Shown one piece after another: positions 1 through 64,000 of a stretch of DNA of 64,000 nt (positions are counted from its first letter, which is position 1; every line of letters starts with the position of its first letter). The stretch spans positions 1 to 64,000 of the forward strand of contig JANDLV010000006.1 of the NCBI GenBank assembly GCA_024330185.1, written 5' to 3'. The DNA is from Candidatus Siliceabacter maunaloa. GTDB taxonomy: Bacteria; Actinomycetota; Thermoleophilia; Solirubrobacterales; Solirubrobacteraceae. Made by a program: the position numbers and the translations under genes. A model generated the notes under the pieces. It was not told where the DNA came from, ran no database searches, and saw nothing but the letters and a program-made list of their open reading frames with translations.

Positions 1-41
1 GTCGCCGTCTGAGCGTCCTCACGCCATGTCATCCACAACAT

Positions 42-785
42 TTGACAATAACTCCGGGTTTAGAGGCCGTACCGCGAAGGGGCCAGGCACCGAGATCTCT
101 TCAGTGCATAGACGGCACCGACAGCGATGGCTCGTCAGGGCCCGGGGCTATGCTCGTCTTTCGAGAGTGTCAACCGAAAAGGGTTTTCTTGCCCCGCGTT
201 CATCCGTCCAGGCCGCCCGGCGCCAGCGCGTCGCGTGGCGGCAGATCGCCGGTCTCCGCGGAGGGCGAGGCGAGCGGCACTCGGGTTCCCGAGGATGAGG
301 GCGTCGAGCTGCGCCGCACGGTCGACGGCAAGGGCGATGGGGTTCTGGCGACACGCCCGTTCGCGGCCGGCGCGACCGTCATGGTCGGCTTCCTGATCGG
401 GGCGCTGACGGGCAACGACTCGCACGCGACGCAGGTCGGTCCCGGCCGCTGGGCGCGCCACGGTGGCCTGGAACCGAAGGTCAACCACTCCTGCGACCCC
501 AACTGCGGTGTGCGCCTCAACGACGGGCAGGCGTTCGACTTCGTCGCGCGCCAGCCGATCTGCGCCGGGCAGGAGCTGACGTTTGACTACGCGATGCGCA
601 ACTTCACGATCGATCACTTCCCGGCCGTGTGCCTGTGCGGTGCCGCGCGGTGCCGCGGCTCGGTCACCGGCTGGAAGAACCTGCCCGCCGCGCGCAAGGA
701 CGACTACGGCGAGCTCGTCGCGCCGTACCTGCGCACGATGGACGACGAGACCTGGTGGGCGCTCCGGAAAGGCGCCGGCGGCTGA
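42..785 (+). CDS. SET-domain protein, putative protein-lysine methyltransferase
   Basis: The C-terminal two thirds is a SET domain. NHSCDPN (residues 148-154 from the first ATG) and ELTFDYAM (178-185) form the SAM and lysine pockets, and a Cys-rich post-SET segment, CLCGAARCRGSVTGW (197-211), follows. The family transfers methyl groups from SAM to lysines; the bacterial target is unknown. The start is uncertain. The first 85 residues look like non-coding sequence, and the only other upstream ATG in frame is at 150, with no ribosome site. The domain may therefore have lost its native N-terminus, as its two downstream neighbours have. Domain call firm, start and activity doubtful. Confidence 0.7.
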   Translation: MTITPGLEAVPRRGQAPRSLQCIDGTDSDGSSGPGAMLVFRECQPKRVFLPRVHPSRPPGASASRGGRSPVSAEGEASGTRVPEDEGVELRRTVDGKGDGVLATRPFAAGATVMVGFLIGALTGNDSHATQVGPGRWARHGGLEPKVNHSCDPNCGVRLNDGQAFDFVARQPICAGQELTFDYAMRNFTIDHFPAVCLCGAARCRGSVTGWKNLPAARKDDYGELVAPYLRTMDDETWWALRKGAGG

Positions 786-1221
786 CGGCGCAGCGAGCGT
801 CTCAGGTGCCGAGGGTGTCTTCGACTTCCTCGCCGACGGCGAGAACGACAAGCGCTTCAGCAAACGCATCATCGAGATCGCCAAGACGACCGACGTGCCG
901 CCCAGCGTCGGCACGATCTACCGCAGCGCGGCGCGTGACTTCGGACGCACCGCCACCCACGAGTTCGAGATCACCGCGTTTGAGCGCCCGACCCGCATCC
1001 GCTGGCGAGAGCTCTCCAAAGGGCCGGTCGTCGTCAGCGAAGGCGGTTACGAACTGCGCGAGCAAGGTGCCGGGACGAAGCTGACCTTCCTGACCTTCCA
1101 CGGCGACCTCGAGGGGCACGGAGTCGGCAGGGTCATCCTCGGGTTCGTCTCCTGGAGGGTCCGCGCCGGGTTCCCCGAGTTCGCACAGAGAATCAAGGAC
1201 ACGATCGAAGCAAACATCTGA
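784..1221 (+). pseudogene. SRPBCC (polyketide cyclase/START-like) gene lacking a start
   Basis: About 145 codons read as an SRPBCC lipid/hydrophobic-ligand binding protein: VFDFLADGEND near the front, FEITAFERPTRIRW in the middle, GYELREQGAGTKLTF and a closing amphipathic helix. Intact family members start about 15 residues before the VFDFLAD helix with a short beta strand. Here the frame enters that helix straight after the stop of the SET gene, with no ATG, GTG or TTG nearby; the frame upstream is antiparallel noise within the SET gene. The 5' end seems deleted, joining the remnant to the SET gene. Family call from motif memory; pseudogene status is inference. Confidence 0.6.
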
Positions 1222-1515
1222 CCGCCCGTGGTGGGCCGGCATCGGGTCCCGGGAAGGTCCCACGAACCGATCAGCGACGCACGGCGACTAACGCATAGCG
1301 TTGTCCAGCGCACAGTTGTGGTCGGAACCCCAGCCTGTCGTCCTCTTGCAGGGCGCTGGGCCGGGGGTTCGGTTCCGCAGCCGGGGGGGCTCGTGATCGG
1401 AGTCCCTGCATGCTTGGCAGCCGGCCGCTCGAGCAGCGCCGGATCTGAAGGGGGGCGAGAGCGGAGCGGGCATAACGCCCGACGCACACGAAGCACACGA
1501 GCCGGCCGTTGGTCG

Positions 1516-1866
1516 CTGTCAGCAGCGATCTCGACTGCCTTCCTTGGTCTGCTGCGCGAGTACACCGGGCGCGGCCCGACCCGGGCGCGCACGACGATCC
1601 GTGCGGACACGATCGTGGTGACGCTGCGCGACAGCCTGACCAAGGCCGAGCGCACGCTCGCCGCTCGCGGCCAGGCGACCGAGGTGCTGGCGATGCGCCG
1701 CGCGTTTCAGAACACGATGCGCGACGACTTCATCGCGGCTGTCCAGGAGCTGACCGGACGCAGCGTGGAGGCGTTTCTCAGCGACAACCTGCATGACCCC
1801 GACGTCGCCGTCGAGATCTTCCTGATGGCCCCCAGCGACAACAACGGTGCGGGAGCGATGAGATGA
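1516..1866 (+). pseudogene. MpsC/DUF2294 domain gene with replaced 5' end
   Basis: From about 1516 the frame reads AISTAFLGLLREYTGRGPT, then a strand ending TLRDSLTKAERTL, then FLSDNLHDPDVAVEIFLMAP, the layout of the DUF2294/MpsC domain (first described in a sodium-translocating membrane-potential system). The domain is nearly full length (about 115 residues) but no ATG, GTG or TTG lies in frame close before it. The nearest ATG (1228) would add 95 Arg/Gly-rich residues unlike any domain. A CTG at 1516 is the only near-cognate start at the expected place. Its stop overlaps the ATG of a second copy by four bases. Confidence 0.6.
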
Positions 1867-2113
1867 CCGGGCGCGACGAGCCGGGCATCGATCGCGCCGC
1901 GATTGCCTGATCGAGTTCGGGCACGGCCGCCTGGTGCACGAGATGCGCCACGCCGTGCAGACCGCCGAGGCCTCGACGTTCACGGCTGTCGTGGAACGCG
2001 AGACCGGCCGCAGGGTCGTGGCGTTCTCCAGCCACACCCACCTCGACCCGCCGTTCGCCGCTGAGCTCTTTCGCCTCGGCCCGCAGACCGCGCACCCAAT
2101 CGAACCGCAGTAA
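1863..2113 (+). pseudogene. second MpsC/DUF2294 copy, frameshifted with internal deletion
   Basis: An ATG at 1863 overlaps the upstream stop (ATGA), the normal coupling between paired genes. It opens MTGRDEPGIDRAAIA and then hits TGA at 1908-1910. In another frame, 1907-2113 reads LIEFGHGRLVHEMRHAVQ, then a strand with ETGRRVVAFSSHTHLDP and AELFRLGP, clearly the C-terminal half of a DUF2294 domain. About 40-50 central residues are missing and the frame has shifted, so this copy is dead. The arrangement suggests an original tandem DUF2294 gene pair. Confidence 0.6.
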
Positions 2114-2424
2114 CGCACGCTGGGTTCTGCTCAGCGCCTGGGTAACCAGATCGCTGCGATACGCCACGGGCTGCTGCAAACCGCAGCGATCCGCCTGGCA
2201 CTGACGGACTGTCCGTGATGGGCATGCTGCGCGTCTCTGAGGGCGCCCCAGCACGACGCGCGCCGGCCGCGCGAGACCCGTTGCCCCTAACCGACGTTAG
2301 AGGACGCATTGTTGTCCACTTTGGCGGCGTTACTCAGACGACCCCGCGGTGGCGACGTGGCCGGCCGCTCGAGGCGTGGAGGTCTGACCCCCCGGCCTCG
2401 CAGACGACCCGGTGCCGGCGCGCT
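2114..2424. other. 311 bp without a recognisable gene
   Basis: No frame on either strand shows a protein family I recognise, and no tRNA or clear hairpin is visible. It separates the decayed DUF2294 pair from the end of the thioredoxin-like gene on the other strand, and may be further debris of the degraded patch. Confidence 0.5.
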
Positions 2425-2955
2425 TCAGACGCGCCACTTGACCGAGCACCCGCGCGGACGGGTCTCGGCGTTGGCGACGCCACGGCCGGCCAGGACGTCG
2501 TCCAGGGCGGCGCGCAGCCATGCGGCGTTCTCGCCCGGCTCCTCATGGTCCCCGTCGGGCGCGCCGCGGTAGGCGAGGCGGTGCTCGGCGTCGAAGACGA
2601 ACACGTGCGGGGTGACCTGGGCGCCCAGCGCCGCGGCCGCGGCCTGGTCGGCGTCGTGCAGGTAGGGGATCGGCCAGGCCTGGTCGCGCACGAACTGGCG
2701 CATGCGCTCCGGGGAGTCGGCGGGGTAGCGGTCGGCGTCGTTGGCGTTGAGCTGGAGGAAGCGCACGCCGCGGGGCGCGTAGTCGTCGGCCACGTCGCGC
2801 AGGCGGGGGTTCCAGGCGATGACGTAGGGACAGTGGTTGCACGTGACGGTGACCACCGTGGCGGGCGGCGGCGAATCGGCGGGCACCGCGTGCTCGCGGC
2901 CCTCCGTGTCGGGAAGCGCGAAGGCGGGGATCTGGTCGCCGAGGGCGAGGGTCAT
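2425..2955 (-). CDS. thioredoxin-fold protein with CNHC motif
   Basis: 176 residues with the peroxiredoxin/TlpA-like thioredoxin fold. The N-terminus has GDQIPAFALPDTEGR, the active-site segment is VTVTCNHCPYVIAW (Cys39 and Cys42), and VTPHVFVFDAEHRLAYRG supplies the cis-Pro strand. The C-terminus ends with a conserved-looking GCSVKWRV. No signal peptide, so a cytoplasmic thiol-disulfide or peroxide-linked protein is likely. Its ATG overlaps the stop of the small Cys protein upstream (ATGA), so the two are probably co-translated. The precise substrate is unknown. Confidence 0.8.
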   Translation of the reverse strand: MTLALGDQIPAFALPDTEGREHAVPADSPPPATVVTVTCNHCPYVIAWNPRLRDVADDYAPRGVRFLQLNANDADRYPADSPERMRQFVRDQAWPIPYLHDADQAAAAALGAQVTPHVFVFDAEHRLAYRGAPDGDHEEPGENAAWLRAALDDVLAGRGVANAETRPRGCSVKWRV

Positions 2956-3149
2956 GCTGGGTCCTCCTCGTTGCGGGAAGCGGCGTCGGACTGCTCATAC
3001 CCCGGGCAGCGCTCGACCGGCACGCGGGGGTAGCGCGGGTAGGCGGGGTCCTCGCGCGATCTGCGGCACAGCGAGAAGCTCGAGCCGCGCGTCGTGCGTA
3101 CCACCTGCTGGTGGACGCACGTGTCGCACAGACCAGCGGGGACGGACAC
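2952..3149 (-). CDS. small four-Cys conserved protein
   Basis: A GTG start at 3149 gives 65 residues. The core is LCDTCVHQQVV, then RGSSFSLCRRS, then YPRYPRVPVERCPGYE: four cysteines spaced like a small zinc- or cluster-binding knuckle. I recall short uncharacterised proteins of this shape in actinobacteria, but cannot name a family. The frame is open farther upstream, but the extra residues are low-quality Pro/Gly sequence. Its TGA overlaps the next gene by four bases, which ties it to the thioredoxin-fold protein and fits a redox or metal role by inference only. Confidence 0.5.
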   Translation of the reverse strand: MSVPAGLCDTCVHQQVVRTTRGSSFSLCRRSREDPAYPRYPRVPVERCPGYEQSDAASRNEEDPA

Positions 3150-3252
3150 GACCGCAGAGCCTATGAGAGAGACAGCCGGGGGGCCCGGCTCAGGCAGCGA
3201 CGTCTCTTGCCCTCGCCACCCCGGGCCGCGGAGCTCGGCTTGGCCCTTGACC

Positions 3253-3266
3253 TCAAGCATGCTTGA
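3253..3266. promoter_or_regulatory. 14-bp palindrome upstream of ABC exporter
   Basis: TCAAGCATGCTTGA is a perfect palindrome about 50 bp before the -10 box of the ABC exporter operon and about 100 bp before the divergent small Cys gene. MarR-type repressors, which often control exporters, bind sites of this general shape. No regulator gene is adjacent, so the role is inferred. Confidence 0.35.
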
Positions 3267-3315
3267 AGATGCATGATGGGCCCATGACCCCCGCGGAGTT
3301 CGTTGCGCCGGCAAC

Positions 3316-3321
3316 TACACT
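3316..3321 (+). promoter_or_regulatory. leaderless -10 box of ABC exporter (TACACT)
   Basis: TACACT lies exactly six bases before the ATG at 3328, so transcription should begin at or next to the start codon. No Shine-Dalgarno sequence is present. The same TACACT-N6-start layout recurs at 18742-18730 and 22945-22933 on the other strand. Confidence 0.5.
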
Positions 3322-3327
3322 GCTCTG

Positions 3328-5070
3328 ATGGCCGTTTTCCGCCGTCTGCTCGGGTTCCTGCGCCCCTACCGGGGCGCCGTCGCCTTGTCGGCGCTCCTGG
3401 CCGCGCTGGCCACCGCGGCGACGGTGTCGATCCCCTGGCTCACGGGCCGGGCGGTCGACGCCGTCCAGGACGGCGCGCGCAGCGAGCTGACGACGATCGC
3501 GCTCGCCGTGGCGGGCGCCGGCGTGCTGCGCCTCGTGTTGACCGTCGCGCGCCGGTTGGTCGCCGGGCGCGTGTCGCTGAGCGTCCAGGTAGACCTGCGC
3601 GAGCGGCTGCACACTCACCTGCTCGGGCTGGAGCTGGCCTTCTTCGACGGGCAGCAGACCGGCCAGCTCATGTCGCGCGCGACCGTCGACCTGCAGTCGG
3701 TGCGCTTCTTCCTGGGCTACGGCCTGGTGTTCATCCTCCAGGCCGCCCTGACCATCGCGCTGGCCGCGGTGGCCATGGTGATCATCCAGCCCGGCCTGGC
3801 CGCCATCGCGCTGGCGCCGGTGCCCTTCGTGGTGTGGGCCTCCTTCCGTTACGGGCGGCAGGCGCGCCCGGCGCTGCAGGAGGTCCAGCAGCGCATCGGC
3901 GAGCTGACCGCCGACGTCGAGGAGAACGTCTCGGGCGTCCGCGTGGTCAAGGCCTTCGCGCGCGAGGCCCGCCAGTACGGACGCTTCGAGCGCTCCGTGG
4001 GCCGGGTCTTCGGCCAGTCCATGATCTCCACGCGCCTGCGCGCGTTCTACGACCCGTTCCTCGGGTTCCTGCCCCAGCTCGGGCTGGCTGCGGTCCTCCT
4101 GGTCGGGGGACGCCAATACGTGAACGGATCGCTCACGCTGGGCGACTTCACCACCTTCTACACGCTGCTGCTCATGCTCATCGGGCCCATGCGCAGCCTG
4201 GGCACGACGCTGGGCCTGGCCCAGCGGGCCACCGCCTCGGGCGCGCGCGTCTTCGAGCTACTGGACCGCGCGCCGGGCATGGTCGCTCCCGTCACGCCGC
4301 GAGCGCTGCCCGAAGGCGGCGGCGGACGGATCGAGCTGCGCGACGTCACCCTGCACTACGACGGCGCCTCGCTGCCTGCCCTGCGGGGGCTGGACCTCGA
4401 CGTGGCCCCGGGAACGACCCTCGCGCTCGTGGGCGCCACCGGCTCGGGCAAGACCAGCCTGGTCAGCCTGCTCTCGCGGCTGTACGAGCCGCAGGAGGGC
4501 GCGGTCCTGCTAGACGGCGTGGACGTGCGCGAGGTCGATCCGACCGCGCTGCGCGGCGAGATCGCCGTCGTGGACGACTCCCCCTTCCTCTTCTCGGCCA
4601 CCGTGGCGCAGAACATCGCCTACGCGCGGCCCGACGCGACGCGCGAGGAGGTCGAGGCCGCCGCGCGCCGCGCGCAGGCCGACGGCTTCGTCCGGGAGCT
4701 GCCCGAGGGCTACGACACCCGGGTGGGCGAGCGCGGGCTCACGCTGTCGGGCGGCCAGCGTCAGCGCCTGGCCATCGCCCGCGCGCTGGTCACCGACCCG
4801 CGCGTGCTCATCCTCGACGACGCCACCTCGAGCGTGGACGCCTCGACCGAGCAGGCGATCAAGGCAGCACTGCGGGAGGTCATGGAGGGCCGCACCACGG
4901 TGGTCATCGCCCATCGCCTGTCGACCATCGCGCTGGCCGACGAGATCGCCGTCCTGGAGGGCGGGCGGATCGCCGCCCGCGGCGACCACGCGGCCCTCCT
5001 GGCCGCCTCCCCCCTGTATCGCGAGATCGTCGAGACCGAGCTGGCGGGGCGCGAGGAGGTGGCGGCGTGA
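3328..5070 (+). CDS. ABC exporter half-transporter, degenerate-site subunit
   Basis: 580 residues: six membrane helices (about 1-310), then an ATPase domain. Walker A is GATGSGKTS (368-376), the signature LSGGQRQ is near 473, Walker B is VLILDDATSS (493-502), and the switch His is in VVIAHRLS. The catalytic Glu after Walker B is replaced by Asp (498). In heterodimeric exporters such as TM287/288 this marks the subunit whose own ATP site is degenerate. The next gene, overlapping by four bases, is the canonical partner. The pair probably exports a lipid, drug or peptide; the sequence does not show which. Confidence 0.92.
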   Translation: MAVFRRLLGFLRPYRGAVALSALLAALATAATVSIPWLTGRAVDAVQDGARSELTTIALAVAGAGVLRLVLTVARRLVAGRVSLSVQVDLRERLHTHLLGLELAFFDGQQTGQLMSRATVDLQSVRFFLGYGLVFILQAALTIALAAVAMVIIQPGLAAIALAPVPFVVWASFRYGRQARPALQEVQQRIGELTADVEENVSGVRVVKAFAREARQYGRFERSVGRVFGQSMISTRLRAFYDPFLGFLPQLGLAAVLLVGGRQYVNGSLTLGDFTTFYTLLLMLIGPMRSLGTTLGLAQRATASGARVFELLDRAPGMVAPVTPRALPEGGGGRIELRDVTLHYDGASLPALRGLDLDVAPGTTLALVGATGSGKTSLVSLLSRLYEPQEGAVLLDGVDVREVDPTALRGEIAVVDDSPFLFSATVAQNIAYARPDATREEVEAAARRAQADGFVRELPEGYDTRVGERGLTLSGGQRQRLAIARALVTDPRVLILDDATSSVDASTEQAIKAALREVMEGRTTVVIAHRLSTIALADEIAVLEGGRIAARGDHAALLAASPLYREIVETELAGREEVAA

Positions 5071-6926
5071 CGCCCGGAGACGGGGGCGGGCAGACCCTGG
5101 ACGCGGTCGACGATCGCCGGGAGCGCGCGCGCCTGGGCAAGGAGGAACTGCGCAGGCGCCTGCGGTCCACGGGCGGGCGCGGCCGCAAGCTCCGCGGGCT
5201 CGCGGCGCTCCTGCGCCCCTACCGCGGCCGGCTGATCCTCATGGTGCTCGCGCTGATCGCGGCCACAGCGGCCGCGCTGGCCCCTCCGCCGCTGGCCGCG
5301 CTGGCCATCGACGAGGGCCTGGTGCCCGGCGACATCGGGACGCTGAACCTCGTCGTCCTGGGCTTCGTGGCCGCCGCGCTCGTGTTCTGGGGCGCCACCT
5401 CCGCGCAGACCTATCTCGTGGGGTGGGTGGGCCAGCGGGCGCTGGCCGACCTGCGCCTGCGCGTGTTCCGCCACCTCCAGGAGCTATCGGTCGGCTTCTA
5501 CGAGCGCAACCGCGCCGGGGTGCTCATATCGCGCCTGACCAACGACGTGCAGGCGCTGGACCGTCTGGTGACCGACAGCATCGTGACGCTCTTCCAGGCG
5601 TCGCTGACCCTGATCGGGACGATCGTAATCCTGCTCTTCCTCGACGTCGAGCTTGCCCTGCTGACCTTCCTCGTGCTGCCGCTGATGGCCCTGGCCTCGC
5701 TGGTCTTCCGCCTGGCCTCGGTCGACGCCTACCGGCGCACGCGCGAAACCATCGGAGCGGTCACCGCCTCGCTGCAGGAGACGCTGTCGGGGATCCGCGT
5801 GGTGCGCACGTTCGGCCGCGAGCGCGATCATCGTGAGCGCTTCGCCGACTTCAACGAGGCCAACCGGGAGGCCAACATGAAGACCGTCAATCTCAACGCC
5901 GCCTACTTCCCGGCCGTAGAGGGGCTCAACGCGCTGGCCACGCTGGGGATCCTGCTCTACGGCGGCGCACAGGCCATCGAGGGGGACATCACGATCGGCG
6001 TGCTGGTGGCCTTCGTGGCGGCGCTCAACGGCTTCTTCGACCCGATCCAGCAGCTCTCCCAGGTCTACACGACCTACCAGTCGGGCATGGCCGCCCTGGA
6101 CAAGATCTTCGAGCTCCTGGACACGGAGCCCGACCTGGTGGACGCGCCCGACGCGCGCGAGCTGCCGCGGCCGCTGCGCGGGGAGGTCGTCTTCGAGGGT
6201 GTCTCCTTCGCCTACCGCACCGACGAGGGCGACTGCGCCCTGGCCCTGGACGACGTGACGCTCCACGTCCCGCCGGGGCAGACGGTCGCGCTGGTCGGGC
6301 AGACCGGCGCCGGCAAGTCCACGCTGATCAAGCTCGTGGCCCGGTTCCACGATCCCACGCAGGGGCGCGTGCTGGTCGACGGGCACGACCTGCGCGAGGT
6401 GCGCGCCGCCTCCCTGCGCACGCAGTTGGGCATCGTGTCCCAGGAGGGCTTCCTGTTCAGCGGCACCGTGCGCGACAACGTGGCCTTCGCCCGCGAGGAG
6501 GCGACCAGCGATGAGGTGTGGGCGACGCTGCGCGACGTGGGCGCACAGGACTTCGTGGCCGCGCTGCCCGGCGGGCTGGACACCGAGATCGGCGAGCGTG
6601 GCGTCCAGCTCTCGGCGGGCCAGCGCCAGCTCGTGGCCTTCGCGCGGGCGCTGCTGGCCGACCCCCGCATCCTCGTGCTCGACGAGGCGACCTCCAACGT
6701 GGACCTGCACACCGAGGCGCGCATCGAGCAGGGCCTGCGCCGCCTCCTGGCCGGCCGCACGGCCATCGTCATCGCCCACCGGCTGTCCACGATCCGCCGC
6801 GCCGGCCACATCGTGGTTCTCGACCACGGGCGCATCGTGGAGCAGGGCACCCACGACGAGCTGCTGGCCGCCCGCGGAGCGTTCTGGCGCCTGCACAGCG
6901 ACTGGATGGAGCAGGGCGCGGCGTAG
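5067..6926 (+). CDS. ABC exporter half-transporter, canonical-site subunit
   Basis: GTG at 5067 overlaps the previous TGA (GTGA), giving 619 residues. After a charged N-terminal stretch of about 45 residues come six membrane helices and an ATPase domain: Walker A GQTGAGKST (411-419), Walker B ILVLDEATSN with catalytic Glu540, and HRLSTI. The signature is LSAGQRQ rather than LSGGQ. That loop faces the partner ATP site, whose Walker B is also altered, so both deviations fall on the same composite site. The reading frame is open back to 3303, but that part is only the shadow of the first gene. Confidence 0.93.
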   Translation: MTPGDGGGQTLDAVDDRRERARLGKEELRRRLRSTGGRGRKLRGLAALLRPYRGRLILMVLALIAATAAALAPPPLAALAIDEGLVPGDIGTLNLVVLGFVAAALVFWGATSAQTYLVGWVGQRALADLRLRVFRHLQELSVGFYERNRAGVLISRLTNDVQALDRLVTDSIVTLFQASLTLIGTIVILLFLDVELALLTFLVLPLMALASLVFRLASVDAYRRTRETIGAVTASLQETLSGIRVVRTFGRERDHRERFADFNEANREANMKTVNLNAAYFPAVEGLNALATLGILLYGGAQAIEGDITIGVLVAFVAALNGFFDPIQQLSQVYTTYQSGMAALDKIFELLDTEPDLVDAPDARELPRPLRGEVVFEGVSFAYRTDEGDCALALDDVTLHVPPGQTVALVGQTGAGKSTLIKLVARFHDPTQGRVLVDGHDLREVRAASLRTQLGIVSQEGFLFSGTVRDNVAFAREEATSDEVWATLRDVGAQDFVAALPGGLDTEIGERGVQLSAGQRQLVAFARALLADPRILVLDEATSNVDLHTEARIEQGLRRLLAGRTAIVIAHRLSTIRRAGHIVVLDHGRIVEQGTHDELLAARGAFWRLHSDWMEQGAA

Positions 6927-6946
6927 CCGCTGGTCGCAGCCCAGCG

Positions 6947-9502
6947 CTACAGCCGCGGGTCGACCGGCTCACTCTCGAGGGCGAGCACCGCAAAGACGCA
7001 CTCGTGCACGCGGTTCAGCGGCTCGCGGCGCACGAAGCGCTCGAGAGCCTCGACCCCCAAGCCGAACTCGCGGATCGCGAGCGATCGCTTGCGGCCCAGG
7101 CCGCGCCCGCGCAGCCGCTCGATCTGCGTCGGGTCTGCGTACTCGGGTCCGTAGATGATGCGCAGGTACTCGCGGCCGCGGCACTTGACGCCCGGCTGGA
7201 CGAGACCCTTGCGCCCGCGCGCGAGGAAGGTCATGGGCTTGACCACCATTCCCTCACCGCCGGCGTCCGTCATCGCCACCCACCAGGCCGTCGCCTCATC
7301 CTGGCTGACCGGGTCGGTGACGTCGACGACACGGCGCTCGGTGGGCTGAAACCAGTCCGGATCGGCTGCCACGAGCTCGTCGCAGCGCTCGAGGTGCCAC
7401 CCGTGGTCGCGGTCGACGAAGACGCCTGTCTCGGCAGCGAGGACGTGGAACGGCGCAAGCCGCAGGTCGGCGACGCCGTCGACCGGCCAGACGTAGCGGC
7501 GATAGGCCTCGATGTAGCGCTCGACGTGCTCGATGCGTACGCGCTGGCGGTCGAGCAGGCCGTTCAGCGGCAGCCCGCGTCGCCCTGCGTGCTCCAGCGC
7601 GGCGACGGCCGCTGTCAGGCCGGCGCGGGCGCCGGCGCCGACGGCCGCGTACTGCCGGCGGATCAGCTCCATCGCCTTGGCCGACCACGGCAGGAGCTCG
7701 CAGTCGAGGACTATCCACCCTGTGCCAAGCTCGTCCCACAGGCCGGCGCGACCGACCGCTGCCCGGATGCGACCGAGGACGTCCTCGGTGGAGGTGGCGC
7801 CGGCGAAGAACGGTCGGCCGGTGCGCGTGTAGACCGCGCCGGTCTCGCCCCCGTCGACGCCGAACCGCTCGCGAGCGACCTCTGCGTCCCGACAGATCAC
7901 GGCGATCGCCCGCGAGCCCATGTGCTTCTCCTCGCAGATGACGGTGGGCACCCCGTTGGAGCGGTACTCGGCGAAGGCCTCTTCCGGGTGCTCGAGGACC
8001 TCGGCGCGCTTGGACGTGGCAGTGGGCGACATGGTCGGCGGGAGGTACACGAGCCAGCGCGGATCGATGGCGAACCGGCTCATGACCTCCAGCGCCGCTG
8101 TCGCGTTCTCCTCGCGCACGGTCACCGTGCGCGCGAGCCGGGTGCTGACGATCCGCTTGCCGGCCACGTCGTCGATGTCGAGCACGAACGCCGGACGCTG
8201 CTTCTGGGCGGCGGGCGCCGCGACCTGGGGGGACAGGAAAGGCTTGGCCGGCTCGTAGTAGGTGCTGTGGGCCGACACCGAGACGAGCTCACGCTCGGGC
8301 CAGCGCAGCGCGGTGAGCTTGCCGCCGAACACGCAGCCGGTGTCGATGTTGATGGTCTTGTTGAGCCACTCGGGCTCGGCCACCGGCGTGTGCCCGTAGG
8401 CGACGGTCGCCCTGCCGCGGTAGTCCGCGGCCCACTGCAGCCGGACCGGAAGGCCGAACTCGTCCGTCTCGCCGGTGGTCTCGCCGAACAGCGCGAAGTC
8501 GCGCACCCGGGCGGAGGCGCGGCCCTGGTAGCTCTCCTTCATGCCGGCGTGAGCGACGACGAGCCGGCCCTCGTCGAGGACGACGTGGCTGACGAGTGCA
8601 TCGAGGAAGGCGCGCGCGCTGTCACGGAAGTCGTCGGGGGTGGTCTCGAGCTGCTCGAGCGTCTCCGCCAGGCCGTGGGTGATGCGCACATCCCGGCCCT
8701 TGAGCTTGCGCACGAGCTTGATGTCATGGTTGCCGGGCAGGCAGATGGCCGTTGCGGCCTGCGCCATGCCCATGACCAGGCGCAGCACCCTCGGGCTGTC
8801 GGGCCCGCGATCGACGTAGTCGCCGACGAAGACCGCGCGGCGACCCGCGGGCGGCGTCACCGCGACCTCCCCAGCAGTCTCCTGCACCGTGTAGCCGAGC
8901 TGCTCCAGCAGCTCGACGAGCTCGGCGTAGCAGCCGTGGACGTCGCCGATGACGTCGAACGGGCCGTGCTCGGCGCGGCGGTCGGTCCACAGCGGCGCGC
9001 GCGTGACCTCCGCTTCGTCGACCTCCTCCGGCGAGTGCAGCACCCATACGCGACGGAAGCCGTCGCGCTGCAGGCCCTTCAGCGAGCGGCGTAGCTGCGA
9101 ACGCTGGTGCTTGATCACGTGGGCACCGAAGTCGCGGTCAGGCCTGCCGGCGTTGCGCTCCTGGCACACGGACCCGGCCAGGTCCAGCACGACGGCGACG
9201 GGGAGGAGGTCGTGCTCGCGCGCAAGGGCGATCAACGGCTTGCGCGCCTCGCGTTGGACGTTGGTGGCGTCCACGACGGTCAGCCGTCCGTTGACCAGGC
9301 GCTTGCCCGCGATGTGGTGCAGGATGGCGAAGGCATCCTTGGTTGCCGCCTGGTCGTTCGCGTCGTCGGCGACGAGGCCGCGGCAGAAGTCAGACGAGAG
9401 AACCTCCGTGGGCTTGAAGTGCCGTGCGGCGAACGAGCTCTTGCCCGAGCCGCTCGCGCCGATGAGCACAACAAGGCTCGGCTCCGGGAGCTCGATCCTC
9501 AT
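6947..9502 (-). CDS. pnkp: polynucleotide kinase-phosphatase-ligase (bacterial Pnkp)
   Basis: 851 residues with the three modules of bacterial Pnkp, the RNA repair enzyme that heals and seals cleaved RNA. The 5'-kinase has P-loop GASGSGKS (15-22). The metallophosphatase has GDVHGC (186-191), GDYVDRGPDS (228-237) and GNHD (257-260). The ligase-type adenylyltransferase has nucleophile Lys526 in EEKHMGSR. Length fits the family (about 850-870). The start at 9502 overlaps the hen1 stop (ATGA); upstream codons in this frame belong to the hen1 shadow. Pnkp is known to work in a heterotetramer with Hen1. It converges with the ABC operon, 20 bp away. Confidence 0.96.
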   Translation of the reverse strand: MRIELPEPSLVVLIGASGSGKSSFAARHFKPTEVLSSDFCRGLVADDANDQAATKDAFAILHHIAGKRLVNGRLTVVDATNVQREARKPLIALAREHDLLPVAVVLDLAGSVCQERNAGRPDRDFGAHVIKHQRSQLRRSLKGLQRDGFRRVWVLHSPEEVDEAEVTRAPLWTDRRAEHGPFDVIGDVHGCYAELVELLEQLGYTVQETAGEVAVTPPAGRRAVFVGDYVDRGPDSPRVLRLVMGMAQAATAICLPGNHDIKLVRKLKGRDVRITHGLAETLEQLETTPDDFRDSARAFLDALVSHVVLDEGRLVVAHAGMKESYQGRASARVRDFALFGETTGETDEFGLPVRLQWAADYRGRATVAYGHTPVAEPEWLNKTINIDTGCVFGGKLTALRWPERELVSVSAHSTYYEPAKPFLSPQVAAPAAQKQRPAFVLDIDDVAGKRIVSTRLARTVTVREENATAALEVMSRFAIDPRWLVYLPPTMSPTATSKRAEVLEHPEEAFAEYRSNGVPTVICEEKHMGSRAIAVICRDAEVARERFGVDGGETGAVYTRTGRPFFAGATSTEDVLGRIRAAVGRAGLWDELGTGWIVLDCELLPWSAKAMELIRRQYAAVGAGARAGLTAAVAALEHAGRRGLPLNGLLDRQRVRIEHVERYIEAYRRYVWPVDGVADLRLAPFHVLAAETGVFVDRDHGWHLERCDELVAADPDWFQPTERRVVDVTDPVSQDEATAWWVAMTDAGGEGMVVKPMTFLARGRKGLVQPGVKCRGREYLRIIYGPEYADPTQIERLRGRGLGRKRSLAIREFGLGVEALERFVRREPLNRVHECVFAVLALESEPVDPRL

Positions 9503-10878
9503 CGCTCGAACACCGCCATCTGCGTCGGAGGACCCACGTCTGCGTCCTCGGGCCCGATCGGCAGGAAGCGCACGCGGTAGCCATGACGGCCGGCGACGGA
9601 CTGCGACCAGGTCGCAAATTCCTCCCGCGTCCACTCGAAGCGGTGGTCCGGATGGCGCAGTTCGCCCGCCGGCAGTGTCTCCCAGCGCACGTTGTACTCC
9701 CGGTTGGGCGTCGTGACGACGACGGTGCCGGGCTGGGCGGACCCGAAGACGTTGCCCTCGGCGGCGGCCAGGCGCGGAGGATCAAGATGCTCGATGACCT
9801 CGATCAGGACGGCCGCGTCGTACCCGCACAGCCGGCGGTCGCGGTAGGTCAACGGGCTCTGCAGGAGCTTGATCCGCGCGCGCTGGGCGTCCGGCAGCAG
9901 ATCGAGCTTGAGCCGCCGCGCGGCCCGCTCGAGCGCACGGACCGACGCGTCGACGCCGACGATCTCGCGGTAGCCGTCGCGCATGAGGCGCTCGAGGAGC
10001 GCGCCGCCACCGCAGCCCAGGTCGAGGACGCGCCCGGCACCGGAGGCCTTGAGCACGGCCTGCACTGATCCGAGCCGCTGATCACGCAGGGAAACGCGCT
10101 CCTCGAGGGTGTCCTCGCGCGCTGTCTCATCGTCCTGCGCCGGCGGCGCAGCTTCATCGAGCTGGGCCAGCGCAGGGTTGTACAAGTGCTTCTGATGCTT
10201 GACGTAGCGTCGGACGATCAGGTCGCGGTCCGGGTGCGATTCGAGCCAGCCCTCGCCGCGGCGCATGAGCTTCTCGATCTCGACCTCGTCGACCCAGTAG
10301 TGCTTGTCGTCGTCGAGCACCGGCAGCAGGACGTACAGGTGGTTGAGAAGATCGGCCAGCCGGACGTCACCACGCAGTCGCAGCGCGACGTGTCGGCCGG
10401 TTCCCCACTCCGGGAACGCAGGATCGAGCGGCAGCGCCTCGGTCTCGACCGTGTAGCCGAGCGGCTCGAAGAGCCTGTGCACCATCGCCTCCCCGCCGCG
10501 CGCGGGCACGGCCGGCAACGAGGCCTCGAGCGGGATCGGCGAGGCGGCGAGCTCGGGACGAGCCTTGCACGTCCCGGCCATGGCGCTCTTGAACACCGCG
10601 ACGATGGCGACCGACAGGAACGACGACGCCACGTAGGGGCGGTCGTTGACGTACTCCGCGAGCGCGAAGCCGCCGGGGCCGCGGCCGCGGCGGACGAGCC
10701 CGACGGGGTCCACCTCGAGCAGCAGCGCCGCCGTACAGCGATCCTCCACGGCCTCCGGGTACAGCACGTGCGCCGTCCCGAAGCCCACCGGGAATGCCTG
10801 CACACGGTCGGGGTGCTTGTGCAGCAGGTGGCCCAGATCGGTTGCGGGCCGGTGCGTCGTCGTAATGGTCAGGAACAC
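9499..10878 (-). CDS. hen1: Hen1 RNA 3'-terminal 2'-O-methyltransferase
   Basis: 459 residues. The N-terminal half (about 1-240) is the bacterial Hen1 domain that contacts Pnkp and activates its ligase. The C-terminal half is a Rossmann methyltransferase with DLGCGGG (286-292). The metal site is EVIEH (Glu360, Glu363, His364) plus His412 in HPDHRFEW; the spacing matches the Glu-Glu-His-His set known for Clostridium thermocellum Hen1. It methylates the ribose 2'-OH at the cut end before sealing, so that the repaired RNA resists the same ribotoxin. tRNA-Gln lies about 110 bp upstream on the same strand. Confidence 0.95.
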   Translation of the reverse strand: MFLTITTTHRPATDLGHLLHKHPDRVQAFPVGFGTAHVLYPEAVEDRCTAALLLEVDPVGLVRRGRGPGGFALAEYVNDRPYVASSFLSVAIVAVFKSAMAGTCKARPELAASPIPLEASLPAVPARGGEAMVHRLFEPLGYTVETEALPLDPAFPEWGTGRHVALRLRGDVRLADLLNHLYVLLPVLDDDKHYWVDEVEIEKLMRRGEGWLESHPDRDLIVRRYVKHQKHLYNPALAQLDEAAPPAQDDETAREDTLEERVSLRDQRLGSVQAVLKASGAGRVLDLGCGGGALLERLMRDGYREIVGVDASVRALERAARRLKLDLLPDAQRARIKLLQSPLTYRDRRLCGYDAAVLIEVIEHLDPPRLAAAEGNVFGSAQPGTVVVTTPNREYNVRWETLPAGELRHPDHRFEWTREEFATWSQSVAGRHGYRVRFLPIGPEDADVGPPTQMAVFER

Positions 10879-10963
10879 CGGTCAGGACAACACTACCGGC
10901 GGGTCCGTCGGGAGCGATTCGTCTGCCGACGGCGACCCAACAGCGCCGCAGCCAGCCGCGACG

Positions 10964-10990
10964 GTTCGAGTCCCGAGCGAGGATTCGAAC
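10964..10990. terminator. hairpin made of two T-arm-like sequences after tRNA-Gln
   Basis: GTTCGAGTCC (10964-10973) can pair with GGATTCGAAC (10981-10990), nine Watson-Crick pairs plus one G-U, over a seven-base loop. Both arms resemble a tRNA T-arm (GGTTCGAGTCC), and the hairpin begins one base after the tRNA 3' end. It may be a terminator, a processing signal or a scar from a tRNA-targeting integration. Confidence 0.4.
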
Positions 10991-10991
10991 A

Positions 10992-11063
10992 CTGCCGGGC
11001 AAGGACTCGAACCTTGAATTCCAGGACCAGAACCTGGCGAGTTTCCGATTACTCCACCCGGCA
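10992..11063 (-). tRNA. tRNA-Gln (anticodon CUG)
   Basis: Read on the minus strand, a 72-base cloverleaf folds completely. The acceptor TGCCGGG pairs with CCCGGCA; D-stem GAGT/ACTC, anticodon stem CCAGG/CCTGG with loop TTCTGGT, and T-stem CAAGG/CCTTG with loop TTCGAGT. Loop positions 34-36 are CTG, which reads CAG codons. The weak U1-A72 first pair is typical of bacterial glutamine tRNAs. The 3' CCA is not encoded. Confidence 0.93.
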
Positions 11064-11129
11064 AGGAGGCCAGACCCACTATAGCCGCGGCCGAGACCGA
11101 TCCGTCAGACCGCCATGCGAACATGTGTT

Positions 11130-11351
11130 CTATGGACGTGGAGCGGCTCGAACGGCTTCTGCTGGCCGGTACCAAGCGAGCGGACATCGCCGCGGAGCTA
11201 GGTGTCTCGCGATCGACGATCTCGCGCCACGCCCGCCGACTCGGCCACCCGCCGCTGCGGGCGTCCCCGGCGGCGGGCCGGACTGCGGCCCCTCGGAGGC
11301 GAGGGCCTCCTCCACCTCCTCGAGCGTGGTATCGCCGAGGATCACGGACAT
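11130..11351 (-). CDS. small hypothetical protein with strong ribosome site
   Basis: ATG at 11351 is preceded by AAGGAG at good spacing. The product (73 residues) starts MSVILGDTTLEEVEEALASE, an acidic helix, then becomes Pro/Gly/Arg-rich. The second half lies antisense to a convincing HTH fragment on the plus strand, so this gene is probably a real 5' end whose 3' part was replaced by a rearrangement. I do not recognise a family. Either this frame or the HTH frame is dead beyond the junction. Confidence 0.35.
   Translation of the reverse strand: MSVILGDTTLEEVEEALASEGPQSGPPPGTPAAAGGRVGGRGARSSIARHLAPRRCPLAWYRPAEAVRAAPRP
11132..11257 (+). pseudogene. HTH fragment of a DNA-binding protein
   Basis: The first 42 residues from ATG 11132 include ADIAAELGVSRSTISRHARR, a textbook helix-turn-helix, preceded by a leucine-rich helix. 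After LGHPP the frame runs into low-complexity Arg/Pro sequence that is antisense to another small frame, so the rest of the protein is missing. No ribosome site precedes it. It starts about 70 bp from the 5' end of tRNA-Gln, a common place for leftovers of mobile DNA. Confidence 0.4.
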
Positions 11352-11443
11352 GTGCGTTGCTCTCCTTCTGTTGGCTTGCTTGCCGTGGTGCGGAGAGATC
11401 GATGGCTCCAGGCGGAAAAAGTAGCGCGCGCGCCGACTTTGGG

Positions 11444-11481
11444 AGAGCAGCGCTACGGGATTGAAGAGCAGCGCTACGGGA
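11444..11481. repeat. 17-bp direct repeat at the end of the flavin reductase gene
   Basis: AGAGCAGCGCTACGGGA occurs at 11444-11460 and again at 11465-11481, four bases apart. The second copy contains the TAG stop of the minus-strand FAD reductase gene. It looks like a small tandem duplication. Confidence 0.85.
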
Positions 11482-12709
11482 GCGCGCCGTCGGGCGCGGC
11501 CAGAGCCTCGCGCGCGCCCGACAGGTCCACGCGCTGCGCGATGAGCCTGCGCGCCTCGTCGAGGTCGGCAGACCGGCCGACGCTCAGCGCGGTGATCAGG
11601 CGGTCCCCACGCAGGTACCAGACCGTGAACGCGCCGCGCTCGAAGGAGCCCCGCACGATCTCCTCGTCCCAGCCGTGGGGCGCGAAGCCGACCGACTCCA
11701 GCGAGCACCAGTCGGCCAGGTCGCTCCAGAAGTAGGGCAACGCATCGTGCGCACGGTCCTCGCCCAGCAGGTTCGCGGCGACCGTGCGCCCGTGCTCGAC
11801 GGCGACGTCGAAGTGCTCGATGCGCACGTGCGCATCGTGGTGGACGGAGCGAAACTCGCACATGTCCCCCGCCGCCCACACGTCCTGCGCCGAGGTGCGC
11901 AGGCGCTCGTCGCACAACACGCCGCCCAGCAGGCCCAGCTCGAGCCCGGCCGCTCGTGCCAGCATCACATCGGGCATCGCGCCGACGCCCAGGACGACGG
12001 CGTCGGCCGCCAGCTCGCGCCCGCCCTCGAGCACCACCTTCTCCACCCGCTCGCCCGAGCCCGCGAAGCGCTCCACCGTCGCCTTGCCCACGAAGCGCAC
12101 ACGGTGCTCCTCGAGCACGCTCTGGAAGAACCGTCCCGCCCGCTCGCCGAAGCCCCGCGACAGCGCGACGGGCTCCTGCATGACCACCGTGCAGCGCTTC
12201 CCCATCGCAGTCAGCGTCGCCGCCACCTCGCAGCCGATGTAGGAGCCACCGATGAGCACGACCTCCCGGGCATCCTCCACGTCGGCACGGATCGTGTCGG
12301 CGTTGCGCAGCGCGCGCAGGTAGTGCAGCCCCTCCAGGTCGGCGCCGACGACGTTGAGCCGGCGCACGTTGGCGCCCGTGGCCAGCAGCGCGCTGCCGAA
12401 GGACAGCTCCGAGCGGTCCGAGAGCTTCACCGTGCGTGCGCCCGTGTCCATCTTCATCACGCTCACGCGGGTGAGCAGCTCGACGTCGTGCTCGGCGTAC
12501 CACCCCTCGGGGCGAAAGAGCGCGTCGTCGCGGCCCCGGGCTCCGCTCAGGTAGCCCTTCGAGGCCGGCGGACGGCTGTAGGGCGGGTCCGGCTCACGCC
12601 CGGCCAGCACGACCGAGCCCCCGAAGCCGCCCTCGCGCAGAGCCACCGCACAGGCGGCGGAGGCCACGCCCCCGCCGACCAGCAGCACGTCCGCGTGGCG
12701 GTCACCCAC
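11474..12709 (-). CDS. FAD/NAD(P)-dependent oxidoreductase (ferredoxin/rubredoxin reductase-like)
   Basis: 411 residues from a GTG that overlaps the end of the upstream TrkA gene by eight bases. FAD site: DVLLVGGGVASAACA at the N-terminus. NAD(P) site: VVLIGGSYIGCEVA about residue 150. The second FAD motif is VWAAGDMC near 280. The C-terminal domain FWSDLADWCSLESVG matches the reductase C-terminal fold of ferredoxin reductases and AIF-like enzymes. It would pass electrons from NAD(P)H to a small redox protein, not encoded nearby. It is the last gene of the permease/TrkA operon, suggesting a link between redox state and transport. Confidence 0.88.
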   Translation of the reverse strand: MGDRHADVLLVGGGVASAACAVALREGGFGGSVVLAGREPDPPYSRPPASKGYLSGARGRDDALFRPEGWYAEHDVELLTRVSVMKMDTGARTVKLSDRSELSFGSALLATGANVRRLNVVGADLEGLHYLRALRNADTIRADVEDAREVVLIGGSYIGCEVAATLTAMGKRCTVVMQEPVALSRGFGERAGRFFQSVLEEHRVRFVGKATVERFAGSGERVEKVVLEGGRELAADAVVLGVGAMPDVMLARAAGLELGLLGGVLCDERLRTSAQDVWAAGDMCEFRSVHHDAHVRIEHFDVAVEHGRTVAANLLGEDRAHDALPYFWSDLADWCSLESVGFAPHGWDEEIVRGSFERGAFTVWYLRGDRLITALSVGRSADLDEARRLIAQRVDLSGAREALAAPDGALP

Positions 12710-13382
12710 CGGTGCGGACGCCGTTGGGGTTGAACTGCATGGTGATCTGTTCCTCGAGGCCGGGGTCGAGGACGAGGAGCACCTCGTCCCCGGGGTTGAC
12801 GACGGTGTCCGCCGTGGGCACGAAGCCCGGCTTGCCCGGGCAGAGCACGGAGATGACCAGCGAACCCTCCGGGAGCTCCATGTCCGCCACCCGCAGGCCC
12901 GCCGCCGGGGCATCCTCGGTGACCTCGACCTCGATGATCTCCAGTTGCTCGTCGGGCAGATCGAGCAGGTGCACGAGCCCGTGGCCGGGGATGTCGTGCT
13001 CGATGAGGTTGAGGATGAGGTCGGTGGCCGAGACCGCCGGCTGGACCCCCAGCAGCTTGAAGTGCTGCACGTTGCGGGGGTTGTTGACCCGGGCGATGAT
13101 CCGCGCGCACATGTACTTCTCCTTGGCCACCTGACAGATGAGCATGTTGTCCTCATCGTCGCCGGTGACCGCCACGACGAGGTCGGCGCGCTGGACGCCC
13201 GCGCGCTCCAGGACCCACAGCTCGGTGGCGTCGCCGTACTGGACGGCGTGCTCGAGCTCCTGCTCGATGCGCAGGTAGCGGGGCCGCCAGCCCTCGATCA
13301 GCGTGACCTCATGGCCGTTGCCGATCAGCTCGCGGGCCAGGTTGAGCCCGACCTTGCCGCCTCCGGTGACGACGACGTACAT
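12702..13382 (-). CDS. trkA: TrkA-family RCK protein (RCK_N + RCK_C)
   Basis: 226 residues. The first 130 form the nucleotide-binding RCK_N fold, starting MYVVVTGGGKVGLNLARELI with the GGGKVG loop and the acidic VTLIEG strand end. The remaining 90 form an RCK_C (TrkA_C) ligand domain, with LEIIEVEVTEDAPAAG and NPGDEVLLVLDP. Such proteins are gating subunits of Trk/Ktr potassium systems. No TrkH/KtrB channel gene is in the window. Three bases separate it from the single-domain TrkA upstream, so the two may form a hetero-octameric ring. Confidence 0.9.
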   Translation of the reverse strand: MYVVVTGGGKVGLNLARELIGNGHEVTLIEGWRPRYLRIEQELEHAVQYGDATELWVLERAGVQRADLVVAVTGDDEDNMLICQVAKEKYMCARIIARVNNPRNVQHFKLLGVQPAVSATDLILNLIEHDIPGHGLVHLLDLPDEQLEIIEVEVTEDAPAAGLRVADMELPEGSLVISVLCPGKPGFVPTADTVVNPGDEVLLVLDPGLEEQITMQFNPNGVRTGG

Positions 13383-13385
13383 CCG

Positions 13386-13817
13386 CTACCCGGCCGCCGT
13401 GACCAGCGCCTGCTCGAACTGCTGGATGGCGTGCTTGGTCGGGCAGACGGTGTTGAGGCCGTGCTTCTCGGCGTACCAGTCCGAGCGTGCCGGGTCCAGG
13501 ACGCGCACGATCACGTGCTCCACCCCGTAGCGCTTGCGGGCGATCTGGGCGATGGTGAGGTTGGTGTTGTCGCCGTCGGTGGATGCGATGAACACGTCGG
13601 CCTGGTCGATGCCCGCGGCCGTGAGCGCCTCCATCTCGATGCCCGTTCCGACGGTGAAGCGCCCGCCGTTGTCCTCCCAGCTCCCCTCCAGCCCGACCTC
13701 GAGGCGCTCATGGGAGAGCGGATCCTCGTCGAGGATCGAGACCTCGTGGCCGGCGGCCAGCGCCGAGCGCGCGACCGACGAGCCGACCCGGCCCGCGCCG
13801 ACGATGAGCACGAACAT
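13386..13817 (-). CDS. single-domain TrkA-N (RCK_N) protein
   Basis: Start taken at ATG 13817 (MFVLIVGAGRVGSSVAR), because a TAGAGT -10 box sits seven bases before it; an ATG at 13838 would add seven residues overlapping the permease gene. About 143 residues, only the nucleotide-binding RCK_N domain: GAGRVG loop, acidic ILDED strand, FIASTDGDNTNLTIAQIA and VIVRVLDPA. There is no C-terminal RCK_C domain, so it probably pairs with the two-domain TrkA just downstream. Confidence 0.88.
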   Translation of the reverse strand: MFVLIVGAGRVGSSVARSALAAGHEVSILDEDPLSHERLEVGLEGSWEDNGGRFTVGTGIEMEALTAAGIDQADVFIASTDGDNTNLTIAQIARKRYGVEHVIVRVLDPARSDWYAEKHGLNTVCPTKHAIQQFEQALVTAAG

Positions 13818-13824
13818 GGCGGGC

Positions 13825-13830
13825 ACTCTA
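13825..13830 (-). promoter_or_regulatory. internal leaderless -10 box (TAGAGT) for the first TrkA gene
   Basis: On the minus strand TAGAGT lies seven bases before ATG 13817, within the last codons of the permease gene. It suggests that the two TrkA genes and the reductase can be transcribed apart from the permeases. Confidence 0.4.
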
Positions 13831-15843
13831 GTGGTCATCTAAGCGAGGGGCGTCGGCAGCGGCGCGGCCGCGCAGCTCCTCGGCGTCGCCGGTCGGCGGC
13901 GCGGTGAGGATGACCCGGCAGGGCGCGCGTGTGACCACGTGCTTGGTCGCCTCGCCGACGAAGTCGTCCATGGCCCCGCGCCCGCCCATCAGCGCCCCGC
14001 GGCGCACCCGCGAGGGCTCGTCGGCGCCCAGGACGATGACCTCCACCCCGCGCCGGCTGGCCTCCTCCACGATGGCCTGCCCGGCGCGCCGGCCGCGGAC
14101 GGTGGCCGTCTGCACGGTGACACCCTCGTACTCCTCCCCCACCGCCTTGGCGCGCTTGAGCGCGGCGCGCGCGGCCTCCAGGCGCTCGGCGGGCAGGCGC
14201 GCGTCCAGGGGCAGGCTCATCGGGACCTCGAAGACCCAGATCGCCTCGATGACCGCCCCCTCCTCGCCGACCGCCTCGTCGGCGGCGTCCTCGGCCGCCA
14301 GGCGTCCGGCGGTCTGGATCAGGTCGTCGTCCAGCGGCGTGCCCAGGATGGGCACCATGATCGAGCCGAACCCGGCCTCGCGGGGCTCGTGGCGCAGGGC
14401 CTCCTCGGCGATGACCACGCGGCCGCGAAGCGACTTGCCGCCCGACCGGCGGTAGACCACGTAGAGCACGAGTCCGGCCGCCAGCCAGCCCACCCCTGCG
14501 TAGCGCGCCGGCCCGTGGTAGATCAGCAGGCTGACGAACAGCGCCGCGGCGACGACCGCGCCCAGCAGCGCCGGCAACGGCACCTCCCCTCCCCCCACGC
14601 CGACGTTGACCGGCACGCGGTAGGGACGCGGGCGCCCAGGCTCCTTGTAACGCAGCCGGATGATCGCCGCGTGGGCGATGAGGAAGCCCAGCAGCGCCCC
14701 GAAGGCGTAGATGCCCACCAGGCCCTCGAGGTCGCGCGGGATCACCAGCCCGGCGGCCAGCGCCGCCGCGATGACGATGACCACCCACGGGGTGGCCCGA
14801 GTGGGGTGCAGGCGCCCCACCGAGCTGGGGATCTGGCGGTTGGTGGCGAGCTGGTAGGCCAGGCGCGAGAGGCCGAGCATGGCTGCGTTGGCCGCGGCCA
14901 CCAGGGTGAGGGCGGCAAGCACGGCCACCGTGTACATCAGGCCGTCGGCCAGCCAGGGCGGGTCGAAGCCGGTGACCAGCCCGGCCACGGGCGCCTCGAG
15001 GAACTGCGTGCTCAGCGCGGTCTGCCCGCCGCTGACGGGCAGGGCGGTGACGGCCACCAGCGCGATGCCCGCGTAGACGACCGGCACGGCCAGGGCCGCG
15101 GTGCCCACCAACCGCTTGAGCCCTGCCCGCCCGACGCCGACCTCGCCGGCCAGGCCGGAGGCCGACTCCAGCCCGGTGAAGGCCACCGTGGCGATGGTCA
15201 GCGCGAAGATGACGTCCGACCACGGGGGCGAGGTGCCCAGGTCGATCGGCTGCGTGAGCGTGCTCGCGTCGAAGACGAGGACCAGGCCGAGCACGATGAT
15301 GGCCACCTGCAGCGCGAGGTCGGCCACGACCAGCGCGAGCACCCGACGGAAGCGACGGCGCGAGAAGCCCAGCACGTTGCGCACGGTCACGTAGGCGATG
15401 ACCGCGAAGGCGCCCAGCACCTCCCAGATACCCGTGCCCAGTGGCGCGTAGATCACTGCCGCGTAGTTGACGGCCACGAAGCTGGTGACCGCCACGAGGA
15501 TGAGGAAGTCGAGGATGATCACCCAGCCGGCGACGAAGCTCCACAGCTCGTCGAAGGCGTAGCGGGCGAAGACCGTCGCCCCGGCGCGGTCCTGGTGCAA
15601 CGACGCGCCCTCGGCGTAGGTCATGGCGGTCAGGGCGAAGAAGCCGCCGGCGATCAGGAAGACCAGCGGGGTGAGGCCCAGCGCCCGACCGGCGATGACC
15701 CCCAGGGCGAAGTAGATGGCGCTGGCCAGCGAGGTCCAGATGATCGAGAACAGCACCGGCGAGCCCACCGTCCGGCGCACGAGCAGCGGGGTCTGATCCG
15801 GCGCGGGCGGATCGGGCCGGCGCATCTGTCCGGGGGCGGCCAC
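13828..15843 (-). CDS. APC-superfamily permease fused to universal stress protein domain
   Basis: 671 residues from a GTG sharing one base with the stop of the small membrane gene upstream (TAGTG). Residues about 25-450 give 12 membrane helices of the amino acid-polyamine-organocation fold, including ALGLTPLVFLIAGG and the helix-6 stretch AFTGLESASGLAGEVG. The last 190 residues form a cytoplasmic UspA-like domain with GVEVIVLGADEP and CRVILTAPP. The potassium importer KimA shares this APC-plus-Usp-like design, but amino acid transport is equally possible. The adjacent TrkA genes favour an ion link. Confidence 0.88.
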   Translation of the reverse strand: MAAPGQMRRPDPPAPDQTPLLVRRTVGSPVLFSIIWTSLASAIYFALGVIAGRALGLTPLVFLIAGGFFALTAMTYAEGASLHQDRAGATVFARYAFDELWSFVAGWVIILDFLILVAVTSFVAVNYAAVIYAPLGTGIWEVLGAFAVIAYVTVRNVLGFSRRRFRRVLALVVADLALQVAIIVLGLVLVFDASTLTQPIDLGTSPPWSDVIFALTIATVAFTGLESASGLAGEVGVGRAGLKRLVGTAALAVPVVYAGIALVAVTALPVSGGQTALSTQFLEAPVAGLVTGFDPPWLADGLMYTVAVLAALTLVAAANAAMLGLSRLAYQLATNRQIPSSVGRLHPTRATPWVVIVIAAALAAGLVIPRDLEGLVGIYAFGALLGFLIAHAAIIRLRYKEPGRPRPYRVPVNVGVGGGEVPLPALLGAVVAAALFVSLLIYHGPARYAGVGWLAAGLVLYVVYRRSGGKSLRGRVVIAEEALRHEPREAGFGSIMVPILGTPLDDDLIQTAGRLAAEDAADEAVGEEGAVIEAIWVFEVPMSLPLDARLPAERLEAARAALKRAKAVGEEYEGVTVQTATVRGRRAGQAIVEEASRRGVEVIVLGADEPSRVRRGALMGGRGAMDDFVGEATKHVVTRAPCRVILTAPPTGDAEELRGRAAADAPRLDDH

Positions 15844-16010
15844 TAGCGCCGCGCTATGTACAGGCGCCCGCCGCCCGCCACGATGAACAGCACACCGAGC
15901 AGGAGCCCGAGGGCCAGCGGTCCACCGCCCGCGGCGACCGTGCGCACGATGAGGGCCACGCCGATGACCACGAGCGCGGCGGAGAGGAGCTGGGTGGCGA
16001 GGCCGTGCAC
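15843..16010 (-). CDS. small two-helix membrane protein
   Basis: GTG 16010 to TAG gives 55 residues, almost wholly two membrane helices: LLSAALVVIGVALIVRTV and PLALGLLLGVLFIVAGG, ending in a basic LYIARR tail. It lies between the two permease-Usp genes, ten bases after one stop and sharing one base with the next start. It could be a small accessory subunit of either permease. No family recognised. Confidence 0.6.
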   Translation of the reverse strand: MHGLATQLLSAALVVIGVALIVRTVAAGGGPLALGLLLGVLFIVAGGGRLYIARR

Positions 16011-16020
16011 GGCTGCGAAT

Positions 16021-17925
16021 CTACCCGGCCGTGGTGACCACGCCGCGCCGGTCGTCGGGCCGGGGGTCGGCCTCGAGGATCACGCGGCACGGCCGGTCGC
16101 TGAGCACGGTCTCGACGGTCTTGGAGAAGATCGACCCTCCGCCGCGCTGGGGCAGGGGCAGGATCAGGGCCCGGGCGCGCAGCGTGCGGGCCTCCTGCAC
16201 GATCAGACGTCCGGCCTGGCCGGCACGCACCTTCTCCACCCGGCCGGTGACCCTCCGGCCGCCCTGCACGCGCGCCTGCTCGATGAGGCCTCGGGCGGCC
16301 AGCTCGGCCTCGGGCAGCGCGGCGTCCAGCGGCGAGCTGGCCGGCACGGTGACGAGGGCGAGCACGTGGATGCCCCGCCGTCGCCGCGCGGCGAGGCGGA
16401 TCGCCGTGGCGACCGTCTGGGGGTCGTAGTCGCGCGTCTCGAAGGCGACGAGCACCGACTCGTACTCGGCCTCGCGCTCGGTGACCGGCTTGGCCTCGGC
16501 CACCTTGTGGGTGGTGACCAGGTCCAGCCCCTGCCGGCGGCGGTAGACGACGTAGACCACCATCCCCAAGGTCAGCCATACCGTCCCTGCGAGGCCCACG
16601 GTGAGGTCGAGGAACGTCACGACCAGGAAGGCCAGGCCGGTCCCCAGCAGGCCCAGGACCGCGAAGGGCGGGTAGTCGCGGCGGCGCACCCGCAGCCGTC
16701 CGGGGCTGCGGTAGGGACGCTCCTGGTCGGGCGCGATGGCCCGCAGGCGGATGACGGCCAGGTGGGCCATCGAGAACGACAGCATGGCCCCGAAGGCGTA
16801 GATCGAGCCCAGGAAGTCGGCCTGGCCGGGGAGGATCGCGAGGATCGCGACCCCGGAGAAGACGACGATGCCCAGGTAGGGCGTCCCGAAGCGCGGGTGC
16901 AGGCGGCGCAGCCCGTCGGGCAGCTGGCGGTAGAGGCCCATCGAGTAGGTCAGCCGCGAGACGCCAAGCACCCCGGCGTTGGTGGCGGCGATGAGGATGG
17001 TCACGGCCAGGATGCCGACGTAGACCTCGGCCGGGCCCTGCAGCGCGCCGAGGCCCATGTTGCTCACGATGCCCAGCACGGGGTCGGAGGCGAAGCCGCC
17101 CTCCTCCCCGGGCACGCCGAGCAGGGTCGAGCACTCCCCGCCCTCGCAGGTCACCGGCAGGGCCGAGAGCGCGATGAACGGGAGGGTGAAGTAGATGACG
17201 AAGACGGCGATCATGACCCGCTTGATCGCGGCGGGGATCGTCGTCTTCTCGTCGCGGGCCTCGCCGGCCATGTTGGAGACCGTCTCGATACCCGTGTAGG
17301 CCACCGTTCCCACCGGGATGGCCAGCAGGAAGTCCGACCATGTGGGCGCGGTGCCCAGCAGGGAGATGCCGTCGACCAGCGACTCCGGATTGAGGACGAG
17401 GAAGACGCCCAGCGCCACGATGAGCACCTGGCTGAGGAAGTCGATGACGGCGAGGACGACGTTGACGTTGACCGCGTCGCTGACGCCGCGCACGTTGACC
17501 GCGGCCAGCAGCGCCACGAGCACGGCGGCGAAGAGGATCGCCCCGATGCCCGTGCGAAAGAAGTCGAAGGTGATCCCGCCGAAGTAGCCCGCGGTGAAGA
17601 ACGCCGAGATGGCGATCGTGATCACGTAGTTGAGCATCTGGGCCCACGCTGTGAAGAAGGACCAGAACTCGTTCAGCGCGCGGCGCACGAACAGCGACGC
17701 CCCGCCCGCCTCGGGGTACATCGCCGTGGCCTCGGCGTAGGTCGTCGCCGTGCAGTAGAAGAGCGCCCCGGCAATGACGAAGACCACCGGCGTGAGGCCC
17801 AGCGCGAGGGCGGCGACCAGCCCCAGCGCGTAGTAGATCGACGAGCCCACGTTGCCGTAGGCGGTCGAGAAGAGGGCGTTGACGCCCAGCACGCGCTGGA
17901 GGCCGAGAAGACGACGTTCGGCCAT
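16021..17925 (-). CDS. APC-superfamily permease fused to universal stress protein domain (second copy)
   Basis: 634 residues, same layout as the downstream paralogue: 12 APC helices (about 15-450) with ALGLTPVVFVIAGALFY, GTVAYTGIETVSNMAGEARDE and the external loop CEGGECSTLLG, then a Usp-like C-terminal domain (about 470-634) ending CRVILEADPRP. The Cys pair in the loop after helix 7 is absent from the paralogue. TAGACT eleven bases before the ATG could be the operon promoter. Probably a plasma-membrane cation-coupled permease whose cytosolic domain senses a nucleotide; substrate unknown. Confidence 0.88.
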   Translation of the reverse strand: MAERRLLGLQRVLGVNALFSTAYGNVGSSIYYALGLVAALALGLTPVVFVIAGALFYCTATTYAEATAMYPEAGGASLFVRRALNEFWSFFTAWAQMLNYVITIAISAFFTAGYFGGITFDFFRTGIGAILFAAVLVALLAAVNVRGVSDAVNVNVVLAVIDFLSQVLIVALGVFLVLNPESLVDGISLLGTAPTWSDFLLAIPVGTVAYTGIETVSNMAGEARDEKTTIPAAIKRVMIAVFVIYFTLPFIALSALPVTCEGGECSTLLGVPGEEGGFASDPVLGIVSNMGLGALQGPAEVYVGILAVTILIAATNAGVLGVSRLTYSMGLYRQLPDGLRRLHPRFGTPYLGIVVFSGVAILAILPGQADFLGSIYAFGAMLSFSMAHLAVIRLRAIAPDQERPYRSPGRLRVRRRDYPPFAVLGLLGTGLAFLVVTFLDLTVGLAGTVWLTLGMVVYVVYRRRQGLDLVTTHKVAEAKPVTEREAEYESVLVAFETRDYDPQTVATAIRLAARRRRGIHVLALVTVPASSPLDAALPEAELAARGLIEQARVQGGRRVTGRVEKVRAGQAGRLIVQEARTLRARALILPLPQRGGGSIFSKTVETVLSDRPCRVILEADPRPDDRRGVVTTAG

Positions 17926-18014
17926 GGCCGCCGGGCAGTCTAGGGTCGGAGGCCTTTCCTGGCGCCGCGCCCTGCCGGCTCAACCTCGGCGCCGCCGTCG
18001 GCGTCGGGCCCGGC

Positions 18015-18443
18015 CTACAGGCTGCCGCGCCTGGCCAGCCACTCGCTGTCGAAGCGCAGGTCGGTGCGCTCCCCCAGAAGGTCATAGTCGGCGTCGTAGT
18101 GCAGGACCGCGCAGCCGTGACGGTCTGCGATTGCGGCGATGAGCAGATCGGGGAAGGGCAGTCGGTGGTGCCCCGCGCGGGCGAGCTGGCGCTGGGCGTC
18201 GATCGCGCGAGCCTCGACCTCTGCGTCGACGCCGTAGAAGGGCAGGGCGAGCAGGGTGTCCAGCGTCTCCTGGTGCTCGCGAGCATTGCGGGCGGAGTAG
18301 CCGGCCTCGCAGAGGAAGGGCAGGCACACGCCGAGACGCGCGGACCGCAGACGGTCGGCCATCTCCGCCCGGCGCGCCTGCTCGAGGGTCGGATGCTCGA
18401 AGCGTGCCCAGCCGGAGAGGTCGAGCAACGCGACGACCGTCAC
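18015..18443 (-). CDS. vapC: VapC-type PIN-domain ribonuclease toxin
   Basis: 142 residues from a GTG overlapping the antitoxin stop (GTGA). PIN acidic residues are in place: Asp8 in ALLDLSGWAR, Glu46 in CEAGYS, Asp99 in PFPDLLIAA and Asp117/119 in HYDADYD. The family cuts RNA, often tRNA or rRNA, with Mg2+. Cognate antitoxin directly upstream. Anti-Shine-Dalgarno sequence is lacking, so translation likely depends on coupling. Confidence 0.9.
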   Translation of the reverse strand: MTVVALLDLSGWARFEHPTLEQARRAEMADRLRSARLGVCLPFLCEAGYSARNAREHQETLDTLLALPFYGVDAEVEARAIDAQRQLARAGHHRLPFPDLLIAAIADRHGCAVLHYDADYDLLGERTDLRFDSEWLARRGSL

Positions 18444-18730
18444 GATGCAGCGCGGCCGGGAAGCTTGCGCCTCCAGGTCTCGCGCGCCTCCAGGGCGGCC
18501 GCCGGGTCACCGGGGATGTCGCCGGTGAGCACCCACTGCGCGAGCTTCTCCCGCGCCCGGGCACGCCCCTCGTCGGCGGCACGCGTCTCGGCGACCTTCT
18601 CTCGCGCCCCCCGGATCACCAGGTCGGCCATGTCAACGCCGTCGCTTCCAAGCTCGGCACGCAGCTCGTCGAGGGCGGCCTGGACAGCCGGCGTCTCGGT
18701 GACGGCGTGACGGCGATGCGCGGTCGGCAT
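18440..18730 (-). CDS. vapB: VapB-type antitoxin
   Basis: 96 residues with a short DNA-binding N-terminal part (residues about 1-45, ETPAVQAALDELRAELG and VDMADLVIRGAREK) and a charged, Arg/Glu-rich C-terminus ending in WRRKLPGRAAS, typical of the flexible toxin-wrapping tail. The ATG lies six bases after a TACACT -10 box embedded in an inverted repeat, which fits autorepression by the VapBC complex. The subfamily is unclear; the call rests largely on the VapC partner. Confidence 0.75.
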   Translation of the reverse strand: MPTAHRRHAVTETPAVQAALDELRAELGSDGVDMADLVIRGAREKVAETRAADEGRARAREKLAQWVLTGDIPGDPAAALEARETWRRKLPGRAAS

Positions 18731-18736
18731 GAGGGC

Positions 18737-18757
18737 AGTGTAACACCGGAGCTACAC
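18737..18757 (-). promoter_or_regulatory. vapBC promoter inside an inverted repeat
   Basis: GTGTA (18738-18742) and TACAC (18753-18757) form an inverted repeat with a 10-base spacer. On the minus strand the proximal arm is part of TACACT (18742-18737), six bases before the vapB ATG. A bound repressor would cover the -10 box. Confidence 0.5.
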
Positions 18758-18903
18758 CGATGCCGCCCTCGGCCGGCACCGCCGCGCGCCGGATCGGACC
18801 CTTGACCGGCGGGGTTCGTTCAGTGAGAGGCTCGGGCGAGCGCGAAGGGCAGGAGGACCGATGTACTAGCCGCGCTCCGCCGCGGCGAGGCGCTCGGCCA
18901 GCA

Positions 18904-19221
18904 TCACGCCGCCCAGCGAAGGTCCTCGGGCCGGCCGTCGCGGGCGTACAGGCGCGCGGCTAGGATCGCCGCCGGCCCGTTGGCGACGAGCGCGTCCAGA
19001 GCGTGGGCCTGCCACCAGTAGGTCCAGCGCAGACGGTCGGTCACCCGGGCGGGCGCGCGCAGCCGGAAGAGGCCCGGCCACCCCTCGTTGCCCGTATTGC
19101 GAAACTCGGCCAGCAGCGTGGCGTGCGCCTGCGCCGCGCGCCGTCCCCAAGGCCCCGACGGCGCCGACGGCTGCTCGGCCACCGGCGGCGCCGGAGGCCC
19201 ACGAGGGGACCACGATCGCAT
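18904..19221 (-). pseudogene. fragment of a glycoside hydrolase-like protein (GH76-like?)
   Basis: The frame holds AQAHATLLAEF, then RVTDRLRWTYWWQAHALDALV and a short helical piece ending DLRWAA and a stop. The WWQAHALDALV helix reminds me of the first barrel helices of family 76/AGE-type alpha/alpha glycosidases, which run to over 300 residues; here only about 75 are left. The first 30 residues are Pro-rich and doubtful. Likely a relic. The family guess is weak. Confidence 0.3.
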
Positions 19222-19269
19222 GGCGGATGAGGGACCGCGATCGCATGGCGGATGAGGGTCCGATCGTGG
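19210..19269. repeat. 21-bp direct repeat framed by an inverted repeat
   Basis: A 21-base unit starting CGATCGCATGGCG and ending GATGAGGG occurs at 19213-19233 and 19238-19258, 25 bases apart. The block is framed by CCACGATCG (19210-19218) and its mirror CGATCGTGG (19261-19269). It straddles the first codons of the glycosidase-like fragment, downstream of hppA. Function unknown. Confidence 0.8.
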
Positions 19270-19359
19270 ATGCCTGGGCGCGCCGCCGGAGGGGGACAGT
19301 GCGCCAGCACGGCCCCCTCCAGGCGGTGCGGCCAGGCGCCGCGAGCGGGCCCTCAGCCG

Positions 19360-21414
19360 TTATGCGATCAGGGGGATGATGAGGATCGCGACGATGTTCG
19401 CGACCTTGATCATCGGGTTGATCGCCGGGCCGGCGGTGTCCTTGAACGGGTCGCCGACGGTGTCGCCGGTGATCGAGGCGGCATGGGCCTCGGAGCCCTT
19501 GCCGCCGTAGGCGCCGTCCTCGATGAGCTTCTTGGCGTTGTCCCACGCGCCGCCGCCGGCGGTCATGAGGACGGCGAAGAAGAAGCCGACCACGATGACG
19601 CCGATGAGCAGGCCGCCCAGGGCCTCGACCGAGATCAGCCCGACGATGAACGGGATGGCGATCGGGATCATCGCCGGGAGGATCATCTCCTTCTGCGCGG
19701 CCTTGGTCACGATGCCCACGGTGACCGCGTAGTCGGGCGTGTCGGTGCCCTCCATGATCCCCGGCTTCTCGCGGAACTGGCGGCGGACCTCCTCGACCAC
19801 GCCGCCGGCGGCGCGGCCGACGGCCTCCATGGACAGGGCGGAGAACAGGGTGACCATGATCCCGCCGAGCAGCAGGCCGATGAGCACCGGCGGGTCCTGC
19901 AGCGCGAAGTTCGTGGTGATGCCGTCGAGCTCCAGCTCCAGGCGGAACGCGGCGAACAGCACGATCGCCGCGAGCACGGCCGACCCGATGGCGTAGCCCT
20001 TGGTGACGGCCTTCGTGGTGTTGCCAACCGCGTCGAGCGGGTCGGTGACGTTGCGCACGTCCTCGGGCAGCTCGGCCATCTCGGCGATGCCGCCGGCGTT
20101 GTCGGTGATCGGCCCGAAGGCGTCCAGCGCGACGATGAGGCCGGTGAGCGAGAGCTGGCCGACGACGGCGATGCCGATGCCGTAGATGCCCTGGTCGCCG
20201 CCGCCGGCGATCTGCCAGGCGGCCAGGATGCCCAGCACGAGGACCAGTGCGGGCAGGGCGGTGGCCTGCAGGCCCTGCGCGAGGCCGGAGATGATGTTCG
20301 TCGCGTGCCCGGTCTGCGATGCGGCGGCGGTCTTCTTGACCGGGCCGAAGCGTGTGGAGGTGTAGTAGTCGGTCAGCACGAACAGCGCCGCGGTGACGGC
20401 GATCCCCACCAGGGCGCAGAAGTAGAGCTCGATGCCGCTGGGGGCGTTGGCGCCCAGGTCGTCGACCATCAGCAGCGTGACGGGCAGGAACGCGAGTGCG
20501 GCCAGCAGGCCTGACGCCGCCAGGCCCTGGTACAGCGCACGCTCCACGTTGCCGGCGGCGCTGCGCACCGCGAAGGTCCCGATGATCGAGGCGATGATGG
20601 CCACGCCGCCCAGCACGAGCGGGTAGACGGCGACCTCGGTGGCGGAATCCTGGAAGGTCAGGACGCCCAGCAGCATCACCGCGACGACGGTGACCGCGTA
20701 GGTCTCGAACAGGTCGGCGGCCATGCCGGCGCAGTCGCCGACGTTGTCGCCCACGTTGTCGGCGATGACCGCCGGGTTGCGCGGGTCATCTTCCGGGATG
20801 CCGGCCTCGACCTTGCCCACCAGGTCGGCGCCCACGTCGGCGGCCTTGGTGAAGATGCCGCCGCCCAGACGGGCGAAGACGGAGATCAGCGAGCCGCCGA
20901 AGCCCAGGCCGATCAGCGCGTCGATGGCCTCCTTGTCGTCCGCGCCGAAGGGCCCGGTGAGCACGAAGTAGTAGCCGGCCACGCCGAACAGGGCCAGGCC
21001 CACGACCAGCAGGCCGGTGATGGCGCCGCCGCGGAAGGCCGCGTTCAGCGCCGGGCTGATGCCGCCACGCGCGGCCTCGGCCACGCGGCAGTTTGCGCGC
21101 ACGGAGACGTTCATGCCGATGTAGCCGGTGGCGCCGGACAGGATGCCGCCGATGGCGAAGCCGACGGCCACCGAGATGCTCTGCAGGAAGATGAGCACCA
21201 CGAAGAGGACGACGCCGACAACGGCGATGATCGAGTACTGCGTGTTGAGGTAGGCACGCGCACCCTCCTGCACCGCCCCGGAGATGCGCTGCATCTCGTC
21301 GTTGCCCGGCGACAGCGCCAGAAGCTGACGCGTGGTGACCACGCCGTAGACCACCGCCAGCGCGGCGCACAGGAGCGCCAGCCACGCTCCGTTGTCGGTC
21401 AGGAACTCAGTCAA
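19360..21414 (-). CDS. hppA: membrane proton-translocating pyrophosphatase, K+-independent type
   Basis: 684 residues, about 16 membrane helices. The substrate site is [28 protein letters not shown], spelt here as [11 protein letters not shown] then [12 protein letters not shown], followed by [17 protein letters not shown]; the C-terminal acidic motif is [18 protein letters not shown]. It couples PPi hydrolysis to proton export across the plasma membrane. [16 protein letters not shown] (about 463-478) has Lys where K+-dependent enzymes have Ala, marking the K+-independent class. Start is TTG 21414 with GGAGG nine bases upstream. Confidence 0.96.
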
Positions 21415-21559
21415 GGGAGAATCCTCCAGGGGACGTCTCGATCAGGCGGGCACCGGAACGGCCCGCGCGCGCAGCCGCAGCACGGGAGGACTCCCATGAG
21501 CGCGCAGGAGCATATCGGGCGCATCGGACGCACCCGTGTGGGGCCCGCCCCCTGTCGTC

Positions 21560-22933
21560 TCAGGCGGTGAAGATCTCGCGGGCCGTGATAGCCAGTGCGT
21601 CACCTGGCTCGTGCACCTCCTCGCGGGCGCAGATGGCGAGGCGCACCTCGGACGCGCGGCGGGGCAGTCGCTCGGTCTTGCGCTCGAGCTCGCGCCGCAG
21701 CCGGCCGCCGTCGACGGTTCTCGCCCACTTCGCCTCGCCGGCGAGGATGGCTTCGCGCGAGCGCCCTGCGAGCGCGACGGCGTCGATCTCCACCGGCGGC
21801 GCATCGGCCCAGTAGCGGCCGATGGCCACGACGTCCTCCCCCAGCCCTCCCTCCGCCGCCACGCGTCGGAGGTGGTCGCGGAAGGCCTCCTCCCAGCGCT
21901 CGCCCATGTGGTCGTCGAGCGACCGCTCGATCACGGGAACGACGCTCGCACCCAGCCCGCGCTCGATCTCCGCCTTGTAGGGCTCCACGAGGCCGAGCCA
22001 GAAGGCGAGATGGTTGTCCGCGAGGCGGTACAGCCGGCGCCGGGTGCGACGGGGGTCCTCGGTGACCGGCGCCATCCGTTCGACCAGGCGGAGCTCGATG
22101 AGCCGATCGAGCGTCCGCGCGGGCTCCGCGCGGACCGCGTCGGCGATCTCGTTGTGGCGCCTCCTCCCGGCGGCGATCGCCCGGAGCACCTGGGCGTCGA
22201 GCTGGCCGTCGCCCGCTTCGGTGGCGAGCACGAGCGCGCCCTCGTCGAGCAGGCGACCGCCCGGGGTGCCGACGAGCCGCATGAGGTTGTCGCCCACGGG
22301 CGCCTCCTGGTCCCACCACTCGAGGTAGAGCGGCATGCCGCCGGCCACGCCCCACACGAGTGCGCGGTCGGCGGGCTCGAGGCGCTGGAGCATCGCCGCC
22401 GCCTCGTGGGGACGGAAGGGGTGCAGCAGCAGCGCCAGGTCCATGCGCCCGTAGAGCGGCGCGCGCTCGTCCTGGATCGCGCGCATGACGCGCACGGCGG
22501 AGCCGCAGAGCAGCACCCGCAGCTGGGAGGCCGTCCGTGCCCGGTCCCAGAACGCTCGCAGGGTGCCTGGGAGGTCCGGGCTCGCCCGGACGAGCTCCGG
22601 AAACTCGTCGAGCACGAGCAGAAGCGGCTCGTCGCGAGCGCCGTCGGCGAGCGCGTCGAGCAGGTCGTCCCAGTCGGTGAACGGCCGGGCTGCGAGGTCG
22701 CGAGCTCCCGTTGCTCCGACCTCGGCCGCGGCGGCGCGTGACAGGATCGCCAACTCGTCGACGGCCGGGCGCCCGGCGGCGGTGTGGAAGATCACGCGCT
22801 TGCCCTGCACGAAGTGCTGGAGCAGTGCCGTCTTGCCGACGCGACGGCGCCCCCAGAGCACGCCCATGCGTGCGCCCCTCCACAACCACCAGCCTTCGAG
22901 CACGTCGAGCTCGGCAGTCCGGTTTACAAACAC
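21560..22933 (-). CDS. AAA ATPase with DUF234 nuclease-like C-terminus
   Basis: 457 residues from GTG 22933. N-terminal ATPase_2 domain: Walker A GRRRVGKT (28-35), Walker [12 protein letters not shown], sensor LLCGSAV. A winged-helix segment follows ([16 protein letters not shown]), then DUF234, whose VEIDAVAL...AGEAKW looks like a PD-(D/E)xK nuclease core. Such proteins are widespread in archaea and bacteria, often multi-copy and possibly mobile, with no settled role. Its promoter overlaps a perfect hairpin. Convergence with no partner gene suggests a stand-alone unit. Confidence 0.85.
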
Positions 22934-22939
22934 CCAGAC

Positions 22940-22967
22940 AGTGTAACCGACGTAAGGCGTCGGTTAC
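22940..22967 (-). promoter_or_regulatory. leaderless promoter overlapping a perfect 10-bp hairpin
   Basis: GTAACCGACG (22943-22952) and CGTCGGTTAC (22958-22967) are exact inverse complements with a five-base loop. On the minus strand the proximal arm runs into TACACT (22945-22940), six bases before the GTG of the DUF234 ATPase. Probably an operator. Confidence 0.5.
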
Positions 22968-23134
22968 TGCGGATGTCTAGAGCCTTATGCCGCGGGACCC
23001 GGCGACACGCGGACCGGCCTGCCGGCCCAGCCATCAGCGCCCGTCGGCCGGGATCCGGATTGTCCGCTCCCAATGGTCGATGGCCTCGGGGTCCGCGAAC
23101 CGCAACTCCTTCGAAACTCGTTCCACAGCCCGTC

Positions 23135-23578
23135 CTACTGGCCGGGTATCCAAAGGCGCCCGCCGCCCGGCCCCTGGGGCGGACCCTGGCCGCCGGGCTG
23201 CTGGCCGCCGGGCTGCGGCGACGAGGGGGCCTGCGGCTCGGGCCGCCTCGTCTCCTCCTCGGTCACCGGGGCGCCCGTCATACGGGCGAAGGCCATCTGG
23301 AGCTGGGAGAGCGCCTGGCGGATCTGGCCGGCGTCATCGCCCAGCGCGCCCTCGACGAGCGGCAGCAGCGCCCGGGCGCCCTCGATGGCCTGGCCGAGTT
23401 GCTGAGGGTCGCGTTCCTCCTCGGCGCCGGGCACCAGGCCCGCACGCCGCCCGCCCAGGTTGAGCAGCGACACCAGGGTCTGGACGAGGACATCCTCGAC
23501 CTTGATGCGCTTCATCTCCTCCTCGTAGGCCTGGCTCAGCTCGTCCTCGGTCGGCGGCCTGCCCTGCTCGCTGCTCAC
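23135..23578 (-). CDS. DUF1844-like protein
   Basis: 147 residues. Helical core: VEDVLVQTLVSLLNLGGRRAGL (residues about 27-48), QQLGQAIEGARALLPLVEGAL and IRQALSQLQMAFARM, as in the short DUF1844 proteins of actinobacteria. A Pro/Gly/Gln-rich tail of about 40 residues ends RLWIPGQ. The GTG overlaps the stop of the YbdK-type ligase (GTGA)... in reading order the ligase gene comes first. Role unknown; no enzyme motif seen. Confidence 0.65.
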   Translation of the reverse strand: MSSEQGRPPTEDELSQAYEEEMKRIKVEDVLVQTLVSLLNLGGRRAGLVPGAEEERDPQQLGQAIEGARALLPLVEGALGDDAGQIRQALSQLQMAFARMTGAPVTEEETRRPEPQAPSSPQPGGQQPGGQGPPQGPGGGRLWIPGQ

Positions 23579-24792
23579 GCGGCCTTCACCTCCTGGGGGT
23601 GGGGGTAGGTCTGCGCGGTCTCGCGCACCGTGGCAGCGTAGACGGCGCGGGGGTCGAGTCCGTCGGCGATGAGCGCCCGCTGGCGCTGGGCGGAGTTGCG
23701 ACGGGGGAAGTCTGGCTCCCAGCGCAGCTCGTCGCGCACCGGCGCGCTCCAGTCGGCCAGGCGCTCGACGATGGCCGCAGCGGGGTAGCGGTCGCCGGCG
23801 GCGCCCGCGTCACCCGGGGCGCCGATCTCCAGCATCTCGCCGTCCAGGCCGAAGCGGATCGCCCGCCAGAGGTTCTCCTCGACCAGGCGGTGCGGCGGGT
23901 CGATGAAGGGCACGTCCTCGTCGACGTCGCGGGCGCACTGGGCCACGCAGGCCACGATCAGGCCGGCCAGCGCCTCGGACTCCCGCGCCGTCGGCTGCGC
24001 GTCGCAGATGCGCACCTCGACGGTGCCGAAGGCCAGATGTGGACGGACCGACCACCACACCTGCGTCGGCTCGACGATCGAGCCCGCGTGGACGAGCAGG
24101 TCGAGGTAGGCGCGATAGCCCTCCCACGACCCGTAGGCGTCGGGGACGCCGCAGCGCGGGAACTGCTTGGTGAACGACTGGGTGCGCGCCGAGTGCAGGC
24201 CTGCGTCGACGCCGTCCAGGAAGGGAGAGCTGGCGCTGACGGCCAGCAGGAGCGGCAGCAGCGGGCGCAGCCGGTCGGAGACCTTCACGGCGCGGTCGAT
24301 GTCGCGCACCCCGACGTGGACGTGCAGCGAGAACGTGTTGTTGCGCCGCGCGACGTACTGCAGGTCGTCCACCACGCGGCGGTAGTGCGGCGTGTCGATG
24401 TTGCGCTGCTCGCGGTAGTCGGCGAAGGCGTGGGTGCCGGTGGCGCCCAGCTCCATCCCACGCCCACCGGTCACGGCGAACAGACGTCGGCGTACGTCAC
24501 GCTGGCGGGCGAGGGCGTCGTGGAGGTCCTCCCCGCGGCCCGAGCGGATCTCGATCTCCGAGGAGATCAGCTCACCGGAGATCGACTCGGACAGCACCTG
24601 GTCCTCGCTGCGTGCCGTCTCGTCGAGCTCCTCGAAGCGAGGCACGAGGTCCAGCGTGACCGGGTCGAGGATGGCCAGCTCCTCCTCCAGGCCGACGGTG
24701 AGGTCGGCCGCCCGGGCGAAGGTCGCTCGGGCTGTCTCGGTGAAGGGAGCGCCCGTGGCATCCTGCCTCTCGTGGCCGGGCTGCGCCCTCAT
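23575..24792 (-). CDS. carboxylate-amine ligase, glutamate-cysteine ligase family 2 (YbdK/GCS2)
   Basis: 405 residues. GCS2 motifs: LTVGLEEELAILDP near residue 33 (metal-binding Glu cluster), SGELISSEIEIRSG, NNTFSLHVHVGV with the paired His, and GTVEVRICDAQPT. These enzymes join an amine to the gamma-carboxyl of glutamate using ATP; in actinobacteria related genes serve ergothioneine or unknown pathways, since mycothiol replaces glutathione. ATG overlaps the rex stop by four bases, and DUF1844 follows in the same way, so the three genes form one redox-flavoured transcript. Confidence 0.9.
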   Translation of the reverse strand: MRAQPGHERQDATGAPFTETARATFARAADLTVGLEEELAILDPVTLDLVPRFEELDETARSEDQVLSESISGELISSEIEIRSGRGEDLHDALARQRDVRRRLFAVTGGRGMELGATGTHAFADYREQRNIDTPHYRRVVDDLQYVARRNNTFSLHVHVGVRDIDRAVKVSDRLRPLLPLLLAVSASSPFLDGVDAGLHSARTQSFTKQFPRCGVPDAYGSWEGYRAYLDLLVHAGSIVEPTQVWWSVRPHLAFGTVEVRICDAQPTARESEALAGLIVACVAQCARDVDEDVPFIDPPHRLVEENLWRAIRFGLDGEMLEIGAPGDAGAAGDRYPAAAIVERLADWSAPVRDELRWEPDFPRRNSAQRQRALIADGLDPRAVYAATVRETAQTYPHPQEVKAA

Positions 24793-25460
24793 GCCAGGTA
24801 GAAGTACAGCGCGTAGAGGAGGTCGACCGCCGGGCTCGAGGTGTGCACGGTCACCTCGGGCGGCACCTGCAGGAGCGCGTCGGAGTAGTTGAAGATGATC
24901 CGCACGCCCGCGGCCACCAGGTCCTCGGCCAGCGGCTGTGCCGCCGCGCTGGGTACGGCGAGCACCCCGACCACGATGTCCTGGTCTGTCACCACCCCCT
25001 GGAGCTCGTCCACGTGGCGCACGGTCTGGGTGCCCACCGGACGGCCCACCTTGGCCGGGTCGTTGTCGAAGATGGCCACGACGCGGAAGCCGTGGTCGGC
25101 GAAGATGTCGCTGGAGGCGATGGCCTGGCCGAGGTGGCCGGCGCCGAACAGCGCGATGTTGTGCTGGTCGGTGGTGCGCAGGATCGTGCTGACCTGCGCG
25201 ACCAGGGAGTCGACGTTGTAGCCGACCCCGCGCTTGCCGAACTTGCCGAAGCCCGACAGGTCGCGGCGGATCTGGGTGGGGTTGACGTGCGTCCAGGCCG
25301 ACAGCTCCTGGGAGGACACGGTGGCCTTGCCCTCCTTCTGGGCCTGGCGCAGAACCTGCAGGTAGCGCGACAGCCGCGCGGCGACGCCGAGCGAGAGGCG
25401 CTCCGCGCCATCGGGGCGCGGGACGTCGTCAGGGCTCGCTGGGGCGTCGCGGAGGGTCAT
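24789..25460 (-). CDS. rex: redox-sensing transcriptional repressor Rex
   Basis: 223 residues from ATG 25460; the open frame upstream is Pro/Gly-rich and lacks conservation. N-terminal winged helix with VNPTQIRRDLSGFGKFGKRGVGYNV, the hallmark DNA-contact segment, then a Rossmann domain with FGAGHLGQAI that binds NADH/NAD+, and the domain-swapped C-terminal helix AVDLLYALYFYLA. Rex represses respiratory and fermentative genes until NADH rises. It heads the ybdK-type/DUF1844 transcript. I found no clean TTGTGAA-type Rex site nearby. Confidence 0.95.
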   Translation of the reverse strand: MTLRDAPASPDDVPRPDGAERLSLGVAARLSRYLQVLRQAQKEGKATVSSQELSAWTHVNPTQIRRDLSGFGKFGKRGVGYNVDSLVAQVSTILRTTDQHNIALFGAGHLGQAIASSDIFADHGFRVVAIFDNDPAKVGRPVGTQTVRHVDELQGVVTDQDIVVGVLAVPSAAAQPLAEDLVAAGVRIIFNYSDALLQVPPEVTVHTSSPAVDLLYALYFYLA

Positions 25461-25503
25461 CGGCGGGCGGCCAAGGCTAGCCCTCCCCTGCGACGAAGCT
25501 CCC

Positions 25504-26340
25504 TCAGGCGTCCTGCCCGGCGGCGTCCCCAACCGGCTCGTGTCGCGTGACGATCGACTCGAGAAGCACGTGGTTGGGGACGTGCAGGCTCACGCCATCC
25601 TCGGTGTCCAGCACCGTGGTGGTCGTCTCGATCGCCCTGATCCGCCCTCGCTGGCCCTCCACGGTGATCGTCTGACCGACCTCGAAGATGCCGCGCACGT
25701 AGTAGCCGGAGCTGAGCGCCCGCGCGATCTCGCGACCGCCGAGACCGAAGGCGAGCGCCGGGACGGCGATCGCACCCGTGACCACGATCGCGAGCAGCAG
25801 GAGGAGGATGGCCGTCGTCAGCGCGACCTGCGCGGCCGCGGTGAGCGCGAACACGACGATGACGAGGATCTGGGCCGCGCGGCCCAGCGGCACCCGCAGG
25901 TCCATCTCGCGAGCCAGCCGGTCGATCCGAGCTCGCAGGAGGCCCCCCAGCACGATGCCCGCGAGCAGCAGCGCGCCGGCGGCGAGGATGCGCGGAAGGA
26001 ACAGGATCGCCTGGTTGAGGGCGTCGCTGAGGAACTGCAGGCCCAGCAGCGAGAGCGCGGCGAAGACCACCACGACGACGAGGCCGATCCGGATGGCGCG
26101 ACCGGTGATCGCGGCGAGCGAGCGGGGGAGGCCCGCTCGCTCGAGCGTGTCGTGCACGCCCCACCGCTCGGCCAGCTCGTCGAGGCGTGCCGCGCGCAGC
26201 AGGCGGGTGGTCAGGCGGCCGAGCAGGCTCGCGGCGAGCACCCCGACCGCGATGAGGACCAGCGCGCCGCCCAGCCGCGGCAGGAAGCCACCCAGCGCGC
26301 TGCCGGCCTCGTCGAGGATCGAGGCGAGCACCGGGGTCAA
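25504..26340 (-). CDS. MscS-family mechanosensitive channel
   Basis: 278 residues from TTG 26340, overlapping the upstream stop (TTGA). Five hydrophobic stretches: helices near 20-45, 80-110, 115-140 and 155-190, with the Gly/Ala pore-lining ALAFGLGGREIARALSSGYYV, then the beta domain GIFEVGQTITVEGQRGRIRAI and the VPNHVLLES strand. The large C-terminal alpha/beta cage of E. coli MscS is absent. Being at the end of the sigma-factor operon suggests control by that ECF factor, perhaps in osmotic stress. Confidence 0.88.
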   Translation of the reverse strand: MTPVLASILDEAGSALGGFLPRLGGALVLIAVGVLAASLLGRLTTRLLRAARLDELAERWGVHDTLERAGLPRSLAAITGRAIRIGLVVVVVFAALSLLGLQFLSDALNQAILFLPRILAAGALLLAGIVLGGLLRARIDRLAREMDLRVPLGRAAQILVIVVFALTAAAQVALTTAILLLLLAIVVTGAIAVPALAFGLGGREIARALSSGYYVRGIFEVGQTITVEGQRGRIRAIETTTTVLDTEDGVSLHVPNHVLLESIVTRHEPVGDAAGQDA

Positions 26341-26582
26341 CGCCGGCCTCCGGCCGACCGCCGGCCCAGGAGCGGACCGATCGCGTCCCGCAAGGCCGAG
26401 ACGAAGACGCCGGCTAGTCGCAACGGCGCGCGCACCGCGCGCTGCCAGCGTGCGGCGCCGACGACGCGTCTGCTCAGGGCGCGGTCGAAGCGGCGGGGCT
26501 CGACCGCCATCACCGCGAGATGGGACACCAGCTCGCGCTCGGCCGGGCTCAGCTCCTCGTTGTCGTGCTCGCCGGTGCTCAC
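26337..26582 (-). CDS. small basic protein next to ECF sigma factor
   Basis: GTG 26582 overlaps the sigma stop (GTGA); 81 residues. The first half has SPAERELVSHLAVMAVEPRRFDRAL, an amphipathic helix pair; the second half is strongly basic with a hydrophobic helix, PLRLAGVFVSALRDAIGPLL. No zinc-binding HxxxCxxC of classic anti-sigma factors. Its position makes a regulator of the sigma factor possible, but nothing in the sequence proves it. Confidence 0.6.
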   Translation of the reverse strand: MSTGEHDNEELSPAERELVSHLAVMAVEPRRFDRALSRRVVGAARWQRAVRAPLRLAGVFVSALRDAIGPLLGRRSAGGRR

Positions 26583-27172
26583 CCCGGCAGCTCCCAGTCG
26601 TAGGTGTTGCGGCGCAGCAGGTCGATGAGCTCCTGGCGCGCGCGGTACAGGCGGCCCTTGACGCTGCCCAGCGGGGTCTGCGTGATCTGGGCGATCTCCT
26701 CGTAGCTGAGGCCTTCCACGTCGCGAAGCACGAGGACCGCCCGATGTGCCGAGGGCAGACCCCCGAGCTTCATCTCCAGGCGCTCGCGCCGCTCCGCGCT
26801 CTCGAGCCTGGCCGCGGGGCCGCGGCGACCTTCGTCGTGCTCCTCCTCGAACGTCGCGGGGTCGACCGCCTCGCTGCGCCGACGCTCGAGGGCGTCGAGC
26901 GCGCTGTTGTGGGTGATCTGCAACAGCCACGCGCGGAAGCTCCCGCCCTCCTTGAGCCGCGGCAGCCTGTGGAACGCCCGCAGGAGGGCCTCCTGGCAGA
27001 CGTCCTGCGCATCGTCGGGCCCGACGATGCGCGTGGCCACGCGCAGGCTCGTGTCCCCGTGACGCTGTGCGAGCACCTCGAAGGCCTCGAGGCTTCCGTG
27101 CCGTGCGGCTTTGACAAGCGTGGTGTCGGGGTCCACGGCGGTCAGCACCTTACCTGGGGTGGTCGTCATCAC
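26579..27172 (-). CDS. ECF RNA polymerase sigma factor
   Basis: 197 residues. Region 2 spans about 17-95 (ARHGSLEAFEVLAQRHG, DDAQDVCQEALLRAFHRL, FRAWLLQITHNSALDALERR). Region 4 spans about 130-190 (LPSAHRAVLVLRDVEGLSYEEIAQ and GSVKGRLYRARQEL). The promoter in front (TGTAACC-N16-CGTC) is repeated in mirror image before the divergent operon, the classic sign of an autoregulated ECF factor. The ATG at 27172 is only about eight bases from the -10 box, so the mRNA is likely leaderless or starts at the second Met. Confidence 0.93.
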   Translation of the reverse strand: MMTTTPGKVLTAVDPDTTLVKAARHGSLEAFEVLAQRHGDTSLRVATRIVGPDDAQDVCQEALLRAFHRLPRLKEGGSFRAWLLQITHNSALDALERRRSEAVDPATFEEEHDEGRRGPAARLESAERRERLEMKLGGLPSAHRAVLVLRDVEGLSYEEIAQITQTPLGSVKGRLYRARQELIDLLRRNTYDWELPG

Positions 27173-27179
27173 CCACTAC

Positions 27180-27206
27180 GACGGACGAAGCCGCGTGCGG
27201 GTTACA
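27180..27206 (-). promoter_or_regulatory. ECF-type promoter of the sigma gene (TGTAACC-N16-CGTC)
   Basis: On the minus strand TGTAACC (27206-27200) is followed after exactly 16 bases by CGTC (27183-27180), the usual -35/-10 shape for ECF sigma factors. Confidence 0.7.
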
Positions 27207-27228
27207 CGGGGCGGTCGCTCGAGGTACC

Positions 27229-27255
27229 TGTAACCCACGGGGCCCGGTCCCCGTC
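27229..27255 (+). promoter_or_regulatory. ECF-type promoter of the TM-helix/PRC operon (TGTAACC-N16-CGTC)
   Basis: TGTAACC (27229-27235), 16 bases, CGTC (27252-27255): the same -35, spacing and -10 as the divergent sigma promoter. The two -35 elements form an 8-bp inverted repeat (GGGTTACA/TGTAACCC). The first ATG is 36 bases downstream with GAGGAG before it. Confidence 0.7.
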
Positions 27256-27291
27256 CTAGGGGCTCATGCCATCGACACAACGAGGAGCATC

Positions 27292-28119
27292 ATGCCCCTG
27301 GCTCAGATAAGCATCGGCGACAGCGCGCAGACAGGCCTCGACGCCTTCTTCGGCTTCGTGCCTCAGCTCATCGCCTTCCTGATCATCCTGATCATCGGCT
27401 TCTTCGTGGCCAAGATCGTCAAGGCGATCGTCCGCAAGGGCCTCGAGAAGCTCGGCGTCGACAGCAAGCTCAACGAGTCGGATGCACGTCGATACGTCGA
27501 TCGCGTCATGCCCGATGCGAGCCCCGCAAACGGGATCTCGCGCGCCGTCTTCTACCTCGTCTTCATCTTCTTCCTGTTCTCGGCGATCGGGGCGCTGCAG
27601 ATCCCGGCGCTGACCGACTTCATGAACCAGGTGCTCGCCTACCTGCCCAACGTCATCGCGGCGATCGCGATCTTCGTGATCGCGGCGGTCGTCGCGGGCG
27701 CAGCCGGCGGAGGCGCGGCCAAGCTGATGGGCGACACCCCGACGGGCAAGATCATCGGCACCGTCGTGCCGGCACTGGTGATGGTGATCGCGGTCTTCAT
27801 GATCCTCTCCCAGCTGCGCATCGCGCCGGACATCGTCCAGATCGCCTTCGCCGCCACGATGGGCGCGATGGCCCTCGGGCTCGCGCTGGCCTTCGGCCTG
27901 GGCGGCCGGCCCGTGGCCGAGCGGATGCTGGAGGACGCCTACCGCAAGGGACAGGAGCAGAAGGACCAGGTCAAGGCCGACGCCCGGCTCGCACGCGACC
28001 GCGGCCAGGGGCAGGCACAGCGGGGCAAGGATCGTGCGCAGCGAGAGGTCGAGGGCGGTGGGCGCTCGTCCGACGAGGGCGGACGCCACGGCGGCACCGG
28101 CTCCTACCGGGCGACCTAG
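27292..28119 (+). CDS. conserved TM-helix protein, MscS-like without beta domain
   Basis: 275 residues. Four or five membrane helices (IAFLIILIIGFFVAKIVKAIV, VFYLVFIFFLFSAIGAL, VIAAIAIFVIAAVVAGAA, VVPALVMVIAVFMILSQL, ALGLALAFGLGGRPVAERML) match the TM_helix repeats seen at the front of MscS-like channels. The MscS beta domain is missing; instead residues about 220-275 form a highly charged Lys/Arg/Glu/Gln tail. Probably a membrane protein responding to stress under the adjacent ECF sigma factor. GAGGAG precedes the ATG. Confidence 0.8.
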   Translation: MPLAQISIGDSAQTGLDAFFGFVPQLIAFLIILIIGFFVAKIVKAIVRKGLEKLGVDSKLNESDARRYVDRVMPDASPANGISRAVFYLVFIFFLFSAIGALQIPALTDFMNQVLAYLPNVIAAIAIFVIAAVVAGAAGGGAAKLMGDTPTGKIIGTVVPALVMVIAVFMILSQLRIAPDIVQIAFAATMGAMALGLALAFGLGGRPVAERMLEDAYRKGQEQKDQVKADARLARDRGQGQAQRGKDRAQREVEGGGRSSDEGGRHGGTGSYRAT

Positions 28120-28150
28120 CCCCGCCACCACGAGGACGGAGGACAACGCC

Positions 28151-29023
28151 ATGGCAAGCAAGCAGCGAGACGGCGCCCAGGACCCCTCGGCCTGGACCGG
28201 CCAGAAGGTGGTCGGCCAGGACGGGGACAAGCTGGGCAGGCTCGAGCACGTCTACCTGTCCCACGCGGGCGGTGCCCCGACGTGGGGCATCGTCAAGAAG
28301 GGACGCAGCCGCCACTTCGTCCCGCTGGGCGACGCGGCGATGACCGAGAAGGCGATCACCGTGCCCGTGCTGGGCGCCCACGCGCGCTCGGCGCCGTCGG
28401 TGCCGGCCGATCGGGAGCTGACACCCGACACGGAGCGGTCGCTCGAGCGCCACTACCGGGGGCGCGAGGAGCTCGCCGAGACCCGCTCGCGCCAGCGCGA
28501 CGAGTACGGCGGCTTCAACGTCGGCGCCGCGTTCTTCGGCTGGCTGGTGGCCATCGCGCTGGCGGCCCTGCTGGTGGCGCTGCTCGGGGCCGTCGCCAGC
28601 GCGGTGGGCTTCTCGATCGACCTCGCCCCGGACGCCGTCGAGCAGACGGTCGGCCAGTCGGCCCCAACCGTGGGGATCGTGGGCGGTGCGGCGCTGGTCC
28701 TGGTCCTCGCGCTGGCCTACTTCGGCGGCGGCTACGTCGCCGGCCGGATGTCGCGCTTCGACGGAGCTCGCCAGGGCCTCGGGGTCTGGTTGTTCGGACT
28801 CGTGGTCAGCGGGGTGCTCGTGGTGGTGGGGATCGTGCTGGGCTCGCAGTACAACCTGCTCGCCCAGATCGACGTGCCCACGGTGCCGATTCCCACCGGC
28901 TCGCTGACGGTGGGCGGCCTGATCGTCCTCGCGGTCATCGTCGTGGCCACCATCGTCGCGGCCATGCTGGGCGGCAAGGCCGGCGAGCGCTATCACCGCA
29001 AGGTGGACCGGGCGGGCGCGTGA
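28151..29023 (+). CDS. PRC-barrel protein with four membrane helices
   Basis: 290 residues; ATG 28151 has GGAGG eight bases before it. Residues about 13-75 form a PRC-barrel (GQKVVGQDGDKLGRLEHVYL, TWGIVKKGRSRHFVPL). A charged linker leads to four helices: FFGWLVAIALAALLVALLG, GGAALVLVLALAYFGGGYV, GVWLFGLVVSGVLVVVGIV and GGLIVLAVIVVATIVAAML. PRC-barrels act as binding or assembly modules. Same transcript as the TM-helix protein, so part of the envelope response of the ECF sigma factor. Confidence 0.8.
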   Translation: MASKQRDGAQDPSAWTGQKVVGQDGDKLGRLEHVYLSHAGGAPTWGIVKKGRSRHFVPLGDAAMTEKAITVPVLGAHARSAPSVPADRELTPDTERSLERHYRGREELAETRSRQRDEYGGFNVGAAFFGWLVAIALAALLVALLGAVASAVGFSIDLAPDAVEQTVGQSAPTVGIVGGAALVLVLALAYFGGGYVAGRMSRFDGARQGLGVWLFGLVVSGVLVVVGIVLGSQYNLLAQIDVPTVPIPTGSLTVGGLIVLAVIVVATIVAAMLGGKAGERYHRKVDRAGA

Positions 29024-29033
29024 CCGGCGCCGC

Positions 29034-29062
29034 GGTCCGGGCGGCGGCGCGCCGCCCGGACC
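29034..29062. terminator. 12-bp hairpin between convergent genes
   Basis: GGTCCGGGCGGC (29034-29045) and GCCGCCCGGACC (29051-29062) pair perfectly around a five-base loop. It lies 11 bases after the PRC gene and 11 before the end of the glutaredoxin gene. No T tract, as is common in GC-rich actinobacteria. Confidence 0.75.
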
Positions 29063-29073
29063 GTGGCCGGTCC

Positions 29074-29289
29074 TCACCCATCCAGCCGCGCGCGCAGGTC
29101 GGGCTCGTCGACGAAGAAGTCGTAGAGCTCCTCGCCGTCGAGGACGATCACGGGGATGCGCTCCAGGTAGCGGGCGTGCCGTGCGTCGTCGGTGGTGATG
29201 TCCACCTCGTCGAAGGGCTCGCCCACCCGCTCCAGCACCACGCGCGCGTCGTCGCACAGGTGGCAACCCGGGCGGCCGTAGAGGGTCAG
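29074..29289 (-). CDS. glutaredoxin-family protein, probable CTG start
   Basis: 71 residues: LTLYGRPGCHLCDDARVVLERVG with the CHLC active site right at the N-terminal strand, then VDITTDD and RIPVIVLDGEEL with the cis-Pro. The fold needs to begin just where the frame overlaps the tsaD stop as CTGA. No ATG, GTG or TTG lies in frame near it; the first is about 39 codons upstream inside tsaD. By analogy with the ATGA/GTGA joints elsewhere in this operon, I take CTG 29289 as start. Thiol-disulfide reductase of the cytosol. Confidence 0.75.
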   Translation of the reverse strand: MTLYGRPGCHLCDDARVVLERVGEPFDEVDITTDDARHARYLERIPVIVLDGEELYDFFVDEPDLRARLDG

Positions 29290-30281
29290 GCGGGCGGCCA
29301 GTGCGACCCCCCGCTCGGATAGGCGTCGAGACCGAGGTAGGAGGGGAACGCCAGCGGGTCGACGGCGCGGGCCGCGGCGCCGATCATGGCGGCGTTGTCG
29401 GTGCACAGCTCGCGGGCGGGGATCGCGACGTGGGCGTCCAGGCTCTCGACCCGCGCGCGTAACGGACCGTTGGCCGCCACGCCACCGCCCAGGGTCAGCG
29501 CCCGCAGCCCGGTCTGCGCCAGCGCCCGCTCGCAGCGCCGCGCCAGCGCCTCGACGATCGCGTGCTGGTAGGAGGCGGCCAGGTCAGTGGCGCGCTCGCG
29601 GGCAGCGTCCTCACCGAGGTCGCGCACCTTGTAGAGCAGGGACGTCTTCAACCCGGCGAACGAGAAGTCCAGGGCGCCGACGCGCTCGGCGATCGGGAAG
29701 GCGAACGCGCCCGGGTCGCCCTCGCGGGCCAGGCGCTCCAACGCGGGGCCGCCGGGATAGGGCAGGCCCAGCGTGCGCGCGCCCTTGTCGAAGGCCTCCC
29801 CCGCGGCGTCGTCCAGCGTGCGTCCGAGCACGCTCACCTCGCGTGCGCTGTCCACACGGACCAGCAGCGTGTGCCCGCCGCTGGCGATCAGGCACAGGAA
29901 CGGCGGCTCGGGCGCGTCGTCGGCCAGCGCGCCGGCCGCGACGTGCCCGTGGAGGTGGTCGACGGGCGCGAGGGGCAGCTCGCGGGCGGCGGCCAGGCCC
30001 TTGGCGTGGCTGAGGCCCACCAGCAGCGCGCCGACCAGGCCGGGGCCGCGGGTGACGGCGACCAGCGTCACGTCGTCCAGCGTGGTGTCCGCCCGTGCGA
30101 GGGCGTCGTCCACCGCCGCGTCGATCAGCTCGAGGTGGTGGCGCGAGGCCACCTCGGGCACCACGCCGCCGTAGCGGTCGTGGATCCCCTGCGACGAGAT
30201 CACGTTGCTGCGCACCTCGCCGTCGGGCGTGAGCACCGCGGCGCAGGTGTCGTCGCAGCTGGTCTCCAGGGCGAGGATCAC
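29286..30281 (-). CDS. tsaD: tRNA t6A synthesis protein TsaD
   Basis: 331 residues from GTG 30281 (GTGA overlap with rimI). ASKHA/Kae1 fold: LALETSCDDTCAAV at the N-terminus, metal-binding HHLEL and HLHGH, ASGGHT phosphate loop, FDKGARTLGLPYPGGP, and GGGVAANGPLR. It transfers threonylcarbamoyl to A37 of ANN-decoding tRNAs together with TsaB and TsaE, both encoded just upstream. Confidence 0.97.
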   Translation of the reverse strand: MILALETSCDDTCAAVLTPDGEVRSNVISSQGIHDRYGGVVPEVASRHHLELIDAAVDDALARADTTLDDVTLVAVTRGPGLVGALLVGLSHAKGLAAARELPLAPVDHLHGHVAAGALADDAPEPPFLCLIASGGHTLLVRVDSAREVSVLGRTLDDAAGEAFDKGARTLGLPYPGGPALERLAREGDPGAFAFPIAERVGALDFSFAGLKTSLLYKVRDLGEDAARERATDLAASYQHAIVEALARRCERALAQTGLRALTLGGGVAANGPLRARVESLDAHVAIPARELCTDNAAMIGAAARAVDPLAFPSYLGLDAYPSGGSHWPPA

Positions 30282-30769
30282 GCCGGCGACGCGTCGGGCA
30301 CGTCATCGAGGCGTCCGGCCAGCGTCGCGGGGGTGCGCCACATGATCAGGGCGTCCTCCCCGTTGTCCTGGTAGTAGCGCCGGCGCACGCCTGCCGAGCG
30401 GAAGCCGAAGCGCTCGTACAGCGCGATGGCCAGCGTGTTTGAGCAGCGCACCTCCAGGGTGAGGCGGGCGTCGGGGCCGTCGATCCGCTCCAGGAGCTCC
30501 AGGAGCAGGGTCGTGGCGACGCCCATACGCCGCTGCCGGGGCTCGACCGAGACGTTCATCACGTGCCAGACGGTGTCGTAGCGCGAGCAGACCAGGTAGC
30601 CGACCAGCTCTCCGTCGCGGGTCGCGGCCAGGCAGACGCCGCCGGCCTTGGACAGCTCAAGGACGAACATGGCCAGCGACCACGGCGTGGGGAACGCGCG
30701 ACGCTCGATGGCGATGACCTGGGGCAGGTCGGCGTAGGTCAGGCGGCGGATCTTCAATGACGGGGTCAT
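30278..30769 (-). CDS. rimI: ribosomal-protein-alanine N-acetyltransferase RimI
   Basis: 163 residues. Start ATG 30769 overlaps the tsaB stop (ATGA). GNAT fold: LPQVIAIERRAFPTPW, the VMNVSVEPRQRRMGVATTLL acetyl-CoA loop (Q/RxxGxA type), and ALYERFGFRSAGVRRRYY, the RimI-like tail with YYQDNGEDAL. It acetylates the N-terminus of ribosomal protein S18 in E. coli; the tsaB-rimI-tsaD order is common in bacteria. Confidence 0.92.
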   Translation of the reverse strand: MTPSLKIRRLTYADLPQVIAIERRAFPTPWSLAMFVLELSKAGGVCLAATRDGELVGYLVCSRYDTVWHVMNVSVEPRQRRMGVATTLLLELLERIDGPDARLTLEVRCSNTLAIALYERFGFRSAGVRRRYYQDNGEDALIMWRTPATLAGRLDDVPDASPA

Positions 30770-31455
30770 CGGCGCGAGGACCGTGCTGGCTGCGCGTCGG
30801 GCGCGCGCACGTAGAAGGGCAGGACGGCCTCGGGCGGGCCGGCGGGACGGTCGCGGGCCAGGGCGCACAGCACCGCGACATCGACGCGGTGGATCTCCGC
30901 GTCGTCGGGCGGGACGGTGCAGCCCGCACGCTCGAGCACGGCGCGGAAGGCTACCGCGCCGTCGCCCACGGCCAGGGTGCTCGGGTGGCGGGTGACGGCG
31001 TCGCGCGCGCGAATCTCGAGGGCTTGCGGCGGGAGGGCGGTGGCCGGGACGGTCGGCACGCCGTCCGAGTACTCTGCGGCGAAGGCCTCCCCACGCCGCG
31101 CGTCGAGGACGGCCAGGACCGCGGCGCCGTCAGCGCCGGCGGCGAGCGCCTCGAGCGTCGGCACGCCGACAAGCCCCGTTCCGCTGGCGTGGGCCAGCCC
31201 GTGGCCGGTGGCGATGGCGATGCGCAGGCCGGTGAAGGTGCCCGGGCCCAGGCCGACAGCGACCCGGTCGAGGTCGGCGAAGCGCAGGCCGGCCCGCTCG
31301 AGGAGCGCGTTGCACAGCGGCAGGAGCTGGGTGGCGTGGCCGGGGCGGTCGCCCGGCTCGGGGACGTGACGGGCTCGCAGGGGCTCCTCGCCGTCGCGGA
31401 CGAGGGCCACCGCCGTGGCCGGCGTCGAGCAGTCGAAGCCGAGGATCGTGGTCAC
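30766..31455 (-). CDS. tsaB: tRNA t6A synthesis protein TsaB
   Basis: 229 residues from GTG 31455, overlapping the tsaE stop (GTGA). Inactive ASKHA paralogue of TsaD: ILGFDCSTPATAVAL, then VGLGPGTFTGLRIAIATGHGLA, the TsaB signature, and VLAVLDARRGEAFAAEY. It dimerises with TsaD and is required for t6A synthesis. Confidence 0.95.
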   Translation of the reverse strand: MTTILGFDCSTPATAVALVRDGEEPLRARHVPEPGDRPGHATQLLPLCNALLERAGLRFADLDRVAVGLGPGTFTGLRIAIATGHGLAHASGTGLVGVPTLEALAAGADGAAVLAVLDARRGEAFAAEYSDGVPTVPATALPPQALEIRARDAVTRHPSTLAVGDGAVAFRAVLERAGCTVPPDDAEIHRVDVAVLCALARDRPAGPPEAVLPFYVRAPDAQPARSSRR

Positions 31456-31874
31456 GGGCGCTCGACGCGCACGCGCCGGCGGTCGCCGCCCCCGTGCTCG
31501 AGGGTCACACGCGCGGTCACGCGGCCCTCCCAGGCGGGCGCGCCGACGGCTGGCCACTCGACGAAGGCGATGGCGTCCGGCGCCAGCTCGGCCTCGACGC
31601 TGGCGCGGTCCTCCTCGTCCAGGTCCACGAGCCGGTAGAGGTCGAGGTGGGCCACGGGCACCGCGCCCGCGTAGCGCTGAGCGAGCGTGAAGGTCGGGCT
31701 CGTGACGGGGTCGACGACGCCCAGGGCGCGGGCCGCGCCGCGCACGAACGTGGTCTTGCCGGCGCCCAGCTCCCCCGCGACGAGCACCACGTCGCCGGGG
31801 CGCAGCGTGGCGGCCAGGTCGGCGGCCAGCGCCTCCGTCTCCGCCGCGCAGGCGCTCTCAGAAGAGGTCGGCAT
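31452..31874 (-). CDS. tsaE: tRNA t6A synthesis ATPase TsaE
   Basis: 140 residues. Walker A is AGELGAGKTTFVRG (about residues 33-46), followed by VTSPTFTLAQRY and HLDLYRL, both diagnostic of TsaE. ATG 31874 lies 17 bases inside the end of the LPXTG gene, so the two are translated from one message. The ATPase cycles the TsaB-TsaD complex. Confidence 0.95.
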   Translation of the reverse strand: MPTSSESACAAETEALAADLAATLRPGDVVLVAGELGAGKTTFVRGAARALGVVDPVTSPTFTLAQRYAGAVPVAHLDLYRLVDLDEEDRASVEAELAPDAIAFVEWPAVGAPAWEGRVTARVTLEHGGGDRRRVRVERP

Positions 31875-32280
31875 CGAGCGTGCGCAGGCGCAGGCCCGTG
31901 CCGAGGAGCGCCAGCGCGGCGCCGGAGAGGCCGAGGAGCAGCGGCTCGCTCCCCGTGCGCGGCAGCTCGTAGGACCCGGGCTCGATACCGTCGGTGGACC
32001 CGGAGGGATCGTCCTCGCCGCCGGAGGGCTCGGTACCGCCATCCTCGCCGGAGGGCTCGTCCTCGCCGGACTCGCCGTTGCCACCGGGCTCCTCGCCCCC
32101 GGACTCCTCTGACCCCCCCGGGGCCTCCTCGTCCTCCCACGGCGGCGGCTCCTCGCTCAGCCCCGGCAGTTGCGGGACGCCGGTCTGCGCCACCGCCCCC
32201 GCGGGCAGGGCGGCGCTCAACGCCAGCGCGGCGAGCAGGGGCACAACGCGGGTGTGGACGCGCGACACGGACGGCACCAT
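31858..32280 (-). CDS. secreted LPXTG-anchored acidic protein
   Basis: 140 residues. Signal peptide in the first 31 (basic start, PLLAALALSAALPAGAVA). The middle is Glu/Gly/Ser/Asp-rich with no domain. It ends with the sortase motif LPRTG (about 108-112), a hydrophobic span LLLGLSGAALALLGTGL, and a basic LRLR stop. It should be linked to the cell wall by a sortase encoded elsewhere. Unexpectedly it opens the t6A operon, overlapping tsaE, and diverges from msrB by 22 bp. The LPRTG sequence and acidity suggest a surface spacer; function unknown. Confidence 0.75.
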   Translation of the reverse strand: MVPSVSRVHTRVVPLLAALALSAALPAGAVAQTGVPQLPGLSEEPPPWEDEEAPGGSEESGGEEPGGNGESGEDEPSGEDGGTEPSGGEDDPSGSTDGIEPGSYELPRTGSEPLLLGLSGAALALLGTGLRLRTLDADLF

Positions 32281-32290
32281 AAGGCCTGGC

Positions 32291-32296
32291 TAGGCT
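32291..32296 (+). promoter_or_regulatory. leaderless -10 box of msrB (TAGGCT)
   Basis: TAGGCT lies six bases before the msrB ATG at 32303. Only 22 bp separate this start codon from that of the divergent LPXTG gene, so both promoters overlap coding DNA. Confidence 0.4.
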
Positions 32297-32302
32297 GGAA
32301 CC

Positions 32303-32707
32303 ATGGACACCACCCATACGGATGCGCACAAGACCGAAGAGGAATGGAAGCGCGAGCTGACGCCGGACCAGTACGACGTGCTGCGCAAGGGTGGCACCGA
32401 GGCACCGTTCACCGGCGAGTACGCCGTCACCAAGGACGACGGGGTCTACCGCTGCGCCGGCTGCGGGGCCGAGCTCTTCGACTCCGACACGAAGTTCGAC
32501 TCGGGAACGGGCTGGCCCAGCTTCTACGAGCCCAAGGTGCGGGACGCCGTGGAGGTGCGCTCCGACCGCAGCCTCGGCATGGTCCGCAACGAGGTCGTGT
32601 GCAAGCGCTGTGGGGGCCACCTCGGCCACGTCTTCGACGATGGACCCAAGCCGACGGGGCAGCGCTACTGCATGAACTCCTGCGCGCTGCGCCTGGGCCC
32701 GCGCTGA
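32303..32707 (+). CDS. msrB: peptide methionine-R-sulfoxide reductase MsrB
   Basis: 134 residues. Zinc-binding CAGC and CKRC pairs, substrate segment [13 protein letters not shown], and catalytic Cys in RYCMNSCAL. It repairs the R form of oxidised methionine in proteins using thioredoxin. Length is typical of stand-alone MsrB. The gene is single and converges with the secreted subtilase. Confidence 0.96.
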
Positions 32708-32711
32708 GCGC

Positions 32712-32728
32712 GCTCCGGTCTACGGAGC
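32712..32728. terminator. short hairpin between msrB and subtilase
   Basis: GCTCCG (32712-32717) pairs with CGGAGC (32723-32728) over the loop GTCTA. The subtilase stop codon lies in it, so it could end both convergent messages. Confidence 0.45.
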
Positions 32729-34798
32729 ACCCAACACCTCGTAGGACCGCATCTCGCCGCGCATGCGCGCGGGGAGGTAGCCGGTGAACAGGGTGTAGGA
32801 GTGCACGGTCCCGTCGCGGCGGGCGATGTCCTGCGCAGCGGCGTCGGGCAGGGCCTCGTCGAGGGTCCAGCGGCCGGCGCGGATCCTCGCGTCCAGCTCG
32901 AGCGAGCGGTCCTGGCCGCCGGTGGCCCAGCTGAGCTGAACCCGTACGACCCCGCGCGCCCGGCCGGAGATCGTGCCGCCGGCCCTCACCCGGCCGTCGC
33001 GCACCGTCGGCCGGTCCACGTCGAGGCCCGCACGGCCCGAGGCCGCGCGCAGGCGCACCTCCTGACCGCGGGTGCGACCGTTGCCCGGGTAGGCCAGCGT
33101 GATGATGCCCGTACCCGAACGGACCTGCTCGCGGGGAAGGCCCTCGCGGAAGCGCACGTGGCCCTGCTGGGGATCGACCCGGGCGGCGAAGCGCGTATGA
33201 CGACCGGCCGCGTGGAAGTCGACCTCCACCGCTCCGGACGCCCGCTTGGTGATGGGGGCCAGTACGTCGAGAACGCCGCGGTCGCGCAGCACCCCTGAGC
33301 GGGCGACCTCGAGCTTGGCGGGCTGGAGGGCCGGCCCGGGGGCCGGGACCGGGGCGGGAGCCGGGGCCGGGACCGGCGCGGGAGCCGGGGCCCGGGCCGG
33401 AGCGGGAGCCGGAGCCGGAGCGGGAGCTGGGGCCGGAGCGGGAGCGGGAGCCGGAGCCGGCTGCGCCACCGTCGGCGGGGTGAGGCCCTGGGGCGCGACC
33501 CACGCGAGGTGCCCGTAGAACCGATCCGAGAGCGGGCGCGTGGGGTCGCCGGCGAAGCCGTACCCGCCGTCGGCCGCGGCGCGCCCGGCGGCCTCGTCAC
33601 GCACGCGCTGGACGATCTCGGCGGGCTCGAGCCCCGCGCACGGCCCGGCCCGGCCGCCCTCCGACAGGCACAGCGCCACCAGCCCGGCGACGTGCGGCGC
33701 GGCCATGCTGGTCCCCGAGCTGTGACCGTAGCCGCCGCCGGGCACGGTCGAGCGGATGCACGTCCCGGGGGCCGCCATCGTGTGCGCCGCGCCCGCGGTG
33801 GTCAGCGCGAAGTTCGAGTAGCCCGCGGCGGCGTCGTCGGCGTCGTTCGCGTTGCAGAGCGAGGCGCCGCCGGCCGCACCGGCCCGGCCGTCGCTGTCGG
33901 ACATGGCCGTGACGGTCAGCACCTGCGGGTAGGCCGCGGGGAGGTCGGGCTGGTCGGCGTGGTCAAAGTCCCAGCCGTCGTTGCCCGCCGCGGCGACGAT
34001 GGTCACGCCCTGCGCCTCCGCGCGGCAGACCGCCCGGTGCAGCGGATCGTTGGTCACCGCGCACGACCGCACGGCCGCCCCCAGCCCACCCAGGCTCATG
34101 TTCACCACGTCGACGCCGTTGGCCAGCGCCCATTCGATCCCGCAGACGAGGCTCGAGTCGCTGCCCGAGCCGTCCGCCCCCAGCACCTTGACCGGGGCCA
34201 GCGGCGTGCCGGGAGCCACCCCGACGACACCGGCCGCGTCGTTCTCGGCGCCGATCGTGCCCGCGACGTGCGTGCCGTGGCCCTCGTCGTCGTCGGGCGA
34301 GGCGCCCGGGGTCAGGCAGTTGGTCCCGGCGGTCACGCGCAGGTCGGGGTGATCGAGATCGATGCCCGTGTCGAGCACTGCGACCTTCGCCGCGCTGGCC
34401 TCCCGCGCGGTGGTCGCGCTGGCCGCGCCGATGCGCCGCACGCCCGTGGGAGGCGTGCTCTCGCCCGAGCGCAACGGCACGTCCCGGGCCACTCGGACGA
34501 CGCGATCGGGGACCACGGAGGCCACGGCGGGATCAGCGCGCAGGCGCCCGACCTGGCGGTCGCTCAGCCGGGCCGAGAAGCCCTTGAGCGCACGCGAGTA
34601 GCGGTTCCGCGCGCGAAAGCCCTGCGCTGCCTCGCGTCGCTGCGTGGCCGCGCCGGCGTCGTCCACCGAGCGCTCGAAGACGACGATGTACTGGCCCGGG
34701 ATGCGCTCGACCGGCCGCGCGGCAGCCGCGGAAGGTACGAGGAGGAACAGGAACAGGAGCCCAAGGCAGCGCAGGGCGGCACGCGAAAGGGGGCTCAT
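32720..34798 (-). CDS. secreted subtilisin-like serine protease (S8) with unusual C-terminal module
   Basis: 692 residues. Signal peptide 1-26. Inhibitor I9 prodomain about 33-105 (GQYIVVFERS to ASVVPDRVV). S8 domain about 130-425 with catalytic Asp in VAVLDTGID, His in GHGTHVAGT, Asn in AAAGNDGW and Ser in SGTSMAAPHVAG. Then a Pro-Ala repeat linker of about 50 residues (DNA 33323-33475) and a 200-residue C-terminal module (493-692) that recurs at the end of the secreted nuclease at 52727. Extracellular protease; the module may tether it to the cell surface. Confidence 0.94.
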   Translation of the reverse strand: MSPLSRAALRCLGLLFLFLLVPSAAAARPVERIPGQYIVVFERSVDDAGAATQRREAAQGFRARNRYSRALKGFSARLSDRQVGRLRADPAVASVVPDRVVRVARDVPLRSGESTPPTGVRRIGAASATTAREASAAKVAVLDTGIDLDHPDLRVTAGTNCLTPGASPDDDEGHGTHVAGTIGAENDAAGVVGVAPGTPLAPVKVLGADGSGSDSSLVCGIEWALANGVDVVNMSLGGLGAAVRSCAVTNDPLHRAVCRAEAQGVTIVAAAGNDGWDFDHADQPDLPAAYPQVLTVTAMSDSDGRAGAAGGASLCNANDADDAAAGYSNFALTTAGAAHTMAAPGTCIRSTVPGGGYGHSSGTSMAAPHVAGLVALCLSEGGRAGPCAGLEPAEIVQRVRDEAAGRAAADGGYGFAGDPTRPLSDRFYGHLAWVAPQGLTPPTVAQPAPAPAPAPAPAPAPAPAPAPARAPAPAPVPAPAPAPVPAPGPALQPAKLEVARSGVLRDRGVLDVLAPITKRASGAVEVDFHAAGRHTRFAARVDPQQGHVRFREGLPREQVRSGTGIITLAYPGNGRTRGQEVRLRAASGRAGLDVDRPTVRDGRVRAGGTISGRARGVVRVQLSWATGGQDRSLELDARIRAGRWTLDEALPDAAAQDIARRDGTVHSYTLFTGYLPARMRGEMRSYEVLGAP
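32723..33322 (-). other. C-terminal module, copy A (subtilase)
   Basis: Residues 493-692 of the secreted subtilase, from PAKLEV to the stop. It aligns almost without gaps to copy B at 52730-53335. Landmarks are LAPIT-K/R-RASG, a TGI-T-YPGN block, [20 protein letters not shown], and a closing FTGYLP-RMRGE. Confidence 0.85.
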
Positions 34799-34920
34799 GA
34801 CCGAGTATCGCCGTTTCGGGCCGGAGGGTGACCCGCAGCGGGCGCGCGTCCCACGTCCGTCCAGTTCACGGGGCGGCTGCCCGGGTAGGGACCAGGGAGA
34901 CCGCGACGAGGAGCGCCGAG

Positions 34921-35934
34921 ATGCCCGACGACAGCCAGACCGACGCGACGAAGTTCTGGTTCGCCGCCTCCACCGAGGAGTTCCCGCCCAGCGAGATGAT
35001 CGAGCAGGCCAAGGCGGCCGATCGTGCGGGCTTCGACGGGATCGGGGCCTCCGACCACTTCGCGCCCTGGTGGCCCGAGGGGCAGGCGACGAGCGCGTGG
35101 GCGTTCCTCGGCGCAGTCGGCCAGGTGACCACCAAGCCCATCGGGACGGGTGTCACGCCGGTCATCCACCACTACCACCCGGGCGTCATCGCACAGATGT
35201 TCATGTCGCTGGAGGAGCTTTACCCCGGGCGGGTGTTCCTCGGCGTGGGCTCGGGAGAGTCTCTCAACGAGACGCCGCTGGGCCTGGACTGGCCGGCTCC
35301 CACGGAGATGCTCCAGCGCTTCGAGCAGGGCCTGGAGGCCATCACGCGCCTGTGGGACGGCGAGACGGTGAGCATGGACGGCGGCTGGTTCGCCCTAAAG
35401 GAGGCCAAGCTCTACACGCGGGCGCGCAGCCGCCCGAAGCTCTACGTCTCGGCCTTCGGCCCGCAGGCCGCGGCCATCGCCGGGCGCTACGGCGACGGGC
35501 TGTGGACCCTGGGCGACCCCGAGCAGGCCCCGGCCATCATCGACGCCTACCGCTCCGAATGCGACGACAACGGGCGCGAGCCCGGGCCGATCATCCTCCA
35601 GAGCGGGTTCGCGTGGGCGGCGTCGGACGACGAGGCGCTGCGCGGCGCACGCCATTGGAAGCCGACCCAGATGCCCGAGGTCTACCGCGACGACATCAGC
35701 GATCCGGCCCAGATGGTGCGCATGGCCGACGAGCGGCTAACCGACGAGCAGTTCGCCAAGGAGGGCTTCATCGTGTCCTCCGACGCCGACGAGCACGTGG
35801 CGCGCATCCGCCAGATCGCCGACCTGGGCGCCGACGTGGTCTGCCTGCAGCTCATCGGCGCCGCCGACCCACTGGGCTCCATCCGCACCTACGGCGAGGA
35901 GGTTCTCCCCGCGCTGCGCGGGGCGCGGGTGTGA
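34921..35934 (+). CDS. F420-dependent LLM-class oxidoreductase (G6PDH-like family)
   Basis: 337 residues from ATG 34921, with GAGGAG in front; the open frame back to 34828 looks unconserved. Luciferase-like TIM barrel: FWFAASTEEFPPSEMIEQAKAAD, DHFAPWWPEG, GTGVTPVIHHYHP, LGVGSGESLNE and VSAFGPQAAAIAGRYGDG. This pattern belongs to the F420-binding LLM family related to F420-dependent glucose-6-phosphate dehydrogenase (TIGR03557-type). It implies the organism makes coenzyme F420. Substrate unknown. Confidence 0.87.
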   Translation: MPDDSQTDATKFWFAASTEEFPPSEMIEQAKAADRAGFDGIGASDHFAPWWPEGQATSAWAFLGAVGQVTTKPIGTGVTPVIHHYHPGVIAQMFMSLEELYPGRVFLGVGSGESLNETPLGLDWPAPTEMLQRFEQGLEAITRLWDGETVSMDGGWFALKEAKLYTRARSRPKLYVSAFGPQAAAIAGRYGDGLWTLGDPEQAPAIIDAYRSECDDNGREPGPIILQSGFAWAASDDEALRGARHWKPTQMPEVYRDDISDPAQMVRMADERLTDEQFAKEGFIVSSDADEHVARIRQIADLGADVVCLQLIGAADPLGSIRTYGEEVLPALRGARV

Positions 35935-36072
35935 CCGGGACGGACCGGCGGGCCGCTTACGCTCACGACAGCGTCTCCCTGTGATGCTCGCCGGCGAGCG
36001 CCTCCAGCGCCGCGCGGCCCGCGGCGAACGTCGCCAGCGTCGCACCGAGTCCGCCGCCTGCGCCGGGCGCTT

Positions 36073-36798
36073 CTAGAACAACCCGAGCTGGTCGTCGCCG
36101 CGGGGCGGCGGCTCGTCGCCACCCGCAGCCTCGGACTCGGGGACGGCGCGAAGTGGGTCGTCGGCGTTGGTGGGCTCGCGGGGTGGCTCCCGGGCCGCGG
36201 GCTGGTCGGGCAGCGGCAGGCCCAGGAGCTCGGGGAGCTGGGCCATGTCCTCGCGCAGCTTCTCGAGGTTCGCGGGGGTGTAGAGCGCGGCGGCCGGATG
36301 GAGGATGGGCAGCAGGCGGACGGCGCGCCGGCCGATCACCCGGATCTCGGCCTGGCCGCGCACCTTCGTGATTCCCGCGTTGTCGCCGCGCAGCAGCTTG
36401 GTGGCGAAGTTGCCCAACGTACAGACGACCCGGGGCTCCACCAGCTCGATCTTGCGCAGCAGGTAGTCCTGGCAGTTCTCGATCTCGACGGGATGGGGAT
36501 CGCGGTTGTCGGGAGGTCGGCAATTGAGCGTGTTGTTGATGAACACGTCCTCGCGCTGGAGCCCGACCTCGCCCAGGAGCTGCTCGAGCAGCTTGCCGGC
36601 GCGGCCCACGAACGGGTGGCCCTGCTCGTCCTCGCTGCGGCCCGGGGCCTCGCCGACGAACATGAGGTCGGCGTCGGCGTTGCCCGAGCCGAAGACGACG
36701 GTCTGGCGGGCCGCGGCGAGCTGCGGGCACCTGGTGCACCGGCTGGCCTGCTCCCAGACGGCCTTGAGCTCCTCGCGGCGCTGCGTGGCGTCGGTCAC
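36073..36798 (-). CDS. family 4 uracil-DNA glycosylase with Fe-S cluster
   Basis: 241 residues from GTG. Four cysteines (21, 24, 93, 109) sit as in [4Fe-4S] family 4 UDGs. Active-site motifs are VGEAPG (about 48-53) and LPILHPAAAL (about 162-171); NNTLNCRPPDNRDP is typical. It removes uracil from DNA. The last 45 residues are a Pro/Glu/Asp-rich tail ending GDDQLGLF, a form like a sliding-clamp-binding peptide (QLGLF), which is my inference. Downstream 35935-36072 has no clear gene. Confidence 0.92.
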   Translation of the reverse strand: MTDATQRREELKAVWEQASRCTRCPQLAAARQTVVFGSGNADADLMFVGEAPGRSEDEQGHPFVGRAGKLLEQLLGEVGLQREDVFINNTLNCRPPDNRDPHPVEIENCQDYLLRKIELVEPRVVCTLGNFATKLLRGDNAGITKVRGQAEIRVIGRRAVRLLPILHPAAALYTPANLEKLREDMAQLPELLGLPLPDQPAAREPPREPTNADDPLRAVPESEAAGGDEPPPRGDDQLGLF

Positions 36799-36943
36799 AC
36801 GGCCGGATGGTAGTCGTGGGCCCGGGGTACTAAGCTTCTAGATGCGGCCGACACCCACCGTGGGACGGACCGCGAGAAGCGAAGAGCCCACACCATCAGG
36901 ATCGCGACCGGCATCCCCTCGGGGAGCTGGACCGAACATCGAG

Positions 36944-37045
36944 ATGTCCACAAGCGCCACGCACTGCGCCGTCGTCGGCCGTGGCCGGCTCGGCACCGCA
37001 CTCAGCGCCGCCCTGCGCGGGGGCGGTGTCGAGGCGCACCTGGGC
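36944..37045 (+). pseudogene. N-terminal remnant of a Rossmann (DUF2520-like) oxidoreductase fused in frame to panC
   Basis: ATG 36944 opens MSTSATHCAVVGRGRLGTAL, a beta strand plus GxGxxG dinucleotide loop, then SAALRGGGVEAHLG and straight into the normal PanC start at 37046. In related genomes I recall a DUF2520 Rossmann gene just before panC. The rest of that gene (over 200 residues) is gone, leaving 34 codons in frame. It may be translated as a PanC extension. TAAGCT at 36831 precedes the message. Confidence 0.5.
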
Positions 37046-37906
37046 ATGCGCACGGTCCGCACGATCGCGGCGCTGCGCTGCGCCCTCCTCCCCGCTCGCC
37101 GCTCCGGGCGCACCATCGGCCTGGTCCCCACCATGGGCGCCCTGCACGAGGGCCACCTCTGCCTGATCGCCGCCGCCCGGGCCGCCTGCGACGTCGTCGT
37201 CGTCTCCCTGTTCGTCAACCCGCGCCAGTTCGACGACGCTGCCGACCTGGCCGCCTACCCCCGCGACGAGGCCCGCGACGCGGAGCTCGCGGCGGACGCC
37301 GGGACCGACCTCCTCTTCGCGCCCGCAGCGCAGGAGCTCTATCCGGCCGGGTTCGCCACCACGGTCGGCGTGTGCGGCGTCGCCGAGCCGCTGGAGGGCG
37401 CCCACCGCGGCGCGGCGCACTTCGACGGCGTCGCCACCGTGGTGACCAAGCTGCTCAACGCCGCCGGCCCCGATGTCGCCTTCTTCGGCGCCAAGGACGC
37501 CCAGCAGGTAGCGGTGGTCCGCCGCCTGGTGGCCGACCTGGCGATCCCCGTGCGCATCGAGACGGTGCCCACCGTGCGCGAGCCCGACGGGCTGGCGCTG
37601 TCCAGCCGCAACGTGCGCCTCGCGCCCGGCGACCGTCCACGCGCGCCGGCGCTGCACGCGGCCCTGACCGCGGCCCAGGCGGCGGTCGACGTCGGCGAGC
37701 GCGAGCCCGCCGCCGTCGTCGCCGCGGGACGCGTGGCCATGGCCGGCCTCGACGTCGAGCCCGAGTACCTCGAGCTCGTGGACCCCATCACCTTTGCTCC
37801 CGTGGCGGCCCTGGACGGCGAGGTTCTCGCCGTCGTCGCGGCCACGGTCGGCGGGGTGCGCCTTACCGACAACCGGACCCTCACGCTCAACGGGAGGAAC
37901 CCGTGA
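37046..37906 (+). CDS. panC: pantothenate synthetase PanC
   Basis: 286 residues from ATG 37046 (MRTVRTIAALRCALL), the expected N-terminus. ATP site: LVPTMGALHEGHL (HIGH-like), then SLFVNPRQF, DVAFFGAKDAQQVAVVRRLV, and LALSSRNVRL (KMSKS-like). It condenses pantoate and beta-alanine to pantothenate. The frame continues upstream into a Rossmann remnant, so an extended form is possible. First gene of a panC-panD-panB operon that supplies the vitamin B5/CoA pathway; coaE lies at 58361. Confidence 0.95.
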   Translation: MRTVRTIAALRCALLPARRSGRTIGLVPTMGALHEGHLCLIAAARAACDVVVVSLFVNPRQFDDAADLAAYPRDEARDAELAADAGTDLLFAPAAQELYPAGFATTVGVCGVAEPLEGAHRGAAHFDGVATVVTKLLNAAGPDVAFFGAKDAQQVAVVRRLVADLAIPVRIETVPTVREPDGLALSSRNVRLAPGDRPRAPALHAALTAAQAAVDVGEREPAAVVAAGRVAMAGLDVEPEYLELVDPITFAPVAALDGEVLAVVAATVGGVRLTDNRTLTLNGRNP

Positions 37907-37957
37907 TCCCCAGGGCAGGCCCCGCACCGCACGCGACCCACCGGAGGAACCACTGAC

Positions 37958-38353
37958 ATGCAGCGAACGATGCTCAAGAGCAAGATCCACCGCGCGACGG
38001 TGACCGGCTGTGACCTGCACTACGTGGGGTCGATCACCGTCGACCCCGAGCTCCTGGAGGCGGCCGACATCCTGCCCCACGAGCAGGTCGCGATCGTCGA
38101 CGTGGACAACGGCGTCCGCTTCGAGACCTACACCATCGCGGGCGAGCGCGGCTCGGGGGACATGAAGGTCAACGGCGCCGCCGCCCGCCTGGTGCACCGC
38201 GGCGACACGATCATCCTCATCTCCTACGGCCAGTACGACAAGGCCGACCTGGAGCACTACGAGCCCCGCGTCGTCCACGTGGAGACCCAGACCAACGCCA
38301 TCCTCGAGGTCGACAGCTCCGTCGACGTCCTGCTCGGGCATAGGAGCCGCTGA
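37958..38353 (+). CDS. panD: aspartate 1-decarboxylase PanD
   Basis: 131 residues, typical proenzyme length. Self-cleavage site is Gly24-Ser25 in YVGSITVDP, which yields the pyruvoyl group. [39 protein letters not shown] and IILISYGQ follow the family. It makes beta-alanine for PanC. GGAGG lies at a good distance before the ATG, and its stop shares a base with panB. Confidence 0.97.
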
Positions 38354-39249
38354 TGTCCGCCCATCCCTCGCACATGCCGGTCCCCGACGACGCCTCGCGT
38401 CTGCCCATAACCCTGCCGCGCCTGGCCGAGAAGAAGGCGCTCGGCGAGCCGATCGTCATGGTGACCGCTTACGACTACCCCAGCGCCCTGGCCGTGCAGC
38501 GCGCCGGCGTCGACCTCGTGCTGGTCGGCGACAGCGGGGCCATGACCGTGCTTGGCCATCCCTCCACCGTCCCAGTCGGCGTGGACGAGATGCTCATGCT
38601 CAGCGCCGCCGTGCGCCGCGGCCTGCGCACCCCGTTCCTGGTCGGCGACCTGCCCTTCGGCTCCTACGAGGCCTCCGACGAGGAGGCCGTGCGCACCGCG
38701 CAGCGCTTCGTCAAGGAGGCCGGCTGCGACGCCGTCAAGCTCGAGGGTGGCGGCACCAGCGTGCAGCGCGCCCGCGCGATCGTGGCAGCGGGCATCCCGG
38801 TCATGGGCCACGTGGGCCTCACGCCGCAGACCGCGACAGCGCTGGGCGGCTACCGCGCCCAGGGGCGCAGCGCCGATCAGGCCGCCGAGGTGGCTCGCGG
38901 TGCGCACGCCCTCCAGGAGGCAGGCTGCTTCGCCGTCGTGTTCGAGGCCATCCCCAGCGCGGTGGCCGAGGCGGTCATGCCCTCGATGGCCATCCCGGTC
39001 ATCGGCATCGGCGCCGGCCCGGCCACCGACGGCCAGGTGCTCGTCTTCCACGATCTGCTGGGCATCCGGGAGGGCATGGGCGCGCGCTTCGTCAAGCGCT
39101 ACGCCAGCCTGCTGGACGAGATGGCCGCCGGCGTCGGCGAGTACGCCGCCGACGTACGGGCCCGCCGCTACCCGGCGCCCGAGCACGGCTACTCGATCGC
39201 GCCCGGGGAGCTCGCGGGGCTGCGTGAAGCTCTCGCGGCCGGCGCTTAG
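38353..39249 (+). CDS. panB: 3-methyl-2-oxobutanoate hydroxymethyltransferase PanB
   Basis: 298 residues; ATG 38353 shares one base with the panD stop (TGATG). TIM-barrel motifs: MVTAYDYPSALAVQRAGVD, LVGDSGAMTVLGH, DLPFGSYE, VKLEGG, GHVGLTPQ, and the metal and folate residues around IGIGAGPATDGQVLVFHDLLG. It makes ketopantoate from ketoisovalerate. Last gene of the operon. Confidence 0.97.
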   Translation: MSAHPSHMPVPDDASRLPITLPRLAEKKALGEPIVMVTAYDYPSALAVQRAGVDLVLVGDSGAMTVLGHPSTVPVGVDEMLMLSAAVRRGLRTPFLVGDLPFGSYEASDEEAVRTAQRFVKEAGCDAVKLEGGGTSVQRARAIVAAGIPVMGHVGLTPQTATALGGYRAQGRSADQAAEVARGAHALQEAGCFAVVFEAIPSAVAEAVMPSMAIPVIGIGAGPATDGQVLVFHDLLGIREGMGARFVKRYASLLDEMAAGVGEYAADVRARRYPAPEHGYSIAPGELAGLREALAAGA

Positions 39250-39270
39250 CACACGGCCCAGGCGGCTGGG

Positions 39271-39276
39271 TAGAGT
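39271..39276 (+). promoter_or_regulatory. leaderless -10 box of the DUF47 gene (TAGAGT)
   Basis: TAGAGT lies eight bases before the ATG at 39285 and just after the panB stop. The intervening bases are GC-rich with GGGCGGG rather than a true ribosome site. Confidence 0.4.
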
Positions 39277-39284
39277 CGGGCGGG

Positions 39285-39911
39285 ATGGCACGCCTCTCGC
39301 AGGTCTTCGCCGCGAGGGATCGCGAGTTCTTCGAGCTCTTCGAGGAGGCGGCGGCCAACAACGCCCGGGCCGCCCGCCTCCTCGCGCGGATGCTCGACGA
39401 GATCCCCGAGCACGCCGACCACGCCCGCGAGGTGCGCGACTGCGAGCACGAGGGCGACCGCATCACCCACGCGATCCTGCGGCGCCTCAACCAGGGGGTG
39501 GCGGCGCCGCTGGAGCGCGAGGACGTGCTCGAGCTGGCCTCCACCCTGGACGACGTCGTCGACCTCACCGAGGAGACCGCCGACTACCTCGTGCTCTACA
39601 AGGTCGAGGCGCCCATGGAGCAGTCCCTGCGCCAGGCCGACATCCTCGTGCGCGCCTGCGACGCGGTGGCCCGCGCACTGGCCGGGCTGCGACGTGGCGA
39701 CGAGCTGTCGGCGCTGCTCATGGAGCTGCACCGCCTGGAGAACGAGGGCGACCGCGAGGGGCGCGAGGCCATCGCCTCATTGTTCGAGGGCGGCATCGAC
39801 CCCATGGTCATCATCCGCTGGAAGGACGTCTTCGAGCGCCTGGAGGAGGCCATCGACGCCACCGAGACGGTGGCCAATGTGCTCGAGGGGATCACGATCA
39901 AGCGCAGCTAA
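39285..39911 (+). CDS. DUF47 (PhoU-like) phosphate transport regulator
   Basis: 208 residues, all helical: FFELFEEAAANNARAARLLARML, CEHEGDRITHAILRRLNQ, the metal-binding DDVVDLTEETADYLVLYK, LHRLENEGDREGREAIASLF and RWKDVFERLEEAIDATETVANVLEGI. The ExxxD pattern binds iron or zinc. DUF47 proteins normally precede a pit low-affinity phosphate transporter; here no pit follows, but a tandem repeat and a gene on the other strand. Its TAA lies in the first repeat copy, and loss or relocation of pit is possible. Confidence 0.9.
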   Translation: MARLSQVFAARDREFFELFEEAAANNARAARLLARMLDEIPEHADHAREVRDCEHEGDRITHAILRRLNQGVAAPLEREDVLELASTLDDVVDLTEETADYLVLYKVEAPMEQSLRQADILVRACDAVARALAGLRRGDELSALLMELHRLENEGDREGREAIASLFEGGIDPMVIIRWKDVFERLEEAIDATETVANVLEGITIKRS

Positions 39912-40020
39912 CGTCGCCGGAGGTCGGAGCTTGCGACGACCAGCAGCTAACGTCGCCGGAGGTCGGAGCTTGCGACGACCCGCAGCTAACGTCGCCGGAG
40001 GTCGGAGCTTGCGACGACCG
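39904..40020. repeat. three tandem 39-bp repeats spanning two convergent gene ends
   Basis: Three near-identical units begin at 39904, 39943 and 39982 (GCAGCTAACGTCGCCGGAGG, then TCGGAGCTTGCGACGACC). Only the base after GACC varies. Each contains CTAACG, which is TAA on the plus and TAG (CGTTAG) on the minus strand. The plus copy 1 ends the DUF47 gene; the minus copy 3 ends the acyltransferase. Short inverted pieces (GTCGC/GCGAC and GGTCG/CGACC) allow hairpins, so it may work as a multiplied bidirectional terminator. Confidence 0.95.
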
Positions 40021-40639
40021 CAGGCGAAACCCTGTCACCCGTCTCCCCGTAGGCGATCGTCTTCAGCACCTTCGCGGGGGAGCCGGCGGCGATGGAGCGC
40101 GGCGGCAGGTCCTGGGTCACGACGCTGTTGGCGCCGATCACGCAGCGCTCGCCGATGGTGACGCCGCTGGTGACCACCACGTTGGCCCCGCACCACACGT
40201 TGTCGCCGATCCGCGTCGGCCCCTTGCTGGTGAAGCCCTGCCACGTGACGGGCCGGCCGGGGTCGTCGAAGCGGTGGTTGCCGTCGGTGACGAAGCAGCC
40301 GTTGGCCAGCATGCAGTGGTCGCCGATCTCCACCAGCTCGACCGCGGCGAGCATCACGCCGAGGTTGAGGAAGCATCCCGCGCCGATGCGCACGCGGGCC
40401 AGCGCGGGAGCGGTGATCCACACCCCGGGCTCCAGGAGCGTGTGCGCGCCCACCTCCAGGCGGCCCTCGTCCAGCGCCTCCAGCACGTTGCCGTGCACCG
40501 GCCACCGCACGAAGGCTTCGCGACGCAGGAAGTGCCAGTGGATGCGCGCGCGGTTCCACGGCAGCGAGCTGCGCTCGTACCAGCGCCACTTCTGCGCCCA
40601 CAGCCTGGCTTGGGCGGCGAGGTTCCTGTGCTCGGTCAC
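39986..40639 (-). CDS. hexapeptide-repeat acyltransferase (LbH)
   Basis: 217 residues from GTG. The left-handed beta helix is visible as IGAGCFLNLGVMLAA, VEIGDHCMLANGCFV, TRIGDNVWCGANVVV and VTIGERCVIGANSVV turns; DGNHRF is the catalytic His loop of maltose/sugar O-acetyltransferases, and AAGSPAKVLKTI is the end cap. It probably acetylates a sugar or surface polymer. Its TAG lies in the third 39-bp repeat, so the last dozen residues (VVASSDLRRR) are repeat-encoded. Confidence 0.87.
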   Translation of the reverse strand: MTEHRNLAAQARLWAQKWRWYERSSLPWNRARIHWHFLRREAFVRWPVHGNVLEALDEGRLEVGAHTLLEPGVWITAPALARVRIGAGCFLNLGVMLAAVELVEIGDHCMLANGCFVTDGNHRFDDPGRPVTWQGFTSKGPTRIGDNVWCGANVVVTSGVTIGERCVIGANSVVTQDLPPRSIAAGSPAKVLKTIAYGETGDRVSPAVVASSDLRRR

Positions 40640-40733
40640 GCGGGCAGGGTAGGTAGTCCGCGCCGTCAGCGCAGAGAGAGCAGACGGCAGGTGGGTACTC
40701 AGCGCCGCGGGCCGGCCGGCGGGTGACGCGCGT

Positions 40734-40832
40734 CTAGCCGTTCTCGTCGGGAGTGAGCACCGCGGTCAGGGTGAGCGACTTGTCCGTCGCCGAGAAGTAC
40801 GACTCGGCGTCCGGGGGCATCGGGTCAGGCAT
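40734..40832 (-). pseudogene. truncated HicB-like antitoxin stub
   Basis: ATG 40832 overlaps the HEPN stop by eight bases and yields 32 residues: YFSATDKSLTLTAVLTPDENG then TAG. SLTLTAVLTPDENG is the opening strand pair of HicB-type antitoxins (usually 70 or more residues, followed by a Pro-rich strand and helix). Only the front is present. Either a relic or a very small functional peptide coupled to the toxin-antitoxin pair. Confidence 0.35.
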
Positions 40833-41346
40833 CGTCGTCGGCCGGCCAGAGCCCCTCGATCCAGCCGCCGAGCCCGCGGACCGCACCCGGGAGCTCGGAC
40901 AGCAGCTCGTTAGCGCGCTCGTAGATGTCGGTCGCCTGATGCTCGGCCAGATCGACGTAGTGGTGGGCCAGGCGCTGGCGACCGAGTGCGATCGCCTGCC
41001 ACCGGGCGCTCTGCGCGTGATTGAGATGCCCGCGCAAGGCCGCCCGGCGCCACCGACCGGGCTGATCAGGACCCGAGCCCTCCGGCTCGGGCACTCCGCG
41101 GTCGGCGTCCTCAGCCTCGCAGAGGTCGATCAGCTCCTGCAGGTCGTTGACAATGCGTTCGTAGGGCCGTTCGACCTGGTCGCGAAGATTGATGGTGTCG
41201 GGATCCTCGCTGCCCCAGGCCGCAACGAACGCGCCGGCGTCAGCGAAGTGATCGAGCGCGTTGCGCAGCGCCCGGCGATCACGCCGGATCTCCTGGAGGC
41301 GAGACATCACCTTGCGCTGACGCGCCGGGACCGGCGCGTCGCTCAC
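40825..41346 (-). CDS. hepT: HEPN-domain protein, toxin of an MNT/HEPN pair
   Basis: 173 residues from GTG overlapping the MNT stop (GTGA). Mainly helical; the HEPN RX4H motif is RQRLAHHY (Arg123, His128) followed by helix IYERANELLSELPGAV. HEPN toxins are ribonucleases held in check when the MNT partner AMPylates the Tyr next to the motif, and the Tyr130 here is in place for that. The divergence from classic HepT is large, so the family call leans on the partner. Confidence 0.72.
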   Translation of the reverse strand: MSDAPVPARQRKVMSRLQEIRRDRRALRNALDHFADAGAFVAAWGSEDPDTINLRDQVERPYERIVNDLQELIDLCEAEDADRGVPEPEGSGPDQPGRWRRAALRGHLNHAQSARWQAIALGRQRLAHHYVDLAEHQATDIYERANELLSELPGAVRGLGGWIEGLWPADDDA

Positions 41347-41897
41347 GAGCCCTCGGACAGCTCAGCGAGCAGCGCATGCATCTCCTTGCGGACCTCCCGG
41401 GATGCCTGCGCCGCCTGCGCGGCCACGCAAGGCCTGCCAGCGATCAGGATTGGCCATCTTGCGTCGCGATCGACGAGCACCCTGCCCTCGTTCAGGGCAT
41501 CATGGAGCAGCAACGGCCGCGCGGCGGCCGACTCGATGGAGACGAGATCCACCGGCCGTCCCGCCGCGGACTCCAAGCGCACACGGAGGGCGTCCACACG
41601 GCGACGTTCGGCGTCGGCGAGGGCCAGCAGCAGATCGATGTCGGAGTCGGCGCGCAGCCCACCGCGCGCAGCCGAGCCGATCAGGACCGCGAGCCGGACG
41701 TTGGGTTCGGTACGCAACATTGTGCGCAGGGAGCGGAGCAGCTCCCAATGGGCTCGGAGATAGGCGCGTTCTCCCCGCGCCAGCTCGACCGACCGACGCG
41801 TCGGGCGCTCGCCGTGCAGCAGACCCTCGTTCAGGCCCCGGCGCAACGTCCGCTCGTGCACACTGAGCTCCTGCGCAAGGTCGGCCAGCTCGTTCAT
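41343..41897 (-). CDS. mntA: HTH-MNT nucleotidyltransferase antitoxin
   Basis: 184 residues. N-terminal HTH (VHERTLRRGLNEGLLHGERPT), then a minimal nucleotidyltransferase with GSAARGGLRADSDIDLLLAL: Gly74-Ser75 and the metal pair Asp86/Asp88. MntA antitoxins add AMP to HepT. The upstream fusion of an HTH suits autoregulation. A TATAGG box 15 or so bases before the ATG could be the promoter. Confidence 0.82.
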   Translation of the reverse strand: MNELADLAQELSVHERTLRRGLNEGLLHGERPTRRSVELARGERAYLRAHWELLRSLRTMLRTEPNVRLAVLIGSAARGGLRADSDIDLLLALADAERRRVDALRVRLESAAGRPVDLVSIESAAARPLLLHDALNEGRVLVDRDARWPILIAGRPCVAAQAAQASREVRKEMHALLAELSEGS

Positions 41898-42003
41898 GTG
41901 TCCATTATAGGGCCCTCATGCGTCCGTTAGGAGCGGGCCTTTGGAGGCCGAGCCGAGTTGCCGGGTGAGCACCCGCACGTGATCACTCGATCGAGAGAAA
42001 CCC

Positions 42004-42456
42004 TCAGGAGCGGCCGGTCTCGAATATCAGGTGTCCAGAGCCTTCCTGCTCGGCCAGGAAGTCCGCGATCACTTGCGCATGCAACTCATCAGCAGCATCA
42101 GCCGCGAGCAGGTTGGCCGACGACCACTCCAGTAGCGCGCCCAGATCGCGCAACTCCTGAGCGATCTCTTCTCGCGGACGCAACGACTCACCGAGCCAGA
42201 CGCGGAAGACGCAGCGGCCCGCCGGCGCGATCACCCGCACCATGTCGTAGTCGGCATCAGTCTCGACGACATCACCAAGCGCGACATCGTAGAGGAAGAA
42301 CGGGATGCAGCAGACCTCGAACCGCTGATCGCCCGCCTGACGCGCCCAGAGCTGTTCAGAGCGACCCTCCTCAGGAAGCTGCGCCGCGATGATGAAGTTT
42401 GCCCGATCCCGCCACACAGGCTCGGAATGGACCGCTTCGGTGCGCTCCGCCTTCAT
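42004..42456 (-). CDS. DUF4265-like protein
   Basis: 150 residues. RFEVCCIPFFLYDVALGDVVETD is the core strand-turn-strand I associate with DUF4265, followed by VRVIAPAGRCVFRVWLGES and long helices. No catalytic motif. The base composition is visibly less GC-rich than that of the flanking housekeeping genes, and the gene sits beside a toxin-antitoxin pair, which suggests acquired DNA. Function unknown. Confidence 0.6.
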   Translation of the reverse strand: MKAERTEAVHSEPVWRDRANFIIAAQLPEEGRSEQLWARQAGDQRFEVCCIPFFLYDVALGDVVETDADYDMVRVIAPAGRCVFRVWLGESLRPREEIAQELRDLGALLEWSSANLLAADAADELHAQVIADFLAEQEGSGHLIFETGRS

Positions 42457-42562
42457 TGGTCAGCCCGCCACCACGGAAGCGGCCACGGGGCGCGGCATCC
42501 AGGCGGCGGCGCAACCCGCAACCGTTCGTGGGCGGTCATGGCTCGTGGAACGGTAGCCGCTG

Positions 42563-45517
<2,955 letters not shown>

Positions 45518-45525
45518 CCACCGAC

Positions 45526-45550
45526 ACTCTAGGCGACCGAACAGACGTTC
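45526..45550 (-). promoter_or_regulatory. LexA box and -10 box of uvrA
   Basis: CGAACAGACGTTC (45538-45550) matches the actinobacterial/Bacillus LexA consensus CGAAC-N4-GTTC. On the minus strand TAGAGT (45531-45526) follows, eight bases before the uvrA ATG, so LexA would block the -35 region. Confidence 0.8.
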
Positions 45551-45650
45551 CCCACGCGACCGACCGTCCTGTTCTACTGTTCCATGGCAACAGCAGGACA
45601 GGACGCTTGCCGGCGTCCGAAGCCCGGGGCCGCGAGCTGCTGCGTGGCCG

Positions 45651-46487
45651 TCAGCCCTCGACGGAGGCGTAGACCTCGTCGAGGAGCGACCCGCGATCGC
45701 GCAGGTCGAAGTTCTCGGCCAGGTAGCGGTCGGTCTCCTCGCGCGACTGGCCGTTGAGGGCCATGTTCAGCGCGATGAGGCGTGCGCCCTCGACGTCCTC
45801 GTCGGCCTGCTGCGCCGGTGGCGCGGCAGCGGTGGCGATGGCCTCCAGGTCGTCCGTGTCGTCGGTCAGGGCCGTGCCCGCTGGCCGCACCTCGTCGGCC
45901 TCGACGCGCGCGTCGCGCTCCCCGGCCTCCGGCTCGTCGAGCTCGACCACCTCGGGCCCGGGTGCGGGCACGGCGGCGGCGACCTGGGCCTCCTCGGGCT
46001 CGCGGCCGGCGGCAGTGTTGAGCTCGCCCATGTTGCCCTCGAGCAGCGACAGGTCGGCGTTGAGGCGGTTGGCGCCCGTACGCAGGCTCTCGACCAGGGC
46101 ACCCAGCTCGCTCTCCATCGCGTCCACGCGCTGGAGCATCAGTCCAGTGGCCTCGCCGACCTTGCCCACGTCCTGCTGGGCGCGCTCGAGCGCCTCCTGG
46201 CGAGTCTGGTCTGCGGCCTCCTGGGCCTCGCGGCGGATGGTCGCGGCCTCCTGCTCGGCCGCGCGCTCTATCTCCTGAGCGGTGCTCTCGGCGGCCTCGA
46301 CGATGGCTTGCACCTGCACGCTGGCGGCGTGGGCGAGCGACGCGCCGCCGCGCCGCTGCACCTGCCGGCGCAGCGTGTCGGCCTCCTCGGCGACCGCGGC
46401 CAGGTGCGCATCGACGGCCTCGGGCTCGTACCCGCGGCGGCCGATGGGGAAGTCCTTCTTCTCGATGGTCTGGCGGTCGAGGGCCAA
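45651..46487 (-). CDS. DivIVA-motif coiled-coil protein
   Basis: 278 residues from TTG 46487, with GGGAGG nine bases upstream. N-terminal [23 protein letters not shown] is the membrane-curvature DivIVA motif. A coiled coil of about 120 residues follows ([26 protein letters not shown]). Pro/Glu/Ala linker, then a compact C-terminal piece [22 protein letters not shown] and [11 protein letters not shown]. DivIVA relatives organise poles and cell-wall growth; mreB at 61479 may act in the same sphere. The frame upstream of the TTG is not conserved. Confidence 0.8.
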
Positions 46488-46688
46488 GTGCTCGTTCCTC
46501 CCGGAGGGGCGATCGAAGAGGACCCAATCTATCGAGGCAGTGCCCATCCGTGCGGTGCGCGCTCGACGAGCCCTCGCGCTCCAGGCCGTCCGCGTGGCGG
46601 CGGGTGCCCTCGAAGCGCACGCGGGGGGCCCCCGCCGACGGTGCGGGCGGGGGACGTCACGACGTCGCGCGAAGGGCACACGCCGGGC

Positions 46689-47612
46689 TCACGCCGCGGC
46701 CAGGTGCCCGGCGATCGCCCGGGCGATCGGGAGCCCGGTGTGGTGCTCGTAGTAGGAGAACGCCGGGCTGGGGTTGACCTCGAAGCACCAGGCCCGGCCG
46801 TCGCCGTCCAAGCGCAGGTCGATCCCCGACAGCTCGAGGCCCAGCGCGTCGGTCAGCCTCAGGCAGCGGCTGGCCAGGTCGCCGTCCAGCGCGTAGGGCT
46901 CGAGGACCGCGGGGCTGCCGACCTGGTGCACGGCGTAACGGTAGTCCACGGCGTCGCTGACGATCCGGCAGGCGTGCACCTCGCCGCCGACGCAGTGCAC
47001 CCGCACGTCGAAGCCCTCCACGCGCTCCTGGAACTGGACGGGACACCAGCGGATGCGCTCCAGGCGCCGCAGATCGTCGTCGTGCAGCTCGCGCACGATC
47101 GAGCGCACGCCGCTGATCGACTTGAAGACGACCCGTCCGTGACGCCGGCGGAAGTCCAGCACGGCCTCGGGGTCGTTGGTGACCAGGGTGCGCGGGACGG
47201 CGAGCCCGTGGCGAGCGATGAGCTGGGCCTGGTAGGGCTTGGAGGCGTTCGAGCCCTGAGGGGCGGCGCGGTTGACGACACGGCCGGGCATGACCTCCGT
47301 CCAGCCCGCCAGCGCCGCGTGCAGCGCCCGGCAGCGCGCGCTCCACGGGTCGTCGGCGGGGCGGCCCTCCACGTCCGGCAGGCGCCGGTCGTCCATCAGG
47401 CGGGTGTAGACGCCGCGGACCTCCTCCAGCGTCACCTTCAGTGGGCCGAGACGCAGACGGCCGGTCACGCAGCCGTCGCGGACGGCGCCCTCCAGCCCGT
47501 ACTCCGCCCACCGCCGCTGGTGGAAGACCGCGAACGGGTGGCCGAGTGCCCGCAGCTCCTGCCCCACGAGCGCGAGCGGGCTCTCGGTGGGGATCCCGCA
47601 CAGGAGGATCAC
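46689..47612 (-). CDS. ATP-grasp ligase (RimK-like)
   Basis: 307 residues from GTG 47612, overlapping the upstream stop (GTGA). The first 110 residues form a pre-ATP-grasp fold (ILLCGIPTESPLALVGQELRAL; GRVVNRAAPQGSNASKPYQAQ). The ATP-binding part has GRVVFKSISGVRSIVREL, VQFQERVEGFDVRVHCVGGEV, and GLELSGIDLRLDGDGRAWCFEVNPSPAF with the metal Asp/Glu/Asn. Such ligases join a carboxylate to an amine. It is last in an operon with an I9-like protein, a subtilase and an unknown protein; the likely substrate is a peptide. Confidence 0.85.
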   Translation of the reverse strand: MILLCGIPTESPLALVGQELRALGHPFAVFHQRRWAEYGLEGAVRDGCVTGRLRLGPLKVTLEEVRGVYTRLMDDRRLPDVEGRPADDPWSARCRALHAALAGWTEVMPGRVVNRAAPQGSNASKPYQAQLIARHGLAVPRTLVTNDPEAVLDFRRRHGRVVFKSISGVRSIVRELHDDDLRRLERIRWCPVQFQERVEGFDVRVHCVGGEVHACRIVSDAVDYRYAVHQVGSPAVLEPYALDGDLASRCLRLTDALGLELSGIDLRLDGDGRAWCFEVNPSPAFSYYEHHTGLPIARAIAGHLAAA

Positions 47613-48328
47613 GCCAGCCGCCGGGCGAGGAGGTCGAGCAGCGGGGCTCCCGCGAAACGCAGGTCGGGTAGCGTCGTCGCGGTGGCGAAGCTCAGGTCGC
47701 CGTCCGGACCCCGCGCCAGCCCCACCCCCAGCAGCTCGGCGCCCACGTCGTGGGCCAGGGCGGTGCAGCCCGTCGCCAGCGGCTCGGCCTCGGGCGTGCC
47801 GAACACGGTGCCGCAGGCGACGACGAGCCACGCCGAGGGCGCCTGAGCCCTCTCCTCCAGCGCCGGATAGGGCACCTGCGCCGCGTCGCCCAGCGCCAGC
47901 GGTGCGCAGGGCAGCCCGGCGCGCCCCGCGCGCAGCGCCCACTGCGCCCCGTCCAGCCACAGGCCGCACAGGCTGTAGGGCGTCGGACGGTTGAGCACGG
48001 GTCCGGGCAGCGCGGCCAGCCAGCTCAGCCAGAGGGCGTGCAGCTCCTGGGCGGCGTACTCCCGGTCGTCGGCGGCCACCGGGCCCGACAGCGGCGGCAC
48101 CGCGGTCAGGCGGTTGAGCGTGCCGACCACCTCGCGCGAGTCGATGGTGCGCCCGTCGGCCAGCACGATTCCGGCGCTCGCGCCGTCCGTCCCGACCGCG
48201 TGATGCCAGGTGCGCGCGCGCAGCAGCTCACCGGAGCCGACGGGCTCCAGCGCGACGCCGCGCGCGCGCAGGCCCTCCAGGACCCAGGCGGCGCTGGCGT
48301 CGTCCGGGTCGTGGAGTAGCAGACGCAC
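47609..48328 (-). CDS. unknown protein resembling a pre-ATP-grasp domain
   Basis: 239 residues from GTG, 11 bp after the subtilase stop. No family recognised. By eye residues about 68-150 (EVVGTLNRLT, AADDREYA, LHALWLSWLAALPGPVLNRPTPYS, AGLPCAPLAL) line up with the front half of the ATP-grasp protein downstream (EVRGVYTRLM, ADDPWSA, LHAALAGWTEVMPGRVVNRAAPQG, GLAVPRTLVT). The ATP-binding core is missing. It could be a substrate-binding partner of that ligase. Confidence 0.55.
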   Translation of the reverse strand: MRLLLHDPDDASAAWVLEGLRARGVALEPVGSGELLRARTWHHAVGTDGASAGIVLADGRTIDSREVVGTLNRLTAVPPLSGPVAADDREYAAQELHALWLSWLAALPGPVLNRPTPYSLCGLWLDGAQWALRAGRAGLPCAPLALGDAAQVPYPALEERAQAPSAWLVVACGTVFGTPEAEPLATGCTALAHDVGAELLGVGLARGPDGDLSFATATTLPDLRFAGAPLLDLLARRLA

Positions 48329-48339
48329 CTCGGCGGCGC

Positions 48340-50238
48340 TTACCAGCCGCCTTCCGCGAGCTTCTCGGGCTCCTCCTTGGGCTTGGCGCCCAGGTCGGGC
48401 TCGTCGCCCAGCGCACCGGCGCCCAGGTCGGGGCGCAGCTCGCCGCCGATGAAGTGCATCAGCTCGGAGACCGTCTGCTCCAACGCCTCCATCCGCTCCT
48501 CGACGCCGCCGCCGGGCGCCGCACCGATCCCGCCGCGGCGGAGGTGCTCCTGCTCGAGCACCTCACGGACCTTGTGGTCGCGGAGCTTGTGCTCGAAGAC
48601 GTGCTTGTCGGGCCGCTCCTTGATCTCGATCTTGTCCTTGCCGCGCTCCTTGATCTCGATCTTCTCCTTGATCTCGACCTTGAGGTTCTTGTCGGGGCGC
48701 TCCTTGACCTCGATCTTGTGCTCCTTGAACTCCTTGTGCTCCTTCGGCTCCTTGAGCTCCTTGAACTCCTTGATCGGCTTCGGACGGCCCAGCACCTGGC
48801 GCAGGTTGGGCCGGTTGCCGATGCGCTGGGAGGCCGGGCGACCCGGCGCGTCCTGCTGGGGCGAGCCGGTCGTGCGCAGGGTCTGCCGCGCCGTCGCCGG
48901 GTTGAGCACGGGCTGGCCCTGCGCGCGGCGCACGCCTTGGATGCACCCGAGGGCGCCCACCACGATCGGCGACGCGCTCGAGGTGCCGCTGAACTGGTCC
49001 GTGTACCAGATGCGCTCGTCGGTGCCGCCCTGGAGGTCGCCGTAGGCCGCCGCCGTGACCTCGCGGCCCCAGCCCTGCACGTCCACGCAGGAGCCCCAGT
49101 TGGAGAAGCCCAGCCGGGAGCGGTCCGGACCGTGGTCGCGCCCGTGCGTCCCCGACGGCGGCGCTCCTGCGCCCACGACGACGGCGCCGGAGTCGCGGAT
49201 GGCCCGGTTGAACGGATTGCGCCAGCTCGCGGGGAAGCCGGCCTGGGGCGTGTTGTAGATCGGGTCGTCGAGGTTGCGCGAGCCGTTGCCCGCCGCCTCG
49301 ACCACGATCACTCCCTTGTTGGAGGCGTAGCGCATCGCATCGAACTCCGCCGGCCACCACTCCATGGCGATGAAGCCGTCCTGTCCGGAGCCGCTGGCGC
49401 CTGGGCCGGGGGCGTGCAGCTCGATCAGGATGATGTCGCCGGCGCTCAGGGCGTCGGCCGCCGCCCGGATGGCCGCGGCGGCGCCACCGGTGACGTTGAA
49501 CGAGAAGCCCCGGCAGTGAGCGTCTGGGCAGATGCCCGTGACACCGAAGGGGTTGACGTCCCCGCCGTACTCGCTGACCACCGCGGTGCCGTGGTTGCGC
49601 CAGTTCAGCTCGGTGCGCTGGGTCCCGACCACCCCGCCCTGGTTGACGATCAGGTCCTCGTGGTCGAAGCGCCAGGCGCCCTCGATGTCGATGATGCGCA
49701 CTCCGGCGCCGCGGCCGCCCGGGAGCGTCCACGCGAAGCGCGCGTCGATGCCGGCCGGCGAGGCGTCCAGGTAGATCTGGCGCGCCGTGAAGTCCGGGCT
49801 GATCGGCGGAGCGAGCTCCTCGGCGGGGACCATCTCGTTGAGCCCCTCGAGCTCGACGGCGGGCTGCGGAGCGGGGGCGACGTACGCCCCGACGACCCCG
49901 TCGGTCGCGAGGATCTGCTCCGCCAGGCCCTCCAGGTCATCGGCGGCGCCCTCGACGGTGTAGTAGCGCGACAGGTCAGGCGCCTGCGCGCCGGTCGCCG
50001 CGGACTGCTCGGCGACGGCCTGGCGCACCCGGTCCTCCGAGGGACCGAAGAGGGGCACGAGCCCGGCGCTCGCCGCGTCGAGGGCGCTGGCCAGCGGTGC
50101 GGCGTCGACGGCCGCGGCGTCGACCGTGCCACCGCGGGCGGTGAAGCCCGCCTGCGGGTCGACGATCACCACCAGCCGGGCGTCGGCCTCGAACTCCGAG
50201 GTCTTGCCGGCGGAACGGGAACGGCGCTGCTGAGGCAT
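48340..50238 (-). CDS. signal-less subtilisin-like protease with Lys/Glu-rich tail
   Basis: 632 residues. N-terminal I9-like segment ends DGVVGAYVAPAP (about 85-125). S8 catalytic residues: Asp184 (IIDIEGAW), His216 (WRNHGTAVVSE), Asn318 (EAAGNGS) and Ser420 (FSGTSSASP). No signal peptide: the start MPQQRRSRSAGK is hydrophilic, so it is cytoplasmic or exported another way. Residues about 486-556 are Lys/Glu-rich; a short coiled coil (EERMEALEQTVSELM) and an acidic end AEGGW follow. First large gene of the ATP-grasp operon. Confidence 0.88.
   Translation of the reverse strand: MPQQRRSRSAGKTSEFEADARLVVIVDPQAGFTARGGTVDAAAVDAAPLASALDAASAGLVPLFGPSEDRVRQAVAEQSAATGAQAPDLSRYYTVEGAADDLEGLAEQILATDGVVGAYVAPAPQPAVELEGLNEMVPAEELAPPISPDFTARQIYLDASPAGIDARFAWTLPGGRGAGVRIIDIEGAWRFDHEDLIVNQGGVVGTQRTELNWRNHGTAVVSEYGGDVNPFGVTGICPDAHCRGFSFNVTGGAAAAIRAAADALSAGDIILIELHAPGPGASGSGQDGFIAMEWWPAEFDAMRYASNKGVIVVEAAGNGSRNLDDPIYNTPQAGFPASWRNPFNRAIRDSGAVVVGAGAPPSGTHGRDHGPDRSRLGFSNWGSCVDVQGWGREVTAAAYGDLQGGTDERIWYTDQFSGTSSASPIVVGALGCIQGVRRAQGQPVLNPATARQTLRTTGSPQQDAPGRPASQRIGNRPNLRQVLGRPKPIKEFKELKEPKEHKEFKEHKIEVKERPDKNLKVEIKEKIEIKERGKDKIEIKERPDKHVFEHKLRDHKVREVLEQEHLRRGGIGAAPGGGVEERMEALEQTVSELMHFIGGELRPDLGAGALGDEPDLGAKPKEEPEKLAEGGW
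48571..48783 (-). repeat. Lys/Glu repeat region in the subtilase tail
   Basis: About 71 residues built of KE pairs: first FKELKEPKEHKEFKEHK, then longer IEVKERPDK / IEIKERGKDK / IEIKERPDK units, which repeat about every 20-22 residues. It is encoded by a run of CTCCTTGA-type triplets in which plus-strand repeats are visible. Confidence 0.9.
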
Positions 50239-50302
50239 GGGGACTCCTTCCGTGGAGACGGGGACGAGAACGTCTGGCTGTCGGTGCGCCGGGAAGGGCG
50301 CG

Positions 50303-50539
50303 TCAGGGAAGGCCGGGCGACGGCTGGACGTAGGCGCCCTCGACCTCCTCGAGGCCGGTCAGCCGCTCGCTCACCTCCCGCGCGGTCTGCTCGTCGGGTA
50401 CCTCGACGGTGGAGTAGGTGGCCATCCCGGCGTCCTGCGTGCCGGGATGCACAGGACGCAGACGGAGACCCATCGTCGCCACGACGTCCTGCACCACAGC
50501 AGCGTCAGCCTCGTCCTTGAGCTTGACCATCACGTCCAT
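50303..50539 (-). CDS. small I9-like protein (propeptide or inhibitor in trans)
   Basis: 78 residues, ATG 50539 with GAAGGA in front. It starts MDVMVKLKDEADAAVVQDVV and ends ERLTGLEEVEGAYVQPSP, the ferredoxin-like shape of the I9 prodomain, including the final strand EVEGAYV, and is similar to the N-terminal segment of the subtilase (GVVGAYVAPAP). I9 domains fold and inhibit subtilases. Encoded 64 bp upstream of the protease, it may act as a separate chaperone/inhibitor. Confidence 0.65.
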   Translation of the reverse strand: MDVMVKLKDEADAAVVQDVVATMGLRLRPVHPGTQDAGMATYSTVEVPDEQTAREVSERLTGLEEVEGAYVQPSPGLP

Positions 50540-50578
50540 GCGCGTCCTTCGCTCGACTGTCAGACCGTCAGTGGGGTG

Positions 50579-50609
50579 ACCATAGCATCCCCCGCGACGC
50601 CAATGGCAA
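50579..50609 (-). promoter_or_regulatory. putative promoter of the I9/subtilase/ATP-grasp operon
   Basis: On the minus strand TTGCCA (50609-50604), a 19-base spacer and TATGGT (50584-50579) with TGC just before it (extended -10). The ATG of the I9-like gene is 39 bases downstream and has a ribosome site, so this mRNA has a leader. Confidence 0.4.
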
Positions 50610-50642
50610 ATTCTTCGTGGCTGAACACGCGGGGCAAGACGC

Positions 50643-52694
<2,052 letters not shown>

Positions 52695-52701
52695 GCTGTC
52701 C

Positions 52702-52707
52702 AGTCTA
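52702..52707 (-). promoter_or_regulatory. leaderless -10 box of uvrB (TAGACT)
   Basis: On the minus strand TAGACT ends seven bases before the uvrB GTG at 52694. No Shine-Dalgarno sequence and no CGAAC-N4-GTTC box is seen in the 32-bp gap. Confidence 0.45.
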
Positions 52708-52726
52708 GGCCCAGGTCGTGGGAGGC

Positions 52727-55700
52727 TCAGCCGGGGAGATCGGCCACCTGGAAGGTGTGGATCTCGCCGCGCATGCGCTCGGGCAGGTAGCCGGTGAACG
52801 CGATGACCGAGTGGGTGGTGCCCTCGCGACCTCGCAGCGAGCGCAGCGTGTCCTCGTCGAGCTCCTCGTCCAGGGCCCAGCGCCCGTCCTCGATCTCGAT
52901 CTGGCGCTCGAGGGTCCGCTCCTGGCCACCCCGGGCCCAGCCCAGGCGCAGGCGCACGACGCCGCGCGCGTCGTCGTCGACGGTGCCCTCGGCCACCAGG
53001 CGCCCGTCCTCGGTGATCACGGGGCGCTCGGGCTCCAGGTCGCTGGGATTGTTCGCCGCGCGCAGGCGGACCTCCTGGGGCCGTGTGTCCTCGTTGCCGG
53101 GGTAGCGCATGGTGAGGATGCCGGTGCCCATGCGGGCCTGGTCGGCGCCGATCTCCTGGCGGAAGCGCAGACGGCCGTTCTCCGCGTCGATCGGCTGCTC
53201 GAACCCCGTGTCCTCGCCGGCGGCACGGAACGTGGCGTCGATCTCACCGGAGGCGCGGCGGGTGATCGGCGCCAGCACGTCGAGCTCACGGTCCGCACGG
53301 CGCACCCGCGCGCGGGAGACCTGGAGCTTGGCCGGCCAGCGCGGCAGTCCCTGCGGTGGGCCGGCGCCCGGAGGCGGCCCGGCACCCGGCGGAGAGCCGC
53401 CGGCCCCCGGGGGCGGCCCGGCACCCGGCGGAGAGCCGCCGGCCCCCGGGGGCGGACCGGCACCCGGCGGAGAGCCGGCTCCCGGGGGTGGGCCACCACC
53501 CGGGGAGGGCTGCTCGCCGCCCGGCGGCTCCTCGCCTTCGTCGGGCGTGGTGCCGAGGCCCACGATGATCGAGTCGTGGTCGGAGGCGCGGAACTCGTCC
53601 TCGGCGAAGAGCTCCTCGGCGCCGCTGTAGCCGTAGGCGAAGGCCTCGTCGGCGTTGGTCATCCACGTGTCCGCTCCGGCCACCCGCTCGGCCAGCTCGG
53701 GCGTGACCAGCGCGTGGTCCAGGCGCCCGTGCGCGCCGAAGAAGGTGAACGTGTACCGCTCGGCGACGGGGATCCCGGCCAGCAGGTCGACCAGGCCCGC
53801 CTCACGCAGCACGTCGATCGGGTCTTCCATGCCGTAGGAGTTGAGGTCGCCCAGCACAAGCACGTCGGGGTCGTCCGAGCTCTCCCGCAGCTCGGTGACG
53901 AAGCCCAACAGGGCACGCGCCTGGTCGACGCGGTCGGCGTTGAAGCAGCCCTGGCCGTCCTCCTGGTCCGCGTTGGCGTCGGACTCGGGCGGCTTGTCGG
54001 TGAGGGCTCCGCAGCCCTTGGACTTGAAGTGGTTGCTCAGCACGGTGAACACCTCGTCGCCCGCGCGGAAGGTCTGGGCCAGCGGCTCACGCGCGTTGTC
54101 GAACGCCGGCTCGTCCGTGAGCGACACCGACTCGCCCACCCGCTCGACCATGGCCGGCCGGTAGATCATCGCGTTCTTGATCGCGTCGGTCTCGCCGTAG
54201 GGATCGGGCTCGGGCACAGCCGCCCAGGTGTTCGCGCCGGCGTCCTCGTTGAGCGCGTCGACCAGCGACTGCGTGGCCACGTCGCCGTTGTTCTCGATCT
54301 CCTGCAGCGCGACGACGCCGGCGTCGAGGTTGTTGATCGCGTCGACGATCTTGGCCTCCTGGTCGTCGAACTCCTCCGGGGTCGAGGCGCCGCGGGCCTC
54401 GGGGTTCTCGGGCGTGTCGAGCGTCGTGAAGTAGTTGAGGACGTTGAAGCTGGCCGCGCGCACGTCGCCACCGACCTGCGGGGGTCCGGCGGGCCGCGCG
54501 TTGACCTCGGCGAAGGCCAGCGGCTCGGTGGGCTGCACGCGGTAGTTGCCGAAGCCGAAGGACAGCACGCCGGTGAGGCGCGTAACCGTGTCGCCGCGGC
54601 GAACGGGATCGCCGGGCGCCAGGTAGGGCACCGGCTCGGGGTCCCTGGCGTTGCTCCCGTCGTCGAGCAGCAGCGCACGTCTCGCGTTGTCTGCGGCGAG
54701 GGCCCGGGCCTCGGGACCGGGCTCGACGGCCTCGGTGGGGTTGACCAGCGGGCCGCCGGAGGCCAGCAGGACCTCGCCGAAGCGGTTGGTGTTGAAGGTG
54801 TCGGTGGCGGCCAGGTCACCGGAGACGCGGACGAGCATCCCCTCCAGGCGCTCGCGCTCGCCGCCATCGGAGGGCACGGGCAGCTCGGTGGGCGCCGGCA
54901 GCGCGGCGGCTTCGTCGCATATCGTGAACTCGTCGACCTCGTCGACCTGGGTCAGCCCGAAGAACTCGTCCGCGGTGCCCCGCACGCGGACCGCATCGCC
55001 CTCGTCGAGCGCGGCCGCGTCGGGATCGAAGACGAACAGGCCCTCGGAGGTGGCGGGGTCGCCGTCGCCTTGGGGATCCTGGATGAACACGCCGTCCAGC
55101 CCCGGCTGGAAGTCGCCGACCACGACGCCCCGGGTCTCGACCTCCTGGCCGACCAGCGCGCTCTCGTTCCCGCTGCCCTGGATCTGGGCGATCGGCGTGG
55201 CCCCCTCGGCGTCGCAGACCGGCGGCGGGCCGGGCGGCGGCTCCTCCTCGGCGACGTTGGCACGCCCGAAGGTGTTCTCCAGCGGGCCGGTCCAGACCCC
55301 GTCGATGAGCTGGAGGGACTGGCCTGCGGGCTCGCTCCCCGCCTCCTGCGCGCCGATGTCCTCGAGCAGCATGCCGTCGGCGGGACCGCCGACCGCGGTG
55401 AACGAGCCCTCGTAGGAGAGCTCGTCGACCACCTCGCCGGCCGCGTTGGCGAGCACGATGCCATCCGGTGAGCCGTTCTGGATGCCGTTGGGGGGATATT
55501 CCTGCACGACGAAGCCCGACTCGGGGATCGGCCCGCTCAACGTCTTCGTGTCGTACGAGGCCCCGTTGTTGCCGTTGTAGAGCACGATCTCCCACCCCGT
55601 CAGGTCCGTCCCCGCCGGCCCGGCCAACTCGATCGCCTCGCCCTCGTCGGTCCCCGTGTTGTCGTAGTGGAACTCGTTGATGCGCACCTCGGGCGCCTGG

Positions 55701-55774
55701 GCGGCAGCCCCGGCGGCGAAGGCGAGGGCGGTGGCGAGGACCGCGAGCAGGCTGACCAGTATCCGAGGGCTCAT
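52727..55774 (-). CDS. secreted endonuclease/exonuclease/phosphatase-family nuclease (ExeM/NucH-like)
   Basis: 1015 residues from ATG 55774, the start that gives a signal peptide ([23 protein letters not shown]). Order: lamin-tail domain ([21 protein letters not shown]), OB-fold ([26 protein letters not shown]), a second OB-like stretch, then the DNase I-like domain with [41 protein letters not shown] and the final SDHDSIIV. A Gly-Pro repeat linker (53336-53540) leads to a 202-residue module shared with the subtilase at 32720. An extracellular DNase for nutrient supply or biofilm change. Confidence 0.93.
52730..53335 (-). other. C-terminal module, copy B (nuclease)
   Basis: The last 202 residues of the secreted nuclease, from PAKLQV to the stop, aligned with copy A at 32723-33322. 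In the first 90 aligned positions I count 48 identities by hand, without a gap. The linkers before the two copies are both Pro-rich but built of different repeats. Confidence 0.85.
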
Positions 55775-55875
55775 GCCCGGCAGGGTGGCTTGACCGCCCC
55801 CTGGGCTTGTGACAGGAAAGTGAAGTAACACGTTCGTCACATCGCGGCCCCCGCGCGCAGGAAGGGTGCCCGATC
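55775..55875. promoter_or_regulatory. divergent promoter region between nuclease and 5'-nucleotidase
   Basis: 101 bp between two start codons. It is less GC-rich than its surroundings and holds TGTGAC (55808-55813) and GTCACA (55836-55841), an inverted repeat with a 22-base spacer. One regulator could control both secreted enzymes; none is identified. Confidence 0.4.
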
Positions 55876-57618
55876 ATGCACAAGCGCTCCCTCTCCCTCT
55901 CCCTCGCCGCAGGCGCGATCGCGGCCGTCGTGGCCGCCGCGCCGGCCGCCGCTCAGGAGCGGTTCACCCTCACCGTCCTACACCACAACGACGGTGAGTC
56001 CCAGCTCGTCAACGCCGGCTCGGGAGAGCTGGAGGAGTTCGGTGGCGTCGCGAGGTTCGAGACGCTCGTCCGTGAGCGCCGGCGCAACGCGCTGTGCGGC
56101 TGGCGCTGCGGCTCCATCATGGTCTCCTCGGGCGACAACTTCCTGGCCGGGCCGGAGTTCAACGCGAGCCTCGACAAGGGCGTGCCCTTCTACGACGCCC
56201 TGGCCATGAAGCGCATCGGCTACGACGCGATCACCATCGGCAACCACGAGTTCGACTTCGGACCAGAGATCCTCTCGGGCTTCATCCGCGGCTTCCCGAC
56301 GCGCATGCCGTTCGTCGCGGCCAACCTCGACGTCAGCGGCGCACCGGGCCTCGCGCGGCGCGAGGAGGAGGGCCGCATCGCCCGCTCGGTCGTCATCCGC
56401 GAGCGCGGTCGGCGCATCGGGATCATCGGCGCGACCACCCCCACCCTGCCGCTGGTGTCCAACCCCGGCCCGGTCGAGGCCGACGACGACGTGCGCGAAG
56501 CCATCCAGGACGAGGTGACCCGCCTCAAGGACGACGGCGTGGACATCATCGTCGCCTCCACGCACCTGCAGTCCATCGACGAGGAGGTCGCCCTTGTGGA
56601 GGAGCTGCGCGGCGTCGACGTGGTCGTGGCGGGCGGCGGTGGCGAGCTGCTGGCCAACGAGGACGACGAGCTCGCGCCCGGCGACGAGGCCCAGGGCCCC
56701 TACCCCGTGGTCCAGGAGGACAGCCTGGGTCGCGACGTGCCGATCGTCACCACCACCGGTGACTACCGCTACCTCGGGCGCCTCATCGTGCGCTTCAGCG
56801 AGTCGGGCCTGGTGACGTCCATCGGTCGCGAGCGCAGCGGTCCCGACGTGGTGGGCCCGGACATCGAGCCCGACGCGGAGATGACACAGGCCGTCGTCGA
56901 CCCCGTGCGCGAGTCGATCGCCACGCTGGACGAGACAGTGATCGGGAGCTCCGAGGTGCCCCTGGACGGCACCCGCGATGGCGTGCGCACCCGGGAGACC
57001 AACCTCGGCAGCCTCGCCACCGACAGCCTGCTCTTCGCCGCGCAGCGCGGCGGGACGCCCGCCGACGTCGCGCTGCAGAACGGCGGCGGCATCCGCAACG
57101 ACTCGGTCTTCGAGGCCGGTGAGCTGACCGAGCTGCAGACCTTCGACGCCCTGCCCTTCAGCAACTTCGTGGCCGTCGCCCCGGATGTGCCAGCGCAGGC
57201 GCTGAAGGAACTGCTGGAGCGGGGCGTCTCGGGGGTCGAGGAGCGCGAGGGCCGCTTCGCCCAGGTCGGCGGCATGCGCTTCACCTACGACCCGTCCCAG
57301 ACCGCACAGGAGCTGGCCGAGGACGGCACCGTGGCCACCCCCGGCCAGCGCGTGCGCGAGCTGGCGCTCGACGACGGGCGTGTTCTCGTCCAGAACGGGC
57401 AGGTCGTCCAGGGCGCGCCAGCGGTGAGGGTCGCGACGATCGACTTCCTGGCCCGGGGCGGCGACGGCTACCCCTTCGGCGACCTCGAGTTCTCCAGCCT
57501 GGACGTCACCTACCAGCAGGCCCTGCGCGACTACATCGCCGACGGGCTGGGCGGGCAGGTCACCGCCGCGCAGTATCCCGAGGGCGGCACCGGGCGCATC
57601 ACCGCCGCGGGGGGCTGA
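55876..57618 (+). CDS. secreted metallophosphatase/5'-nucleotidase
   Basis: 580 residues. Signal peptide SLSLSLAAGAIAAVVAAAPAAA then QERFTL. Metal-site motifs: LHHNDGESQL, SSGDNFLAG, GNHEFDFGPEIL, STHL, and VAGGGGELL in place of the usual GGHxH (only partly conserved). C-terminal 5'-nucleotidase domain: ETNLGSLATDSLL, LQNGGGIRND, LPFSNFVAV and ARGGDGYPF. It strips phosphate from extracellular nucleotides, a natural partner for the divergent nuclease. Confidence 0.92.
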   Translation: MHKRSLSLSLAAGAIAAVVAAAPAAAQERFTLTVLHHNDGESQLVNAGSGELEEFGGVARFETLVRERRRNALCGWRCGSIMVSSGDNFLAGPEFNASLDKGVPFYDALAMKRIGYDAITIGNHEFDFGPEILSGFIRGFPTRMPFVAANLDVSGAPGLARREEEGRIARSVVIRERGRRIGIIGATTPTLPLVSNPGPVEADDDVREAIQDEVTRLKDDGVDIIVASTHLQSIDEEVALVEELRGVDVVVAGGGGELLANEDDELAPGDEAQGPYPVVQEDSLGRDVPIVTTTGDYRYLGRLIVRFSESGLVTSIGRERSGPDVVGPDIEPDAEMTQAVVDPVRESIATLDETVIGSSEVPLDGTRDGVRTRETNLGSLATDSLLFAAQRGGTPADVALQNGGGIRNDSVFEAGELTELQTFDALPFSNFVAVAPDVPAQALKELLERGVSGVEEREGRFAQVGGMRFTYDPSQTAQELAEDGTVATPGQRVRELALDDGRVLVQNGQVVQGAPAVRVATIDFLARGGDGYPFGDLEFSSLDVTYQQALRDYIADGLGGQVTAAQYPEGGTGRITAAGG

Positions 57619-57634
57619 GCCGAGGCCAGGGCCG

Positions 57635-57659
57635 GGGCGGGCGCCGGCGGCGCCCGCCC
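57635..57659. terminator. 11-bp perfect hairpin between convergent genes
   Basis: GGGCGGGCGCC (57635-57645) and GGCGCCCGCCC (57649-57659) pair exactly over GGC. It lies between the ends of the 5'-nucleotidase and lytic transglycosylase genes. A bidirectional terminator without a T tract. Confidence 0.8.
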
Positions 57660-57665
57660 GCATCC

Positions 57666-58346
57666 TTATAGGCCCAGCTCGCGCGGATAGGCATCGGCGT
57701 AGTCGTCGCGGGCCTCGAGCACCTTGTCCACGTAGGCGCGCGTCTCGGGGAACGGGATGGCGTCGACCTCGAAGTCACGGCCCTCGACGTCGGCCTCGGC
57801 CAGCCAGCGGTTCACGTTGGTCTCGCCGCCGTTGTAGGCCGCCAGCGCGACCACCTCGTCGCCGTCGTACTGGTCGAGAAGGTAGCGCAGGTAGAACGAC
57901 CCGTAGGCGATGTTGACCTGCGGCGTGGCCAGATCCTCGGTCACGAACCGGGTGCCGCCCGAAAGGTTGGCGATGTACCGCGCCGTCTCGGGGGTGATCT
58001 GCATCAGTCCGCGCGCGCCGGCCGACGAGGTCTGGTCGCGAAAGCGCGACTCCTGGTAGATCACCCCGGCGATGAGCTCGGCGTCGAGGTCCTTCTCCCG
58101 CGCCTGCTGGCGGATGATGTCCGCGTGGCGCAGCGGCAGCGTGAGCTCCCGGGCGACGTCGCCCAGGCGCGGCAGCAGCGTCGCCGCCAGCAGCGCGGCC
58201 AGTGCGCCGACCGCCGCGAGGCCCAGCAGGCGCCGTCGCCGCGAGGCCGCCCTTCCCCGCCGCCCGCCAGGGGCGCCGCGCACAGGTGGGCGCTTGCGCT
58301 TGTGCTGGGTGCGCCGGGTCGGCGGTCGGCTGCTGGTGGCGCTCAT
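57666..58346 (-). CDS. membrane-anchored lytic transglycosylase (SLT domain)
   Basis: 226 residues. Arg-rich N-terminus of about 40 residues, one membrane helix (LLGLAAVGALAALLAATLL), then a soluble lytic transglycosylase domain: catalytic Glu in GVIYQESRF, GARGLMQITPETA, NIAYGSFYLRYLL and ALAAYNGGETNVNRW. It cleaves peptidoglycan on the outer face of the membrane. It precedes coaE on the other side only by position; same strand, coaE starts upstream. Confidence 0.92.
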   Translation of the reverse strand: MSATSSRPPTRRTQHKRKRPPVRGAPGGRRGRAASRRRRLLGLAAVGALAALLAATLLPRLGDVARELTLPLRHADIIRQQAREKDLDAELIAGVIYQESRFRDQTSSAGARGLMQITPETARYIANLSGGTRFVTEDLATPQVNIAYGSFYLRYLLDQYDGDEVVALAAYNGGETNVNRWLAEADVEGRDFEVDAIPFPETRAYVDKVLEARDDYADAYPRELGL

Positions 58347-58360
58347 GCTTGTCGGATGGC

Positions 58361-58969
58361 TCAGGGGGTGCGGTTCGTCTCCCGGAGCGCAGCGAGCACG
58401 CCGGACAGCTGTTCCTCCAACTCGTCAACGGTCCCACTGTTGCGTACCGCGTACGTCGCCCGCGCCGCCTTCTCGTCCTGCGTGAGCTGGCGGGCGGCCC
58501 GCTCGTCCACGACCTGGTGCCCACGGGCGGCGGCGCGCTGCGCACGCACCTCCTCGTCGGCCACCACGGCGAGCGTAGCGTCGTACACGCCCTCCATGCC
58601 GGCCTCGAAGAGCAGCGGCGTCTCGACCACGGCCGCGAGCGGCGGCGGGTCCTTCTCGCCCAGTGCCTCATACCACGCTGCCACCCGCGCTCCGACGCGA
58701 GGCCACAGAAGCTCTTCCAGCCAGGTGCTCTCATCGGGGGCGGCGAAGGCCCGCCGGGCCACCGTGGGACGATGGATCACGCCATCGGGAGCCACCTCGG
58801 GCCCCCAGCGGGCGACCACCGCCTCGCGCACCTCCTGCGAGCCGTACAGCTCGTGGACGACCGCGTCGGTCGACAGCGTGGCCGCGCCCAGGCGCCCGAG
58901 CGCTGCCAGCGCCGTCGACTTGCCCGCGCCCAGGCCGCCGGTCAGGCCGACGAAGGGGACGCGGGCCAT
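58361..58969 (-). CDS. coaE: dephospho-CoA kinase CoaE
   Basis: 202 residues from ATG 58969. P-loop GLTGGLGAGKST (about 8-19), then LSTDAVVHELY (substrate Asp), VVETPLLFEAGME and the lid ARGHQVVDERAARQLTQDEKAARA. Last step of CoA synthesis, completing the pathway fed by panBCD in this window. It starts 11 bp after rpsA, so it shares the ribosomal-protein transcript. Confidence 0.95.
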   Translation of the reverse strand: MARVPFVGLTGGLGAGKSTALAALGRLGAATLSTDAVVHELYGSQEVREAVVARWGPEVAPDGVIHRPTVARRAFAAPDESTWLEELLWPRVGARVAAWYEALGEKDPPPLAAVVETPLLFEAGMEGVYDATLAVVADEEVRAQRAAARGHQVVDERAARQLTQDEKAARATYAVRNSGTVDELEEQLSGVLAALRETNRTP

Positions 58970-58980
58970 CGTGGTGCCGG

Positions 58981-60204
58981 CTACTCCTCGCCGCGGGCGA
59001 AGATGTCCTCGGACAGGCCCAGCTCGGGCACGTCGTCCAGGTCGCCGGCGGTCGCCTCGAACTCCTCGCCCACGCCCTCGCCGTCCTCGTCGACGCGCTT
59101 GACGCTGAGCGACAGCCTGCGACGCTCGGAGTCGATCTCGAGGATGCGCACCTTGACCGGGTCGTCGGGCGCGACGACCTCGCGCGGGTTCTCGACGTGG
59201 TGCTGGGCGAGCTCGGAGATGTGGACCAGGCCCTCCACGCCGTCGAGGATCTCCACGAAGGCGCCGAAGGTGACGACCTTGGTGACCTTGCCGTCGAGCT
59301 CGTCGCCCACGGTGTAGGTGTCGACGATGCGCTGCCACGGGTCCTCCTGGGTCTGCTTGAGCCCCAGGGAGATGCGCTGGCGGTCGCGGTCGATGTCCAG
59401 CACCTTGACCGCGACGGTGTCGCCGATGTTGAGGAGCTCGCTGGGGTGGTTGACGTGGGACCACGACAGCTCGGAGATGTGGATCAGCCCGTCGATCCCG
59501 TTGAGGTCCACGAAGGCACCGAAGTCCACGATGTTGGAGATCTGACCCTCCACCACGAGGCCGGGCTGCAGGCGGTCGAGGATCTCCTGGCGCTGCTCCT
59601 TGCGCTCCTCCTCGAGCACCGCGCGGCGGGAGAGCACGACGTTGTTGCGCGAGCGGTTGAGCTCGATGACCTTGCACTCGATCTTCGTGTCCTTGTACTC
59701 ATCCAGGTTGGGCACGCGGCGGATGTCGACCAGCGAGGCGGGCAGGAAGCCGCGGATCCCCAGGTCGACGATCAGGCCGCCCTTGACGACCTCGATGACG
59801 GAGCCGATGACGGGCTCGCCGGACTCGGCGGCGGCCTCGATGCGCCGCCAGGCCTTCTCGAAGCGGGCACGCTTCTTGGAGACGATGAGGCGACCGTCCT
59901 GGTCCTCCTTGGTGAGGACCAGCGCGTCGACCTCGTCGCCGAGTGAGACCTCGTCGTTGGGGTCGACCGACTTGCGGATGGAGAGCTCGTTGTTGGGGAT
60001 GACCCCCTCGCTCTTGTAGCCGACGTCGACGAGCACCTCGTCGTTGTCGATGCGTACGACTATGCCGGTGAGGACCTCGCCCTCCTCGAAGGGCTTGAGC
60101 GTGGCGTCGTAGTTGGGCACGATCTGCCCGTCGATCTCGAGCAGCAGGCCATCGGATCCCTCTACGACCTTGGCCGTGGTGGGCGGAATTGTGGTTGCGG
60201 TCAT
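58981..60204 (-). CDS. rpsA: 30S ribosomal protein S1
   Basis: 407 residues from ATG 60204. Four S1/OB repeats: about 35-105 (GEVLTGIVVRIDNDEVLVDVGYKSEG), 120-190 (GEPVIGSVIEVVKGGLIVDLG), 205-275 (GLVVEGQISNIVDFGAFVDLNGIDGLIHISEL) and 290-365 (DELDGKVTKVVTFGAFVEI), plus an acidic tail. Four repeats, compared with six in E. coli, is normal for actinobacteria. It supports translation initiation. The frame upstream to 60369 is a shadow. Confidence 0.96.
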   Translation of the reverse strand: MTATTIPPTTAKVVEGSDGLLLEIDGQIVPNYDATLKPFEEGEVLTGIVVRIDNDEVLVDVGYKSEGVIPNNELSIRKSVDPNDEVSLGDEVDALVLTKEDQDGRLIVSKKRARFEKAWRRIEAAAESGEPVIGSVIEVVKGGLIVDLGIRGFLPASLVDIRRVPNLDEYKDTKIECKVIELNRSRNNVVLSRRAVLEEERKEQRQEILDRLQPGLVVEGQISNIVDFGAFVDLNGIDGLIHISELSWSHVNHPSELLNIGDTVAVKVLDIDRDRQRISLGLKQTQEDPWQRIVDTYTVGDELDGKVTKVVTFGAFVEILDGVEGLVHISELAQHHVENPREVVAPDDPVKVRILEIDSERRRLSLSVKRVDEDGEGVGEEFEATAGDLDDVPELGLSEDIFARGEE

Positions 60205-60242
60205 GTGCGGTTGAAGGGTACCCACGTATCCTCTGTCGCCGC

Positions 60243-61454
60243 ATGCCGGTGCGAGCGACCAAGCGCGGGGCCGAGCGGACGCCCCTGGACGGCTCCTGGG
60301 ACGTCGTGATCTGCGGCGCCTCCTTCGCCGGGCTGGCCGTGGCGCGCGAGCTGCGCGCCAGCGACGCACGGGTGCTCGTGCTCGACCGCTACGAGATCGG
60401 CGAACGACAGACCAGCGCGTGCGCCGCGCCCACGCAGTGGCTGGTCAACCTGGGTCTCGACGGGGCCATCCAGCAGACGTTCTCATCGTTGCTGGTGCAC
60501 GCGCCGCGCGGGCGCTCCTTCCGCTGGTCGCTGCCCTGGACGTTCTCGACCTTCGACTACCGGACGCTGTGCGCCCTGCTGGCCGCCCAGGGCGACTTCA
60601 CGTTCGAGACGGCGAAGATCTCGGGGAGAACGGGTTTCGCCGTACGCAACGCCTCCGGCGCCGCTCCCGGCGACGTCACACCACGCAACGCCTCCGGCGA
60701 CGTCACCGTTCACACCGACCGCGGCGACGTTTCGGCGCCGCTGGTCGTCGATGCGCTGGGCTGGCGGCGAGTGCTGAGCGCGGAGGCCAACGTGCAGCCG
60801 CCCCGTGCGCGGCTGTCGCGGGGACTGGAGATCCACCCGGACGGCAACGGCCGGGACCTGGAGCTGTGGCTCGACCCCAGGTACGTGCGCGCGGGGTACG
60901 GATGGAGCTTCCCCGCCGACACGGAGGTGCGCGTCGGTGTGGGCTCCTTCGAGCCGCGCGACCACGTCAAGGAGCCCACGCTGGCGCTGGCCCGCGAGGT
61001 GGACGTCCCGGCCGTCAGGTTCCAGGGCAACTGGATCCCCCACCAGATCCGCGCCGCCGTCGACGACGGCGTGTTCTTCGTCGGCGACAGCGCAGGCCAC
61101 TGCCTGCCCACCACCGCGGAGGGCATCCGCACAGCGCTGTACTTCGGCATCGCCTGCGGGCGCGAGCTGCGCGCCGTGCTGGACGGCCAGCGCACGCGGG
61201 AGGAGGTGCTCGCCCGCTACGCCGCGTTCTCAGGCGAACACGCATGGAAGTTCGGCGCGCTGCTCAAGGTGCAGAACGCGGTCGGGCGCCTGAACCCGAC
61301 GCCGCTCATGCCGCTGGTCCTGCGCGCGCTCACCAGCCGTCGCCTGGCGCACTGGGCCTTCGAGCACTACCTGGCCATCGCGCCGCCCTCGTTCGCCCTC
61401 GCCGGCGAGCCGCTCCCCTCTCCACGGGCGCGCGCAGCCGCCGCCGCGGCCTAG
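60243..61454 (+). CDS. FAD-dependent oxidoreductase, geranylgeranyl reductase-like
   Basis: 403 residues from ATG 60243, ten bases after TATCCT. FAD loop VVICGASFAGLAVARELRA, acidic VLVLDRYEIGERQTSACA, GYGWSFPADTEVRVGVGSF and the second FAD motif FFVGDSAGHCLPTTAEGIRTALYFG match the geranylgeranyl reductase/p-hydroxybenzoate hydroxylase fold; GDSAG and PTTAEGI are GGR-like. It could saturate isoprenoid chains (quinones, lipids). Residues about 134-155 hold an odd repeated RNASG...GDVT insertion. Confidence 0.85.
   Translation: MPVRATKRGAERTPLDGSWDVVICGASFAGLAVARELRASDARVLVLDRYEIGERQTSACAAPTQWLVNLGLDGAIQQTFSSLLVHAPRGRSFRWSLPWTFSTFDYRTLCALLAAQGDFTFETAKISGRTGFAVRNASGAAPGDVTPRNASGDVTVHTDRGDVSAPLVVDALGWRRVLSAEANVQPPRARLSRGLEIHPDGNGRDLELWLDPRYVRAGYGWSFPADTEVRVGVGSFEPRDHVKEPTLALAREVDVPAVRFQGNWIPHQIRAAVDDGVFFVGDSAGHCLPTTAEGIRTALYFGIACGRELRAVLDGQRTREEVLARYAAFSGEHAWKFGALLKVQNAVGRLNPTPLMPLVLRALTSRRLAHWAFEHYLAIAPPSFALAGEPLPSPRARAAAAAA
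60644..60706. repeat. in-frame imperfect repeat within the flavoprotein gene
   Basis: ACGCAACGCCTCCGGCG begins at 60644 and again at 60683, 39 bp (13 codons) apart, each leading to GGCGACGTCAC; copy 1 has an extra 12 bases. The reverse complement contains ACGTCGCCGGAGG, the core of the 39-bp tandem repeats at 39904-40020. Confidence 0.7.
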
Positions 61455-61478
61455 GCGCCTCTCCCCCGCCCCGTCCGC

Positions 61479-62513
61479 ATGCTGGGAGGCCGCGACATCG
61501 CCATCGATCTGGGCACGGCCAACACGTTGGTCTACGTGCGCGGGGAGGGCGTGGTGCTCTCCGAGCCCTCGGTGGTGGCCACCGACCAGCGCACCGGCGA
61601 GGTGCACGCGGTGGGCGCCGAGGCCGAGCGGATGATCGGGCGCACCCCCGCGAGCATCTCAGCCATCCGCCCGCTGCGCCACGGCGTGATCGCCGACTTC
61701 GAGACCACCGAGGAGATGCTGCGCTACTTCATCGGCAAGGTGCACCGCAGCCGCTTCGCGCACCCGCGCGTCGTGATGTGCGCGCCCTCGGGCGTGACCG
61801 ACGTCGAGCGCCGGGCGGTGGAGGAGGCCTGCCTGGGCGCCGGCGCGCGCCAGATGCACCTCATCGAGGAGCCGGTCGCCGCGGCCATCGGCGCGGGGCT
61901 GGACATCGCGGAGCCCACCGGGCGCCTGGTGGTTGACGTCGGCGGCGGCACGAGCGAGGTGGCGGTCATCTCGCTGGGGGGCATCGTCGTCTCGGAGTCC
62001 CTGCGGGTGGGCGGCTACGAGCTCACCGAGGCCATCGCGACCCACGTGCGCCGCACCCACGACGTCGCCATCGGCGAGGCCACCGCCGAAGCGGTCAAGC
62101 TCGACATCGGCTCCGCCGGCCCGGCGGTCGGTGGGCGTGAGGGCGAGGCCCAGGTGCGCGGGCGCCACCTGGCCTCCGGCCTCCCGGTCACCGTCACCCT
62201 GACCGCCGCCGAGGTGCGCGCGGCGCTGGCCGACTCGGTGCAGGCCATCGTCGACGCCGTGCGCGCCACCCTCGAGGCAACGCCGCCCGAGCTGGCCTCC
62301 GACGTCATCAACGGCGGCATCCTGCTGGCCGGCGGCGGCTCGCTGCTTCAGGGCTTCGCAGAGCGCCTCTCCGAGGAGACGGGCATCCCGGCGGTGCTGG
62401 CCGAGTCGCCCCTCACCTGTGTGGTCATCGGCTCCGGCCGCTCCCTCGAGGAGTTCGACACGCTCGCGCGCAGCGACGGCGGCGCCCGGCGCCGGCGCAC
62501 GTGGTGGCGCTGA
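61479..62513 (+). CDS. mreB: MreB-family actin-like protein
   Basis: 344 residues. Actin-type ATP motifs: phosphate 1 IAIDLGTANTLVYV, phosphate 2 LVVDVGGGTSEVAVIS, adenosine motif ILLAGGGSLLQGFAERL; also EEPVAAAIGAGL. Length fits MreB/Mbl. It steers side-wall peptidoglycan synthesis in rods. No mreC/mreD follows; a DMT transporter gene converges 12 bp away, so it is a lone mreB. Confidence 0.95.
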   Translation: MLGGRDIAIDLGTANTLVYVRGEGVVLSEPSVVATDQRTGEVHAVGAEAERMIGRTPASISAIRPLRHGVIADFETTEEMLRYFIGKVHRSRFAHPRVVMCAPSGVTDVERRAVEEACLGAGARQMHLIEEPVAAAIGAGLDIAEPTGRLVVDVGGGTSEVAVISLGGIVVSESLRVGGYELTEAIATHVRRTHDVAIGEATAEAVKLDIGSAGPAVGGREGEAQVRGRHLASGLPVTVTLTAAEVRAALADSVQAIVDAVRATLEATPPELASDVINGGILLAGGGSLLQGFAERLSEETGIPAVLAESPLTCVVIGSGRSLEEFDTLARSDGGARRRRTWWR

Positions 62514-62525
62514 GGGCGCGCTCGC

Positions 62526-62969
62526 CTAGTCACGCACGATCAGGTACACGCCCGCCGCCAGCAGCACGACGCCGACGATGCGGCCGAGCGTGATCGGCTG
62601 GCGCTCGACACCCAGCAGGCCGAAGTGGTCGATGGCGACCGACGCGCTGAGCTGGCCCGCGATCGTCGCGGCCACCACTGCGCCGGCGCCGAGCGTGCGC
62701 ACGGTGACCAGCACCGTCGTCACGTAGGCCGCCCCCAGCAGGCCTCCGGTGAGGTAGTACCACGGCAGGCCGCGGGCGTCGGGGAGCTGGCCGTAGCCCC
62801 CGCGGGCCAGCCCGGCGATGGCCGCCAGCAGCACCGTCCCGATCACGAAGGACAGGAACGCCGCCTGGAAGGAGCCCACGCGCTGGCCCAGCGTCGCGTT
62901 GATGGGCGCCTGCAGCGCGATGAAGCCGCCGACCACCGCGGTCAGCGCGACGGCGGCGCCGCGATCCAT
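62526..62969 (-). CDS. small DMT-family transporter (DUF606/YdcZ-like)
   Basis: 147 residues from ATG 62969, five membrane helices: ALTAVVGGFIALQAPINATLG, QAAFLSFVIGTVLLAAIAGL, YYLTGGLLGAAYVTTVLVTV, GAVVAATIAGQLSASVAIDHFG and IVGVVLLAAGVYLIV. The GAGxVxAxxIAGQLxxSVxIDHFG signature is that of the YdcZ (DUF606) half-size transporters, which work as dimers. Substrate unknown. It follows the polA stop by two bases. Confidence 0.88.
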   Translation of the reverse strand: MDRGAAVALTAVVGGFIALQAPINATLGQRVGSFQAAFLSFVIGTVLLAAIAGLARGGYGQLPDARGLPWYYLTGGLLGAAYVTTVLVTVRTLGAGAVVAATIAGQLSASVAIDHFGLLGVERQPITLGRIVGVVLLAAGVYLIVRD

Positions 62970-62971
62970 CC

Positions 62972-64000
62972 CTACTTGGCCTCCAGCCACGTCCGCCCGA
63001 CGCCGACGTCCACGGCCAGCGGAGGCTCGCGGTCGTCCCAGACCTCGATCATGGCCCGCTCGATCGCGGGCCGGGCGGCCTCCACGGCGTCGGGCTCGCC
63101 CTCGAAGAGGATCTCGTCGTGGACGGTGAGCACGGCACGAACGCCGCTCTCGCGCAGCGCTCGGTCGCAGGAGACCAGCGCCAGCTTCATGATGTCGGCG
63201 GCCGTGCCCTGGATGACCGTGTTGACCGCCAGGCGCTCGCCGAGCTTGCGCACCTGCCAGTTGCGCGCGCGCAGCTCGGGGATCTGGCGACGACGGCCCC
63301 ACAGGGTCTTCACGTGCCCCTCCTCCCCGGCCTGCTCGATGGTGGCCTCCATGAACGCCCTGACCGCGTCGAAGCGCTCGAGGTAGGTGTCGATGAAGCC
63401 CTTGGCCTCCTCGCGCGGGATGTTGAGGCGGTCGGCCAGGCCGAAGTCGCTCAGGCCGTAGACGATGCCGTAGTTGACCATCTTGGCCTTGGAGCGGTCC
63501 ATCGGCGTCAGGTCCTCGGCCGGCTTGGCGAAGACGGTCGACGCGGTCGCGGTGTGGACGTCCTCCCCGCGCTCGAAGACCTCCTTGAGCACCGGCTCGT
63601 CGGCGATGTGGGCCAGTACGCGCAGCTCGACCTGGGAGTAGTCGGCGCTGAGCAGGACGCACCCCTCGGCGGCCTCGAAGCAGCCGCGGATCTCGCGCCC
63701 CAGCTCGGTGCGGATGGGGACGTTCTGCATGTTGGGGTCCGTCGAGGCCAGGCGCCCGGTGGTCGCGACGGCCTGCAGGAAGGTCGTGTGGATGCGCCCC
63801 CGGGCGTCGCAGAGCTGGGGCAGCACGTCGAAGTAGGTCTTGATGAGCTGGTTGAGCTCGCGCCAGCGCTCGACCTTGGGGATGATCAGGTGCTCGTCGC
63901 GGATGGACTGCAGCACCCGCGCGTCGGTGGAGAAGCCGGTTTTCCCGCGGCGCTTCTTCGACAGCCCGAGCTTGACGAAGAGGATCTCCCCGAGCTGCTG
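62972..64000 (-). CDS. polA: DNA polymerase I, C-terminal part (cut by window edge)
   Basis: 342 residues of the Klenow polymerase domain are present; the 5' part lies beyond 64000. Motif A LLSADYSQVELRVLAHI, motif B RSKAKMVNYGIVYGLSDFGLA and motif C LTVHDEILFE, plus NTVIQGTAADIMKLA, are intact. The frame is open to the last base and continues QQLGEILFVKLGL at the edge. It fills gaps after UvrABC repair. Confidence 0.97.
   Translation of the reverse strand, partial: QQLGEILFVKLGLSKKRRGKTGFSTDARVLQSIRDEHLIIPKVERWRELNQLIKTYFDVLPQLCDARGRIHTTFLQAVATTGRLASTDPNMQNVPIRTELGREIRGCFEAAEGCVLLSADYSQVELRVLAHIADEPVLKEVFERGEDVHTATASTVFAKPAEDLTPMDRSKAKMVNYGIVYGLSDFGLADRLNIPREEAKGFIDTYLERFDAVRAFMEATIEQAGEEGHVKTLWGRRRQIPELRARNWQVRKLGERLAVNTVIQGTAADIMKLALVSCDRALRESGVRAVLTVHDEILFEGEPDAVEAARPAIERAMIEVWDDREPPLAVDVGVGRTWLEAK

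Follow-up and report, generated by a model that had tools for sequence, protein, structure and literature searches.

A candidate follower-directed modification tail on a signal-less subtilase encoded beside a two-protein ATP-grasp pair in Candidatus Siliceabacter maunaloa

Described graspetide ligases and protease-linked loci

Among solved structures, the nearest relatives of the ligase reported here are PsnB, of the plesiocin pathway, and MdnC, of the MdnB-MdnC pair of the microviridin pathway. The known substrates in these pathways are small precursor peptides bearing an N-terminal leader; the graspetide leader motif (PFFARFL; Phhx(1,2)h) is short and hydrophobic. Carter et al. 2026 (PMC13097080) recently described corallotide and rosaritide, partner-dependent graspetides with Lys-Asp isopeptides in KxxxD repeats, which rely on an oxygenase and a SurA/PpiC-like protein as partners and whose precursors are not fused to enzymes. 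Two other studies bear on the substrates that such ligases accept: Choi et al. 2025 (PMC12291112) showed that a graspetide ligase is able to crosslink whole proteins, and Johnson et al. 2026 (PMC13003496) that the fuscimiditide leader still works when moved to the C-terminus, the ligase thus accepting a recognition sequence that follows the core.

Makarova et al. 2022 (PMC8939145) reported two groups of ATP-grasp loci, branches 7 and 8, which contain peptidases of unrelated families and for which no precursor was predictable; branch 8 also has a truncated, inactive ATP-grasp, and its precursor was suggested to lie elsewhere. The loci studied here combine unrelated peptidase families with a truncated ATP-grasp in the same way and are very probably those of branch 8, while group 32 of Carter et al., with its “diverse families of neighboring proteases” (PMC13097080), may overlap with them. 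The wider gene association was therefore already published in 2022, and the new part is the precursor assignment: where none was predicted in branch 8, we propose the C-terminal tail of the protein encoded upstream of the ATP-grasp pair, which gives a directly testable answer to the published question of what the precursor of protease-linked ATP-grasp loci is. No such assignment was found in the open-licence literature, and an article about conflict systems that bear peptidases (PMC7159879) makes no mention of ATP-grasp.

The four-gene locus

The window analyzed is a stretch of 64,000 nucleotides from Candidatus Siliceabacter maunaloa (Solirubrobacterales, Solirubrobacteraceae), namely positions 1-64,000 of the forward strand of contig JANDLV010000006.1 in assembly GCA_024330185.1. 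The initial annotation had placed four same-strand genes in tight order at 46689-50539; all four were found as open reading frames on the minus strand, and the spacings given there (64 bp, 11 bp and a 4-base overlap) are exact on the ORF coordinates. Judged by eye from the translations, uvrB-like and uvrA-like genes flank the locus, and PADLOC returned no defence match. A 1037-aa protein encoded at 52727-55840 (minus strand), also identified by eye only, is apparently secreted and carries a nuclease/phosphatase-like part and tandem repeats.

The first gene encodes P0001 (50303..50539, minus strand), an I9-like small protein of 78 aa that is a probable inhibitor/prodomain-type partner of the subtilase. 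Its Pfam match (Fervidolysin_NPro-like, E 0.006) is weak and below cut-off, but an I9-like protein adjoins all five of the other upstream-complete subtilases of the same type (L056, L064, L067, L069 and L070). On this comparison the I9-like gene is tied to subtilases of the P0002 type alone and lies outside the general module described below.

P0002 (48340..50238, minus strand, 632 aa) is a Peptidase S8 (Pfam E 6e-15) with intact HGT, AGN and SGTSSASP motifs, the catalytic Asp, His, Asn and Ser being present, and it displays 50-64% identity to six tail-bearing subtilases. It had been described as signal-less, in agreement with a simple hydropathy check, which revealed no stretch resembling a signal peptide. 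Its catalytic core covers about residues 145-485 (48784..49806, minus strand). Tail-less homologues share with P0002 only the prodomain and this core, which is 64% identical to the Nostoc protein and 56% to that of Haloferax, and those on plasmids align at most to residues 482-485; no ATP-grasp was seen in the five neighborhoods of tail-less homologues inspected. Two of these homologues (L026 and L027) are carried by plasmids of Nostoc, a cyanobacterium, and Haloferax, an archaeon, a striking horizontal spread for a signal-less subtilase. The subtilase was also modelled with AlphaFold from seven sequences, but at a pLDDT of 42 the model was too poor for use.

The final 145 residues of P0002 include a K/E-repeat segment, a short coil and the sequence FIGGELRPDL. 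The repeat segment (residues 490-568; 48535..48771, minus strand) is the proposed core of modification and spans 79 aa rather than the 70 first assigned to it. The alignment places a short coiled-coil-like stretch (EERMEALEQTVSELMH; 48454..48510, minus strand) before FIGGELRPDL (residues 596-605; 48424..48453, minus strand), which we propose as the recognition (follower) motif.

The last gene encodes P0004, hereafter P4 (46689..47612, minus strand, 307 aa), already annotated as an ATP-grasp ligase and guessed to be of graspetide type. A profile built from 43 homologues retrieved PsnB (7e-47), MdnC (6e-35) and CdnC (1e-34) far ahead of RimK (6e-13), with PruB and AMdnB likewise ranking well above RimK. 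Residues K164, R204, H206, D223-Y-R225, D265, E278 and N280 are invariant in the 43 P4 proteins; the DYR triplet aligns to the DFR of PsnB, and the ATP-binding Lys (K164) and the Mg2+ ligands (D265, E278 and N280) are kept. P4 shares both ligase fold and catalytic residues with PsnB and MdnB-MdnC. The sequence SNxSKPYQ served as a search pattern for P4 and was left out of this evidence. Since P4 scores 125 bits against NCBIfam TIGR04187, below the curated cut-off of 350, and belongs to a divergent branch, we did not assign it to TIGR04187 or to the MvdC or MvdD maturases. The comparison shows P4 to be a ligase of graspetide-synthetase type with intact catalytic residues.

P0003, hereafter P3 (47609..48328, minus strand, 239 aa), had been taken for a “pre-ATP-grasp” protein, and it matches TIGR04187 only weakly. 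It is indeed related to ATP-grasp, as a degenerate copy: the profile of P3 aligns with that of P4 over the full length (probability 99.8%), the central ATP-binding part of P3 is deleted, and the Mg2+ ligands, the Lys and the DYR residues are gone. The AlphaFold model of P3 (pLDDT 93.4) has MdnB, AMdnB and PruB as its nearest structures. Together these comparisons show P3 to be a degenerate paralogue of P4, and therefore its likely partner protein. Searches of plasmids and solved structures with P3 or the subtilase alone found little.

Recurrence of the tail with P3 and P4

Relatives of the locus were collected by a scan keyed solely to P4, in which neither the tail nor P3 was a search criterion. 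It yielded 45 loci, with up to 57% identity, from Acidobacteria, Chloroflexi, Actinomycetota, Bacteroidota, Cyanobacteria, Nitrospira, Pseudomonadota, archaea and others. P3 is recognizable in 44 of 46 loci, that of Ca. Megaera counted. The gene upstream of P3-P4 varies widely, its N-terminal domain being a subtilase (of two kinds), an M6, M64, astacin, C13 or trypsin-like peptidase, a tyrosinase, a Kelch or an Ig-like domain. What these proteins have in common is the C-terminal end: the strict motif FIxxxxRPx[LVIM] lies within 60 residues of the C-terminus of the upstream protein in 35 of the 46 loci and in the window, with a close variant in L059, against none of the 697 other ORFs of the loci and 13 of 72,000 shuffled tails. 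A tail profile gave exactly one match per genome in all 16 genomes with a tailed upstream gene, each time at the P3-P4 locus. Comparison thus shows the K/E-repeat tail with FIxxxxRPxL to be the constant feature of an otherwise variable gene preceding P3-P4.

There are exceptions to this pattern. A recognizable motif near P4 is missing in four of the 46 loci (L063, L073, L075 and L076), of which L063 has upstream genes that look incomplete while L075 and L076 have other K/E-rich neighbors; in L061 the motif occurs only on a fusion of P4 with PqqD, the tails of L047, L053, L060 and L066 have low K/E content, and the Megaera peptide has the motif and Lys with few acids. Where the upstream tail is absent, a K/E-repeat protein is usually still nearby. 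Three cases outside the loci used to define the motif (G142, G1074 and the viral-collection contig L112) contain tail, P3 and P4, as predicted, the tail carrier in G1074 being a Rho_N-domain protein, not a protease; contrary to prediction, G779 has P4 without P3 or tail.

The P4 tree requires 11 changes in the catalytic type of the upstream gene and two in the motif trait; four changes are needed for subtilases of the P0002 type, and seven catalytic types occur within a single clade of 18 members. The comparison therefore shows catalytic domains swapping over the tree while the tail persists. Tail, P3 and P4 recur jointly over many phyla far beyond chance, and clustering of the ORFs from all loci revealed no widely recurring neighbor beyond these three, for which reason readings of the locus as part of a secretion system, a transporter or a defence island were dropped. 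On this comparison the conserved unit is tail, P3 and P4, with the protease as one interchangeable N-terminal domain among many. The initial annotation had the protease trimming the product; that idea fails as an explanation of the system, because the N-terminal domains are interchangeable and the upstream domain is sometimes no protease at all.

When some 1,700 genomes were searched with profiles, the P4 ligase turned up in less than 1% of them in every phylum sampled. The annotation had also suggested looking for the same gene order in other actinobacteria: the four-gene unit is absent from 100 genomes of relatives of the same order, where P4-like matches have other contexts, yet tail, P3 and P4 are found together in distant phyla, which indicates horizontal movement. 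The locus in the window is thus probably a member of a widespread, rare and horizontally moving module made of a tailed protein and a two-protein ATP-grasp machine.

Following Makarova et al. 2022, the peptidases could instead cut cellular proteins to feed the ATP-grasp, with precursors located elsewhere and the tail serving as a docking or localization element. Peptidases do predominate among the upstream genes, and the subtilase motifs are intact; however, the motif is also kept by a 41-aa peptide and by upstream proteins of the tyrosinase, Kelch, Ig and Rho_N kinds, every genome tested has a single such tail, and in a sister clade the motif is carried by small K/E-repeat proteins without a recognized enzyme domain. 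We hold this supply of peptides by the protease to be quite improbable.

Order within the tails and its predicted modification

The residues of the tails are strictly ordered. Over 31 tails K[ED] occurs 311 times (152 expected), whereas KK occurs 9 times (143 expected) and two successive acids 4 times (145 expected); the ordering is less strict in K/E-rich segments of other ORFs. A further possibility is that the tail binds P3-P4 unmodified, the K/E part being a flexible linker, and that the ATP-grasp has a small molecule as its substrate or controls the enzyme by non-covalent means. K/E-rich linkers are indeed common and no product is known, but the avoidance of KK and of acid pairs is not linker-like and P4 resembles peptide-modifying ligases, so that we give this possibility very little weight. 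Among 26 non-redundant K/E segments, an acid follows Lys at +1 in 262 cases (121 expected) and at +4 in 166 (114 expected), and here too KK and acid pairs are nearly missing; the enrichment at +4 arises in part from a three-residue period, and thus it does not fix the connectivity of the rings.

These tails resemble RiPP precursors in sharing a recognition motif, FIxxxxRPx[LVIM], among the presumed substrates of related ligases, and in presenting ordered donors (Lys/Ser/Thr in RiPP precursors) and acceptors (Asp/Glu), here as matched K-[E/D] repeats. The start of the motif, [P/H/T/S/A]FI, is reminiscent of the graspetide leader motif; however, in the window and the main clade it does not lie in an N-terminal leader as in plesiocin and microviridin, being a C-terminal follower behind the core on a full-size enzyme. 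The earlier suggestion that the Lys/Glu tail is the substrate of the ligase is, its stated length aside, well supported by the comparison, and very probably the P3-P4 ligases modify it.

We infer the chemistry of the links and the purpose of the modified tail as follows. P3 and P4 would form a complex, to which the C-terminal FIxxxxRPDL would bind as a follower; P4 would phosphorylate Glu/Asp side chains of the K-[E/D] repeats and join the activated acids to nearby Lys side chains in isopeptide (lactam) links, perhaps in a KxxxE register as in corallotide, and this would yield a full-size enzyme whose tail bears several crosslinks. As a guess, the hardened tail might give protection to the enzyme or its product, or tether or restrain either of them, and, equally as a guess, the I9-like protein might restrain the subtilase. 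We consider it probable that this explanation holds as a whole, that is, the module, follower binding by P3-P4 and Lys-Glu/Asp crosslinks in the tail. The chances are slightly better than even that a graspetide-type ligase and its pseudoenzyme partner naturally crosslink, under the direction of a follower, the K/E tails of numerous unrelated full-size enzymes, and that in the protease-associated graspetide loci this tail fills the place of the precursor that was missing.

Alternatively, P3-P4 could use the tail as a substrate and add glutamate or another amine to it, by a RimK-like ligation and with no internal crosslinks. The membership of P4 in the RimK-like ATP-grasp superfamily and the abundance of acid and amine groups in the tail speak for such an addition, but P4, with its DFR-type motif, is much nearer to the macrocyclases than to RimK, and tagging would not need Lys and acids in matched ordered pairs; we regard the addition as unlikely.

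Crosslinking of the tail, with dependence on a partner protein and Lys-acid repeats, would follow the pattern of corallotide and rosaritide (PMC13097080), where the partners are of other kinds than a degenerate ATP-grasp and no enzyme bears the repeats; oxygenase neighbors as in those systems also occur at L031, L061 and G1074. The follower arrangement, engineered in the case of fuscimiditide (PMC13003496), would here be natural. If true, graspetide chemistry would extend from small peptides to whole enzymes, the recognition signal would operate naturally from the C-terminal side, a catalytically dead ATP-grasp would be a dedicated partner, and the short motif would be a portable tag for protein-tail crosslinking.

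The sister clade offers the opposite orientation: in L068, L071, L072 and L077, K/E-repeat proteins bear F[IV]xxxxRP at the N-terminus, the usual position of a RiPP leader. These loci and L061 support the view that the K/E repeats form the core, with the motif serving as a recognition signal in either orientation, as judged by sequence comparison.

Several individual loci deserve mention. The proteins encoded at 3367-4257 of L072 and 5768-6811 of L077 consist mostly of xxEK repeats after an N-terminal FIxxxxRP and have no recognized enzyme domain. L061 (1174-9571) is a RiPP-like cluster of Nostoc with PqqD, a transglutaminase-fold protein (B2-type), P3, P4 fused to a PqqD-like part, two WelO5-like oxygenases and an ABC transporter; by eye, the start of its K/E-rich 103-aa peptide resembles a lasso-type leader pattern. 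On a plasmid of Ca. Megaera (L031, 5696-9196), a 41-aa Lys-rich peptide with FISFDLRPDL accompanies an ATP-grasp, a downstream P3 and two 2OG-Fe(II) oxygenases. In L083 (2469-4940, G177) an M43 peptidase whose C-terminal part is rich in Pro, Lys and Asp adjoins a P4-like ATP-grasp, with no P3; this may be a counterpart from branch 7, its precursor likewise placed on a peptidase. Finally, L018 (4888-6114), from G018, of the same family, encodes an 88-aa peptide of TTLAIGEE-type repeats directly 5' of an ATP-grasp with 40% identity to P4, and is thereby a relative's graspetide locus of the plesiocin-like kind.
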